Assembly (NCBI GenBank): GCA_945870155.1
Contig: CAMBSB010000023.1
Span: 1 to 46,178 of the forward strand
Direction: 5' to 3'
Source of the DNA: Paludibacter jiangxiensis
GTDB taxonomy: Bacteria; Bacteroidota; Bacteroidia; Bacteroidales; Paludibacteraceae
DNA length: 46,178 nucleotides
The notes under the pieces are model-generated. The model saw only the letters and a program-made list of their open reading frames with translations, ran no database searches and was not told the origin of the DNA. Shown here in pieces: positions 1-46,178 of the stretch. Numbering within the stretch: the stretch's first letter is position 1; each line of letters begins with the position of its first letter. The translations under genes and the position numbers were made by a program.

Positions 1-29
1 ATCTAACATTTTAAAACAAATAGTATAGT

Positions 30-1304
30 ATGAAACACAATTTTAATTCAAAAGTACAATCAATAAAAAACACGATTCGCTTTTTTATTGTAATGTTTTT
101 CGTGGGCACTTTAAGTGCCAATGCTGCTGTAAATTACAATGAATATAAAGGAACTGTAGTTGATAAAAATACAGGTAATCCCTTGGCTTTTGCCAGTATT
201 TCATTATTCGATTCAAATTTGAATACGGTAACAAATTCAGATGGAGAATTTTCGTTAAAAGTATCAGAAGACCTGGTTAATGCTAAAATCCTTATTAGTT
301 TTATTGGTTATAAAAATAAAACAGTGAAATTGACTGATTTGACTGAAGGTTTTAAAATTGAACTTTTTCCGGTCACTATTGAATTGCCCGAAGTAAGTGT
401 GATTTCGAAAGATGCTGAATCATTGGTTTTGGCAATGATGGATAAAAAAATGGCTAATTATGGTACTGAAGATTTTTTGATGACAGCGTTTTATCGCGAA
501 ACTATCAAAAAAAATAAATCTTATGTGTCATTGTCCGAGGCAGTTGTAGATGTTTACAAACAATCGTACAATTCATACAAGTCGGATGTGGTGAAAATGT
601 ATAAATCGCGAAAAAAAACCGATTATGATAAACTGGATACTTTGGTTTTTAAATTAATGGGTGGCCCTTTTAACTCCTTGCACCTCGACTTGATGAAATA
701 TCCTGAAATGATTTTTACAGAAGATATGTTGAAAAACTATGTATTCAGTTTTGACAAAACAACAAAAATGGATAATCGTTTGATATATGTTATTGATTTT
801 ACTCAAAACAAACTTAACAACGAACCACTTTATTATGGTAAGTTATATATAGATGCACAAAATCTGGCTTTGAAAAGTGCAGTTTTTAAACTCAATATTG
901 CTGATAGAGAGGCTTCAGCCAGGATGTTTATTATAAAAAAACCTTTTAACGCCAATGTTTATCCTGTAGAGGCCAATTACCGGATTAATTATATTGAGCG
1001 AGATGGCAAATGGTATTATGGTTATAGCCGCATAGAGCTTGGTTTGCGCATAAATTGGAAGAAAAAACTTTTCAACACCACTTATTATTCTACCATAGAA
1101 ATGGCTGTTACCGACAGGGAAAAGGCGGGCGAGAATAAACCGGCGAGTTTTAAAGACAGATTAAAATCGAATGTAATTGTTGCCAATGAAGCTAGTGGCT
1201 TTGCTGATCCTGATTTTTGGGGCGATTTAAATGTAATTGAGCCCGAAAAATCCATAGAATCTGCCATCAAAAAAATCCAAAAACAATTGGAAAAGAAAGA
1301 TTAA
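30..1304 (+). CDS. Secreted carboxypeptidase-regulatory-like domain protein
   Basis: A 424-residue exported protein of unknown function. Residues about 16-33 form a hydrophobic signal peptide ending in SANA-A. Residues about 38-115 are a carboxypeptidase-regulatory-like beta-sandwich (GTVVDKNTGNPLAFASIS, then SDGEFSLKV and FIGYKNKTV), the domain that also begins many SusC/TonB-dependent receptors. The remaining 300 residues are alternating beta-strand sequence without a plug or barrel signature I recognise, so I do not call it a receptor. Such proteins in Bacteroidetes are usually periplasmic or outer-membrane associated. The stop lies 3 bp before the helicase start, so the two are probably cotranscribed. 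Domain call firm, role unknown. Confidence 0.75.
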   Translation: MKHNFNSKVQSIKNTIRFFIVMFFVGTLSANAAVNYNEYKGTVVDKNTGNPLAFASISLFDSNLNTVTNSDGEFSLKVSEDLVNAKILISFIGYKNKTVKLTDLTEGFKIELFPVTIELPEVSVISKDAESLVLAMMDKKMANYGTEDFLMTAFYRETIKKNKSYVSLSEAVVDVYKQSYNSYKSDVVKMYKSRKKTDYDKLDTLVFKLMGGPFNSLHLDLMKYPEMIFTEDMLKNYVFSFDKTTKMDNRLIYVIDFTQNKLNNEPLYYGKLYIDAQNLALKSAVFKLNIADREASARMFIIKKPFNANVYPVEANYRINYIERDGKWYYGYSRIELGLRINWKKKLFNTTYYSTIEMAVTDREKAGENKPASFKDRLKSNVIVANEASGFADPDFWGDLNVIEPEKSIESAIKKIQKQLEKKD

Positions 1305-1307
1305 TTC

Positions 1308-4300
1308 ATGCTCAATATTTATCGTGCATCGGCAGGGTCGGGCAAAACATTCAGGCTAACAAAGGATTATATTCATTTGCTATTCAATCCGAAAAAGGAA
1401 AGAACGCATCGTCGTATTTTGGCGGTAACCTTTACAAACAAGGCAACCGACGAAATGAAAACCCGTATTCTCAAAGAATTACATGCCCTGAGTCAAGGTG
1501 AGAAATCGGCTTATCGTCAGGGATTGATGAAAGAATTTGAAATGTCGGAAGAAGTGGTGAATGACAGAGCCCGAAAAATTCTGACAACAATCCTGCACGA
1601 CTATTCTTCATTTACTATCAGTACCATCGATCGTTTTTTTCAACAAGTCATTCGTTCGTTTGCTCGCGAAATTGGTGTGCATGGAGGCTATAACCTGGAG
1701 TTGGATAGCGATAATACTTTGCAGCAATCGGTTGATAATATGTTTCTTGACTTATCAAATTCCGACAACAAACAATTGCTAAATTGGCTAACGCAGTTTG
1801 CCGAGGAGCGAATAGAACAATCAGAAAACTGGAATCCACGTCGCAGCATAGAGGATTTAGGGAAGGAAATTTTTAAAGAAAGCTATCAGCATAAAGCTGA
1901 GGATACCAATCGCCGACTGCACGACCATGAGTTTTTGAACAGTTACCGTAAAAAATTAAATAAAATTAAAGTCGATTTTGAGGAAAGTGTAAAAACTACA
2001 GCACAAAAGGCACTTGACCTGATGGCCAATTATGGTTTGTCGCACGAGGATTTTTCATATTCAACAACCAAAACATTTGATGCATTAAAAAACGGCAAAT
2101 ATGAAATTAGCAAACGCTTTGTTGCTTATGCCGATGATGTAACTAACTGCTACACCAAAACTAAGCCTCAAAATATAAAAAATGCCATTGAAAGTGCCTA
2201 TTCGGCAGGTTTACAAGCTCAAATTCTGGAAATTATCCGTTTATTACAAGTCGATATCGTGCTATTTAACTCAGCCAATATTGTACTTAAACACATTAGC
2301 ACCTTGGGTATTTTATCCGATTTGGCTTTGCAAATAAAGAAATTGACCGATGAGCAAAATTCCATGTTGATTTCAGATTCAAATATGTTGCTTAACAAAA
2401 TTATTGATAATTCCGAAACACCTTTTGTTTACGAAAAAACAGGCATTTACATCGATCATTTTATGATTGATGAGTTTCAGGATACTTCTACACTTCAATG
2501 GAAAAACTTTTATCCGCTGATATCTAATAGTTTATCGTCAGGGAAATTAAATTTGGTTGTGGGCGATGTAAAGCAAAGTATTTACCGATGGCGAAATTCA
2601 GATTGGAAATTACTGGATGAACAAATAATGAAAGACTTTCGTCCGGAGCAAATACATGAAGAAAACCTGGATACCAACTGGCGAAGCGACGAGAATATAA
2701 TTGCATTTAACAATGAATTTTTCAAAAGTGCCGCTTTTTTATTGCAGCAAAAGCTAAATGAGAATCTACAACCGGTTTTAGCACTTTATCCTGATTTGCA
2801 GATGCTTACCGAGCGAATTGAACATGCTTACGGGCAGTTAGAACAAAAAACTGCAACAAAAGCCGGAATTGGTAGAGTGAATGTGCAATTTATTCAGCGT
2901 GATGAAAATGATGAGGGTTGGCGTACTGAATGTTTAAATCGATTGCCGGTAATACTCGAAGATTTGCAAAGCCGTGGTTATATGCCCGGCGATGTGGCTT
3001 TGTTAGTGCGTACCAATGGGGAGGAACAACAAGTAATTCGTAAAATTTTAAACTACAAAACTTCACCCGAAGCATTGCACGGCTATAGTTATGATATTAT
3101 GGGTAACGAAGGTCTACTCATTGGAACTTCGGCTTCGGTGCGCTTTATTTTGGGAATTTTACGGCTAATAGTTACACCTACCGACAGCATACAAAAAACC
3201 ATTATCAGTTTTGAATATGCCAGAGCTTGTTTGAATATGACTGAAAATGAAGCAATTAATCGATGTTTTGAAAACTCACACACCGAAAATAGTTTCTCAT
3301 CTCTTTTTACCCCGACTGAAAATCAGCAATTGAGCGAACTTAAAAACAAATCGCTTTATGAAATGATTGAAAATATTATCAGCTTATTTCAAATTGGTTT
3401 ATGGAATGATCAAGCTGTTTTTGTACAAGCATTTCAGGATGTGGTTTTTAAATATACCTCCGGTAAAAATACCGATTTGTATAGTTTTTTGAAATGGTGG
3501 GATAAAAATGGAGTAAAACAATGTATATCCACACCCGAAAATAAAGATGCATTTAGGATTATGACTATTCACAAATCGAAAGGTTTGGATTTTAAAGTGG
3601 TTATCATTCCTTTCTGCGATTGGGATATTGATAAAAAATCGGGCTTTTTTAAAAATGTGCTTTGGTGTGAGCCTAAACAAGCGCCATTTAACGAGTTGGC
3701 TATTTTGCCTGTGGAATATTCATCAAAACTTGGAAATTCAATTTTTGCCGAGAACTATTTCGATGAATTAATGCATCAATATATCGACAATCTGAATGTG
3801 GCTTATGTGGCTTTTACCCGTGCTAAACACGAATTGATTTGCCTGACTCCAACTCCCAAAAGTGAACCTGTGAGTACCGAAAAAATAAATTCCTTGTCGG
3901 GGCTGATGATGTATAGTTTTCAAAATCAGGTAAATGAAAACACAATGACCCAGCTAGTGGATAATTATGACAAGGAAAAAATGAATTACAACATGGGCGT
4001 TCCTATTCAAGTTACCAAAACTGAGAAACCAAGCGAAATATTCAACGAAAAACTTTCAGCTTATCCATCGGTAAGTAGTTTCAATCGCCTTAAAATCAAG
4101 CATCAAAGTCTTGATTATTGGCTTGACAATCAGGGAATGAACCAAAGCAGATTGAATTATGGCATTATAATGCACGATATTCTGCGAAAAATTACCAAAA
4201 AAATTGACCAAAGTAATGCCATCAATGCCATGATACGCGAAGGAAGAATCAATGAACTCGAGAGTCAGCATGTAATAGCCGAAATGGAAAAATTTTGGAA

Positions 4301-4571
4301 TTTACCCGGAATTAATACTTGGTTTTCGGACGATATACAGGTAATGAATGAGGCAACCATACTTACACCTGGTGGTGATTTGTATCGTCCTGACAGAGTG
4401 GTTTTTAACAACAATACGGCAACTGTGATTGACTATAAATTTGGCGATTTTGAAAGCAAAACTCATAGCGCGCAAGTAAAGCAATATATGAGCTTAATAG
4501 CACAAATGAACTTTGAAGTGGAAGGCTATTTGTGCTATGTAAGCTTGGGAAAAGTGGTGGCAGTCGGGTAA
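1308..4571 (+). CDS. AddA-like UvrD-family helicase with C-terminal PD-(D/E)XK nuclease
   Basis: A 1087-residue superfamily 1A DNA helicase-nuclease, predicted to process double-strand breaks for recombination. Visible motifs in order: Walker A ASAGSGKTF near residue 8, motif Ia LAVTFTNKATDEMK near 43, Walker B IDEFQDTS near 388, motif III VGDVKQSIYRWR near 420, motif V TIHKSKGLDFKVV near 752, and motif VI AFTRAKHEL near 835. The C-terminus has a RecB-type nuclease core: GIIMHDIL, then PDRVVF and VIDYKFGD near 1040, with the catalytic D and DYK residues present. Domain order and length fit AddA/RecB-like proteins of Bacteroidetes. No AddB partner is visible here; it could lie upstream of the window. 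The start is fixed by the Walker A position. Confidence 0.85.
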   Translation: MLNIYRASAGSGKTFRLTKDYIHLLFNPKKERTHRRILAVTFTNKATDEMKTRILKELHALSQGEKSAYRQGLMKEFEMSEEVVNDRARKILTTILHDYSSFTISTIDRFFQQVIRSFAREIGVHGGYNLELDSDNTLQQSVDNMFLDLSNSDNKQLLNWLTQFAEERIEQSENWNPRRSIEDLGKEIFKESYQHKAEDTNRRLHDHEFLNSYRKKLNKIKVDFEESVKTTAQKALDLMANYGLSHEDFSYSTTKTFDALKNGKYEISKRFVAYADDVTNCYTKTKPQNIKNAIESAYSAGLQAQILEIIRLLQVDIVLFNSANIVLKHISTLGILSDLALQIKKLTDEQNSMLISDSNMLLNKIIDNSETPFVYEKTGIYIDHFMIDEFQDTSTLQWKNFYPLISNSLSSGKLNLVVGDVKQSIYRWRNSDWKLLDEQIMKDFRPEQIHEENLDTNWRSDENIIAFNNEFFKSAAFLLQQKLNENLQPVLALYPDLQMLTERIEHAYGQLEQKTATKAGIGRVNVQFIQRDENDEGWRTECLNRLPVILEDLQSRGYMPGDVALLVRTNGEEQQVIRKILNYKTSPEALHGYSYDIMGNEGLLIGTSASVRFILGILRLIVTPTDSIQKTIISFEYARACLNMTENEAINRCFENSHTENSFSSLFTPTENQQLSELKNKSLYEMIENIISLFQIGLWNDQAVFVQAFQDVVFKYTSGKNTDLYSFLKWWDKNGVKQCISTPENKDAFRIMTIHKSKGLDFKVVIIPFCDWDIDKKSGFFKNVLWCEPKQAPFNELAILPVEYSSKLGNSIFAENYFDELMHQYIDNLNVAYVAFTRAKHELICLTPTPKSEPVSTEKINSLSGLMMYSFQNQVNENTMTQLVDNYDKEKMNYNMGVPIQVTKTEKPSEIFNEKLSAYPSVSSFNRLKIKHQSLDYWLDNQGMNQSRLNYGIIMHDILRKITKKIDQSNAINAMIREGRINELESQHVIAEMEKFWNLPGINTWFSDDIQVMNEATILTPGGDLYRPDRVVFNNNTATVIDYKFGDFESKTHSAQVKQYMSLIAQMNFEVEGYLCYVSLGKVVAVG

Positions 4572-4635
4572 GAAAATCCGGGCATTTAATTATAATATGC
4601 TAATTCATACGCTTTTATTCATTACAATTTCAGTT

Positions 4636-5499
4636 TCATTCCCATCTGTAATACAACCCGAAATCAATTTCGAACTTTGTTAAAGGGTGTTCCGGATTTT
4701 TTACTTGTTCAATTATCGGATTTTCGTATGTCCAATTGTAAGTTGTTCTATTATAATTAATTGCTTTGCTTGTTTTGTACCAACTCGTTTGCATTTGAAG
4801 TCCAAGTACGTTTTTCTTGAATTTTAAACAATCCACATTAAGTTCTACTTCAGGATAAATAAATAGATTGTACGAATTAACAGTTTTGTATTGTATTTCC
4901 TTTTTGAAATTATTGTTTTTTTCTTTTAGTAGAACAGTTTCTGTTAACTTACTAAATGAGCTTATACCACTATTCATTTGAACTGTTAAGTGAAGAAACT
5001 TGTAGTTTAAAGGGACTATAATTCCGGCACTAAAGCCATTGTCGTATAAGACAGATTGTCTATAATTTGAATCCGTATCTTCAAAATGCCCACCATCACT
5101 AACTAAATGAAATTCATTGAATTGGTTAATATATTGTGGGTAACCAAACATGCCCATTGAAAGCCCAAACTGTTTAACCGGAAAATACATTGCCTTTACC
5201 ATATACGAACTGGGTCTAAAGCTTGGATCAAGTGTTAATTTAAGGTCAGCTTGCCATTTGCCCTTAAACCAAATTTGTGTAGCAAATCCAAGGTATTCGT
5301 AATTGGTATATTCCTGATTGTCTAAAACATAATTCAGAAAATCTAAATTTTTGTTCAACGGCAAAATATTACTTTTCATTTCTCTAACGCCAAACCATGT
5401 GGAAGCTTTGAATTTTTCAATCAAATTCTCTTGTGCACTTATATTTATATTGTTGCTAAAACACAGAACAACAAATGATATTAAAAAATATTTCTTCAT
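4636..5499 (-). CDS. Secreted protein, possible outer-membrane beta-barrel
   Basis: A 287-residue protein with a clear signal peptide (MKKYFLISFVVLCFSNN, cleavage near ISAQ-EN). The mature part alternates hydrophobic and polar residues with many aromatics, and ends GLYYRWE, as expected of a small outer-membrane barrel. I do not recognise the family. One oddity: just after the last codons another frame reads LQMGMKLKL and stops, which is also a typical barrel C-terminus, so a late frameshift is possible. The gene starts 2 bp after the stop of the upstream minus-strand lipoprotein gene, so the two form an operon. It converges with the helicase gene. Confidence 0.6.
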   Translation of the reverse strand: MKKYFLISFVVLCFSNNINISAQENLIEKFKASTWFGVREMKSNILPLNKNLDFLNYVLDNQEYTNYEYLGFATQIWFKGKWQADLKLTLDPSFRPSSYMVKAMYFPVKQFGLSMGMFGYPQYINQFNEFHLVSDGGHFEDTDSNYRQSVLYDNGFSAGIIVPLNYKFLHLTVQMNSGISSFSKLTETVLLKEKNNNFKKEIQYKTVNSYNLFIYPEVELNVDCLKFKKNVLGLQMQTSWYKTSKAINYNRTTYNWTYENPIIEQVKNPEHPLTKFEIDFGLYYRWE

Positions 5500-5501
5500 A
5501 A

Positions 5502-6140
5502 TTATTTGTTGTATTCAGCTGTTATTAAGTGTATTAGTTTGGTGTTCGCTCTCAGAACCTGACCGTTGATTAAAGTGATTATAATTAAAAACTGTGCCTT
5601 GTTATTTTGTATTTTATCTTTTAACGATATTTGAAATTCTGTAGTCTCACTTTCAAAAGAAGCGTTAAAATAGCTCAATAGTTCGTCCATGGATTTATAA
5701 AGCTTAAAATTCTCGGAGTAATATACAAAATGATTAGTTATATCTGTATTTGCCGGTAAAGACTGTGAGATGGATTCCATGGTAATAATATTCAATTTCT
5801 GAATCTTATACTTTGGTTTATATGGCATTGTTGGTGGTTCGTTTTCAGTTTTGGCAGTAAGTGTTGAAAATCCAAAACTTGCTTGCGGTTTTGCGTAAGT
5901 ATATTTATTAATGCTATCCATAACTGAAATTTTAAATGTTACAGCACCATCTAACATAGTATCAGAACTCATATATTTAGGATAAACACCTGAATTATCG
6001 ATATTCAGAATTTTAATTTTATTGTAATTAAATTCTATGAAGCTTGTATTATAAGTAAAATCGTCAACTTTACAACTTTGTGAAAACCGAATTATTGATA
6101 GTAAAATAAGCACGAAAAGTATTTTTGAGAAACGTTTCAT
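5502..6140 (-). CDS. Putative lipoprotein of unknown function
   Basis: A 212-residue exported protein. The N-terminus (MKRFSKILFVLILLSIIRF) is a signal sequence ending SQSC-KVDD, a weak lipobox with Cys at about 23, so surface or periplasmic lipidation is likely. The rest is beta-rich with no motif I can name. It is the first gene of a two-gene minus-strand operon with the barrel-like protein 2 bp downstream. The pairing of a lipoprotein and a small barrel suggests an outer-membrane function, but that is inference only. Confidence 0.55.
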   Translation of the reverse strand: MKRFSKILFVLILLSIIRFSQSCKVDDFTYNTSFIEFNYNKIKILNIDNSGVYPKYMSSDTMLDGAVTFKISVMDSINKYTYAKPQASFGFSTLTAKTENEPPTMPYKPKYKIQKLNIITMESISQSLPANTDITNHFVYYSENFKLYKSMDELLSYFNASFESETTEFQISLKDKIQNNKAQFLIIITLINGQVLRANTKLIHLITAEYNK

Positions 6141-6491
6141 AGTTAAAATATTGATTGTTGTTGGATATTGATACAGAACATATTGATGTTAAAACAAGAT
6201 GTTCTCATTAAATATTATTTAATGGTTTCTATATTGATAAATTGTGCAACAAAGTTAATATAATATTTTAACCTGAGCAAGTTTTTGTTGTTTTTTGAAA
6301 TTTAATTTATATTTATAATTTATTCTAACAGCATCTGGTTTTGTTGTAAATTTTAAAACAGTTATATAATAGAATATTAGGAATTTAGCAATAAAAAAAA
6401 GAGTAAATTTCTTTACTCTTTTTTTATTGGTATGGTTGATTCCTGTAAGTTTTGGAAAAGGAATTTATGTACAATGAATCTTACAACTGGA
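6141..6491. other. Gene-free interval between two minus-strand operons
   Basis: This 351-bp AT-rich interval holds the strong terminator listed separately near its right side. The left part must contain the promoter of the lipoprotein operon, but I could not find an unambiguous TAnnTTTG box. No reading frame looks coding. Confidence 0.5.
6389..6429 (-). terminator. Rho-independent terminator, symmetrical
   Basis: Stem GAGTAAA/TTTACTC with a 4-nt TTTC loop, flanked by eight A's on the left and seven T's on the right, then CAAT/ATTG extending the stem. It is a U-tract terminator in both directions. It lies downstream of the minus-strand T9SS cargo gene ending at 6492, so it most likely ends that operon. 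Confidence 0.8.
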
Positions 6492-6983
6492 TTATTTTTT
6501 TATGATTTTGAATGTTTTTACTTCTTTATTGTCTACAAATATTCTAAGAAAATAAGTTGCAGGTTTAAGTTTATTCAAAATTATTGAAGTTTCTACACTC
6601 GAAACCTTAGCATTACGAATCATAGATCCGCTCATGTTGTACAATTTATATGAAAAGTACGATAATTCGTTGTTCGGAATCTTTAATATCAGAAAATCAC
6701 TTGCCGGATTTGGGTAAGCCATCAGTAGCTCAATACCGTAAATGTCGTCGATTCCCGAAACAACATTTATTTCGAAGGGTTGTTGTATCCCTTGTGCTAC
6801 CGAAGATGTTGTTCCTGTTGAAGTAGTGTAAACAAGTTGACCCACAGTGTAACTTGCAGTGCCACCTGTGCCGGTTGCATTTTCCCCGGCTGTTGCAATG
6901 CCTGCATGAAGTACTTGTGCTGGCAGAGCAGAAAAACCGTAAAATGAGAGTAACAGAAAAATACTATAGATTTTTTTGTTCAT
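6492..6983 (-). CDS. T9SS type A sorting-domain protein
   Basis: A 163-residue secreted protein. The signal peptide (MNKKIYSIFLLLSFYGFSAL, cleavage near LPAQ) is followed by a short Gly/Thr-rich segment with TASYTVGQLVY and VAQGIQQPFEI, a common arrangement in Bacteroidetes small cargo proteins. From residue 90 the sequence is a type IX secretion C-terminal domain: YPNPASDFL, then YKLYNMSGSMI, LKPATYFLRIF and the ending KTFKIIKK. The domain directs export across the outer membrane and usually attachment to the cell surface. It is the last gene of a probable three-gene operon, 28 bp after the FISUMP gene. The mature part has no enzymatic motif. Confidence 0.85.
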   Translation of the reverse strand: MNKKIYSIFLLLSFYGFSALPAQVLHAGIATAGENATGTGGTASYTVGQLVYTTSTGTTSSVAQGIQQPFEINVVSGIDDIYGIELLMAYPNPASDFLILKIPNNELSYFSYKLYNMSGSMIRNAKVSSVETSIILNKLKPATYFLRIFVDNKEVKTFKIIKK

Positions 6984-7011
6984 AATAATTTTGGATTAAA
7001 AATGTAGCAAG

Positions 7012-7803
7012 TTAATCCTTTACACATCTTACAGAGAAGCCTGTAGGTTTGCTATGTGTGCCTCTGGTTATGCTGTATGAAACTGAAATTAAATGTCTTC
7101 CATACATTGAATTGCCGTTTTCGGTTGATGTCCACCAATATCCGTAATTGGTGATACCACTAAATAGGCCGTTTGAGCCACGATACCCACCAGGAAGTGC
7201 TGTAAAACCTGACTTGTTGTTTTTTGTCAGGTCATTTCCAATAGCGCCTTCTACCGTCGTTGTTGCAGTCCATAAATTGGTCGATGCAAGCGATTTTGCA
7301 ATTTTATCGTTGGTGGTGCTACTATCGTAATTGTAGCCATTGGCTATCAGATAGTTTTCAAGTGTAGTCCATTCGGCATCGGTAGCTATATGCCAGCCCA
7401 AGGGTGCAATTTTACGTGCATCTAAAACGGCATACCCGTTATACAAATGTCCATAAGTAACTCCATTTGCATCGTTGTTGTCGAAATCGCACCAAGCTCC
7501 GGATGTTGCATCCGACCATGAATTGTTTGCTGTGATATTGGTGATATTATCTCCGTTTCGATAATGAGTAGTTTTGAGGTTTTGTACCAACCATGTTTGT
7601 GTGCCGATTTTTACTGTAGAGTATAAATTTCCATCATAATCGCTTACAATGTTTGAAGCTGCTTTGAAAGTGATGCTATCTACATTTGCAATTATACTTT
7701 TGAACGCCACTGCTCCTCCTTTGTAAATATACAATGTATCTTGCGATGATACTGACATAATTGTCAGATACAAAGCCATTAAAATGATGAGTTTTGTTTT
7801 CAT
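7012..7803 (-). CDS. Secreted FISUMP-domain protein
   Basis: A 263-residue exported protein. After a signal peptide (MKTKLIILMALYLTIMSV, cleavage near SSQD) and a short linker with SVAF-like strands, residues about 55-263 form a FISUMP domain (Fibrobacter succinogenes major paralogous domain). Diagnostic stretches are YSTVKIGTQTWLVQNLKTT, GHLYNGYAV, APLGWHIATDAEWTTLENYL, GFTALPGGYRG, YWWTSTE and GFSVRCVKD. Such proteins are surface-exposed and of unknown biochemical function. The gene sits between two T9SS-domain genes with gaps of 28 and 19 bp, so it is probably expressed with them. Confidence 0.85.
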   Translation of the reverse strand: MKTKLIILMALYLTIMSVSSQDTLYIYKGGAVAFKSIIANVDSITFKAASNIVSDYDGNLYSTVKIGTQTWLVQNLKTTHYRNGDNITNITANNSWSDATSGAWCDFDNNDANGVTYGHLYNGYAVLDARKIAPLGWHIATDAEWTTLENYLIANGYNYDSSTTNDKIAKSLASTNLWTATTTVEGAIGNDLTKNNKSGFTALPGGYRGSNGLFSGITNYGYWWTSTENGNSMYGRHLISVSYSITRGTHSKPTGFSVRCVKD

Positions 7804-7822
7804 AATGCAAAGAATTTAAAAT

Positions 7823-8326
7823 TTATTGTTTAATAAATTTGGCTGTTTTACATGTATTTCCATTCAACACACGGCAGAAATATAATCCACGTGATAAATG
7901 ATATACTGAAATTCCATTTTCTGAAGGATTGAAAATTGTAGAAAGTATCATTTTTCCATCAATACCTATAATTTCAATCTGTTGATTTACAATATCATTC
8001 GTCAAATCATTGATGTGTAAAACATCTTTCACTGGATTTGGAAAAATGTTGAATGATGATTGAGCAGTGCGTAGGGTTTCAATGCCGGTGCCGGGACTAA
8101 AGTTCAGGTTTTGAATACCTAAAAATGCAAATGTACCTGAACTAGCATCTTTTTTATTTACTATCAGATTTCCTCCAACAAATGTAAGCGATTTTACATT
8201 CATTAAATTGATGGTAGTAGTAGTACCTGTTTTTTCCTTTACATTCAGTACTGCTTGTGCCATTAATGCATTCAGCCCTAAAACAAATAGTAATAAGGCT
8301 AACAGTTTGAGTTTTTTGTGATTCAT
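7823..8326 (-). CDS. T9SS sorting-domain protein
   Basis: A 167-residue secreted protein with a signal peptide (KLLALLLFVLGLNALMAQA), a short beta-rich segment (NLMNVKSLTFVGG, then GTFAFLGIQNLNF), and a type IX secretion C-terminal domain from residue 95: FPNPVKDVLHI, then IIGIDGKMI, LSRGLYFCRV and KTAKFIKQ. The N-terminal segment resembles the short strand repeats that precede FISUMP domains. It may be the first gene of the operon that continues into the FISUMP and second T9SS genes. No catalytic motif. Confidence 0.8.
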   Translation of the reverse strand: MNHKKLKLLALLLFVLGLNALMAQAVLNVKEKTGTTTTINLMNVKSLTFVGGNLIVNKKDASSGTFAFLGIQNLNFSPGTGIETLRTAQSSFNIFPNPVKDVLHINDLTNDIVNQQIEIIGIDGKMILSTIFNPSENGISVYHLSRGLYFCRVLNGNTCKTAKFIKQ

Positions 8327-8551
8327 AATAATGATTGTTTAAAGTTTTACGAATAACTTTTAAGTTGGGAAAATTTTAGGAAGATTGTCTTTTTTTAATT
8401 TTTATTCATTTTGATAGATTTTTAAATGGATTGTTTTTTTCGATAGCGTTGATTTATAATTATTTGAATTAATCTAGAGTTAATTATAGAGAGTTAAATT
8501 AACAACAGTGTTTTTTTTGTTTTAAAATTTTCGAATTATTTTCTAATTAGA

Positions 8552-9340
8552 TTAATCCACTAATACATATATTATTCGACCTTCTCTGTCGTGATACTCC
8601 TGCTTATCAGGGAAATATATTTTTACTCCTCTGAAGTCACTTTGGAAAGCGCAAATTTCATAAGTGATACCTTCTTTATTACCCCTAAATTCATGAGCGC
8701 TTGAAGCTGCAACCGGACCCCAGCCAACTTCCATGCTTAAAACCTGGAATTTTCTCATGTCATCTGTCGTTATGCCCATTTCAGTTGGTGTAATGAGCAA
8801 AGGAACTCTATATCCTGAATTGAACTTGAAGATTTTCATCTTTATTGTTTTGCTGTCTAACTGAATGAATTTTGCTGTGTCGGCAATTGTTGCTTTAACT
8901 GCGATGCTGGCATTATCTGCAGTTTTTGAATGTAAAGCATAAGGCACGCTTAAAAGTTGAGTTGTGTTAGTGATGGTGTAGGCAGTACCACCCAAAATAT
9001 CGATGTCAGTTCGCAGGTAGTATGTTTCGGTAGCCCAATCGATGTCAGAAAATTTTACTGAACCTGCAACAACACTTCCTGTGCCGATTGCAATATTGAT
9101 TAGTCCGTTTTCATTGGTAGTGGGAGAGTGTGTTTCGGCATAAACGGAGCTGTAAAATGGTTTAGGAATAGCAAAGACCCATTTTTGTATGCTGATTTTG
9201 ATAGCAATAGCTTTGTTTACCACCAATGTTCCATTTGGATTGCGAACTATGGCCTGATAGCTCATTTTTTCGGGAGATTGTGCTTTAAGCGATATGGCCG
9301 AAAGCATTAAAAAGGCAAGAATTAGATGTGATTTTTTCAT
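8552..9340 (-). CDS. Secreted surface-type protein of unknown function
   Basis: A 262-residue exported protein. The signal peptide ends at LKAQS, and the mature N-terminus PEKMSYQAIVRNPNGTLV, followed by NENGLINIAIGTG, DIDWATETYYLRTDID and TQLLSVPYALHSKTAD, matches a widespread Bacteroidetes secreted-protein module that I recall only as hypothetical. Its C-terminal 90 residues (after about 170) are unrelated and unrecognised. There is a 225-bp gap to the next gene, so it is probably a separate unit. Confidence 0.6.
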   Translation of the reverse strand: MKKSHLILAFLMLSAISLKAQSPEKMSYQAIVRNPNGTLVVNKAIAIKISIQKWVFAIPKPFYSSVYAETHSPTTNENGLINIAIGTGSVVAGSVKFSDIDWATETYYLRTDIDILGGTAYTITNTTQLLSVPYALHSKTADNASIAVKATIADTAKFIQLDSKTIKMKIFKFNSGYRVPLLITPTEMGITTDDMRKFQVLSMEVGWGPVAASSAHEFRGNKEGITYEICAFQSDFRGVKIYFPDKQEYHDREGRIIYVLVD

Positions 9341-9839
9341 TTTGACTAGTTTTTAAAAGTTATATTATTTATGGGTAAAGAATATTGACTTATCTATACT
9401 AATGCATGCAAACAAAAAAAACTTTTTTGAAATTTATGGTTTAAATCTTATGATAATATCTAGAAAACTAAGTATGATTAAATTGTAAAGGCTGTTTTTT
9501 GAGATTTAGATTCAATGTGTTAACTAGAAGTTTTAACTCAATTGAAATTATTGCTAATTACGTCTATATTGCCATTAATAATTAAAAATCAATATATATA
9601 TATATATGATTGAAGTTGAGGTAGTTTTAAGCGCTTAGTAAATTTTACTTGTTTGGAGTTTTAGGAATACAGATGATATTACTTCCTATAGTTTACATTT
9701 CTGGATTAAATGCTCTTACTTAAATGGTTGATTTTTATTGTTAATTTAATGATAGAGACATGTTTTATCATGTTCAAATTATTAATTGGAATCTGTTTAG
9801 AAACCAAACATGAAATATATATTGAAATTATATAACAAA
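9341..9839. other. Gene-free AT-rich interval
   Basis: These 499 bp hold no convincing reading frame, RNA gene or terminator. There is a short (TA)n tract near 9592-9607. The promoter of the minus-strand surface protein must lie at the left end, but no clean TAnnTTTG box was found. Confidence 0.5.
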
Positions 9840-11162
9840 CTATAAACTAGGAATGTTCATGCCGGTAATTTTTCTATACAAGTCCAAAGCGTAAATATCG
9901 GTCATGCCAGAAATATAATCTAATACTGACATAATTCTACCATAATTTGAGGTGTTTTCGGAAACATATTGCTCCGGTATTCGCATTAATAATTGTTTTG
10001 AATAGGCTTTTTCGGGAGTTAAAACTGCCGAAACCAAATGCTCAAGTAAGGTGATGATGATTTTGTAACCGGCTAATTCCACATCAAGCACTTCTTGCGA
10101 ACGATAGATTTTGTCAAAGGCAGTTTTTGAACAATTTTGATAAGCCGCTACTGAATTTTCGGGTATTATTTTTATTAATGATAGTGATAATGTGCCATTT
10201 AATATTTTTTCTTCGTTGGCAACAAAAGCATCTGAACATTGATCAATTAATTTACCTATCACCGATGAACGTAGATAAGAAATTTGCTCATTTACATCGG
10301 TTACAATATTCATCGTTTCCTGAATTCTTGATTTCCGTTTCTCATCAAAAAAGTTGAGCATCAGGTTTTTAGTTTCTTCTGTGGTAAGGATTCTCAGTTT
10401 ATGTGCATCCTCTATATCCATTATCTGATAGCAAATATCATCAGCCGCCTCAACCAAATAAACCAAAGGGTGTCGGGCAAATCGATTGTTGTTTTCAGGT
10501 AAAGTTATGATACCAAGTTCGTTAGCGATTTTTTCGTAATCGGATTTTTCCGAATCAAAAAATCCGAATTTTTGTTTCTTTACATCTGAATGAATTGAGG
10601 CGTATGGATATTTTACTATGGCTGCAAGTGTACTGTATGTCAGAACAAAACCGCCTTTCCGTCTGCCTTTGAATTGGTGAGTTAGTAATCGGAATGCATT
10701 CGCATTTCCTTCATAACATATAATATCTTTCCATTCTTCTGCGGTCATGGTTTGCTCCAAATTCTGTCCTTGTCCTTCCGAAAAATAGCTTGCAATCGCT
10801 TTTTCTCCTGAATGCCCAAAAGGAGGATTTCCCATATCGTGTGCCAAACAAGCAGCCGAAACAATAGAACCAATTTCATCCAGAAAAGGTGCTGATATAC
10901 CTTTGGCTTGTAACTGTCGGGCCACATTTACTCCTAACGACCGACCTACGCAAGCTACTTCGAGGCTGTGAGTGAGCCTGTTATGCACAAAAATGCTTCC
11001 GGGTAATGGAAATACCTGAGTTTTATTTTGCATTCTCCGAAAAGGAGCCGAGAAAATCAATCTGTCATAATCACGTTGAAATTCACTGCGATCATCAGCA
11101 CGCTTTTCGTGATAATCCTCCATCCCGAAACGTTTGGTCGATAATAGTTGTGTCCAATTCAT
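9840..11162 (-). CDS. dgt: dGTP triphosphohydrolase (dGTPase, HD superfamily)
   Basis: A 440-residue deoxynucleoside triphosphate triphosphohydrolase, hydrolysing dGTP (or dNTPs) to the nucleoside and triphosphate. The start MNWTQLLSTKRFG and the segment RSEFQRDYDRLIFSAPFRR are family hallmarks. Metal ligands of the HD motif are visible: H65 (RLTHSLEV), HD at 108-109 (CLAHDMGNPPFGHSGE), and a later Asp in YLVEAADDICYQIMD near 220. Length matches the family. It is followed 118 bp upstream (to the right) by independent transcription of other genes, and it lies 3' of the metallopeptidase gene on the same strand, so cotranscription is possible. Confidence 0.92.
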   Translation of the reverse strand: MNWTQLLSTKRFGMEDYHEKRADDRSEFQRDYDRLIFSAPFRRMQNKTQVFPLPGSIFVHNRLTHSLEVACVGRSLGVNVARQLQAKGISAPFLDEIGSIVSAACLAHDMGNPPFGHSGEKAIASYFSEGQGQNLEQTMTAEEWKDIICYEGNANAFRLLTHQFKGRRKGGFVLTYSTLAAIVKYPYASIHSDVKKQKFGFFDSEKSDYEKIANELGIITLPENNNRFARHPLVYLVEAADDICYQIMDIEDAHKLRILTTEETKNLMLNFFDEKRKSRIQETMNIVTDVNEQISYLRSSVIGKLIDQCSDAFVANEEKILNGTLSLSLIKIIPENSVAAYQNCSKTAFDKIYRSQEVLDVELAGYKIIITLLEHLVSAVLTPEKAYSKQLLMRIPEQYVSENTSNYGRIMSVLDYISGMTDIYALDLYRKITGMNIPSL

Positions 11163-11280
11163 TTTAATAAATTCATTCTTTTTATTATTATCAATTAATG
11201 CTTATAATCATCATATTATCAGCTTAATACTCAATATTTATAATCCAAAACTGAAATTTTCAAATCTTCAAATATTTTTT

Positions 11281-11997
11281 TTACTTCGGCATATTATAAT
11301 TTTTCAATTCTTTTCTGAGTTCCTTGCTTTTATTATCAGTAACTTTGTCCATCCACTTCCAAAATTTATCGCCATGATTCATTTCTTTGGTATGGCAAAG
11401 TTCGTGAAGTATAACATAATCAATCAGATATGATGGTAAAAGCAATAAGTAAAACGATAGATTGATACTTTTTTCGCGCGAGCAACTGCCCCAGCGACTT
11501 TTACTCGATTGAATTTTTACAGTTGAAAATGTAAAACCAAAATCTTTGGCTAATTGTTTTGTTCTGTCTGGCAATAAACGTTTTGCCTCTTTGCGTAAAA
11601 AATAATTTATTCCATTCCAAAAATGGGCTTGTACTTCTTCCGATTTGCAATCAGCACTTTCTGGAAATTCGATAGTTAAGATGCCATTTTTTAAAGAGAA
11701 AAAAATATCCTTTCGAGCTTTTCTACTTAATACTACATTGAATGTCAGTGTTTTAAATGTTTGATCCTCATCCAGTTTTGTTTTGTTATTCTGCTCATTT
11801 TTATGCAGTTTTTTTTGTTTTGCCAATATGCTATCCTGAGCAGAATGTATAAATTTCATGGCATGTTCCTCAGTCGAACCATAAGGTAAACTAACTTTTA
11901 AGCCATTTGGGAATATACGTACACGAATTTGTTTTGCACGTTTGCTACGCTCAAATTCTATTTTACCAAAATCAATTGCACTTGTCATTAAACCCAA
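11281..11997 (-). CDS. YgjP/WLM-type metallopeptidase (DUF45, M48 family)
   Basis: A 238-residue predicted zinc metalloprotease. The catalytic motif HELCH is at 198-202, followed by H208 in NHGDKFWKWM as the expected third ligand. Upstream lies the family segment KSRWGSCSREKSINLSFYL near 170. The N-terminal half is the beta-rich DUF45 part (RSKRAKQIRVRIFPNGLKVSLPYG). No signal peptide, so it is cytoplasmic. Substrate unknown; some relatives sit with restriction or SNF2-type systems, but here the neighbours are dgt and lolD. The start is supported by a TAnnTTTG promoter box upstream. Confidence 0.85.
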   Translation of the reverse strand: MGLMTSAIDFGKIEFERSKRAKQIRVRIFPNGLKVSLPYGSTEEHAMKFIHSAQDSILAKQKKLHKNEQNNKTKLDEDQTFKTLTFNVVLSRKARKDIFFSLKNGILTIEFPESADCKSEEVQAHFWNGINYFLRKEAKRLLPDRTKQLAKDFGFTFSTVKIQSSKSRWGSCSREKSINLSFYLLLLPSYLIDYVILHELCHTKEMNHGDKFWKWMDKVTDNKSKELRKELKNYNMPK

Positions 11998-12026
11998 AAT
12001 ACTTTATATTAATCAGAATATTATTA

Positions 12027-12034
12027 CAAAGGTA
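12027..12034 (-). promoter_or_regulatory. -7 promoter box of the metallopeptidase gene
   Basis: On the minus strand this reads TACCTTTG, matching the Bacteroidetes -7 consensus TAnnTTTG, 30 bp upstream of the minus-strand start codon. I see no clear -33 TTTG at the right spacing. Confidence 0.45.
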
Positions 12035-12055
12035 CATTTTTTTGTGAATAAAAGA

Positions 12056-12085
12056 TTTGAATCTCATTAGAAACTTATAACTTTG
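12056..12085 (+). promoter_or_regulatory. lolD promoter (TTTG / TAACTTTG)
   Basis: TTTG at 12056-12059 and TAACTTTG at 12078-12085 with an 18-bp gap match the Bacteroidetes primary sigma factor consensus. The -7 box ends 23 bp before the lolD start codon. Confidence 0.6.
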
Positions 12086-12108
12086 CAGAAAATATAATTT
12101 AGAAATAG

Positions 12109-12765
12109 ATGATTGAAGCTAAAAATATTCACAAGAGTTTTGAAACTCTCGAAGTGTTGAAAGGTGTAGATTTAAGCATACAAAAAGGTGAAATTGTATC
12201 CATTGTTGGACCAAGTGGTGCGGGCAAAACTACTTTACTTCAAATAATTGGCACACTCGACAAACCTAATTCAGGTAGTGTAAAACTTAATGGTGTGGAT
12301 GTTAATACTTTGAACGAGAAAGAATTATCGGCTTTTCGTAACAAACACATAGGTTTCATTTTTCAGTTTCATCAACTTTTGCCGGAGTTTACAGCACTCG
12401 AAAATGTGATGATACCAGCATTAATCGCCGGAAAAGACTCAAAAACTGCCAAAAAGCTAGCCATGGATTTATTGGATTATCTTCAATTATCCAACCGCAT
12501 AGAACACAAACCTGCTGAACTTTCGGGTGGTGAAAAACAGAGAGTCGCCGTGGCGAGGGCATTAATCAATCATCCCTCCATAATTTTAGCCGATGAGCCT
12601 TCGGGCAGTCTTGACACTACTAATAAAGAAGAACTGCACAAGCTTTTATTCGATTTGCGCGACAAATTTGGCCTCACCATAGTGATAGTAACTCACGACA
12701 AAGAGTTGGCAATGCTTTCTGATAGGGTGATAGAGATGAAGGATGGGAAAATCAAAATAATGTAG
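12109..12765 (+). CDS. lolD: LolD-like ABC transporter ATP-binding protein
   Basis: A 218-residue ABC ATPase of the MacB/LolD group, which powers lipoprotein release from the inner membrane or efflux/permease complexes. Walker [10 protein letters not shown] at 34-42, Q-loop [16 protein letters not shown] near 87, signature [15 protein letters not shown] near 138, Walker [13 protein letters not shown] near 157, and switch His in VIVTHDKEL near 197. No permease gene is adjacent, so the partner is elsewhere. Its TAG stop at 12763-12765 lies inside attL. In the uninterrupted chromosome it would coincide with the last three bases of the convergent tRNA-Arg gene. LolD versus another member of the group is not settled by sequence alone. 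Confidence 0.8.
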
Positions 12766-12776
12766 TCCCGCCGGGA
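12761..12776. repeat. attL (16-bp direct repeat of the tRNA 3' end)
   Basis: TGTAGTCCCGCCGGGA, identical to 23685-23700. It starts 2 bp before the lolD stop codon. With the following C it forms the inverted repeat GTCCCG-C-CGGGAC (12765-12777), which may be the integrase core site. Confidence 0.85.
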
Positions 12777-12902
12777 CATCAAATCACTTAATTTTATTTT
12801 CCTCAAATTTACCTGAAACCCTTTATTAGTCTGACTTAAACCCTTATTTATAGGGTATTTAGGGATAAGAGAAATAAAGTTAAATAAAGACCAGTAAAGA
12901 AT

Positions 12903-12947
12903 TATTCTTACCATTATTCTTACCAGAGTTGCTAGTGTGGTAAGAAT
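12903..12947. repeat. Left subterminal arm-type repeats
   Basis: Two direct ATTCTTACC boxes at 12904-12912 and 12916-12924, 12 bp apart, within a 23-bp stretch (12903-12925) identical to 23615-23637. An inverted copy GGTAAGAAT is at 12939-12947. The layout, just inside attL and ahead of the integrase gene, is that of integrase arm-binding sites. Confidence 0.65.
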
Positions 12948-12959
12948 TTTCTATATTTG
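12929..12959 (+). promoter_or_regulatory. Integrase promoter overlapped by an arm box
   Basis: TTG at 12929-12931 and TATATTTG at 12952-12959, spaced 20 bp, fit the Bacteroidetes consensus; the -7 box ends 30 bp before the integrase start. The inverted box GGTAAGAAT (12939-12947) lies between the two promoter elements, so bound integrase could repress its own gene. Confidence 0.55.
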
Positions 12960-12989
12960 TAGCGTGTTTAACCAATCATACATACTACA

Positions 12990-14366
12990 ATGGCAAAAAT
13001 TAGTTTTTACCTCACCAATTCAAAGACAAAAAACGAAACAAATCTTTATTGTCTAATTAATTACGGACTGTTTAGCATTGAATCAGGGACAAAGAAGTAT
13101 TTACCTCTTAAATACTATACAGATATTGCAATGTTTCCCGATTTATGGAATAAGGAACTAAACCGGGCAAAGGAATCTAACAAGTGGGCGAACCCTGACA
13201 CTTTTGATATTAGTAGTCAAGCGGTCAAAGAATCAGCACGAAAGAATTACAACGCTATTAATTCAGAAATTGAAACCTTTGAACATACCGCAAAGGAATT
13301 AATCAGAACACTTTCAGAGAATGGAAATGTGCCCTCACACGACATACTCCGATTAGAGTTAGATAAGATTTACAAACCTACCAAAGTAACCACAGCACAG
13401 GGCGAAACACCAAAGGAATTTTTTCCGTTTATCGACTTTTTTATAAAGACCGCAACCCGGAAAGAAAACACCATTAAGAGTTACAAAACACTTAAGAACA
13501 ATTTATTAGAATATCAAAAGGATAAAAAAACTACTTTGACATTCGACCGGATTGATATTGATTTTTATAATTCGTTTATCGACTATCTTACAAAACCCAA
13601 AACGATAAAAACTAAAACCGGAAAATCTAAAACGGTTGCGGGACTATCAATAAATACAATCGGCACCCGAATAAAGATTTTAAAAACCTTTATGAGTGAG
13701 GCAAACAATAGAGGTATAAATGTACCGACTGACTATACAAAGAAATCATTCAAAAAACCAAACGAGGAATCATTTTCTATCTACCTGAATGAATCAGAAT
13801 TAATGCAAATGTACAATAAGTCAGATATGCCACTTTATTTGGAACGTGTGAAAGATTTATTCCTTATTGGTTGTTATACCGGTCTGCGGTTTTCTGACCT
13901 TGTACAATTAAAAAAAGAGAATATAACAGCTGATAATACCATTAATGTAACTACTCAAAAAACGAATCAAAAAGTAGTAGTACCAATACACCCGGTTGTC
14001 AGAGAGATTTTTAAAAAGTACGAATATAAACTCCCGAAACTGCCAACGAATCAGAAATTTAATGAGTTTTTGAAAGAGGTTGCAAAATTATCAAAGATAA
14101 ACGAACCTGTTACAACAGAATCGACAAAAGGAGGTTTTAAGGTATCACAAACCACCGAAAAATATAATTTGGTAACGAGCCACACAGCAAGGCGCAGTTT
14201 TGCCACGAACGCCTTTTTAATGGATATGCCAAGTATTTCAATAATGAAAATTACCGGACACAAAACAGAATCGGCATTTATGCGCTATATTAAAATGAGT
14301 GCAAAGGATAACGCTATCAAAATGCAATCGCATAAGTTTTTTAATCAAATGTTAATCGCTAAATAA
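12990..14366 (+). CDS. Tyrosine recombinase / integrase
   Basis: A 458-residue site-specific integrase of the Bacteroidetes type, with an N-terminal arm-binding region, an SAM-like core-binding domain (about 135-235, TIKSYKTLKNNLLEY) and a C-terminal catalytic domain. Catalytic residues: first Arg in CYTGLRFSDLVQLKKENI near 299, H-x-x-R in SHTARRSFATNAF near 397-400, His in ITGHKTESAFMRY near 423, and the nucleophile Tyr in the same segment near 432. Length is usual for the family. It is 214 bp inside attL and reads inward, as expected for an integrase acting on the flanking tRNA site. Its stop overlaps the next start by 1 bp. Confidence 0.93.
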   Translation: MAKISFYLTNSKTKNETNLYCLINYGLFSIESGTKKYLPLKYYTDIAMFPDLWNKELNRAKESNKWANPDTFDISSQAVKESARKNYNAINSEIETFEHTAKELIRTLSENGNVPSHDILRLELDKIYKPTKVTTAQGETPKEFFPFIDFFIKTATRKENTIKSYKTLKNNLLEYQKDKKTTLTFDRIDIDFYNSFIDYLTKPKTIKTKTGKSKTVAGLSINTIGTRIKILKTFMSEANNRGINVPTDYTKKSFKKPNEESFSIYLNESELMQMYNKSDMPLYLERVKDLFLIGCYTGLRFSDLVQLKKENITADNTINVTTQKTNQKVVVPIHPVVREIFKKYEYKLPKLPTNQKFNEFLKEVAKLSKINEPVTTESTKGGFKVSQTTEKYNLVTSHTARRSFATNAFLMDMPSISIMKITGHKTESAFMRYIKMSAKDNAIKMQSHKFFNQMLIAK

Positions 14367-15300
14367 TGGAAAAGTCACACTTTATAAATATGGGAGTTAA
14401 CGAATTACTCCACGAAATGTTGGTAAACGACAATGTTCAATTTGGAGAAATTGACACTTATAACCACATAAGGAAAAACACAAATAATTTTGAAATAAAG
14501 TATATTCAACTATTATATGTTGATATATTATGGTTTATCGAAGATATTTGTATGACATTTGAAAATGAAATATATCCTTTAGAATTACTATCAGTATTAA
14601 ATATAATGCACCCAAACGACATATTAAAATATGGTATTCATAATGGTGAGAAATTAAAAGAAACAATTAATTATGGAGATTGGAAAGGACTTAACAAAGA
14701 GGGAAACAAATTATTGTCATTTTTAAATTTGGCAATTGAACTGCCACGGTACAATCAGGGATTGAAGTTAGAATATAATTTAAGAAAAGTAAGAGGGTAC
14801 GTAGACGTGTTTAACGATGTTTTAAAACAGGTAAACATAGATATTGAGAAGATGATGAAAGATAAAGATTGGAAATTGAAATTAGAAAGTAAAAAAAAAT
14901 TGAACCAAAACAACCAATAACATTTTCAGGACTGTTCAAGTACCCACACAATCAGAATTTAGAACAATTCAAAAAGAAATTGCAAGAATGCAATTTGATA
15001 GATGATAAATACCTTTGGCGTGAGGTTGACAACAACGGCAAAAGAACCACGAGAAATGATATTGGAAAGTTTTATAATTGGCTGTATTTAGAAACAATCG
15101 TATTTAGCAAAACAACTGATAAAACGAATGAATGTATCTGTTTTTGTGATAATTTTGGAATTAAAGCCTATAAAGAAGGCGAAAAACCCAAATCAGGACG
15201 AATGGTTTCAGTAGAATCAATAACAAAGGCTAAATATAATTCTGAAAATTCAAAGTATTACGATACCCACTTTAAAACGTGGATAAACAAAATAAAATAA
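14366..15300 (+). pseudogene. Post-integrase hypothetical gene split by a frameshift at a run of nine A's
   Basis: Two reading frames look like halves of one protein. The first (14366-14920, 184 residues, start overlapping the integrase stop) is a helical protein ending in KLKLESKKKLNQNNQ. Inside its end, after the nine-A run at 14891-14899, the other frame reads KKIEPKQPITFSGLFKYP and continues through LIDDKYLW, GKFYNWLYLETIVFSK and WINKIK to 15300. The second half has no ATG start; its first possible start is a TTG at 14980, in the middle of conserved-looking sequence. Joined, the product would be about 310 residues. The C-terminal half is reminiscent of RteC-like regulators of Bacteroidetes elements, a weak resemblance. 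It could be a real mutation, programmed slippage, or a homopolymer sequencing error. Confidence 0.6.
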
Positions 15301-15318
15301 AAAAATATTTCTGTTTAT

Positions 15319-15404
15319 TCCGTAACGGAAACGGTGGAAATAAAGATAAATTAAAAACGGAAATCTTTGCATAAACTTTAAAAACAAGTATATGCAAACG
15401 GAAA
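15319..15404. promoter_or_regulatory. ACGGAAA repeats around the Xis-like gene start
   Basis: The palindrome TCCGTAACGGA (15319-15329) is followed by direct ACGGAAA copies at 15325-15331, 15357-15363 and, just inside the gene, 15398-15404. AATCTTTG at 15362-15369 is one base off the -7 consensus. Repeats at this position suggest binding by the Xis-like protein or another element regulator. Confidence 0.35.
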
Positions 15405-15697
15405 TTATTCTATCAGGAATCAGTTTTGAACAGTTACAAGACAGTTTCAGAACTATTGTACAAAACGAAGTACAAAAAATCGTATCAGGGCTAACCACCG
15501 CCCCCGAACCCGCCCCCGAGTTAATCACTCGAAAAGAAACAGCCGAGATTTTAGGTATTTCCTTACCAACTTTGAATAGTTGGACTTCAACAGGAATTAT
15601 ACCGGCACAACGTATTGGAACACGTGTAAGGTACAACAGAGCTAATGTGTACGCATCTTTAAAAGACATTGAAACCCTCAAATATAGGAGAGCGTAA
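15392..15697 (+). CDS. Helix-turn-helix protein, excisionase/MerR-like
   Basis: A 101-residue DNA-binding protein. The N-terminal 45 residues are Gln-rich and probably helical (FEQLQDSFRTIVQNEVQKIV). Residues about 48-98 are a winged HTH_17 domain: LITRKETAEILGISLPTL, then NSWTSTGIIPAQRIGTRVRY and YNRANVYASLKD. This domain is typical of excisionases and small regulators in integrative elements of Bacteroidetes, where it directs integrase towards excision or controls replication genes. It is the first gene of a tight operon: the next start is 2 bp after its stop, and the replication gene overlaps that one. Confidence 0.8.
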   Translation: MQTEIILSGISFEQLQDSFRTIVQNEVQKIVSGLTTAPEPAPELITRKETAEILGISLPTLNSWTSTGIIPAQRIGTRVRYNRANVYASLKDIETLKYRRA

Positions 15698-15699
15698 CA

Positions 15700-16092
15700 A
15701 TGAAAAAGAAGTGTTTAACCGCAACTGCTAAAAAAGGCGTATTTATTCAAAATGCCATACGCAAAGACATCTTTAATGTCATATCCAATTCAAACTCAAA
15801 TTTACCTTTTTGTTGGTTTCGCATAAGTACACCCATTCAGCCATATTTAATCGCACAAGGTGCAAGGTATGTCGCCGATAGTAACGAGGGAATCAAAATA
15901 CTGCATACAGGTCTGAAACCTACCAATGTAAACACAATCTATTCAGGCGATATGTACAATGGAACGACAAAAGTTAGAAGTTTGTTGTTGTTTTGTGCCG
16001 ATCCATCAGAAAATAAATATACTGTTTATTTGTTTGAGGGATATTTTCCAAGAATTTTGACCAAAGTTCTTAACGAAATCTTAGCACTATGA
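15700..16092 (+). CDS. Hypothetical element protein between Xis-like and replication genes
   Basis: A 130-residue protein I do not recognise. It has a basic N-terminus (MKKKCLTATAKKG) and otherwise mixed alpha/beta sequence without a transmembrane segment or known motif. GGAGAG lies 9 bp before the start. Its stop overlaps the start of the replication protein gene by 4 bp (ATGA), so translation of the two is coupled. Position suggests an accessory role in replication or its control, but that is inference from order only. Confidence 0.6.
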   Translation: MKKKCLTATAKKGVFIQNAIRKDIFNVISNSNSNLPFCWFRISTPIQPYLIAQGARYVADSNEGIKILHTGLKPTNVNTIYSGDMYNGTTKVRSLLLFCADPSENKYTVYLFEGYFPRILTKVLNEILAL

Positions 16093-17294
16093 TTGACGGG
16101 ATTAAAAGTTGGCACGCCAAAACAGATTTGGAAATTCAAAATTTCAATTACAATGGTTTGCGATTAACTAGGAACTTACACGATGGATATTCGATAGATG
16201 GAAGTTTTCATAAGTTTGACAACGATGGACTACATAATGCTAATGATTATTTTTTGAGTGATTTTAAAAACACGCTCAACAAGTTGTTTGACGATATAGC
16301 ATTGAATCCCGACATCACTATGATAAACGGTTTTGAATTTGGAGTGAATATAAAACTGCCGACCAACCCAAACAATGCCCTACAACGCCTTATTTTGCAC
16401 AAAAATAATATTGGTGCAACCAAGATCAATTATAAGGAGTTTGGATATAAAAACTATTCATTCAAAATTTACAATAAATCAGCATTGACCAATATAGAAC
16501 CGTACCATTCAGGAAACATTTTGAGAGTTGAAGTAAAAGTAAACAAAATGAGATACATCAGACTTCAGGGTGTATATTGCAAAGTTTTATCCGATTTGCT
16601 TGATGTGACAGTTTGGGAACGGCTAGAGAAGATTTTGATTGAAACTATAAGCGAATGTTTGATTATTGACTTATCAGAATCCGAGAAAATCCAATTATCA
16701 GACAAGGAGAATATCAAATATTTAGAATATATCAATCCGTTATTTTGGACTAATCTACACGAAAACAGAAAGAAGTACAGCCGAGAGCGGGAACGCTGCA
16801 ACAAGTTTTTAAATCTACATAGCAGCTCAACACTTAAAACAGAAATTATTAATCTGATTCGTGTAAAATGCCATGAGTTGAGAGACGAAAAACAGGCGAA
16901 TGAGATACTAAAAAAGTGGGACAAAATCACCGTTTATGAAAGTGCAAATAATAAACCAAAGTGGGACAATATCACCGTTTTTGAGAATGAAAAAAATATA
17001 CAAGAGTGGGACAATATCACCATTAAGATGAATAGTGATTTTGTACCAACAGTCACCACAGAAACAGACGATTTAAAATACTGCAAAGGTTGCGGTAACA
17101 TCATTCCGAACGCACGGAAAGGTCAGTTCTATTGTAGCGCAAATATTGTTGGATATAAAGAGGCACATAAATGCCGGAATAACAATAGCAATCCTCGAAA
17201 CAATACAAAGAAATCAATCAAGCGGATATTGTCTATTCCTTTATTATTTGACTTATCGGAAATAATCGCACCGAATAAACGAATGTATTTATAA
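16089..17294 (+). CDS. gpII/X-like phage/plasmid replication initiation protein
   Basis: A 401-residue protein resembling the phage/plasmid replication proteins (gene II/X family) of Bacteroidetes elements, which nick one strand to start rolling-circle replication. Features I associate with this family: start MIDGIKSW, HKFDNDGLHNANDYFLSDF near 40, NGFEFGVNIKLPTNPNNAL near 80, KIYNKS near 125 and NILRVEVKVNKMRYI near 143; Tyr residues in the middle are candidate nucleophiles. Residues about 277-320 are three 15-residue repeats (WDxIT...). The C-terminus has a zinc-ribbon-like cluster CKGCG near 333, then YC and KC. It is coupled to the preceding gene by a 4-bp overlap. The family call is from memory and should be treated as moderate. 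Confidence 0.6.
   Translation: MIDGIKSWHAKTDLEIQNFNYNGLRLTRNLHDGYSIDGSFHKFDNDGLHNANDYFLSDFKNTLNKLFDDIALNPDITMINGFEFGVNIKLPTNPNNALQRLILHKNNIGATKINYKEFGYKNYSFKIYNKSALTNIEPYHSGNILRVEVKVNKMRYIRLQGVYCKVLSDLLDVTVWERLEKILIETISECLIIDLSESEKIQLSDKENIKYLEYINPLFWTNLHENRKKYSRERERCNKFLNLHSSSTLKTEIINLIRVKCHELRDEKQANEILKKWDKITVYESANNKPKWDNITVFENEKNIQEWDNITIKMNSDFVPTVTTETDDLKYCKGCGNIIPNARKGQFYCSANIVGYKEAHKCRNNNSNPRNNTKKSIKRILSIPLLFDLSEIIAPNKRMYL
16916..17050 (+). repeat. Three 45-bp in-frame tandem repeats in the replication gene
   Basis: Units begin GTGGGACAA at 16916, 16961 and 17006, an exact 45-bp period. They encode the 15-residue unit WDKITVYESANNKPK, WDNITVFENEKNIQE and WDNITIKMN. The copies differ at many bases, so the duplication is old and kept in frame. 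Confidence 0.8.
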
Positions 17295-17317
17295 ACTCAC
17301 ATTAAAAAACAAACAAA

Positions 17318-17533
17318 ATGAATGATATTAAATTTTTTGAAGCAGATGATCAAATTCTCAGTTTACATATTCTCAGTTTTCAAGTTCCAACGTTACAAAA
17401 GGATTTACTAATTCTAATTGAAGAACCATTCACCAAAAAGAAAGATGTTGTTATGATATTCAACAAAGACCAGGCAAACGAATTACTGAAGGAGTTGAAA
17501 AGACTTGTAGCTCTAGTAAACTTTTTAGAATAG
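17318..17533 (+). CDS. Small hypothetical protein
   Basis: A 71-residue acidic and Leu-rich protein (LSLHILSFQVPTLQKDLLIL, then NKDQANELLKELKRLVALV). It is probably helical at the C-terminus. No family recognised. It starts 23 bp after the replication gene stop behind an A-rich leader (AAAAAACAAACAAA), the usual Bacteroidetes initiation context, so it is likely cotranscribed. The following 280 bp to the ORF6N gene are AT-rich and hold nothing I can name except that gene's promoter. Confidence 0.5.
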   Translation: MNDIKFFEADDQILSLHILSFQVPTLQKDLLILIEEPFTKKKDVVMIFNKDQANELLKELKRLVALVNFLE

Positions 17534-17766
17534 AAAATAAAATTACCGACAACATTTATTAACCATAATGTCGATTTTATAGAATAATTTATTAAATTCA
17601 CAGTCCTTCAATAATAAAAGATGATTGATAGGTATTTATGATTAAATTTATCAGAGAAAGATCTTTTTCTTCTCAATTAATTTTCTGTTTATCGAAATAA
17701 AGAATACAATCTCAATTAATAGAATAGTTTTCATTATTAGATATAAATTTATTAAAATAAAAATCG

Positions 17767-17774
17767 TATTTTTG
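17767..17774 (+). promoter_or_regulatory. -7 box upstream of the ORF6N gene
   Basis: TATTTTTG, an exact TAnnTTTG match, ends 39 bp before the ORF6N start. No good -33 TTTG at 19-21 bp spacing was seen. Confidence 0.4.
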
Positions 17775-17813
17775 CAATTGTAATATAACTTATTTTTAAA
17801 TCAATTCATAGGA

Positions 17814-18374
17814 ATGGAATTACAAATCATACAAAATAAAATTTACGAAATTCGTGGGCAACGTGTGATGTTGGACTTCGATTTGGCAAAAATGTATGAT
17901 GTTGAAACCCGTGTTTTGAACCAGTCAGTTAAAAGGAATATTGAACGATTTCCTATTGATTTTATGTTTCAGCTGACTGAAAATGAGTGGGGTATTATGT
18001 CGTCACAATTTGTGATGACATCAAAACGTCCAAAATCAGCCCTACCTTTAGTCTTCACAGAGCATGGAGTAACAATGTTGTCAAGCATTTTAAGAAGTAG
18101 TACGGCGATACAAATCAATATTCAAATTGTACGTGCATTTATTGCAGTTCGTAAGCTACTGGCTGCAAACCCAGCAGACAGAGTTACTCAATTACAAACT
18201 GAATTTAAAGAACTGAAAGCCTACATTGAGGAAGTTTTTACCGATTACAATGATATTAACGAGGATACCCGCATGCAAATAGAACTTATTAACCAATCCT
18301 TAGCTGAGTTGCATGCTGATAAAAAACAAAAAACTAAACCCCGAAATAAAATTGGTTTTATTACAGAAGAGTAA
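17814..18374 (+). CDS. ORF6N-domain (KilA-N-like) DNA-binding protein
   Basis: A 186-residue protein. Residues 1-90 are an ORF6N domain: IQNKIYEIRGQRVMLDFDLA, then KMYDVETRVLNQSVKRN and IERFPIDFMFQLT, followed by KSALPLVFTEHGVTMLSSIL. ORF6N domains occur in phage and mobile-element regulators and antirepressors. The C-terminal 70 residues are a charged helical, possibly coiled-coil, tail (LQTEFKELKAYIEEVFTDY). It lies upstream of the structured leader and methyltransferase gene. It could control the element's cargo, but the sequence does not show this. Confidence 0.85.
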   Translation: MELQIIQNKIYEIRGQRVMLDFDLAKMYDVETRVLNQSVKRNIERFPIDFMFQLTENEWGIMSSQFVMTSKRPKSALPLVFTEHGVTMLSSILRSSTAIQINIQIVRAFIAVRKLLAANPADRVTQLQTEFKELKAYIEEVFTDYNDINEDTRMQIELINQSLAELHADKKQKTKPRNKIGFITEE

Positions 18375-18499
18375 AATATACAAAGTTCAATATTAAGAGA
18401 TTAGATTCAAATACAATTTAAATATCTAAAATACAAATATTAAATCATTAAATAGAAAACAAAAAACAAGACAATTATTTAATTTTCAACATATTAATA

Positions 18500-18651
18500 T
18501 AGCATTCTGCTATTGTTCGTGCGATAGAAACCTAGGAAATTTCAAAAAAAGCGAACACACAATCAGATTCAATGAGCAAAATGCTCACGTCGGAAACGGC
18601 GTGGGCTTTTGACTTATCGATTGTGTGTGGGCTTCCTAGGGCCTCTATCGC
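18500..18651 (+). ncRNA. Candidate structured RNA with nested long-range stems
   Basis: A small hairpin TAGCA-TTC-TGCTA (18500-18512) precedes a closed structure. Outer stem: GCGATAGA (18521-18528) pairs with TCTATCGC (18644-18651), and CCTAGGAA (18531-18538) with TTCCTAGG (18633-18640), separated by an AA/GCC internal loop. Inner stem: ACACACAATC (18555-18564) pairs with GATTGTGTGT (18619-18628). Inside are TGAGCA-AAA-TGCTCA (18573-18587) and CACGTCG-GAAA-CGGCGTG (18586-18603), the latter closed by a GNRA tetraloop; they share two bases, so only partial versions coexist. The architecture is RNA-like rather than a simple terminator. It matches no family I can name. Strand is inferred from the downstream gene. 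Confidence 0.5.
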
Positions 18652-18653
18652 AG

Positions 18654-18696
18654 GTAAGAATTTAGTCCACGCTTTTTTTGTGGTTTAAAGTCTTAC
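18654..18696 (+). promoter_or_regulatory. Long hairpin in the methyltransferase leader
   Basis: GTAAGA (18654-18659) pairs with TCTTAC (18691-18696). The inner part TTTAG-x-CCAC (18661-18670) pairs with GTGG-x-TTTAAA (18680-18689), with two mismatches in 17 positions. The 9-nt loop is GCTTTTTTT. It is a possible attenuator or part of the larger RNA. Confidence 0.5.
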
Positions 18697-18703
18697 ATGT
18701 TCG

Positions 18704-18728
18704 GTAGTTCAGAATCCCAACGAACTAC
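18704..18728 (+). promoter_or_regulatory. Inverted repeat abutting the methyltransferase start codon
   Basis: GTAGTTC (18704-18710) and GAACTAC (18722-18728) are a perfect 7-bp inverted repeat with an 11-bp spacer. It ends 3 bp before the ATG at 18732. It could be an RNA hairpin limiting translation, or a DNA operator for autoregulation as known for several methyltransferases. Confidence 0.5.
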
Positions 18729-18731
18729 ATA

Positions 18732-19787
18732 ATGGCAAAGAAATCACAAAACGAAAATCTCCACAAAGCTAAAGATGGCAAAAAAGATGAGTTCTACACC
18801 CAACTCACCGATATAGAAAAGGAAATGAAACACTACAAAGATCATTTTGTAGGAAAAACGATTTATTGCAATTGTGATGACCCTGAATGGTCAAACTTTT
18901 TCCGCTTTTTCGCACTGAAATTTGAGGATTTAAAACTCAAAAAACTCATTTCCACACACTTTGTCTATTCCGATATGTTTGTTCAAGGCGATGCTTACAA
19001 GTTAGAAATCACAAGACAGTTGAATTTGAAAAGTGACGGCAAGCTTGATTTTTCGGACAAAGAAAAAACCAAGCTCAAACGCAACGGCGATTTTAGTTCT
19101 TCTGAATGTGTCGAATTGTTGAAAGAGGCTGATATTGTGGTAACTAATCCAACGTTTTCACTTTTTCGTCAATATGTGGCTCAATTGGTGCAATACGATA
19201 AGAAATTTCTAATTATTGGAAATGTTAATGCAATTACTTACAAAGAAATTTTCAAGTTGATTAAAGCAAATAATTTGTGGTTAGGTGCAAGCATTCACAG
19301 TGGGGATAGAGAGTTTGGCGTTCCTGATGATTACCCACTCAATGCTGCAAGTAGCAGGATTGATGAGGACGGCAATAAATACATTAGAGTAAAAGGAGTG
19401 CGTTGGTTTACAAATCTGGATTATAAAGAACGACACGAAGACTTAATACTATTCAAGAAGTATACACCCGAGGAATACCCAACTTATGATAACTACGACG
19501 CCATCAATGTGGATGTAACAAAATCTATTCCAGCAGATTACGAAGGTGTCATGGGTGTGCCTATTACTTTTTTGGACAAATATAATCCTGAACAGTTTGA
19601 AGTTGTTGGTTTGGGTATATCTAATTCAGGAATTGAAATAGGTGTACAACCCTATAAACCTGAACATAAAAAATATAGAAAGGAAGTTCAAAAAAGAGGT
19701 GCAGTTGATGGCGATTTGTATCTGATTACAAACGGAATTGTAGATGTTCCTTATGCTCGAATCATTATCAAAAATAAAAAATTATGA
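18732..19787 (+). CDS. EcoRI-family adenine-specific DNA methyltransferase
   Basis: A 351-residue predicted SAM-dependent N6-adenine methyltransferase resembling the M.EcoRI family. Family-like stretches: KDEFYTQLTDIEKEM near 18, GKTIYCNCDDPEWSNFFRFF near 41 (SAM-binding region), then DIVVTNPTFSLFRQYVAQL near 134, FLIIGNVNAITYKEIF near 160 and GVRWFTNLDYKERHEDLIL near 224. The length is close to other EcoRI-type enzymes. One oddity: the catalytic motif IV reads NPTF at 139-142 where the family has NPPF, a change of one base (ACG for CCG). Its stop overlaps the start of the DUF262-HNH gene by 4 bp, so the two are translated together. Target sequence cannot be told from here. Confidence 0.88.
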   Translation: MAKKSQNENLHKAKDGKKDEFYTQLTDIEKEMKHYKDHFVGKTIYCNCDDPEWSNFFRFFALKFEDLKLKKLISTHFVYSDMFVQGDAYKLEITRQLNLKSDGKLDFSDKEKTKLKRNGDFSSSECVELLKEADIVVTNPTFSLFRQYVAQLVQYDKKFLIIGNVNAITYKEIFKLIKANNLWLGASIHSGDREFGVPDDYPLNAASSRIDEDGNKYIRVKGVRWFTNLDYKERHEDLILFKKYTPEEYPTYDNYDAINVDVTKSIPADYEGVMGVPITFLDKYNPEQFEVVGLGISNSGIEIGVQPYKPEHKKYRKEVQKRGAVDGDLYLITNGIVDVPYARIIIKNKKL

Positions 19788-20866
19788 AAATAGAACTCAA
19801 AGAAATTACGGTTAGAGAACTTACCAATGGCTATCAAGATAATAATGATAACGGGGTAGTGGGCTATGGTGGCCAGTTGGATATTCGTCCGCCTTATCAG
19901 CGGGAATTCATCTACAAGGATAAGCAGCGCGATGCGGTGATTGATACCATCACCAACAACTTTCCGTTGAACGTGATGTATTGGGCTGTGCGAGATGATG
20001 GTTTTGAAGTTATTGACGGGCAGCAACGCACTATTTCGTTGTGTCAGTATGTGAATGGCGATTTTGCCTATATGTTTAGGTACTTTCACAACCTTCAACC
20101 CGATGAAAAAGAACAAATCCTGAATTATAAACTGATGATTTACCTGTGCAGCGGTACCCCCAGCGAAAAACTGAAGTGGTTTGAAACCATCAATATCGCT
20201 GGTGAACGACTTACTCAGCAGGAACTTCGCAACGCCATTTACTGTGGTTCGTGGGTAACCGATGCCAAACGCCATTTCAGTAAAAGTGGATGTGCTGCAT
20301 ACAACATTGGCTGCGATTATCTGAACAAAAGACCAGAACGTCAAGAGTACTTAGAAACTGCTATTAATTGGATTTCGGACGGGAATATAGAAATATATAT
20401 GTCGAATCATCAGCACGACCCGAATGCTAATGCCTTATGGCGGTATTTTCAAAATATATTCTCGTGGGTTGAATCCACCTTTACCGTGAAACGAAAGAAG
20501 TTTATGAAAGGCATTGAATGGGGTACATTGTACAACAAATACAAAGATGAGCTTTACGACACAGCTGCTATTGAAGCCGAAACAGCCCGCCTCATTGCCG
20601 ACGACGATGTGGAAAAAAAGAGCGGCATTTATCCTTACATTCTCACACGAAATGAGAAATACCTCTCAATACGCACTTTCACTGATAATATAAAGCAAAA
20701 AATCTACGAAAGACAGGGTGGAATTTGTAAGTACTGTAAAAAACATTTCGAGCTTCCAGAGATGGAAGCCGACCACATAATACCCTGGAGCAAAGGCGGT
20801 AAAACAATCGAAGAGAATTGCCAACTGTTGTGCAAGTACGATAATGCAAGTAAATCAGGGAAGTGA
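19784..20866 (+). CDS. DUF262 (GmrSD-like) protein with C-terminal HNH nuclease
   Basis: A 360-residue predicted nuclease. The N-terminal DUF262 domain shows RPPYQREFIY at 35-44 and the motif IDGQQRT at 77-83; in GmrS/GmrD, BrxU and SspE this ParB-like domain binds and hydrolyses nucleotides and gates DNA cleavage. Residues 308-360 form an HNH domain: CKYC at 315-318, DHIIPWSKGG with D330 H331, and NCQLLCKYDNASKSGK with N345. The fourth zinc-ligand position, usually Cys in LCxxCN, is Asp (LCKYDN). The protein is about half the length of GmrSD. The 4-bp overlap with the methyltransferase points to a restriction-modification partner: nuclease plus protective methylase. Cleavage target and nucleotide dependence are unknown. 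Confidence 0.85.
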   Translation: MKIELKEITVRELTNGYQDNNDNGVVGYGGQLDIRPPYQREFIYKDKQRDAVIDTITNNFPLNVMYWAVRDDGFEVIDGQQRTISLCQYVNGDFAYMFRYFHNLQPDEKEQILNYKLMIYLCSGTPSEKLKWFETINIAGERLTQQELRNAIYCGSWVTDAKRHFSKSGCAAYNIGCDYLNKRPERQEYLETAINWISDGNIEIYMSNHQHDPNANALWRYFQNIFSWVESTFTVKRKKFMKGIEWGTLYNKYKDELYDTAAIEAETARLIADDDVEKKSGIYPYILTRNEKYLSIRTFTDNIKQKIYERQGGICKYCKKHFELPEMEADHIIPWSKGGKTIEENCQLLCKYDNASKSGK

Positions 20867-20961
20867 TTATTTGAGTTGACGTATTTAAATTTGGTCATAT
20901 TCTTAATTTAATGTAGATTTGTTGCGGTATTAAAAACTATGATGCTATAATCCAATTTGTT

Positions 20962-21502
20962 ATGAGCCAACGACTATCCCCTGAGAACATCCTATCAAGT
21001 TTCAATAAATTGGCATTAGTAATATATGTTGAGAAAACATATAATGCTGAAATTAACGACTTTGTAAGGTCGAACTATTCACAAATTGTTGATAGTTTTA
21101 ATGCTAAAAACATTGACTTTTATTACTTACCTTATTTACTTCAGAATAAAGATTATCAGGCAGTTGTAAATTATAATCGTACTTATTTACAACATTCCAC
21201 TGATGATAATTATATAACAAAGATTTATCGGAAAATTTAAACAAAACTGACTGAACCATTAGACGATGCAGGGTTGGTTTGGGCATATGACATTGATAAT
21301 GAAAATGGGTGAAACTGCTTATGCGTTTTTTAATGTTATAACCGATTATGCAAGTAATAATGATAAGCCACAGGCAAATGCTATTAATGTATTACTGGCA
21401 AATTGTGGTAATTGGTTGAATCTAATTCAAACAGAAATTATAAAACCGACATTTAGCTGGAATAATGAATTTGAAAACCATAGTGATTTAATTCAATATT
21501 AA
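20962..21502 (+). pseudogene. Broken hypothetical gene downstream of the nuclease
   Basis: A 92-residue frame starting MSQRLSPENILSSFNKLAL stops at 21238-21240 (TAA), but the same frame continues naturally past the stop as KLTEPLDDAGLVWAYDIDNE. It then shifts at GGGTGA near 21309 into the frame reading ETAYAFFNVITDYASN and NAINVLLANCGNWLNLIQTE, ending at 21502. Together they look like one protein of about 180 residues carrying one nonsense codon and one single-base shift. No family recognised. Alternatively the first 92 residues may be a separate short gene. Confidence 0.5.
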
Positions 21503-21537
21503 CAGGGTCTAATTAAAAAATAAAAAACAAGAAGATT

Positions 21538-21798
21538 ATGGCACTAACACAAAATCAGCGAATTCAGGCTCAAGTGAATGCAATAAAAGATTTGAGGGCT
21601 AAACAGCAGCAAGTTACCAAACAGAAACCGGACTGGATAACGGACGAACAGTGGAAGGCAGTGCCTTCGATAGGTTGGTGGGAGGATCAGAAACAGGGGG
21701 CAGAATATATAAAACAATCGAAACCTCGAACAACACAGGAGGTACAAGCCCAATTCTCACGATTGAGGAACGAGAAGAACTGGAATCAAGAGGAATAA
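21538..21798 (+). CDS. Small hypothetical protein with KPDWxTxxQWxAxP module
   Basis: An 86-residue Gln/Lys-rich protein (NQRIQAQVNAIKDLRAKQQQ) with a central KPDWITDEQWKAVPSIGWWE. An A-rich leader precedes the ATG. The central module recurs about 450 bp downstream as KPDWVTEKQWEAKP in another, stop-interrupted frame, so this tract is built from duplicated pieces. Not recognised beyond that. It may be intact; the following frames are not. Confidence 0.5.
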   Translation: MALTQNQRIQAQVNAIKDLRAKQQQVTKQKPDWITDEQWKAVPSIGWWEDQKQGAEYIKQSKPRTTQEVQAQFSRLRNEKNWNQEE

Positions 21799-21839
21799 AT
21801 CTTATTTGAATAATCCAAACTTTGTAGAAAATAAAAACA

Positions 21840-22001
21840 ATGAAGCCGGAAACTCAAAAATTAGTGGACAAACGCAACAAGGAAGCAGTGAAAGCGTTAC
21901 AAGAATTACAGAAATTGCCCTACTCACAGGAGCAACGGACGCATCAGGTAAACCAAGCATACAAGGCTCACAACCAAGTAAATCCGAACAAGATAAAGTA
22001 A
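21840..22001 (+). CDS. Short gene or fragment carrying the AHNQVNPNK module
   Basis: A 53-codon frame starting MKPETQKLVDKRNKEAVKAL and ending AHNQVNPNKIK. Its C-terminal 31 residues match the C-terminal part of the frame at 22817-23158 position by position, with conservative and synonymous changes, so this is the coding frame here. A longer TTG-initiated frame (21806-22270) overlaps it in another register and encodes low-complexity Ser/Thr/Gly sequence that I consider less likely. After the stop the same register keeps reading protein-like segments broken by stops. Confidence 0.45.
   Translation: MKPETQKLVDKRNKEAVKALQELQKLPYSQEQRTHQVNQAYKAHNQVNPNKIK
21964..21993 (+). repeat. 30-bp direct repeat, copy 1
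   Basis: Identical over 30 bp to 23103-23132, with weaker similarity extending about 65 bp upstream. Both copies encode AHNQVNPNK in their respective frames, marking an in-tract duplication. Confidence 0.8.
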
Positions 22002-22865
22002 CCAATACTGTAAATAACGGAAAATCAACTGAAACCGGACTGGGTAACGGAAAAACAATGGGAAGCGAAACCAAACTTTTACCAATAGGAACAATCACTA
22101 CAAGTGAACCAGTCGCAAGAACAATCGAAGAATCCACTAACAAGGGAGCAAATATTGGAACAAGCACGGAAAAACAGAATACTTCGTGGAGAAATCCCGA
22201 AGGTTTACAACGACTTTCTGAACGAGCAAAAGTAAAAAAAATAAAAACACAAAGAATATGTACCCAATAGAGAGCAAGTTCAGCGCATTGATGTGGCTGG
22301 AAACGATAACTAAAGCCCAAGCAGGGAACAAGCAGGAAGCAGAAATGCTGCAAGCGGAAAACCAAATAAGAACGGAGAATAACCAGCCGACAGTGGAGGC
22401 TGAACTGAAAGAGTTGACCAAAACGAAAGACCAAGCACCGACCACGCAGCAGGCAAATCCGTTTTACCCATACAACAATCAATTCCACAAGGAGAGCGAG
22501 GAACGGAAGTTGAAGAAACTCAACGAGCAGAAGAACTTAAAACTGAACTCGAAAGAAGAAGCGGAGAACTACAAAGAATTGCTACAGAAAAGACTATTGA
22601 ACTTGCAAATAGCCTTATCATTGGAGGAAGTAATGATTTTGGACGGGGAGTACATCCCTTACGGAACGAGTGATATATGGAATCTTCGACAGGAGATTTA
22701 CCATACAATATCAATCCTGCGGTCAGTAAGAGGATTTCAATCAAAGGCTTTAAGGAAAAAGGCTATGTAAACTTTATCAGTGAGCAAATAACAGGACATC
22801 CAGATGTTGCCGACCATTGGAGAACTACAACCCAAATAATGAGAAATTGCACGTTGTTTTGCTGA
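22002..22865 (+). pseudogene. Frame-interrupted tract, protein-like in two registers
   Basis: In the register of the preceding fragment, protein-like pieces are separated by stops: KPDWVTEKQWEAKPNFYQ, TREQILEQARKNRILRGEIP, AEELKTELERRSGELQRIA, then GFKEKGYVNFISEQITGHPD to 22865. At the same time another register is open from 22258 to 22770 (170 residues, EEAENYKELLQKRLLNLQIA, then SLEEVMILDGEYIPYGTSDI). The + strand here is poor in T, which keeps several frames open by composition alone. I cannot decide which frames are expressed. The tract looks like one or more decayed genes made of duplicated, Gln/Glu-rich helical modules. Confidence 0.4.
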
Positions 22866-23158
22866 ATAATACAGAACTCGTAAGAAGCAAAGAAAAATTT
22901 TTAAATGCACGAAAGAATAGCCGAGAAATATTTGACAGTGAACAAATAGACATAATTCTAATTTTGCAGAAAATAAAGAAAATGGAATATCAGAGCAAAA
23001 ACCACAAACAAAACTGCCAGAACAAAACGAAATCAATTCAGGAATGGCAGAAATCTCCTCTTACTTCAGAGGAGAAACTGAAGCATCTGGAAAGCCATTT
23101 TCAGGCTCACAACCAAGTAAATCCGAACAAGAGCATTCTGGAAACAGACAAGAAATAA
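22817..23158 (+). CDS. Hypothetical protein with C-terminal AHNQVNPNK module
   Basis: A 113-residue frame, basic and Gln/Lys-rich. NEKLHVVLLNNTELVRSKEK is near the start, a helical middle follows (IILILQKIKKMEYQ), and the end QEWQKSPLTSEEKLKHLESH plus AHNQVNPNK duplicates the module at 21908-21992. The first residues overlap the preceding interrupted frame, so it may be the 3' part of a larger broken gene. Not recognised. Confidence 0.4.
   Translation: MENYNPNNEKLHVVLLNNTELVRSKEKFLNARKNSREIFDSEQIDIILILQKIKKMEYQSKNHKQNCQNKTKSIQEWQKSPLTSEEKLKHLESHFQAHNQVNPNKSILETDKK
23103..23132 (+). repeat. 30-bp direct repeat, copy 2
   Basis: Second copy of the 21964-21993 repeat, same orientation, 1,139 bp downstream. 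It lies inside the 113-residue frame and encodes AHNQVNPNK. Confidence 0.8.
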
Positions 23159-23173
23159 TTAAAATTACACAAA

Positions 23174-23359
23174 ATGGAAACAATGTATATCACAGAAGGA
23201 GAAATTCACGCACAAGTGAACCTGACTGACGAGGAGTATAAGGAACTTCAACGGTTGATTGAGTTGGAGGTGAATCCGATAAACGAGGACAAGATGCCTA
23301 AATTAATACTTCAGGCAGTAAGGAACATAAAGAATCAATCAACTGAAATCAAAGATTAA
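23174..23359 (+). CDS. Small acidic hypothetical protein at the element's right end
   Basis: A 61-residue frame (MYITEGEIHAQVNLTDEEYK, then LQRLIELEVNPINEDKMPKL) with normal coding character and an A-rich leader just before it. No family recognised. It is the last gene before attR and starts 15 bp after the preceding frame's stop. Confidence 0.45.
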   Translation: METMYITEGEIHAQVNLTDEEYKELQRLIELEVNPINEDKMPKLILQAVRNIKNQSTEIKD

Positions 23360-23686
23360 GAAATAATAAATTAAAAGTTAACCTTAATAATGATTTGAGA
23401 AGTTTTTTTAATTTGAGGCTATATTAAAAAGAGCGGTCAGGAACCACCCCGACCGCAAATTGTGTTTAACCCACCAACGCATCCGCCGGAAAGTGATACA
23501 AAGATATATTTTATTTTCAGAAACTCAAAACCGGCCTTTAATCCCAATTCATTAGAGTTTTGTTTAATAGTTTATTTTTCGCTATTTTTGTACTTGAAAT
23601 GACTAAAACGAATCTATTCTTACCATTATTCTTACCAAAACAAGCAATTTAAGTACTTATGTGTTTGATATTCAGAGACGTTTGTG
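23360..23686. other. Gene-free right end of the element
   Basis: A hairpin GCGGTC (23433-23438) / GACCGC (23451-23456), extendable by an inner GG/CC, could end element transcription, but no U-run follows. The right arm-type repeat lies at 23615-23637. Otherwise AT-rich, no coding frame. Confidence 0.55.
23615..23637. repeat. Right subterminal arm-type repeat
   Basis: Identical over 23 bp and in the same orientation to 12903-12925. It contains ATTCTTACC at 23616-23624 and 23628-23636, again 12 bp apart, ending 47 bp before attR. Confidence 0.65.
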
Positions 23687-23700
23687 TAGTCCCGCCGGGA
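23685..23700. repeat. attR within the tRNA 3' end
   Basis: TGTAGTCCCGCCGGGA, identical to attL at 12761-12776. It covers the 3' end and part of the T-stem of the minus-strand tRNA-Arg, so integration leaves the tRNA gene whole. Confidence 0.85.
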
Positions 23701-23758
23701 ATCGAACCCGGATCTAGTGTTTAGGAAACACTTGTTCTATCCATTGAACTACAGGACC
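23687..23758 (-). tRNA. tRNA-Arg (anticodon CCU)
   Basis: On the minus strand the sequence folds as a cloverleaf: acceptor GGTCCTG/CGGGACT (with G-U pairs), D-stem GTTC/GAAC, anticodon stem AGTGT/ACACT with loop TTCCTAA, and T-arm CCGGG-TTCGATT-CCCGG. The anticodon CCT reads AGG arginine codons. CCA is not encoded. The gene is the integration target of the element to its left. Confidence 0.93.
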
Positions 23759-23877
23759 ATTTGGTTTGGAAGCGCAAAAGTACATTATTTTCGACAATAA
23801 ATAAAACCATTTTTATTTGTATTACACTATTTTATTAAAAATAATTTTTTTCAAAATCTACTCTTATACCTTTATAT

Positions 23878-24741
23878 ATGTTTAAAATATTTTATGCATT
23901 TATCTGGCTGTTAACTCTCTTACCGTTAAAAGTGTTGTATGTATTATCCGATTTTATTTATGTAATTGTTTATTATATAGCCAAATACAGACGTAAAGTT
24001 GTTCGCGCTAATTTAACTAAATCATTCCCTGAAAAGAGTTTAGAAGATATTATTCAGATTGAGAAAAAATTTTATCATTATTTCTGCGATTTATTTATCG
24101 AAACAATGTATCAAATTAATATGTCGGAAAAAGAGATTTTGAAACGTGTTAAGATTGTAAATGCCGACATTATTAACGATTTTTATCTTCAAAATAAGAG
24201 CGTAATGCTTATGACAGCACATTATTGCAATTGGGAGTGGCTATCGTCTTTAACATTGAGTTTAAGTCACAAAAACTCGCTTCATAATATTTACAAAAAA
24301 CTTAAAGATAAAAGTTTTGATCAATTTATGATAGATATACGAACTAAATACAGCGCAGGAGTCATTGAAATGCAAGACCTTTTCAAAACAATGTTGCATA
24401 AGCGAAATCAAAATGAATTGGCAACATATGGTATGATTTCGGATCAGAGACCTGCAGCTCAAAGTATACGTTTTTGGATGACATTTTTAAATCAAGATAC
24501 CCCAGTATTTGTTGGCACAGAGCAATTGTCTAAAAAATTTGATTATCCTGTTGTTTTTTTGGTTATCAGTAGGATTAAGCGAGGATATTATAGTGCGGAA
24601 GTAAAATTGTTGGAGTCTGAACCCAAAAACACTGCTCCAAACGAGATTACAGAAAAGTATATGCGTATGTTAGAAGAAAATATTAAGGCTGCCCCCGAAT
24701 ATTGGTTGTGGACTCATAATCGATGGAAATACAAACGTTAA
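23878..24741 (+). CDS. LpxL/HtrB-family lysophospholipid (lipid A) acyltransferase
   Basis: A 287-residue inner-membrane acyltransferase. An N-terminal hydrophobic segment (residues 3-33) anchors it. The catalytic HX4E motif is at H115-E120 in MTAHYCNWEW, followed by DQRPAAQSIRFWMTFL near 190 and PVFVGTEQLSKKFDYPVVFL near 205. The ending WLWTHNRWKYKR is typical. The family transfers secondary acyl chains to lipid A or related lipids. It lies 23 bp upstream of the RNase H gene and just outside the mobile element. Its substrate cannot be told from sequence. Confidence 0.85.
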   Translation: MFKIFYAFIWLLTLLPLKVLYVLSDFIYVIVYYIAKYRRKVVRANLTKSFPEKSLEDIIQIEKKFYHYFCDLFIETMYQINMSEKEILKRVKIVNADIINDFYLQNKSVMLMTAHYCNWEWLSSLTLSLSHKNSLHNIYKKLKDKSFDQFMIDIRTKYSAGVIEMQDLFKTMLHKRNQNELATYGMISDQRPAAQSIRFWMTFLNQDTPVFVGTEQLSKKFDYPVVFLVISRIKRGYYSAEVKLLESEPKNTAPNEITEKYMRMLEENIKAAPEYWLWTHNRWKYKR

Positions 24742-24763
24742 ACTGTCTTATTATCTGCATTTT

Positions 24764-25405
24764 ATGAGTAAGAAAAACAAATTTTTCGTAGTTTGGGAAG
24801 GGCGTGAACCAGGTATATTCAGCACTTGGGAAGAATGTAAAAAACAAACACACGAATTTGCTACAGCAAAATTTAAAGCATTTGCAACCTTGGCTGAAGC
24901 ACGCGAAGCTTTTTTGTCGCCATATTGGAATTATATAGGTAAGAATGCCTCTGATCAGAAGCCGAAACCTACACAAGAACAGTTAGTTAAGTTTGGGTTG
25001 CCCAATGTGGAAAGTATAGCTGTAGATGCCGCTTGCAGCGGTAATCCGGGTGTTATGGAGTATAGAGGTGTGTACACAAAAACGGGTCAGGAATTGTTTC
25101 ATCAGGGGCCATTTAAACAAGGAACAAATAATATTGGGGAATTTTTGGCGCTGGTGCATGGTTTAGGTTTCTTAAAACAACAAAAAAGCGCACTCCCACT
25201 TTATACAGATAGTAAAACCGCTTTGGCCTGGATTAAAACAGGAAAAGCAAAAACAAAACTCGAAAAAAACGACACCAATGCTGCCTTATTCGACTTGGTA
25301 GCTAGAGCCGAAAAATGGTTAGCCGAAAATAAATGGACAACTCAGGTTTTAAAATGGGAAACTGAGGTGTGGGGTGAAATACCTGCTGATTTTGGTCGAA
25401 AATAG
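24764..25405 (+). CDS. Ribonuclease H with N-terminal viroplasmin domain
   Basis: A 213-residue RNase HI that removes RNA from RNA-DNA hybrids. Residues 5-50 are a viroplasmin/RNase H N-terminal RNA-binding domain (FFVVWEGREPGIFSTWEEC). Residues 82-213 are the catalytic domain with acidic residues in SIAVDAACSGNPG, NNIGEFLALVHGL, LYTDSKTALAWIK and the C-terminal EIPADFGRK. The form with the VDAACSGNPG motif is common in Bacteroidetes. Converges with the O-antigen ligase-like gene, 1 bp apart. Confidence 0.9.
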   Translation: MSKKNKFFVVWEGREPGIFSTWEECKKQTHEFATAKFKAFATLAEAREAFLSPYWNYIGKNASDQKPKPTQEQLVKFGLPNVESIAVDAACSGNPGVMEYRGVYTKTGQELFHQGPFKQGTNNIGEFLALVHGLGFLKQQKSALPLYTDSKTALAWIKTGKAKTKLEKNDTNAALFDLVARAEKWLAENKWTTQVLKWETEVWGEIPADFGRK

Positions 25406-25406
25406 T

Positions 25407-26642
25407 TTAAATAAGTTTTCTTTTCTTTTTCATATTTTTACCAATATCATTTCTCGCGGATATTATTCCTATAATCAATATGCCAAATAATATGCAAAAC
25501 TGACCTGTTATAAACATGTCGAATGTAGATTGATAAATACAAAGACCTATAACAAAGACTGAGAAGGCAAGTGTGTTTTTATCGGAAAGAAAAATTGGGT
25601 AAATATATAGAAATATTAGCAAAACTATTCCCACTATACCAAACTCCATGGTAGTTTGTATCAGTTGGTTATGACTGTCCAAATGTTTTGCTTTTATCCA
25701 TTGAAGTCTGTATTCTTCAGTTTGAAATTTTGCTCTCGAAATGTCAAAAAGTTCCTGAGCATTACTTATTCCATGTCCCCAAATGGGACTCTGCTTGATA
25801 ACATCCACTCCACTTTGCCACAAAAACCACCTGGGTTCTCCTTCAATCATTTTTTCAGAAATACGTTTATGAGTTGAAGCAATGCCTATTAACATAAAAG
25901 GAATAAGTAAGGCAACGATAATGCCAATAGTTTTTCGACGTTCCCATATTTCAAGAAATGTAAATCCTGCAAGTAATAAAATGCCAATTATAAATCCACT
26001 TCGACCTTCGGAAATTGATAATGTGCTGAATATTAATGTTAGAGCAGCAATATACAAATAACGCCACCACCATTTAATTCTACTCCACTGTCGGGTTAGT
26101 ATGTACCATATGCCAATAAGGGAAATGTTTAGATAAAAATTAAAAATCATGTGGGTATTCACATATTTACTTCTTAACAAATTAAACTCCTCAAATCGGT
26201 TAGGATGAGCTATAAAATCATTTATCCCAAATCGATAAAATAATAGATAAAAAATAGATAAAACAGATGTAATAACGAAACCATTAATGATATAGCTAAG
26301 TTTAAAATATTTATTAACACCAAAAAAACCAACTACTGCAAATCCAAGTAATCCATAACGTTTTTCCATTAAAATTTTTGTATATACAGGGGTGGAGTCG
26401 AATGGAATACTGATGAGAGCCAGCATGAAGAAAGCCAGCATGAATAAAAAATATATTCTTTTTTTGTCAAGTTTGATATGCTTCCATTTTTTATCGGTAA
26501 AAATCTCAATAAAATAAGAAACAAAAAACATATAAAAAGCAATTTTTGCCAGTGTGAAATCGCGTAATATTAAACTAGCCAAAACGCTAAGTAATGACAG
26601 TATATTGATAATGTTAATTGCCGTGAAAATATTTTTTTTCAT
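25407..26642 (-). CDS. O-antigen ligase / Wzy-type polymerase-like membrane protein
   Basis: A 411-residue polytopic inner-membrane protein with about ten hydrophobic segments. A large periplasmic loop carries the Wzy_C family signature: PRWFLWQSGVDVIKQSP, WGHGISNAQELF and HLDSHNQLIQTTMEFGIVG. Family members join or polymerise O-antigen, or link other sugars and proteins, so the exact reaction stays open. No glycosyltransferase cluster is adjacent. A basic tail (NMKKKRKL) ends the protein. Confidence 0.8.
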   Translation of the reverse strand: MKKNIFTAINIINILSLLSVLASLILRDFTLAKIAFYMFFVSYFIEIFTDKKWKHIKLDKKRIYFLFMLAFFMLALISIPFDSTPVYTKILMEKRYGLLGFAVVGFFGVNKYFKLSYIINGFVITSVLSIFYLLFYRFGINDFIAHPNRFEEFNLLRSKYVNTHMIFNFYLNISLIGIWYILTRQWSRIKWWWRYLYIAALTLIFSTLSISEGRSGFIIGILLLAGFTFLEIWERRKTIGIIVALLIPFMLIGIASTHKRISEKMIEGEPRWFLWQSGVDVIKQSPIWGHGISNAQELFDISRAKFQTEEYRLQWIKAKHLDSHNQLIQTTMEFGIVGIVLLIFLYIYPIFLSDKNTLAFSVFVIGLCIYQSTFDMFITGQFCILFGILIIGIISARNDIGKNMKKKRKLI

Positions 26643-26820
26643 GTTTGAATATTTTAGTTTTTGCTTTGACCCATTTTATAAATGCATTATATAATACTGA
26701 TATCTATTGCATTACAATTTTTTTTGAGAAACAATAGTTCTAACTTTTATACTAAATTAAATAGAATTGAAATAAAATCAAGTTTATTTTAAAAGTATAA
26801 TATTTATTGATGCCTACAAA

Positions 26821-26860
26821 CTCCCCTCTTTATTCCCCCTTTTCGGGGTTAGGGGGCAGG
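26821..26860. repeat. C/G-run palindromic repeat, copy 1
   Basis: CTCCCCTCTTTATTCCCCCT followed by TTTCGGGGTTAGGGGGCAGG. It matches 41281-41320 in order and orientation. CCCC pairs with GGGG, and the outer CTCCCC with the GGGGG run. It lies 22 bp past the stop of the minus-strand tag gene. Likely a dispersed intergenic repeat. Confidence 0.7.
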
Positions 26861-26882
26861 GCTTTGCGGCTTTTACATTTCT

Positions 26883-27437
26883 CTACTTACAACTGCAACC
26901 CTCCAAATGGTCATTAACCATACCGGCAGCCTGCATAAATGCATAACAAATTGTGGATCCAACAAATTTAAAACCTCTCTTTATCAAATCTTTGCTCATA
27001 GCATCCGATTCTGCTGAATTACAAGCTATTTCAGCATTGATTTTAGGATAATTTGTCAATGTATTGCCGTTCGTAAATTGCCAAATATACTTATCAAAAG
27101 ATCCAAATTCCTTTTGAATATTTAAAAAAGCTTTTGCATTTGTAATGGTTGCTCTGATCTTTGACTGATTACGAATAATTGAAGTATCAAGCAAAAGTTG
27201 TTGAACTTTATTTTCATCGAATAATGCAATTTTTTCAGGGTCAAACCCATCAAAAAGCAATCTGAAATTTTCGCGTTTATGCAATATTGTTTTCCAACTT
27301 AATCCTGCCTGAAAAGCATCTAACACCAAAAACTCAAATAATTTTTTATCCTCATGTAACGGAACGCCCCATTCATTGTTATGATAATCTATCATTAAAG
27401 AATCATTTGCTGGCCAGGTGCAATTATTTGTATCCAT
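26883..27437 (-). CDS. tag: DNA-3-methyladenine glycosylase I
   Basis: A 184-residue base-excision repair enzyme that removes 3-methyladenine from DNA. The zinc site of the Tag family is recognisable: C6 (NNCTW), H19 (DYHNNEWG), and the C-terminal H177 and C181 (VNDHLEGC). The catalytic acid is E35 in LFEFLVLDAFQAGLSW, and FVGSTICYAFMQAAGMVNDH near 159 matches the family end. Length is usual. It is divergent from the HD-domain gene at 27526, with about 90 bp between starts. Confidence 0.93.
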   Translation of the reverse strand: MDTNNCTWPANDSLMIDYHNNEWGVPLHEDKKLFEFLVLDAFQAGLSWKTILHKRENFRLLFDGFDPEKIALFDENKVQQLLLDTSIIRNQSKIRATITNAKAFLNIQKEFGSFDKYIWQFTNGNTLTNYPKINAEIACNSAESDAMSKDLIKRGFKFVGSTICYAFMQAAGMVNDHLEGCSCK

Positions 27438-27525
27438 ATTTTATGTTTTATTAAGTTCTATAATTAAAACAAAGCTTGCGTTTTCAGTGTTATCAATTTT
27501 AAATTACAACATACTTTGATTTAAA

Positions 27526-28065
27526 ATGATAGATCCAATTAAAATTATTGAAAAATATTACCCAAAAGATAGTGATATTTATTTTATATTACTCATTCAT
27601 AGCGAAAAAGTAAAAGAAAAAGCCCTCAGTATTGCCTATAGTAAACCCAAACTTAAACTTGATGTTGAGTTTATTGCTCAAGCCTCTATGCTCCACGACA
27701 TTGGTATTTTTAAGTGTAATGCACCACTTTTACAATGTAGAGGTACACACCAATATATAGAACATGGCTACTTAGGCGCCGACATTTTAAAAGCCGAGGG
27801 TTTACCTTTGCACGCTCTAGTAGCCGAAAGGCACACCGGCGTTGGACTTACCAAACAAATGATAATCGAAAATAATTTGCCTTTACCTCAACGCGATATG
27901 ATACCTTTGTCCTTAGAAGAACAAGTAATTTGCTATGCCGATAAATTTTATTCAAAATCAAAGTTAACCGATGCACATTCAGTTCAAAAAATCAGAAAAG
28001 ATTTAAGTCAATTTGGAGAATATCAAGTAGCTGTTTTCGATAAATGGCATACGCGCTTTGAATAA
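27526..28065 (+). CDS. HD-domain phosphohydrolase
   Basis: A 179-residue metal-dependent HD-superfamily protein. Likely ligands are H25 (LIHSEKVKEKAL), H57-D58 (ASMLHDIGIFKC), and later His in GTHQYIEHGYLG and AERHTGVGLTK, with a final Asp in VICYADKFYSKS. The family includes nucleotide and phosphate ester hydrolases, and the substrate here is unknown. Convergent with the DUF3078 gene 1 bp away. Confidence 0.85.
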   Translation: MIDPIKIIEKYYPKDSDIYFILLIHSEKVKEKALSIAYSKPKLKLDVEFIAQASMLHDIGIFKCNAPLLQCRGTHQYIEHGYLGADILKAEGLPLHALVAERHTGVGLTKQMIIENNLPLPQRDMIPLSLEEQVICYADKFYSKSKLTDAHSVQKIRKDLSQFGEYQVAVFDKWHTRFE

Positions 28066-28066
28066 A

Positions 28067-29509
28067 TTAATCAAGCAATCTATACGAAAAACCAAAACTT
28101 AATAATTCTTTAAATTGCAATTTCGCTTTTTCGCCAGGTTTCATAATTACCGTATTGTCATATCTCGGGTTAAGCGACAAACGTGTTGATAAATAGCGAT
28201 TTACGGCAAATACTCCTACAAGTTCCCAGTCAACTTCTACTTTTTCGTAATTGGTATAAAACAATAGTTTTGAATCTATTTGTATTTCACGCGAAGGGGA
28301 ATATGAGAATTGACCTCTAAATGAACTACCAAATTGACTTAACACATTTTCGCCTGCTTTTATCCCAAACAAATTTGGAGACACATTGATAATATCTTTT
28401 GCATAAATGTATTTAAATGATATTGGTGAAATCATTAGTGAAAATAATTTTTTGTACTTATAGTCAATCCCGGCACTTATATTCAAGCGCACTGGTGTTA
28501 AAAATGAAGCTTTCATTACTTTCGAATTTACTGCTTTATAATTGCTAAAAAGCTGGGTCGAAAAATCTACCGTGCCAGAATAAAACCAATTACCACCGGC
28601 TTTTATACCTAATTTGCTGTTTATTTTAAATATATCATCATTTGTATTAAAAAGTCTCAGCGTGTCCCCTTCTACAGTATTAAAACCGGCTCGCCATTCG
28701 GATGAGTTTTCCCACTGAATATTCTTTTTGTTGTCATAATTCATTTGACCATTTAAAATGCCCAATATAGCAACATTTTGATTTCCACCTTGATGCCAAT
28801 TTTTCGATACAAAGTTCTGAGTAAATTGTAACATGCTGTTTGCCTTATATTTCCATGGACTAATTATTAGTTTCTGTACTGTAAGTTTGCTGTTTTTGTT
28901 AAAACCGGAATTGTCAGCCAGTTGTACCCCTTCTATCTTTTTACTCGATATTATTCTGCTTTTAACAGCTTCTGTACCAGGCAAATTCTCTTCGTTATAC
29001 GCAAAAAAGTTGGGTTGTGCTGTTTTAAACTGATTGATTGTTTTTTGTCTCAAATCAGTTATAATGCTTTCTACACTGGGCACTATGAATGGCTCGTATA
29101 GGTTTTGTGTAAAACTTTTGGCCTGTATTGGAAAGAAATAGGTGTATTTGAAAACATTATTCTTCCAATCAAAATTCAAATCAGGCTTGCGAAGTACAAG
29201 GTTGATTAACAAGGGGTTGGACTTTAATAGCAAAGAGTCAACTTCGATAATACTTGTCTTGGCTATTATTTCACGAATTTGAGAAATAGTTGTTATTTGA
29301 ATATCAGGTCTTTGACTGGCAATGCTGTCAGTTAAAAGGCTGTCATTGTTTGTGGTATTTATGTCTTTTGCATTTTTAATAGCTATACTTTCCAAATAAG
29401 CTTCAAAATCTGTTTCTTTAACAATACTATCGGTTTGTACTGTTGCAAACAAATCGTAAACACTAAAAACATATATAACAACCAATATTAATCTTGAAAT
29501 CTTATGCAT
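28067..29509 (-). CDS. DUF3078 outer-membrane-type protein
   Basis: A 480-residue exported protein with a signal peptide (ISRLILVVIYVFSVYDLFA). The N-terminal 200 residues are variable. Residues about 235-480 match the Bacteroidetes DUF3078 domain: FVSKNWHQGGNQNVAILGIL, then NSSEWRAGFNT, LGIKAGGNWFYSGTVDFST and SPISFKYIYAKD, ending in a strand FGFSYRLLD. The alternating aromatic pattern suggests a beta-barrel. Function unknown. Confidence 0.8.
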   Translation of the reverse strand: MHKISRLILVVIYVFSVYDLFATVQTDSIVKETDFEAYLESIAIKNAKDINTTNNDSLLTDSIASQRPDIQITTISQIREIIAKTSIIEVDSLLLKSNPLLINLVLRKPDLNFDWKNNVFKYTYFFPIQAKSFTQNLYEPFIVPSVESIITDLRQKTINQFKTAQPNFFAYNEENLPGTEAVKSRIISSKKIEGVQLADNSGFNKNSKLTVQKLIISPWKYKANSMLQFTQNFVSKNWHQGGNQNVAILGILNGQMNYDNKKNIQWENSSEWRAGFNTVEGDTLRLFNTNDDIFKINSKLGIKAGGNWFYSGTVDFSTQLFSNYKAVNSKVMKASFLTPVRLNISAGIDYKYKKLFSLMISPISFKYIYAKDIINVSPNLFGIKAGENVLSQFGSSFRGQFSYSPSREIQIDSKLLFYTNYEKVEVDWELVGVFAVNRYLSTRLSLNPRYDNTVIMKPGEKAKLQFKELLSFGFSYRLLD

Positions 29510-29631
29510 AATTCGGTTTATGTTAATTCTATATCAGGTTAAATCTATATAATTTACGACAGTTTAAAACTATAGTAAATATTAAAAAAAATTTATAATT
29601 GTGGTTTTAAGCTTTTGAATACAATTAAAAA

Positions 29632-30969
29632 CTATACGTTTTCAAATCCAGAAGGTAGTCCTTTTGTACCTGTTTTCGCACCTAATTCCTTTATTTTTTC
29701 TGCAGTTCGGATAATATTCCCGGAACCATCTTTCATTTTTTTAATTGCATCGTCATAAGCATTCGAAGTACGTTCAATATTAGTTTTTATTTTTACCATA
29801 TCTTCGGTAAAACCAATGAATTTATCGTACAGTGAACCACTCAATCGGGCAATTTCTTGTGCGTTTTTAGTTTGATTCTCTTGTTTCCATATCGAAGAAA
29901 TGGTTCGTAAAGTAGCCAAAAGTGTTGTAGGACTTACAATTACAATTTTACGTTCCCAAGCATACGAAAAAATCTCACCATCGCCTTGTACTGCAACCGA
30001 AAATGAAGCTTCGATTGGCAGAAACATCAAAACAAAATCCGGTGTGTTCAGATTTTGTGCATTTTGATAATTCTTTTCGCTTAAAAGTTTTATATGATTG
30101 CGAATAGAATTAATATGTTCTTTTAAAAACAATATTCTTTGCTCTTCTTTTTCTGACGAAATAAAACGCTCATAAGCAACAAGTGATACTTTTGAATCGA
30201 TTATTAAATGTTTATTATCAGGCAAATGAATTATTATATCCGGACGTTGTACATTAAAATCGGCTCCATCAACCACTACTTCACGCTCATATTCTTGACC
30301 TTTTGTAAGGCCCGACCGTTCTAAAACACGCTCCAAAATTATTTCGCCCCAGTTTCCCTGCTTTTTTACATCGCCCTTAAGAGCTTTGGTCAGGTTATTT
30401 GCCTCTTCGCTTATACGTGTATTCAGTTCGGTTAATTTGCGAACTTCTTCACGCAAGCTGATTTTATCCCGCAATTCTTTGTCGTAGGTATCATCTACTT
30501 TTTTCTCGAAAAGCTGAATTTTTTCTTTTAATGGATTCAGTATCTCGTTGATATTCTTTAAATTAGACAAAGAAAACTCTTCCGACCTATTTTTCAATAT
30601 TTTATTGGCAATATTCTCAAATTCACTAGTCAACCTTTTTTGTAGATTTTCTATTTCCGTTTTTTGATTTTCAAGTTTTTCAAGTAAATATTCATTTGTT
30701 GCTTTCAAAGTCGCATTTTGAATTCCAAGAATGCTACATTCGCTCAAAATTTGTGCCAATTTATCTTGAATCTGCTCCAATTCTTTGGTCTTAATTCTCA
30801 ATGTTTCGCTTATAACAGACTTTTGTGTTTCAATTTCAGATTTTTCGGCAACTAGTTTCTTTTCAGCTTGTTGGTAGGCTTCTCGCATTGAATTTTGTTT
30901 CTTTGATGATATAAACCAAGCAAAAACAAACCCAATAACTAAAGTAAAAAACGAAATTATATAAATCAT
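29632..30969 (-). CDS. rmuC: DNA recombination protein RmuC homologue
   Basis: A 445-residue membrane-anchored coiled-coil protein with a nuclease-like RmuC domain, implicated in limiting DNA rearrangements. An N-terminal transmembrane helix (IISFFTLVIGFVFAWFI) is followed by a coiled coil to about 200. Then comes the RmuC core: KKQGNWGEIILERVLERSGL, VQRPDIIIHLPDNKHLIIDS and KVSLVAYERF, and later FVLMFLPIEASF and VIVSPTTLLATLRTI near 345. Length and layout are standard. Confidence 0.92.
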   Translation of the reverse strand: MIYIISFFTLVIGFVFAWFISSKKQNSMREAYQQAEKKLVAEKSEIETQKSVISETLRIKTKELEQIQDKLAQILSECSILGIQNATLKATNEYLLEKLENQKTEIENLQKRLTSEFENIANKILKNRSEEFSLSNLKNINEILNPLKEKIQLFEKKVDDTYDKELRDKISLREEVRKLTELNTRISEEANNLTKALKGDVKKQGNWGEIILERVLERSGLTKGQEYEREVVVDGADFNVQRPDIIIHLPDNKHLIIDSKVSLVAYERFISSEKEEQRILFLKEHINSIRNHIKLLSEKNYQNAQNLNTPDFVLMFLPIEASFSVAVQGDGEIFSYAWERKIVIVSPTTLLATLRTISSIWKQENQTKNAQEIARLSGSLYDKFIGFTEDMVKIKTNIERTSNAYDDAIKKMKDGSGNIIRTAEKIKELGAKTGTKGLPSGFENV

Positions 30970-31031
30970 ATTGTTTTTTATCTTTTAATTTTTAGCCCTA
31001 AATAATGTTAGAAATATAGCTTTTCAAGAGT

Positions 31032-31241
31032 TTAATCAAAAAGTGTTGGGTGGTCTTCATCAAACTTACGAAGTATGCTTATCATAAGTGTTTCACGGAT
31101 AAATCGGGATTTGTTTTTCACTTTGTATTTTGTAATGTATCTATTTAAAGCTCTGTTTTCATCATCGTTTAGCATAAATACATGTTGGTGAGTCCTTAAA
31201 GGTTTTAGCTTATTAACCGTCGGTTTTAGTTTCTTTGCCAT
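31032..31241 (-). CDS. Small ribbon-helix-helix-like protein
   Basis: A 69-residue basic protein. THQHVFMLNDDENRALNRYI and SRFIRETLMISILRKFDED give a strand-helix-helix pattern typical of Arc/MetJ-type DNA-binding proteins, with a variable N-terminal basic arm (KKLKPTVNKLKPLR). It is probably a chromosomal regulator; no toxin gene is adjacent. An exact -7 box lies upstream on the minus strand, divergent from yraN. Confidence 0.6.
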   Translation of the reverse strand: MAKKLKPTVNKLKPLRTHQHVFMLNDDENRALNRYITKYKVKNKSRFIRETLMISILRKFDEDHPTLFD

Positions 31242-31259
31242 AAATTTTGAATTTCATCG

Positions 31260-31267
31260 CAAAAGTA
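31260..31267 (-). promoter_or_regulatory. -7 box of the ribbon-helix-helix gene
   Basis: Reads TACTTTTG on the minus strand, an exact TAnnTTTG match, 18 bp before the minus-strand start. Confidence 0.5.
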
Positions 31268-31286
31268 ATATTAAAATGCTAAACTT

Positions 31287-31317
31287 GTTGATTTTGAGCA
31301 GAAAATTTGTAAATTTG
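31287..31317 (+). promoter_or_regulatory. yraN promoter
   Basis: GTTG at 31287-31290 and TAAATTTG at 31310-31317 with a 19-bp gap, a good match to TTTG / TAnnTTTG. It ends 41 bp before the start codon. Confidence 0.5.
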
Positions 31318-31358
31318 CCAATATTTATGGTTTTTAAAATCACTATAATTTTAAGTTT

Positions 31359-31724
31359 ATGGCCGATCATAATTTATTAGGTGAGCTCGGTGAACAAAGA
31401 GCCCAAGCATATTTACATTCGAATGGATATAAAATCAAGCATGTTAATTGGACGTTTGGTAAATTCGAAATTGATATTGTAGCCGAAAAAGATGGATGGC
31501 TAGTAATAGTGGAAGTAAAAACTCGCTCCACCGAATACTTTGAAGCGCCTCAAGAGGCCATTACCAATAAAAAAATCAGGAATATCGTACTTGCTGCTCA
31601 TGAATATATACAGGTTTTCGACTGGAAAGGGGAAACACGTTTTGATGTAATTTCTGTTATTCCTGTGGGTCAGAGTTTTAAAATTGATCATATTGAAGAT
31701 GCTTTTTTGGCTCCTGTAAATTAG
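31359..31724 (+). CDS. YraN-family (UPF0102) predicted endonuclease
   Basis: A 121-residue member of the UPF0102/YraN family, with a PD-(D/E)XK-like Holliday junction resolvase fold. Recognisable are LGELGEQRAQAYL at 7-19, FGKFEIDIVAEKDG at 33-46 (catalytic E37 and D39) and VIVEVKTRS at 49-57 (E52, K54). Its exact role in the cell is not settled. No signal peptide. It is a short single gene ahead of pyrE, from which it is separated by about 195 bp. Confidence 0.9.
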   Translation: MADHNLLGELGEQRAQAYLHSNGYKIKHVNWTFGKFEIDIVAEKDGWLVIVEVKTRSTEYFEAPQEAITNKKIRNIVLAAHEYIQVFDWKGETRFDVISVIPVGQSFKIDHIEDAFLAPVN

Positions 31725-31851
31725 GCGCAAAAACAAAAATTGTCGGTTTTTTTGCTTAATAATGACAATCTGGTTTAATAATGCGTTTTTCTGTGGCAAA
31801 AAAATGTTTTAAAATATAGATTTTTATTTTTATGGTATTAAATAGTTTGAG

Positions 31852-31859
31852 TACTTTTG
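31852..31859 (+). promoter_or_regulatory. -7 box of pyrE
   Basis: TACTTTTG matches TAnnTTTG exactly, 60 bp before the pyrE start; the -33 element is weak (no TTTG at 19-21 bp). The leader after it has no attenuator-like hairpin that I can see. Confidence 0.45.
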
Positions 31860-31919
31860 TAGCTCCAAAACCGAAAGAGAAATTTAATTGTTAGTTTTCT
31901 TTCATTAAACAAATTCATT

Positions 31920-32561
31920 ATGAAGTTATTAGAAAAACAAGTTGCTGAAAAACTTTTGAAAATTAAAGCTGTAAAACTACAACCAAACAACCCTTTCACT
32001 TGGGCATCTGGCTGGAAATCACCTATATATTGCGATAATCGCAAAACATTATCGTACCCACAAATACGCACTTATATCAAAGTTGAGATCTCACGTTTGA
32101 TACTTGAAATGTATCCCGATGTGCAGGTAATTGCAGGAGTAGCTACCGGCGCCATTGCTCAGGGAGCACTTGTTGCCGATGCATTGGGATTGCCATTTAT
32201 CTACGTTCGTCCTACACCAAAAGATCATGGATTGGAAAACATGATAGAAGGTGATCTGCGTCCCGGGCAAAAAGTTGTTGTGATTGAGGATCTTATTTCA
32301 ACAGGAGGCAGTAGTTTAAAAGCTGTAGAAGCCATTCGCAAAGATGGCTCTGATGTGTTGGGAATGATAGCCATTTTTACATATGGTTTCCCTGTTGCCG
32401 ACCAGAAATTTAAAGCTGCAAAAGTAAAACTTACTGCATTGTCAAATTACGATGCCGTACTAGCAGAGGCGCTAAGTATAAAATATATTACTGAAGCTGA
32501 TATGAGTACGCTCAAAGAATGGCGTGAAAATCCTTCTGAATGGAAATCTGAACTTAAATAA
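31920..32561 (+). CDS. pyrE: Orotate phosphoribosyltransferase
   Basis: A 213-residue enzyme of UMP synthesis: orotate plus PRPP gives orotidine 5'-phosphate. The PRPP-binding loop VVVIEDLISTGGSS is at 119-132, preceded by IAGVATGAIAQGALVADAL at 71-89 and FIYVRPTPKDHG at 93-104. Length is usual. It probably starts an operon with the SRPBCC and argH genes (gaps of 71 and 53 bp). Confidence 0.95.
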   Translation: MKLLEKQVAEKLLKIKAVKLQPNNPFTWASGWKSPIYCDNRKTLSYPQIRTYIKVEISRLILEMYPDVQVIAGVATGAIAQGALVADALGLPFIYVRPTPKDHGLENMIEGDLRPGQKVVVIEDLISTGGSSLKAVEAIRKDGSDVLGMIAIFTYGFPVADQKFKAAKVKLTALSNYDAVLAEALSIKYITEADMSTLKEWRENPSEWKSELK

Positions 32562-32632
32562 TTAATTTAGCTATTTTCAATTTTGTAAATATAAATGGTA
32601 TATAGTAAATTGTTAAATAGTAAATATAAAAA

Positions 32633-33049
32633 ATGACAACATACGAAAGCGATATAAAAACCATTTCTTCGTCGGAAGAAGTGGTTTTTGGTATACTGAG
32701 TGACCTAAATAACTTAGAAAAATTAAATAATACTCCTTCTTTAACTGATAAAATCAAAGACCTGACATTTGATGTTGATAGCTGCACTTTTTCAGTCGAT
32801 GGATTTGGTAAAGTTGGTTTTCGCATTTTGGAGCGTAACCCATTTAACCTAATTAAAATGGTTTCGGAAAATGCACCTGTACGTGTTTCAATAGAGTTTG
32901 TTATTTGTGGAATTGCTGAAAATCAGTCAACATTAAAATTGGTGTTATTGGCCGAATTACCAGCCATGATTAAAATGATGGTAGGAAATAAACTACAAGA
33001 TGGAGTAAATGCTATTGCTGAACTTCTGGCAAAAACCTTGAATCAGTAA
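32633..33049 (+). CDS. SRPBCC (START-like) family protein
   Basis: A 138-residue protein with the N-terminal signature of the polyketide cyclase/START-like fold (TISSSEEVVFGILSDLNNLE) and a C-terminal helix ending KLQDGVNAIAELLAKTL. The fold makes a hydrophobic ligand pocket. Ligand and role unknown; it is regularly placed next to pyrE in Bacteroidetes as far as I recall. Confidence 0.7.
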   Translation: MTTYESDIKTISSSEEVVFGILSDLNNLEKLNNTPSLTDKIKDLTFDVDSCTFSVDGFGKVGFRILERNPFNLIKMVSENAPVRVSIEFVICGIAENQSTLKLVLLAELPAMIKMMVGNKLQDGVNAIAELLAKTLNQ

Positions 33050-33102
33050 ATTCCCATTTTTAAAAATTGTAAATAGTCAATACATAAATAGTAAATTATT
33101 CT

Positions 33103-34437
33103 ATGGCAAAACTTTGGGAAAAAAACATACAGGTAGATGCTAAAATTGAAGCTTTTACTGTAGGGCGCGACCGCGAAATGGATGTGTTTTTGGCTAAGTA
33201 TGATGTGCTTGGCTCAATGGCGCATATCACCATGTTAGAGTCGGTCGGTCTGTTACAAAAAGATGAGTTGAATTTGCTTTTGGCTGAACTGAAATCTATT
33301 TACAAATTAGCTGATAATGCCAAATTCGATATAGACCCGGGAGTTGAAGATGTACATTCGCAAGTTGAATTGTTGCTGACAGAAAAGTTGGGCGATATTG
33401 GAAAAAAAATTCACAGTGGTAGGTCACGAAATGATCAGGTTCTTGTTGATTTAAAGCTGTTTGCTCGTGCTGAGTTAATTAAAATTGTTTCCAATGTTGA
33501 CGATTTGTTTGAAGTTCTTATCACTCAAAGCAATCAGTATAAAGATATTTTACTTCCCGGTTACACACATCTTCAGGTGGCCATGCCTTCATCGTTTGGG
33601 CTTTGGTTTGGGGCTTATGCCGAAAGTTTAGCCGATGATTTACAAATGCTATTGGCTGCTTGGAAAATAACCAACCGTAATCCTTTAGGCTCAGCTGCCG
33701 GATATGGTTCTTCATTTCCACTTAATCGTCAGATGACCACCGATTTACTGGGTTTTGACACGATGAATTATAATGTGGTTTATGCCCAAATGGGACGTGG
33801 AAAAATGGAACGCACTGTGGCAAATGCTATGGCTGCGGTGGCTTCTACTGTTTCAAAACTGGCGTTTGATGCCTGTTTGTTTAGTTCGCAGAACTTTGGT
33901 TTTATTCGTTTACCGAATGAGTTCACAACTGGTTCAAGCATTATGCCGCATAAAAAAAATCCGGATGTATTTGAAATTACACGTGCAAAATGTAATAAAT
34001 TACAATCTTTACCTCAACAAATTACACTCATAACTAATAATTTACCATCGGGCTATTTCCGTGATTTACAAATAATTAAAGAGGTTTTTATTCCTGCATT
34101 TAAAGAATTGAACGATTGTTTGGAAATGTCTGCATTGATGTTATCGCAGATTGAAATTAATAGTAAAATTTTGGACGATAATCGGTATGATTATTTATTT
34201 AGTGTGGAGGAAGTAAATAGATTGACTTTATCGGGTGTTCCTTTCAGAGATGCGTACAAGCAAGTAGGTTTGGAAATTGAAGCCGGGAATTTTAAACCAA
34301 ACAAATCAGTAAATCATACCCACGAAGGGAGTATAGGAAATTTGTGCAATGATGAAATCGAAGCATATAAAAATCAAATACTTACTCAGTTTAATTTTGA
34401 AAAAGTAATTCAGGCTGAAGAAAGACTGCTTTTGTAG
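33103..34437 (+). CDS. argH: Argininosuccinate lyase
   Basis: A 444-residue enzyme of the fumarase/aspartase superfamily that splits argininosuccinate into arginine and fumarate. The superfamily signature TGSSIMPHKKNPDVFE near 277-292 carries the catalytic Ser loop. HSGRSRNDQV near 105 and GYTHLQVAMPSSFG near 153 (catalytic His region) are also present. Length is usual. A strong terminator lies 60 bp downstream. Confidence 0.95.
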   Translation: MAKLWEKNIQVDAKIEAFTVGRDREMDVFLAKYDVLGSMAHITMLESVGLLQKDELNLLLAELKSIYKLADNAKFDIDPGVEDVHSQVELLLTEKLGDIGKKIHSGRSRNDQVLVDLKLFARAELIKIVSNVDDLFEVLITQSNQYKDILLPGYTHLQVAMPSSFGLWFGAYAESLADDLQMLLAAWKITNRNPLGSAAGYGSSFPLNRQMTTDLLGFDTMNYNVVYAQMGRGKMERTVANAMAAVASTVSKLAFDACLFSSQNFGFIRLPNEFTTGSSIMPHKKNPDVFEITRAKCNKLQSLPQQITLITNNLPSGYFRDLQIIKEVFIPAFKELNDCLEMSALMLSQIEINSKILDDNRYDYLFSVEEVNRLTLSGVPFRDAYKQVGLEIEAGNFKPNKSVNHTHEGSIGNLCNDEIEAYKNQILTQFNFEKVIQAEERLLL

Positions 34438-34496
34438 ATTTTAATTGAGCAAAGAACAAAGAATAAAGAAAAGTTCAGTTGTTGATTATAGAAAAT

Positions 34497-34552
34497 AAAA
34501 AATCTCTTATTCAAATTTCTATTTTAGAAAAATGAATAAGAGATTTTTTTTT
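34497..34552. terminator. Bidirectional terminator after argH
   Basis: Perfect 13-bp stem AATCTCTTATTCA (34501-34513) / TGAATAAGAGATT (34533-34545), preceded by A's and followed by seven more T's. On the minus strand it also ends in a U-run, so it can end both argH and the candidate small RNA. Confidence 0.85.
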
Positions 34553-34666
34553 GAAATTATATTCTCATTTATTTTTTTAAGACCTAAACTCTATAAAACG
34601 CGAAAGGTAGTCACGCTTGACTACCAATCTTTGTTAACCTTAAATCTAATACTATGAAAAAATCAC
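34553..34666 (-). ncRNA. Candidate small RNA opposite the argH-dnaE gap
   Basis: A minus-strand promoter (34671-34702) would start an RNA near 34665 that runs to the bidirectional terminator, about 165 nt in all, with no coding frame. Within it is a perfect 8-bp hairpin, TGACTACC/GGTAGTCA around a 4-nt loop (34606-34625). I cannot name a family. It could also be an unattached leader from a rearranged gene. Confidence 0.4.
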
Positions 34667-34670
34667 GATG

Positions 34671-34702
34671 CAAAGATAATGTGTATTATTTACACTTGCA
34701 AG
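34671..34702 (-). promoter_or_regulatory. Minus-strand promoter in the argH-dnaE gap
   Basis: On the minus strand CTTG (34699-34702) and TATCTTTG (34671-34678) are 20 bp apart, a close match to TTTG-N19-21-TAnnTTTG. No minus-strand gene follows before the terminator. Confidence 0.55.
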
Positions 34703-34730
34703 AGTTTTGGTAAAAAACATCGCAAAAAAC

Positions 34731-34744
34731 ATGTTATATAACAT
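34731..34744. promoter_or_regulatory. 14-bp palindrome upstream of dnaE
   Basis: ATGTTATATAACAT is a perfect 14-bp palindrome, about 240 bp before dnaE. It could be an operator, but in AT-rich DNA chance is a fair alternative. Confidence 0.25.
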
Positions 34745-34982
34745 ATTTAACTTACATATTAACTAAAACAAATGGTTTATTGCATTTTTTGTTTGAAAAT
34801 CGCCATATTATTAACTTTATTTTAGATTTCGATCATCGTTGAAAAGTATATTGTTTTTATTCTATATTGTTGAAAACTTCTTACTGATACTTCTCTTTGC
34901 CTACAAAAAAAATCTTACCTTTATCACTTCAAACCCTTTTCCTTAACGAATAATTTAAATTGCTAAAAATCAAAAATATAAC

Positions 34983-37900
34983 ATGAATTCTTTTGTTCAT
35001 ATCCATGTCCATTCTTATTATTCTATTCTTGATGGTATGTCATCAATTTCAGGATTGGTTGATAAAGCTTCAAAAAGTGGAATGAATTCCATTGCCCTCA
35101 CCGATCATGGTAATATGTTTGGAGCGAAAGAATTTTTCAATTATGTAAAAAAGAAAAATGCCAAATACAAACAACAAATAAAAGATTGTGAAGCTAAGCT
35201 GGTTGCTCAAGATATTACTAATGACGAAATTGAGGCTTTGCAAAATGAAATTGTTGACTTGAAAAAACATCTTTTTAAACCTATTTTAGGTTGTGAAGCT
35301 TATGTCGCTCGCCGCAATAGAACTTCAAAAGATTCGCAGGAAGATAGAAGTGGTTATCATTTAGTGCTTTTAGCAAAAAATAAGATTGGTTATCGCAACC
35401 TATGCAAACTCGTTTCGCTGGGTTGGATGGAAGGTTTTTATTACCGTCCGCGCATTGATCACGAAATACTCGAAAAATACAGCGAAGGTCTAATTGCATC
35501 GTCGGCTTGTTTGGGAGGTGAAATTCACAAAAAGGTGGAAAATGGCAATTTGGAAGAAGCCGAAGAAGCTGTGTTATGGTATAAAAAAGTTTTTGGTGAT
35601 GATTATTATATTGAACTTCAACGACATAAAACGGACAAGCCCAACGCCGATTACGAATGTTACGAGAAACAGACAATTCAAAATGCCGAATTGATCAAGT
35701 TGGCTCGAAAAACCAACACAAAACTTGTGGCTACTAACGATGTTCACTTTGTAGAAGAAGAGCATGGCGAAGCGCACGAACGTTTAATTTGTTTAAGTAC
35801 AGGCAAAGACTTGGATGACCCAACGCGGATGCGTTATACCAAACAAGAGTATTTGAAATCGCCGGAGCAAATGTTGCAAATATTTGCGGACATACCCGAA
35901 GCCCTCGAAAACTCGGTTGAAATAGCCAATAAAGTTGAATATTTTGACATAGATTCAGCTCCAATGATGCCGGTTTATCCTATTCCTGCCGAATTCGGAA
36001 CGGAAGAGGATTATCGTTCAAAATTCACCGAAGAAATGTTGATGGCTGAGTTTGGTGATAAGTTCATTGAATTAGGTGGCTATGACAAAGTAGTTCGTGT
36101 AAAACTCGAAGCTGATTACCTGGCAAAACTGGCTTTTGAAGGTGCTAAGAAACGATATGGAGAAGTATTGGATGAGGAAAAGACGGAGAGAATTGAGTTT
36201 GAGTTGAATGTAATGAAAACCATGGGTTTTCCCGGGTATTTTCTTATTGTTCAGGATTTTATACAAGCAGCTCGTGATATGGGCGTTTCGGTAGGACCGG
36301 GACGTGGTTCGGCTGCGGGCTCAGTGGTTGCATATTGTTTGCGTATTACTGATATTGATCCGTTGAAATATGACTTGCTTTTTGAGCGTTTTCTCAATCC
36401 TGATCGTATTTCAATGCCCGATATTGATATTGATTTTGATGATGATGGCCGCGGACAAGTATTGCGTTGGGTTACCGAAAAATATGGAAAAGAACGTGTG
36501 GCTCACATTGTTACTTATGGAACAATGGCTACAAAGTCTTCGATAAAAGATGTTGCGCGTGTTCAACGTTTACCACTTTCGGAAGCTGATAGGCTCACTA
36601 AACTTATTCCTGACAAATTTCCGGATGATCCTATAACAGGTAAAGCGCCCAAAGTAAATATTAGCAATTGCCTGAAATGGGTTCCTGAATTGGCTCAGGC
36701 CCGTAACTCCTCCGACCTGAATTTGGCTAATACACTTCGTTATGCCGAAATGCTCGAAGGAACGGTTCGGCAAACCGGCGTTCATGCTTGTGGTGTGATA
36801 ATTGGTGCCGATGATCTTACAAATTTAGTCCCATTAAGTACAGCCAAGGACAAAGAAACTGATGAAGAAATTTCAGTTACTCAATACGAAGGATCTGTAA
36901 TTGAGGAGATTGGATTGATAAAAATGGACTTTTTGGGACTTAAAACTTTGTCCATTATAAAAGAGGCTTTATCCAATATTAAAAAATCGAAAAAGATTGA
37001 TTTAGATATAGATACTATACCTATTGATGATAAAAAAACTTACGAATTATACAGCAAAGGCTTAACTGTTGGGACTTTTCAGTTTGAGTCGGCCGGAATG
37101 CAGAAACACTTGCTGGCTTTGCAACCAACGCAATTCGAAGATTTGATTGCGATGAATGCTCTTTACCGTCCGGGACCTATGCAATATATCCCGCAGTTTG
37201 TAAACAGAAAGCACGGGCGTGAAAAAATTGAGTATCCGTTTCCTGAAATGGAAAAACGCCTCAAAGAAACTTATGGAATTACCGTGTATCAGGAGCAAGT
37301 CATGCTTTTAAGTCGCGATTTGGCCGGTTTTACACGCGGTCAATCCGATGAGTTACGCAAAGCCATGGGTAAGAAGCTGGAAGATAAAATGGCTGCTTTG
37401 AAGGTGAAATTCATTGAAGGATGTAAGAAAAATGGATTCGGTCCTGATGCAGTTTTGGAACAAATTTGGGCAGATTGGGCTGAATTTGCGAAATATGCAT
37501 TTAATAAATCGCACGCCACCTGTTATTCGTGGATAGCTTATCAGACAGCATACCTGAAAGCACATTATCCGGCCGAGTTTATGGCTGCCAACTTAACGCG
37601 CAACAAGGATGATATAACTGAGGTTGGGAAATTTATGGACGAGTGTAAAAACCTCGGAATGAGCGTAATGGGTCCTGATGTAAATGAAAGTGATTTGACT
37701 TTTACGGTTAATAAAGATGGCAATATCCGCTTTGGGTTAGCCGGAGTAAAAGGTGTTGGCGAAGGAGCAGTCTTATCAATTATTGATGAAAGAAACAAAA
37801 ATGGAAAATTTCAAAGTGTTTTCGACTTCATTGAACGCGTAAATCTTTCGTCGTGCAACAAAAAAACAATTGAAAGTTTAGCCCTTTGCGGAGCTTTTGA

Positions 37901-38777
37901 TAGTTTTTCGGATATAAAAAGGGAACAGTTTTTTATTGAGAACAGCAAGGGCGAAATTGTTATGGAAGCAATAATTCGCTATGGCAATAAATATCAATTG
38001 GATATGGCCATGACAAAAAATTCACTTTTTGGTGAAACGGATGCCATTGAAATAGCCAAACCGGAAATTCCTTATGCTCCTGAATGGTCACCTCTCGAAA
38101 AATTGAATAAAGAGCGCGATTTAATAGGGATGTATCTGTCAGCGCATCCACTCGACGAGTTTGAGTTTCAGATAAAGCATGTTTGTACGGCCAATACTGC
38201 CGATTTAAAAGATTTACCCTCGCTCGAAGGAAAAGTTTTGCGTATTGGTGGTATGGTAACAAATCTTCGGCACGGCACATCAAAGGCAGGTAATCCTTAT
38301 GGAATTTTTACGCTCGAAGACTATAAAGGAGCATTCGAGTTTGCTCTTTTTGGTAACAATTATGTAGAATATCGCAACTATATGATCAAGGATTTGTACT
38401 TGTTTATCACCGCTTTAGTGCAGGAAAAAGGAGCAGATTATAAATTTAAAAAACCTACTGATCCAAATTTACCTAAAGAGATAGAGTTGAAAATTCAAAA
38501 AATCGATTTGTTTAGAAACATAAAAGATAGTTTGGTGCAAAAAATTACTTTTAATATCCCATTACAAAGAATTGATGAAGATTTTGTAGTAGAAATGACA
38601 GATATTATATTGGGAAACAAAGGAGATATAAATGTTTTTATGCATGTTTTTGATGAAAATTCACCCAATAAGGTTAAATTATTTTCGAGAAATCATCGCA
38701 TGCAAATAGACCCTAAGGTTTATCATCAATTAACCAGACTACAGGAATTGGGATATTTGGAATTTCAAGTAAATTAA
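34983..38777 (+). CDS. dnaE: DNA polymerase III alpha subunit
   Basis: A 1264-residue replicative polymerase of the DnaE1 type. The N-terminal PHP domain starts VHIHVHSYYSILDGMSS and continues GMNSIALTDHGNMFGAKEFF. The polymerase core has GPGRGSAAGSVVAYCLRI near 438 and the catalytic PDIDIDFDDDGRG near 479. Later are GTFQFESAGMQKHL near 697 and MNALYRPGPMQYIP near 723, then the HhH region (FGLAGVKGVGEGAV). An OB-fold follows near 1084 (LRIGGMVTNLRHGTSKAG). Length is in the normal range for this phylum. Confidence 0.95.
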   Translation: MNSFVHIHVHSYYSILDGMSSISGLVDKASKSGMNSIALTDHGNMFGAKEFFNYVKKKNAKYKQQIKDCEAKLVAQDITNDEIEALQNEIVDLKKHLFKPILGCEAYVARRNRTSKDSQEDRSGYHLVLLAKNKIGYRNLCKLVSLGWMEGFYYRPRIDHEILEKYSEGLIASSACLGGEIHKKVENGNLEEAEEAVLWYKKVFGDDYYIELQRHKTDKPNADYECYEKQTIQNAELIKLARKTNTKLVATNDVHFVEEEHGEAHERLICLSTGKDLDDPTRMRYTKQEYLKSPEQMLQIFADIPEALENSVEIANKVEYFDIDSAPMMPVYPIPAEFGTEEDYRSKFTEEMLMAEFGDKFIELGGYDKVVRVKLEADYLAKLAFEGAKKRYGEVLDEEKTERIEFELNVMKTMGFPGYFLIVQDFIQAARDMGVSVGPGRGSAAGSVVAYCLRITDIDPLKYDLLFERFLNPDRISMPDIDIDFDDDGRGQVLRWVTEKYGKERVAHIVTYGTMATKSSIKDVARVQRLPLSEADRLTKLIPDKFPDDPITGKAPKVNISNCLKWVPELAQARNSSDLNLANTLRYAEMLEGTVRQTGVHACGVIIGADDLTNLVPLSTAKDKETDEEISVTQYEGSVIEEIGLIKMDFLGLKTLSIIKEALSNIKKSKKIDLDIDTIPIDDKKTYELYSKGLTVGTFQFESAGMQKHLLALQPTQFEDLIAMNALYRPGPMQYIPQFVNRKHGREKIEYPFPEMEKRLKETYGITVYQEQVMLLSRDLAGFTRGQSDELRKAMGKKLEDKMAALKVKFIEGCKKNGFGPDAVLEQIWADWAEFAKYAFNKSHATCYSWIAYQTAYLKAHYPAEFMAANLTRNKDDITEVGKFMDECKNLGMSVMGPDVNESDLTFTVNKDGNIRFGLAGVKGVGEGAVLSIIDERNKNGKFQSVFDFIERVNLSSCNKKTIESLALCGAFDSFSDIKREQFFIENSKGEIVMEAIIRYGNKYQLDMAMTKNSLFGETDAIEIAKPEIPYAPEWSPLEKLNKERDLIGMYLSAHPLDEFEFQIKHVCTANTADLKDLPSLEGKVLRIGGMVTNLRHGTSKAGNPYGIFTLEDYKGAFEFALFGNNYVEYRNYMIKDLYLFITALVQEKGADYKFKKPTDPNLPKEIELKIQKIDLFRNIKDSLVQKITFNIPLQRIDEDFVVEMTDIILGNKGDINVFMHVFDENSPNKVKLFSRNHRMQIDPKVYHQLTRLQELGYLEFQVN

Positions 38778-38924
38778 TTATCGAATTTATCAATAAAGAT
38801 ATTCTTATTTCTTAATAAACAATATTATCTTTATGCTGTTTTATGCAGAGTGAATTTAGTTTTCAAATAGCAATTTTATATATAGAAATACTTGTAAATT
38901 ATTAATATTTAAATACATACAAAA

Positions 38925-39239
38925 ATGGCATTACAATTAACTGATCAAAACATCAAAGAAATTATTAACAGTGGCAAACCTGTAGTTGTAGACTTTTGGG
39001 CAGAATGGTGTGGACCTTGTCGCATGGTAGGACCAATAGTTGAAGAATTGGCAACTGAATATGAAGGAAAAGTAGTCATCGGCAAAATGGATGTGGATGA
39101 AAACGTTGAAACTCCAAATGAATTTGGAATCAGAAATATTCCTACAATTCTATTCTTTAAAGATGGCAAAGTAGTTGATAAACAGATTGGTGCAACTCAA
39201 AAAGCAGTTTTAGCTGCAAAAATTGAAGCTCTACTTTAA
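38925..39239 (+). CDS. trxA: Thioredoxin
   Basis: A 104-residue cytoplasmic thiol-disulfide reductase. The active site WCGPC is at 28-32 in DFWAEWCGPCRMVGP, with GIRNIPTILFFKDG near 71 supplying the conserved cis-Pro. Length is that of ordinary thioredoxins. No signal peptide. It is transcribed alone after dnaE and ends at a terminator hairpin. Confidence 0.95.
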   Translation: MALQLTDQNIKEIINSGKPVVVDFWAEWCGPCRMVGPIVEELATEYEGKVVIGKMDVDENVETPNEFGIRNIPTILFFKDGKVVDKQIGATQKAVLAAKIEALL

Positions 39240-39272
39240 TATTATTTTTAAATAGGATTTAAATTTTTTTTT

Positions 39273-39317
39273 AAAGCATAAGTTGGTGAAATTAAACTCA
39301 TTAGCTTGTGCTTTTTT
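39273..39317 (+). terminator. Terminator after trxA
   Basis: AAAGCATAAG (39273-39282) pairs with CTTGTGCTTT (39305-39314), including one G-U pair, with a 22-nt loop and a T-run to 39317. The loop is long, so it is moderate. Confidence 0.55.
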
Positions 39318-39336
39318 GTAATATATCTGCAAAAAT

Positions 39337-40281
39337 TCAATTGAATTGTGAATGAATTTTGAAAAGATACTCCTGTTCTGTTTGACCAGGCGTAGGAATG
39401 AATTCTGCTTTATATAGGCAATTCAAGGATTTTAAATCCATAATTGTTGAATAACCCGATCGGGAAATGATTTTTTTAGCTCCAAGCAGAATTGCTGCTA
39501 ATTCATTATCATTCAAATGCGAGATACATGTTATATTGCCAACTTGTTTCGTTGTTTTTTCTAATGCAGGTTTTCCGCAAACCAATAATAATTTTTGTTC
39601 TGAATCCGCAAATCGGTTTAAAAGTTGATTTTCAAAAATAGTTCGTTGTGGTTCAACACCCGATATAACTGCTACAATATCAAACTCTTCGCTAGGAATA
39701 ATTTCATTGATGTGCTGAAAACGTGATAGCATTCCGATAAATTTTGCATGATGTGGCAAAGGATATTTATGTGACAAATCACCTGATAAATTATCTGTAC
39801 CTTCAAAATCAGGAATCCAACATTCATCATATCTTTTAATGATGAAGCGATGAATAAACCAGGCAATCGGCTCAAGAAAACTCAATGAATCAGGCATTTT
39901 AATCATCAACTGATGGGTGATATAAATGGAATGAACTTTTTTATTCCAAAGTCCAAAGCGATTATCGGAGATTATTTGATCGAACTTATCTTGTTTGAGA
40001 AGTTTTTTTAAGATTTTATGTTCTTTAATAATTCCCGAAATGATGTTTGGCATATTTTTGACCATAGCCAAAATTTGAGATTTTCCACTAGCATAGTTTA
40101 TTTTGTATCCGGGAAACACTATTGTTTTAAGGGTTGGGAACTGTTGTCGAAGAAATTGCAGCGGATAACCATCTGCCGCAATCACAAGCTCATGCCCTTG
40201 GTTCATAAGTTTTTGGATAATTGGTACACAGCGTGTTGCATGTCCCAAACCCCAATTTAAAGGGCATATAAGTATTTTCAT
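39337..40281 (-). CDS. GT28/MurG-like glycosyltransferase family protein
   Basis: A 314-residue GT-B-fold protein. The N-terminal nucleotide-sugar transferase motif LICPLNWGLGHATRCVPI and the C-terminal IISRSGYSTIMDL and PTPGQTEQEYL are those of the UDP-glycosyltransferase/MurG-like family. Acceptor and sugar are not visible from sequence. It overlaps the radical SAM gene by 1 bp at its start, so the two are in one operon. It is a little shorter than many relatives and stops soon after the GQTEQEYL motif. Confidence 0.8.
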   Translation of the reverse strand: MKILICPLNWGLGHATRCVPIIQKLMNQGHELVIAADGYPLQFLRQQFPTLKTIVFPGYKINYASGKSQILAMVKNMPNIISGIIKEHKILKKLLKQDKFDQIISDNRFGLWNKKVHSIYITHQLMIKMPDSLSFLEPIAWFIHRFIIKRYDECWIPDFEGTDNLSGDLSHKYPLPHHAKFIGMLSRFQHINEIIPSEEFDIVAVISGVEPQRTIFENQLLNRFADSEQKLLLVCGKPALEKTTKQVGNITCISHLNDNELAAILLGAKKIISRSGYSTIMDLKSLNCLYKAEFIPTPGQTEQEYLFKIHSQFN

Positions 40282-41051
40282 TATCCTGCTACAGCAACAT
40301 CAAAACCTCGGTCTCTGGCTTTTTCGGCAATTATATTAAGTTCTTCAACATATACTTTTTGTAATTGTTGAACCGGAGTGTCGCGGTCGAGCGAATAAAT
40401 CATAATTTGCTGAGGACGAATAATTTCCAATGCATTTAACCAAGCTGTTATTTCTTCATCTGTGGTATTATCAATGCTTTCACCCTGATATTTTCCGCGT
40501 AATAACATGGTTTGAATAATCAATTTCCCATCAAACTTTTTTAATTGTTCAATAAGCCATTTAATCGAAATCTGTTTGCCTACAGGTTGATCAATAAGTT
40601 TCATAGTACGGTCGATAGCCGAGTCGAACTTTAAAATATTATTATCCACTTTGTTCAAAGCATTGAAAATATGTGGTTTATGTATTCGTGTGGAATTTGA
40701 TAAAACACTTACTTTGGCTGTAGGGCAAAATTTATTTCTGAGTTCAATTGTATCATCAATTATTCCCTCAAAATCGGGATGAAGCGTGGGTTCGCCATTG
40801 CCGGCAAAGGTAATAACATCGGGAATCTCACCTTCGGTATTCATTTGTTGAAGTTTAGCCGAAAGTATTTCACTCACTTGTGCACGTGTGGGAAAAGGAA
40901 AATCCTGAATTGTAGTATTAAATCCACACTCGCAATAAATGCAATTGAACGAACATATTTTGGCATCAACCGGCAGTAGATTAACTCCAAGCGACAGTCC
41001 CAAACGGCGACTGTGAATAGGTCCGAAAATTATCTGGTCGAATAGCATCAT
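40281..41051 (-). CDS. Radical SAM protein (COG0731-like)
   Basis: A 256-residue 4Fe-4S radical SAM enzyme. The cluster motif CxxxCxxC is C33-C37-C40 (CSFNCIYC), preceded by GPIHSRRLGLSLGVNLLP at 10-27, typical of the COG0731 group. TFAGNGEPTLHPDF near 95 is the SAM-binding glycine motif. The reaction is unknown. It is upstream of, and overlaps by 1 bp, the glycosyltransferase gene. Confidence 0.85.
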   Translation of the reverse strand: MMLFDQIIFGPIHSRRLGLSLGVNLLPVDAKICSFNCIYCECGFNTTIQDFPFPTRAQVSEILSAKLQQMNTEGEIPDVITFAGNGEPTLHPDFEGIIDDTIELRNKFCPTAKVSVLSNSTRIHKPHIFNALNKVDNNILKFDSAIDRTMKLIDQPVGKQISIKWLIEQLKKFDGKLIIQTMLLRGKYQGESIDNTTDEEITAWLNALEIIRPQQIMIYSLDRDTPVQQLQKVYVEELNIIAEKARDRGFDVAVAG

Positions 41052-41280
41052 AATTTCAATTTTTACTTCAACAAGGTAGTATTTTTGTTCAAACGGCTGA
41101 ACAGTTTTTAATTTTTAGTTTTGATTTTTGGCTACTACTCATTTCCCAACTTGGCATTTTTCATTATTTAAAAGACAAAAATCTGTATTCAATTAAAAAA
41201 ACTGTTAGCTTGAATATTTTAAGAATATATTATAAGAAAATCAAGTATTTTTTGTCTTTAAATTATTGACAATCAACAAG

Positions 41281-41320
41281 CTCCCCCTAATTATTCCCCC
41301 TTTAGGGGGTTAGGGGGCTG
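41281..41320. repeat. C/G-run palindromic repeat, copy 2
   Basis: CTCCCCCTAATTATTCCCCC followed by TTTAGGGGGTTAGGGGGCTG, the second copy of the 26821 repeat in the same orientation. It lies 7 bp past the stop of the minus-strand DUF3267 gene. CCCCC pairs with the first GGGGG, and the outer C-run with the second. Confidence 0.7.
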
Positions 41321-41327
41321 ATTAGTT

Positions 41328-41954
41328 TTAAATTTTGGCATAGAAATATGTTTTTTCTTCCGATTTTATATCAAAGGTCAAAATTTCTTTGTCAGCTCTG
41401 TTAGCAAAAATGCAGAGTAATCCAAAATCACCACCACAAAACATGCTGTGAAATGCAAATATCGGGATAAAGAAATAAAATGCAGCATGATTATAAAAAA
41501 TTATCATGCCTAATATCGAAACAATTGCAACTGTAACAACCGGAGCAAGTGCAACTATCTTAAATTGTTTATAATTAAGCACTTGTTTGTCGGCTTGCAC
41601 GTAAAACATAAACTTGCGAATATTCATTCCAAAACTCAGATTCCGTGCACCAACATAGCGATATGCAAGAGCATGAATCAACTCATGCATTATTATTAAA
41701 ACCGTAAACGTAAAAACCAATCCTAGTACCAACCAAATAAGATATATGCTTTCTCTTTTTGTGAAAAATGGCATAAACGCTTTAAACAATCCCAACACGA
41801 AAGCCAATAAACCTGTGATTTGATACATATTGGCAATGCGTGCCCAAATGGATTGCTTTTCTACTTCGGTTACAATGAAAGTCTTTATTTCTGAATGCTT
41901 TAAAGCTATGATTTGTTCATATTCATTGCTCGATATGAGTTCTTTATGTGTCAT
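41328..41954 (-). CDS. DUF3267 zincin-like membrane protein
   Basis: A 208-residue membrane protein with about four hydrophobic segments and a putative metalloprotease motif HELIH at 90-94 (IIMHELIHALAYRYVGARNL), typical of DUF3267. Whether it cleaves peptides is not known. It starts 2 bp after the YitT-family gene's stop, so they are cotranscribed. Confidence 0.8.
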   Translation of the reverse strand: MTHKELISSNEYEQIIALKHSEIKTFIVTEVEKQSIWARIANMYQITGLLAFVLGLFKAFMPFFTKRESIYLIWLVLGLVFTFTVLIIMHELIHALAYRYVGARNLSFGMNIRKFMFYVQADKQVLNYKQFKIVALAPVVTVAIVSILGMIIFYNHAAFYFFIPIFAFHSMFCGGDFGLLCIFANRADKEILTFDIKSEEKTYFYAKI

Positions 41955-41956
41955 TG

Positions 41957-42919
41957 TTAGTCTTTTAATGCTCGTTTTTTTATCATTCCACCTTCAGCAT
42001 CTTTAATGCTATGCATTATAATAAATGCATCTTTGTCAATTTTATCCACTTCTACCTTCAATTTTGATACTTCAAGTCGTGTGAGTAAAGTATAAACAAT
42101 ATCTGTCTTTTTTAAAGGCTCACCCCTTTTTGCAAAACCTTTTTTGCCTAAATATATGGTGCATCCACGTCCTAATTTTTCGATAACAGCTAACCTTATT
42201 TCTTCACTTTTTTCCGAAATAATGGTAACTCCCACATATTCTTCCAGTCCACTAACTACAAAATCGACAGTTTTGGACGCCGCCATATAGGTGAGAATGG
42301 CATATAATGCAATTTCAACCGAAAACACATAAGCAGCCACAGAAAAAATCATTACATTGAAAACGAGAATGATATCACCTATTGTTAGTGAACTTTTCTT
42401 GCTTAAATATATGGCAAGTACCTCAGTTCCATCAATTACCGAACCTCCACGTATGGCTAAACCTATTCCGGCACCCAGGAAAAAACCACCAAAAACCGCG
42501 ATTAATAATTTATCGTCAGTAACTGTTATTGAGGGGATAAAATGGACTACAATGGCTAAAAGTACGACAGCCATTATACTTTTTATGGCAAACTGCTTAT
42601 TTATTGCCGAAAATGCCAGCAATAGAAATGGTAAATTAATAGCCACAAGCAGAATAGGAAATGGAATATTTATCAATTCTTTTGTAATAAGCGAAATGCC
42701 TGTTACTCCACCATCTATAAATGAATTTGGGAGTAAAAAACCTTTCAGCCCAAAACTTGCCGACAAAACTCCGGCTAAAATGAGTAAAGCATCTTTTAAT
42801 AAATGTATTATGTCAACTTTTGCTTTATTTGACTCTATCACCAATTGTTTGCCAACAACTTCCTTTTTCAGTCGTTTTTTTACAATTTCATTAAGTAAGT
42901 ATTGGGATATTTGTTTCAT
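41957..42919 (-). CDS. YitT family membrane protein (DUF2179)
   Basis: A 320-residue inner-membrane protein with five or six transmembrane segments from about 45 to 220 (DGGVTGISLITKELINIPFP, FFLGAGIGLAIRGGSVIDGT). A C-terminal soluble DUF2179 domain follows (KKTDIVYTLLTRLEVSKLK, then KDAFIIMHSIKDAEGG). A transporter-like role is suspected but not known. Starts 43 bp after the dnaG stop. Confidence 0.88.
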   Translation of the reverse strand: MKQISQYLLNEIVKKRLKKEVVGKQLVIESNKAKVDIIHLLKDALLILAGVLSASFGLKGFLLPNSFIDGGVTGISLITKELINIPFPILLVAINLPFLLLAFSAINKQFAIKSIMAVVLLAIVVHFIPSITVTDDKLLIAVFGGFFLGAGIGLAIRGGSVIDGTEVLAIYLSKKSSLTIGDIILVFNVMIFSVAAYVFSVEIALYAILTYMAASKTVDFVVSGLEEYVGVTIISEKSEEIRLAVIEKLGRGCTIYLGKKGFAKRGEPLKKTDIVYTLLTRLEVSKLKVEVDKIDKDAFIIMHSIKDAEGGMIKKRALKD

Positions 42920-42962
42920 TAGTTTAAAATTTATACATGCAGGGCTGTGTTTTACACTTTTT

Positions 42963-44909
42963 TTAAATCTTTATTATTATTCTTTCTCCCAAATTTTTCG
43001 ACAATTGTTTTTTAACTTCCTCTAATTCAGCCATTTCGCGCATTATTTCGTTGGCCAATAAATTATTTTTTGCATCCGATGCCGATTTAAGTTCAATCAA
43101 CTTTCCGCGAATTCTTTCCAGTAAAAGGCTGTTTTTAAATTCATATACTACCCTTGGTATCAATTCCAATAATCTTTCTGAGTCGGGTTCAACTTTTTTT
43201 ACTTTGGAATGAACTTTACTCAAGGTATATTTTTCGGTAACCAAATCGGCTGCTAATTGACTCAATTGGGCATTGGGATGATATAGAAAATAACGTTCTG
43301 AATTAAATGTTTCATCATCGAAATGCATCTTATATTCTTCTATCAACAATTGATGCAAAGGATTATTTAATAGTATATTGTCCCTGTCTAATTCTTCGAA
43401 TGTGAATATTGCAACTGTAACTGCTTGTGATTGTTCCTCATCGGCATAATACATGTGTTTTTGTCCGTAACGTATCAATAATTGTAAAATGTTTCGTTCT
43501 TCATTTTCAAATTTTGATATATAAGCGCTACCACCTTCCATTTCTTCGAAATGTGGTGGAAAATCATCAGGTGTATTTTGTGTGCGTGTGGCAGTTTTTT
43601 CTTTTTCCGAACTTTTAAGTAAGTTTATTTCGTGATATAGTCGGGCTTCTTCTACATTTAATAAGGTACTGCATTCTTTGATATATTCCCCACGAATCAT
43701 GGAATTGGGAATAATTGAAATACTTCGCACAATATCATTTATCAGTCCGGCACGTTTCACAGGATCATTTCCGGCATCTTTTAAAAGCAGGTTGGTCTTG
43801 AAACGCATAAAATCGGCAGAGTTTTGCTCTACATAATCTATAAAATCGGAAGCATTGTGTTTGCGGGCAAATGAGTCGGGATCATCTCCATCGGGCAGAA
43901 GCAAAACTTTTATATTCAATCCTTCTTCCAAAAGTAAATCTATTCCGCGAATGGAGGCCTTAATTCCGGCAGCATCACCATCGTAAATCACGGTTACATT
44001 TTCAGTAAAACGATGAATCATACGTATTTGACCCGGTGTGAGTGATGTTCCAGACGAAGCAACCACGTTTTCTATTCCACTTTGATGCATCGAAATTACA
44101 TCAGTATAACCTTCAACCAGGAAACATCTTTCCTGTCGCACTATGGCTTGTTTGGCAAAATAAATCCCGTAAAGTTCGGTGCTTTTGTGGTAAATTTCCG
44201 ACTCAGGTGAGTTGACGTATTTCGCCATTTTGTCATCCTTTTTCAAAATGCGACCACCAAATGCAACCACTTTTCCCGATAGCGTATGTACCGGAAACAT
44301 CACACGACCTCTGAATCTGTCAGCCAAATAATTGTTATCTCCTTCGAGTGTAAGTCCGGTTTTTACCAAATAACTTTTATTGTACCCGGCTTTGAGTGCA
44401 GTTTGTGTAAAAGCATCGCGCTGATCCAGACTATAACCGAGCTGAAATTTCTGAATTATATCATCGCGGAAACCCCGCTCTCTGAAATAACCCAACCCGA
44501 TAGATTTTCCATCGATATGATTGTGTAAAGTTGTAGAAAAATGTTTCTGAGCAAATTCATTCACCAGAAACATACTTTCTCTATCGTTTCGGATGGCTTG
44601 TTCTTCTGCCGAAAATTCGCGTTCCTGAAATTCGATGTGATACTTACGAGCAAGGAATTTCAGCGCTTCGAAATACGAAATCTGCTCATGTTCCATGATA
44701 AAATGCACCGCGTTACCCCCTTTGCCACATCCAAAACATTTAAAAATACCCTTGGCAGGCGACACAGTAAACGATGGCGTCTTTTCGCCATGAAAAGGAC
44801 ACAGTCCAAGTAGGTTTACACCCCGCTTTTTGAGCGTTATGTAATCCGATATAACATCCTGAATTTGTGCTGCATCGTTAATTTTATCAATGGTAGACTG
44901 GTCGAGCAT
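42963..44909 (-). CDS. dnaG: DNA primase
   Basis: A 648-residue replication primase. The CHC2 zinc finger is C37, H40, C58 and C61 (LCPFHGEKTPSFTVS, then IFKCFGCGKGGNAVHF). The catalytic core and Toprim follow: LFRGRVMFPVHTLSGKVVAF-type segment near 210, then CFLVEGYTDVISMHQSG near 261 and VIYDGDAAGIKASIRG near 309 with metal-binding acids. The C-terminal 200 residues are the helical helicase-interacting part. Length is standard. Confidence 0.95.
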   Translation of the reverse strand: MLDQSTIDKINDAAQIQDVISDYITLKKRGVNLLGLCPFHGEKTPSFTVSPAKGIFKCFGCGKGGNAVHFIMEHEQISYFEALKFLARKYHIEFQEREFSAEEQAIRNDRESMFLVNEFAQKHFSTTLHNHIDGKSIGLGYFRERGFRDDIIQKFQLGYSLDQRDAFTQTALKAGYNKSYLVKTGLTLEGDNNYLADRFRGRVMFPVHTLSGKVVAFGGRILKKDDKMAKYVNSPESEIYHKSTELYGIYFAKQAIVRQERCFLVEGYTDVISMHQSGIENVVASSGTSLTPGQIRMIHRFTENVTVIYDGDAAGIKASIRGIDLLLEEGLNIKVLLLPDGDDPDSFARKHNASDFIDYVEQNSADFMRFKTNLLLKDAGNDPVKRAGLINDIVRSISIIPNSMIRGEYIKECSTLLNVEEARLYHEINLLKSSEKEKTATRTQNTPDDFPPHFEEMEGGSAYISKFENEERNILQLLIRYGQKHMYYADEEQSQAVTVAIFTFEELDRDNILLNNPLHQLLIEEYKMHFDDETFNSERYFLYHPNAQLSQLAADLVTEKYTLSKVHSKVKKVEPDSERLLELIPRVVYEFKNSLLLERIRGKLIELKSASDAKNNLLANEIMREMAELEEVKKQLSKNLGERIIIKI

Positions 44910-45104
44910 TTGAATAAAAATTGAAAATATGTTCGTTGAAAATAGAAATTGAAATATAAATTCTGGACAAATTTACTTCTTTTTATTGCAAAATGAACGA
45001 TTTTACACAATTAAAATTGGATGCTTTTTAAAATAGTGGCTAAATTCAAGTTGTAAATGCAACTTTAATTATTTTTAATTTATTTGTTTAAAAAGTATGT
45101 TTGG

Positions 45105-45174
45105 CGAAAAAATCGAGGATAACTTTTTTCGAGCTCGATGGGGCGGCTCCAAAAGTTATCACCCGCTTTTTTCG
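45105..45174. repeat. Nested inverted repeat at the end of the IS30 gene
   Basis: CGAAAAAA (45105-45112) pairs with TTTTTTCG (45167-45174), and inside it GATAACTTTT (45118-45127) with AAAAGTTATC (45151-45160). The transposase stop lies within the right arm. It may be the end of the insertion sequence plus a terminator guarding against read-through. Confidence 0.6.
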
Positions 45175-46175
45175 AATGTATTCCAGACTCTCGAAACTAT
45201 CTGATTTGGAGATAAGTATCCAAATCTTTTTCTTGGTCTGTTGTTTAACTGTTGTTCCACATATTGTACATAATCATGTGAAACATAATCAAAATCAACT
45301 TTCTTTGGAATATATTGTCTAACCAGACGATTATAGTTTTCATTTGATCCTCTTTGCCAACTTGCAAAAGGCTTGGCAAAAAAGAAGTCAATATTTAATT
45401 CTGTGGCTATCATTTGATGGGCGGAAAATTCTTTTCCATTATCAGATGTAATTGTGTGAAGAAAAGGTTTCCAATCCTTTAAACAATTAATAGTAGCCAC
45501 AGCAAGTTGTTCAGCATCTTTGCCAGCCAACTTACTGAGTTTAGCCAAACCAGTAGCTCTGTCATTGATGGTTAAGATAGCGTTTTTGTGATTTTTACCT
45601 ATAATCAGGTCAATTTCTAAATCCCCAAAACGCTCTCGCAGCTCAACTTCAGGCGGTCTTTGAGATATATCTGTGCGATTGGGGATTGTTCCCCGTTTGT
45701 CATAAATCAAACTTCGCTTTTTGTAGTGACGTCCTCGGTTTCTCAAGTCAAGATAAAGCGTTCCTTGTTTACGCTTATCTTTCCATATAAACTGATAGAT
45801 GCGTTCGTGTGACACACAGTTATCTCCATTTGTTTTGGCAGCACCTGCAATTTGTTCCGGACTGTATTTGAGACGCAATCTCTCTCGCACATAATCCGCA
45901 ACTTCAGGTGTGAAGGTTCTGGGTTTAGCTTTGTATTCCTGACGCTTCAGGTATTTACGTTGCGCTAAATCATCTCTGTACTGGCCAGATCGGACATCTG
46001 CATTGCGGCGGATTTCACGACTGACTACTGATTTATCTTTATTTATAACACGGGCAATCTCACTTTGTGGATAGCCATTTTGCAACATTGTGCAAATAGT
46101 ATATCTTTGTTCTCTGGTTAAATGACTCATAAATGTCAACTTTGGTCGGTAGACAATATAAGTAATTTTTCCCAT
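45159..46175 (-). CDS. IS30-family transposase
   Basis: A 338-codon frame; the true start is probably M16 (MSHLTREQRYTICTMLQNG, ATG at 46130-46128), giving 323 residues, the usual size. An N-terminal HTH (SEIARVINKDKSVVSREIRR) is followed by an integrase-core DDE domain: FGDLEIDLIIG with the first Asp, TITSDNGKEF with the second, and the Glu in GSNENYNRLVRQYIPKK. The gene is whole, so the copy may be active. The 5' end of the element probably lies at or past the window edge; terminal repeats could not be settled. CCAAA-GTT segments at 45149-45157 and 46138-46147 are weakly inverted and only a possibility. Confidence 0.92.
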   Translation of the reverse strand: MGKITYIVYRPKLTFMSHLTREQRYTICTMLQNGYPQSEIARVINKDKSVVSREIRRNADVRSGQYRDDLAQRKYLKRQEYKAKPRTFTPEVADYVRERLRLKYSPEQIAGAAKTNGDNCVSHERIYQFIWKDKRKQGTLYLDLRNRGRHYKKRSLIYDKRGTIPNRTDISQRPPEVELRERFGDLEIDLIIGKNHKNAILTINDRATGLAKLSKLAGKDAEQLAVATINCLKDWKPFLHTITSDNGKEFSAHQMIATELNIDFFFAKPFASWQRGSNENYNRLVRQYIPKKVDFDYVSHDYVQYVEQQLNNRPRKRFGYLSPNQIVSRVWNTFEKSG

Positions 46176-46178
46176 CAG

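Follow-up and report, generated by a model that had tools for sequence, protein, structure and literature searches.

An EcoRI-family methyltransferase and its DUF262-HNH nuclease partner on an apparent integrative element: a candidate restriction cassette in which the methyltransferase may read the target

In textbook type II restriction-modification (R-M), nuclease and methyltransferase recognise the site separately, so that specificity can change only when both change together. Other arrangements are known. In type I R-M (HsdMS/HsdR), HsdS supplies the sequence reading for marking and for restriction. In BREX, the methylating protein PglX reads sequence for both marking and defence (PMC11341690). 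DUF262 nucleases have been described in two settings. The type IV enzymes GmrSD and BrxU join a DUF262 domain carrying a DGQQR motif to DUF1524, with a His-Me type nuclease domain. SspE (DUF262-DUF1524), which operates with SspABCD, senses phosphorothioate marks and nicks phage DNA without them (PMC8713573 and PMC12707154).

A described pair of similar layout comes from Prevotella intermedia ATCC 25611. PMC5608340, a 2017 methylome paper, lists an EcoRI-like methyltransferase, M.Pin25611FORF1345P, 51% identical to that of EcoRI, with a restriction endonuclease gene immediately downstream. The pair was classed as type II with the predicted target GAATTC; no GAATTC methylation was found, and the pair was called inactive. 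Gene order (methyltransferase, then nuclease) and size (972 and 1104 bases by the table coordinates) resemble those of the present pair, and judged solely by its length and gene order, the P. intermedia nuclease would be a DUF262-HNH protein. The absence of GAATTC methylation would fit another specificity just as well as an inactive enzyme. Among the open-licence papers listed in our searches, we found no functional study of an EcoRI-family methyltransferase with a DUF262-HNH nuclease.

The window, as we call the whole 46,178-nucleotide stretch of Paludibacter jiangxiensis DNA that was analysed, contains the following pair.

18732..19787, + strand: EcoRI-family N6-adenine DNA methyltransferase (M), 351 aa; PF13651, PADLOC MTase_II
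19784..20866, + strand: DUF262-HNH nuclease (R), 360 aa; PF03235, PF01844, PADLOC REase_II

The genes are separate and adjacent, as in classical type II R-M, and overlap by the 4 bp that the first-pass annotation had reported, the shared bases being ATGA. The assignment of M to the EcoRI family made there was borne out by a full-length match to PF13651 (EcoRI_methylase, profile positions 1-345 of 345, 461 bits). For R, the motif IDGQQRT was present as described, together with an N-terminal PF03235 match (GmrSD_N, DUF262; 66 bits, cut-off 33.2) and the C-terminal HNH domain, PF01844 (52 bits, residues 315-358). All three matches exceeded the Pfam curated cut-offs. DUF1524 gave no match in R at E 0.1, and PF01844 stood in its place. 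PADLOC models covered M over nearly its whole length (MTase_II, PDLC03297, 393 bits) and R over about its full length (REase_II, PDLC03418, 446 bits), and PADLOC thus already treats the two proteins as type II enzymes.

The AlphaFold model of M had a pLDDT of 87.5. Its best PDB match was a KsgA chimera (E 1.9e-3), and no significant match of M to a solved structure was found. R was modelled at pLDDT 91, and its matches to solved structures were confined to the HNH region (best E 4.4e-4). Foldseek searches with the R model returned weak whole-length matches of ParB/Srx-like type and to BrxU (7p9k, E 0.012), none at E 0.001 or less; the likeness of R to BrxU thus rests mainly on Pfam. With R.EcoRI as query, no match was obtained at E 1e-10 in the genome of origin, or at E 1e-3 in the window locus (L011). 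Contig C72 of the same genome carries another, diverged pair, whose M is 42% and whose R is 40% identical to those of the window pair.

Set against described systems, the locus has both shared and distinct features. M is homologous to M.EcoRI (L148, from the E. coli plasmid NZ_OW967970; 49% over 354 alignment columns), but the EcoRI nuclease is of another family, and its gene precedes that of the methyltransferase, whereas here M precedes R. R shares the DUF262 domain, the DGQQR motif and a His-Me type nuclease domain with GmrSD and BrxU, yet it has HNH PF01844 and a near-constant methyltransferase partner, and presumably acts on unmodified DNA. Like SspE, R is a DUF262 nuclease coupled to a self-marking system; unlike it, the marking would fall to a single methyltransferase gene and not to phosphorothioation. 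The logic proposed below for M, a methylating protein that reads sequence for both jobs, resembles BREX PglX (PMC11341690) and type I, but here there are two genes and an unrelated nuclease. Among the nine window proteins scanned with Pfam, no ssp, BREX or type I family was found.

The pair had been proposed to travel on an integrative element, and the surroundings support this.

12761..12776, + strand: 16-bp direct repeat, presumed att site, identical to 23685-23700
12990..14366, + strand: tyrosine integrase; PF00589, PF13102; phrog_1 integrase
15392..15697, + strand: HTH_17 protein, excisionase-like; PF12728; phrog_66 excisionase and transcriptional regulator, 39 bits
17814..18374, + strand: ORF6N-domain protein, cargo upstream of the pair; PF10543, 118 bits
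23685..23700, + strand: 16-bp direct repeat at the 3' end of tRNA-Arg(CCT), identical to 12761-12776
23686..23758, - strand: tRNA-Arg(CCT), presumed integration target

Between the repeats lie the integrase, the HTH/excisionase-like gene, the ORF6N protein and the M-R pair, and this 10.9-kb stretch looks like an integrative element.

Conservation of the pairing was examined by asking whether M lies next to R in other genomes. A profile of R, applied at E 1e-30 or better to 395 genomes of the window's phylum, found 22 R places in 16 genomes. In twenty of these R abutted M, lying at most about 150 bases from the M match; some of the M frames were broken. The other two were a place in G389 with M 1.8 kb upstream, and G270:C89, which begins 213 bases from a contig end. 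On viral contigs, the best 80 of 101 R relatives were taken; 75 had M directly upstream, two started at contig ends, and in three (L207, L208 and L213) M was displaced or broken nearby. On plasmids, 29 of the 30 R records listed (of 97) recurred among the 60 M records listed (of 101), NZ_LN898145 being the exception; M was not adjacent in all of them, and nine of the 30 were near-identical E. faecium plasmids. The pairing thus spans genomes of many phyla, viral contigs and plasmids, and R is hardly ever found without M.

Seen from M, the association was looser. Among 109 M loci, a number that includes fragments and overlapping loci, 91 had a same-strand R, which lay no more than 31 bases away in 72. 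Seven of the remaining 18 had under 450 bases downstream of M. R.EcoRI was the partner in L016 and L017, R lay just beyond the stretch examined in L006 (G389), and L031, L033 and L035 were fragments or the second piece of the same gene. L106 had other partners, in L103 R was encoded on the other strand, at the end of a contig, and no R was present in the stretches examined around L024, L027 and L089. Over the 147 pairs described below, the commonest M-R gap was the 4-base overlap (47/147), and no M-R fusion occurred among the pooled loci. This distribution indicates that R is dependent on M, not the reverse. That R hardly ever occurs without M, while M also occurs without this R, would be expected if R were harmful in the absence of M.

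As a whole, the first-pass reading of a coupled two-gene R-M unit carried on an integrative element held up; its suggestion that such a pairing might be undescribed did not. PADLOC models both proteins, the genes are annotated next to each other in plasmid records, and PMC5608340 lists the layout. The idea of an unknown pairing was rejected on the strength of PDLC03418, the plasmid annotations and that paper.

One segment of M varied strongly between pairs.

19281..19415, + strand: M residues 184-228, variable loop, presumed target recognition segment; 22 clusters in 147 pairs

The 147 pairs comprised 65 from genome contigs, 61 viral, 20 from further genomes and one from a plasmid. The set excluded loci L001-L005, any R shorter than 330 aa or M shorter than 265 aa, opposite-strand M, gaps outside -100 to 1200 and exact duplicates; the near-duplicate L110/L113 was retained. 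The figure of 22 clusters hangs on an average-linkage cut at 0.62, which was our choice; 11 of the 22 are single rows, and cluster 18 has at least one poor fit (L019). The M backbone was alignable throughout the clusters, with a mean identity of 0.687. Residues Tyr204, Trp183 and Cys223 of M.EcoRI, which are DNA contacts, would fall in or next to the loop stretch. The loop is presumed to be the DNA-reading part of M. Loop and C-terminus can vary independently: L041 and L099 share 94% identity in the C-terminus against 20% in the loop. On a tree of the M backbone, built from 77 rows and 145 columns and with half of its inner branches open, the five large loop clusters require at least 25 changes. 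The methyltransferases paired with R.EcoRI form one side of a branch of this tree, a topology that fits a single exchange of nucleases.

If R read the same target as M, it would be expected to vary with the loop. It did not. Identity between R proteins was 58.5% within loop clusters and 57.0% between them (147 pairs). In partial Mantel tests on these pairs, R distance did not correlate with loop distance given the M backbone (r = -0.025, p = 0.71), whereas it correlated with the M backbone given the loop (r = 0.51, p = 0.001). In a thinned set of 85 pairs under 75% R identity, the value for R against the loop was r = -0.07 (p = 0.85). The nearest R neighbour fell in the same loop cluster for 51 of the 147, where chance predicts 31, an excess that shared ancestry would likewise produce.

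Individual segments of R were then compared with the loop. When 18 segments of 20 residues were tested, controlling for whole-R distance, residues 1-20 gave r = 0.112 (p = 0.005) and residues 341-360 gave r = 0.093 (p = 0.045), and every other segment had p ≥ 0.16. Controlling for the M backbone, the signal at 1-20 was r = 0.033 (p = 0.20). The same residues correlated with M 68-120 (r = 0.095, p = 0.012 in the full set; p 0.07 in the thinned set) and with the M C-terminus (r = 0.067, p = 0.026; thinned set p 0.13). The same test inside M gave r 0.154 for residues 161-180 and r 0.14 for 261-280 against the loop, both at p 0.005; it thus picks up the neighbours of the loop and can see modest effects. 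Among 27 disjoint loop-switched pairs (R at least 75%, loops under 42% identical), no R position differed in all, and against 25 loop-conserved pairs no R position was enriched by 0.5 or more; the R difference rate was 0.18 in the former and 0.147 in the latter. An earlier test, on 68 pairs sorted by hand into three classes of loop, had given adjusted mutual information of 0.21, 0.19 and 0.15 at R positions 209, 212 and 274. It agreed in the main with the later tests, which superseded it. Taken at the level of sequence, these data suggest that R probably does not read the target. Evidence of this kind against sequence reading by R was absent from the first-pass annotation.

Several loci provided natural experiments. 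The draft genome G212 has two pairs, L008 and L026. Between their R proteins there are 10 differences: eight fall within residues 2-16, and the others are S97N and E352D. Their M proteins are 22% identical in the loop, 9% in the C-terminus and 78-98% elsewhere, and both have NPPF. The changes at the R N-terminus adjoin the M C-terminus, and so may belong to one exchanged tract. In L096, three tandem methyltransferases precede a single R, each with NPPF and a different loop type, although in the middle one the frame seems broken close to the end. Two tandem methyltransferases, with NPPF in each and different loop types, precede one R in L110 and likewise in its near-copy L113.

As a control, 11 methyltransferases adjoining genuine R.EcoRI were taken, from plasmids of E. 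coli, Klebsiella (two), Leuconostoc, Staphylococcus and Rhodococcus, from three further genomes and from two viral contigs. Left out were L238 and L239, whose nucleases match R.EcoRI at 48% and 30% identity (the second partly covered) and where no relative of M.EcoRI turned up at E 1e-3; 11 of 19 R.EcoRI plasmid records also lay outside the control. The 11 share one loop type: the lowest pairwise loop identity was 0.62, and none of 55 comparisons fell under 0.45. Among DUF262-paired methyltransferases at a backbone identity of 0.8-0.9, by contrast, loop identity was under 0.45 in 52% of 322 comparisons. This indicates that a nuclease reading its own site locks its partner's loop, and that the DUF262 nuclease does not. 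Four DUF262-paired methyltransferases (L015, L117, L172 and L177) have an EcoRI-type loop, 0.67-0.82 identical to that of M.EcoRI, so GAATTC is predicted as their target. For L117 and its kin, which combine this loop with a DUF262-HNH nuclease, the prediction is directly testable.

Since R does not follow the loop of M, the simplest account is that M gives the sequence information and R the cut; since the two are encoded together, R must also spare DNA methylated by M. M would methylate adenines in its own target sequence and double as the sequence reader for restriction. R, with no segment tracking the loop, would be a conserved effector, presumably nucleotide-gated, which M would call into action at unmethylated sites to cut foreign DNA. 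M is thus most likely a specificity subunit and R an NTP-gated effector. Gating is suggested by the invariant DGQQR motif, the ParB/Srx-like Foldseek matches and the GmrSD literature (PMC4619093); homology also suggests a role in phage defence, and an M-R complex and cleavage by R are predicted. For the window, we consider the chances evenly balanced that the pair is an M-guided, type II-like cassette with a DUF262-HNH effector on the 10.9-kb element. The broader proposition is more tentative, and falls somewhat short of even: a widespread system in which the EcoRI-type M is the sole sequence reader for marking and cutting, the nucleotide-gated DUF262-HNH R is constant, and new specificities arise by a swap of the M loop or C-terminus, or by an extra M, with R unchanged, which would make R a general-purpose effector that can be reprogrammed.

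Under such guidance by M, specificity would be modular, and one swap in M would retarget the whole system. This would explain both the many loop types with one nuclease and the tandem methyltransferases before a single R. It would also give DUF262 nucleases a third mode, in addition to those of type IV and Ssp systems, and provide a tool of just two proteins with its target set by a methyltransferase.

A classical type II enzyme, in which R itself recognises the sequence of M, would require that the loop is not the specificity element, or that a few R residues escaped the tests. The PADLOC assignments to REase_II and MTase_II, the REBASE-based prediction of GAATTC for a pair of the same layout (PMC5608340) and the weak signals at R residues 1-20 and positions 209, 212 and 274 would fit this reading. 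It is nevertheless unlikely, given 22 loop clusters against a constant R, the L008/L026 comparison and the single R that serves more than one loop type in L096 and in L110. The R.EcoRI control has the locked loop that a site-reading nuclease predicts, and the DUF262 set differs from it sharply.

The main alternative with a sequence-blind R is SspE-like sensing, in which R would detect N6-methyladenine in any context and cut or nick unmarked DNA, with no target recognition of its own. SspE provides the precedent (PMC8713573 and PMC12707154), and the constant R with its invariant DGQQR motif would fit. We nonetheless think it unlikely, slightly more so than the classical reading: the marks of a six-base methyltransferase would be sparse, and the family scan described above returned no ssp-type protein. 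The sensing of SspE is, moreover, itself sequence-dependent.

A type IV-like R that acts on modified phage DNA and merely adjoins a methyltransferase, as kinship through DUF262 with GmrSD and BrxU (7p9k) might suggest, is very unlikely, and R as a stand-alone type IV enzyme was rejected as the main reading, since R is nearly always next to M, has PF01844 where those enzymes have DUF1524, and type IV systems are described as using no methyltransferase (PMC5608340).

Conserved residues were mapped onto the window's own copy.

19152..19154, + strand: codon ACG, Thr141 in motif IV of M (NPTF); Pro141 in 98/99 aligned methyltransferases
20015..20029, + strand: DGQQR motif of R, presumed nucleotide site; invariant in 82/82 aligned R proteins
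20726..20857, + strand: HNH domain of R, with D330, H331, N345 and N354; presumed Zn ligands C315, C318, C350 and D353

Residues D78, G79, Q80, Q81 and R82 of R were unchanged in all 82 aligned proteins, as were D330, H331 and N345; N354 was present in 80. At position 353, 54 of the 82 have C and 15 have D; in the window R, D353 is the presumed fourth zinc ligand. The window R retains all 63 near-invariant columns. The window M retains all but one of 64, the exception being P141: motif IV reads NPTF in place of NPPF, and none of the other 98 methyltransferases deviates there. Thr141 may reflect a sequencing error, a weakened enzyme or early decay; the window's own copy may be weakened. This substitution was absent from the first-pass annotation.

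Directly upstream of M lies a further conserved feature.

18480..18690, + strand: structured multi-copy element; fold, covariation, copies before R-M operons

The segment 18505-18665 folds at z -8.4. Covariation was assessed in 17 copies over 46 pairs in four helices, with the structure taken from one copy (L266). Cells with both pair sides changed numbered 69, against 16.7 in shuffles, and the covariation score of 0.303 compared with 0.136 after shuffling and at most 0.09 after sliding; further pair types showed no excess (40 against 39.1 in shuffles). The element has three copies in the genome of origin, and matches at E 0.001, some of them short, in 25 of 60 genomes searched, that genome included. 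In a first set of full-length copies, 16 of 19 stood before an R-M methyltransferase, R-M helicase or nuclease-like gene; six of those 16 had been chosen because they front EcoRI-type methyltransferases, and without them the count was 10 of 13. In this set L272 was judged from its resemblance to L271, and the gene scan did not extend to those following L269 and L274. In a second set, drawn from the remaining long matches, 15 of 20 copies preceded R-M-type genes (L298 being judged by its likeness to L265, and L300 by a weak match). In same-genus genomes, these copies often front R-M operons. The element gave no Rfam match over the gathering score, and the genome of origin no match over cut-off to the integron integrase TIGR02249; to our knowledge, the conserved inner hairpin does not look like attC. 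The element may act as a leader common to R-M operons, or as a site of recombination.

Several copies follow small toxin-antitoxin-like cassettes (named by eye), with partial copies between them.

Copies of a structured element, one of which lies directly upstream of the window's EcoRI-family adenine methyltransferase gene, were compared across loci:

Window 18480-18690, with other copies in L262-L279 and L282-L301: structured element of ~200 nt, in which the stems covary and an inner hairpin is conserved.

Covariation in the stems and retention of the inner hairpin were both found by comparing 17 copies. An Rfam search with the element returned nothing above a gathering score. In same-genus genomes, the first gene of restriction-modification (R-M) type operons was found directly downstream of element copies. 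Such operons followed 10 of the 13 copies in a first set, counting only copies not picked for their methyltransferase, and 15 of the 20 in a second, and were of types I, II, IIG and III, as assigned by PADLOC. The element may be a leader RNA shared by R-M operons, or a recombination site.

Partial copies of the element also set apart small cassettes in L262, L265, L268, L263, L264 and L273. These hold HEPN-like/nucleotidyltransferase-like pairs and short toxin-antitoxin-like ORFs (small ORFs named by eye), and share one orientation, resembling a cassette array.

The window's methyltransferase was alone among 99 aligned methyltransferases in carrying Thr (19152-19154) in place of the near-invariant second proline of motif NPPF. 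Elsewhere, three (L096, 1152-4324) or two (L110, 5001-7251) tandem EcoRI-family methyltransferase genes, differing in the type of their variable, presumed target recognition loop, precede one DUF262-HNH gene. In L106, the ORFs downstream of the EcoRI-family methyltransferase, assigned by eye as a D12-like methyltransferase and AAA-like ORFs, may represent a third kind of nuclease partner. Away from the window's pair, contig C65 of the same genome (G000) carries two neighbouring DUF262 matches (22517-24944), lying in long frames of 762 and 553 codons.
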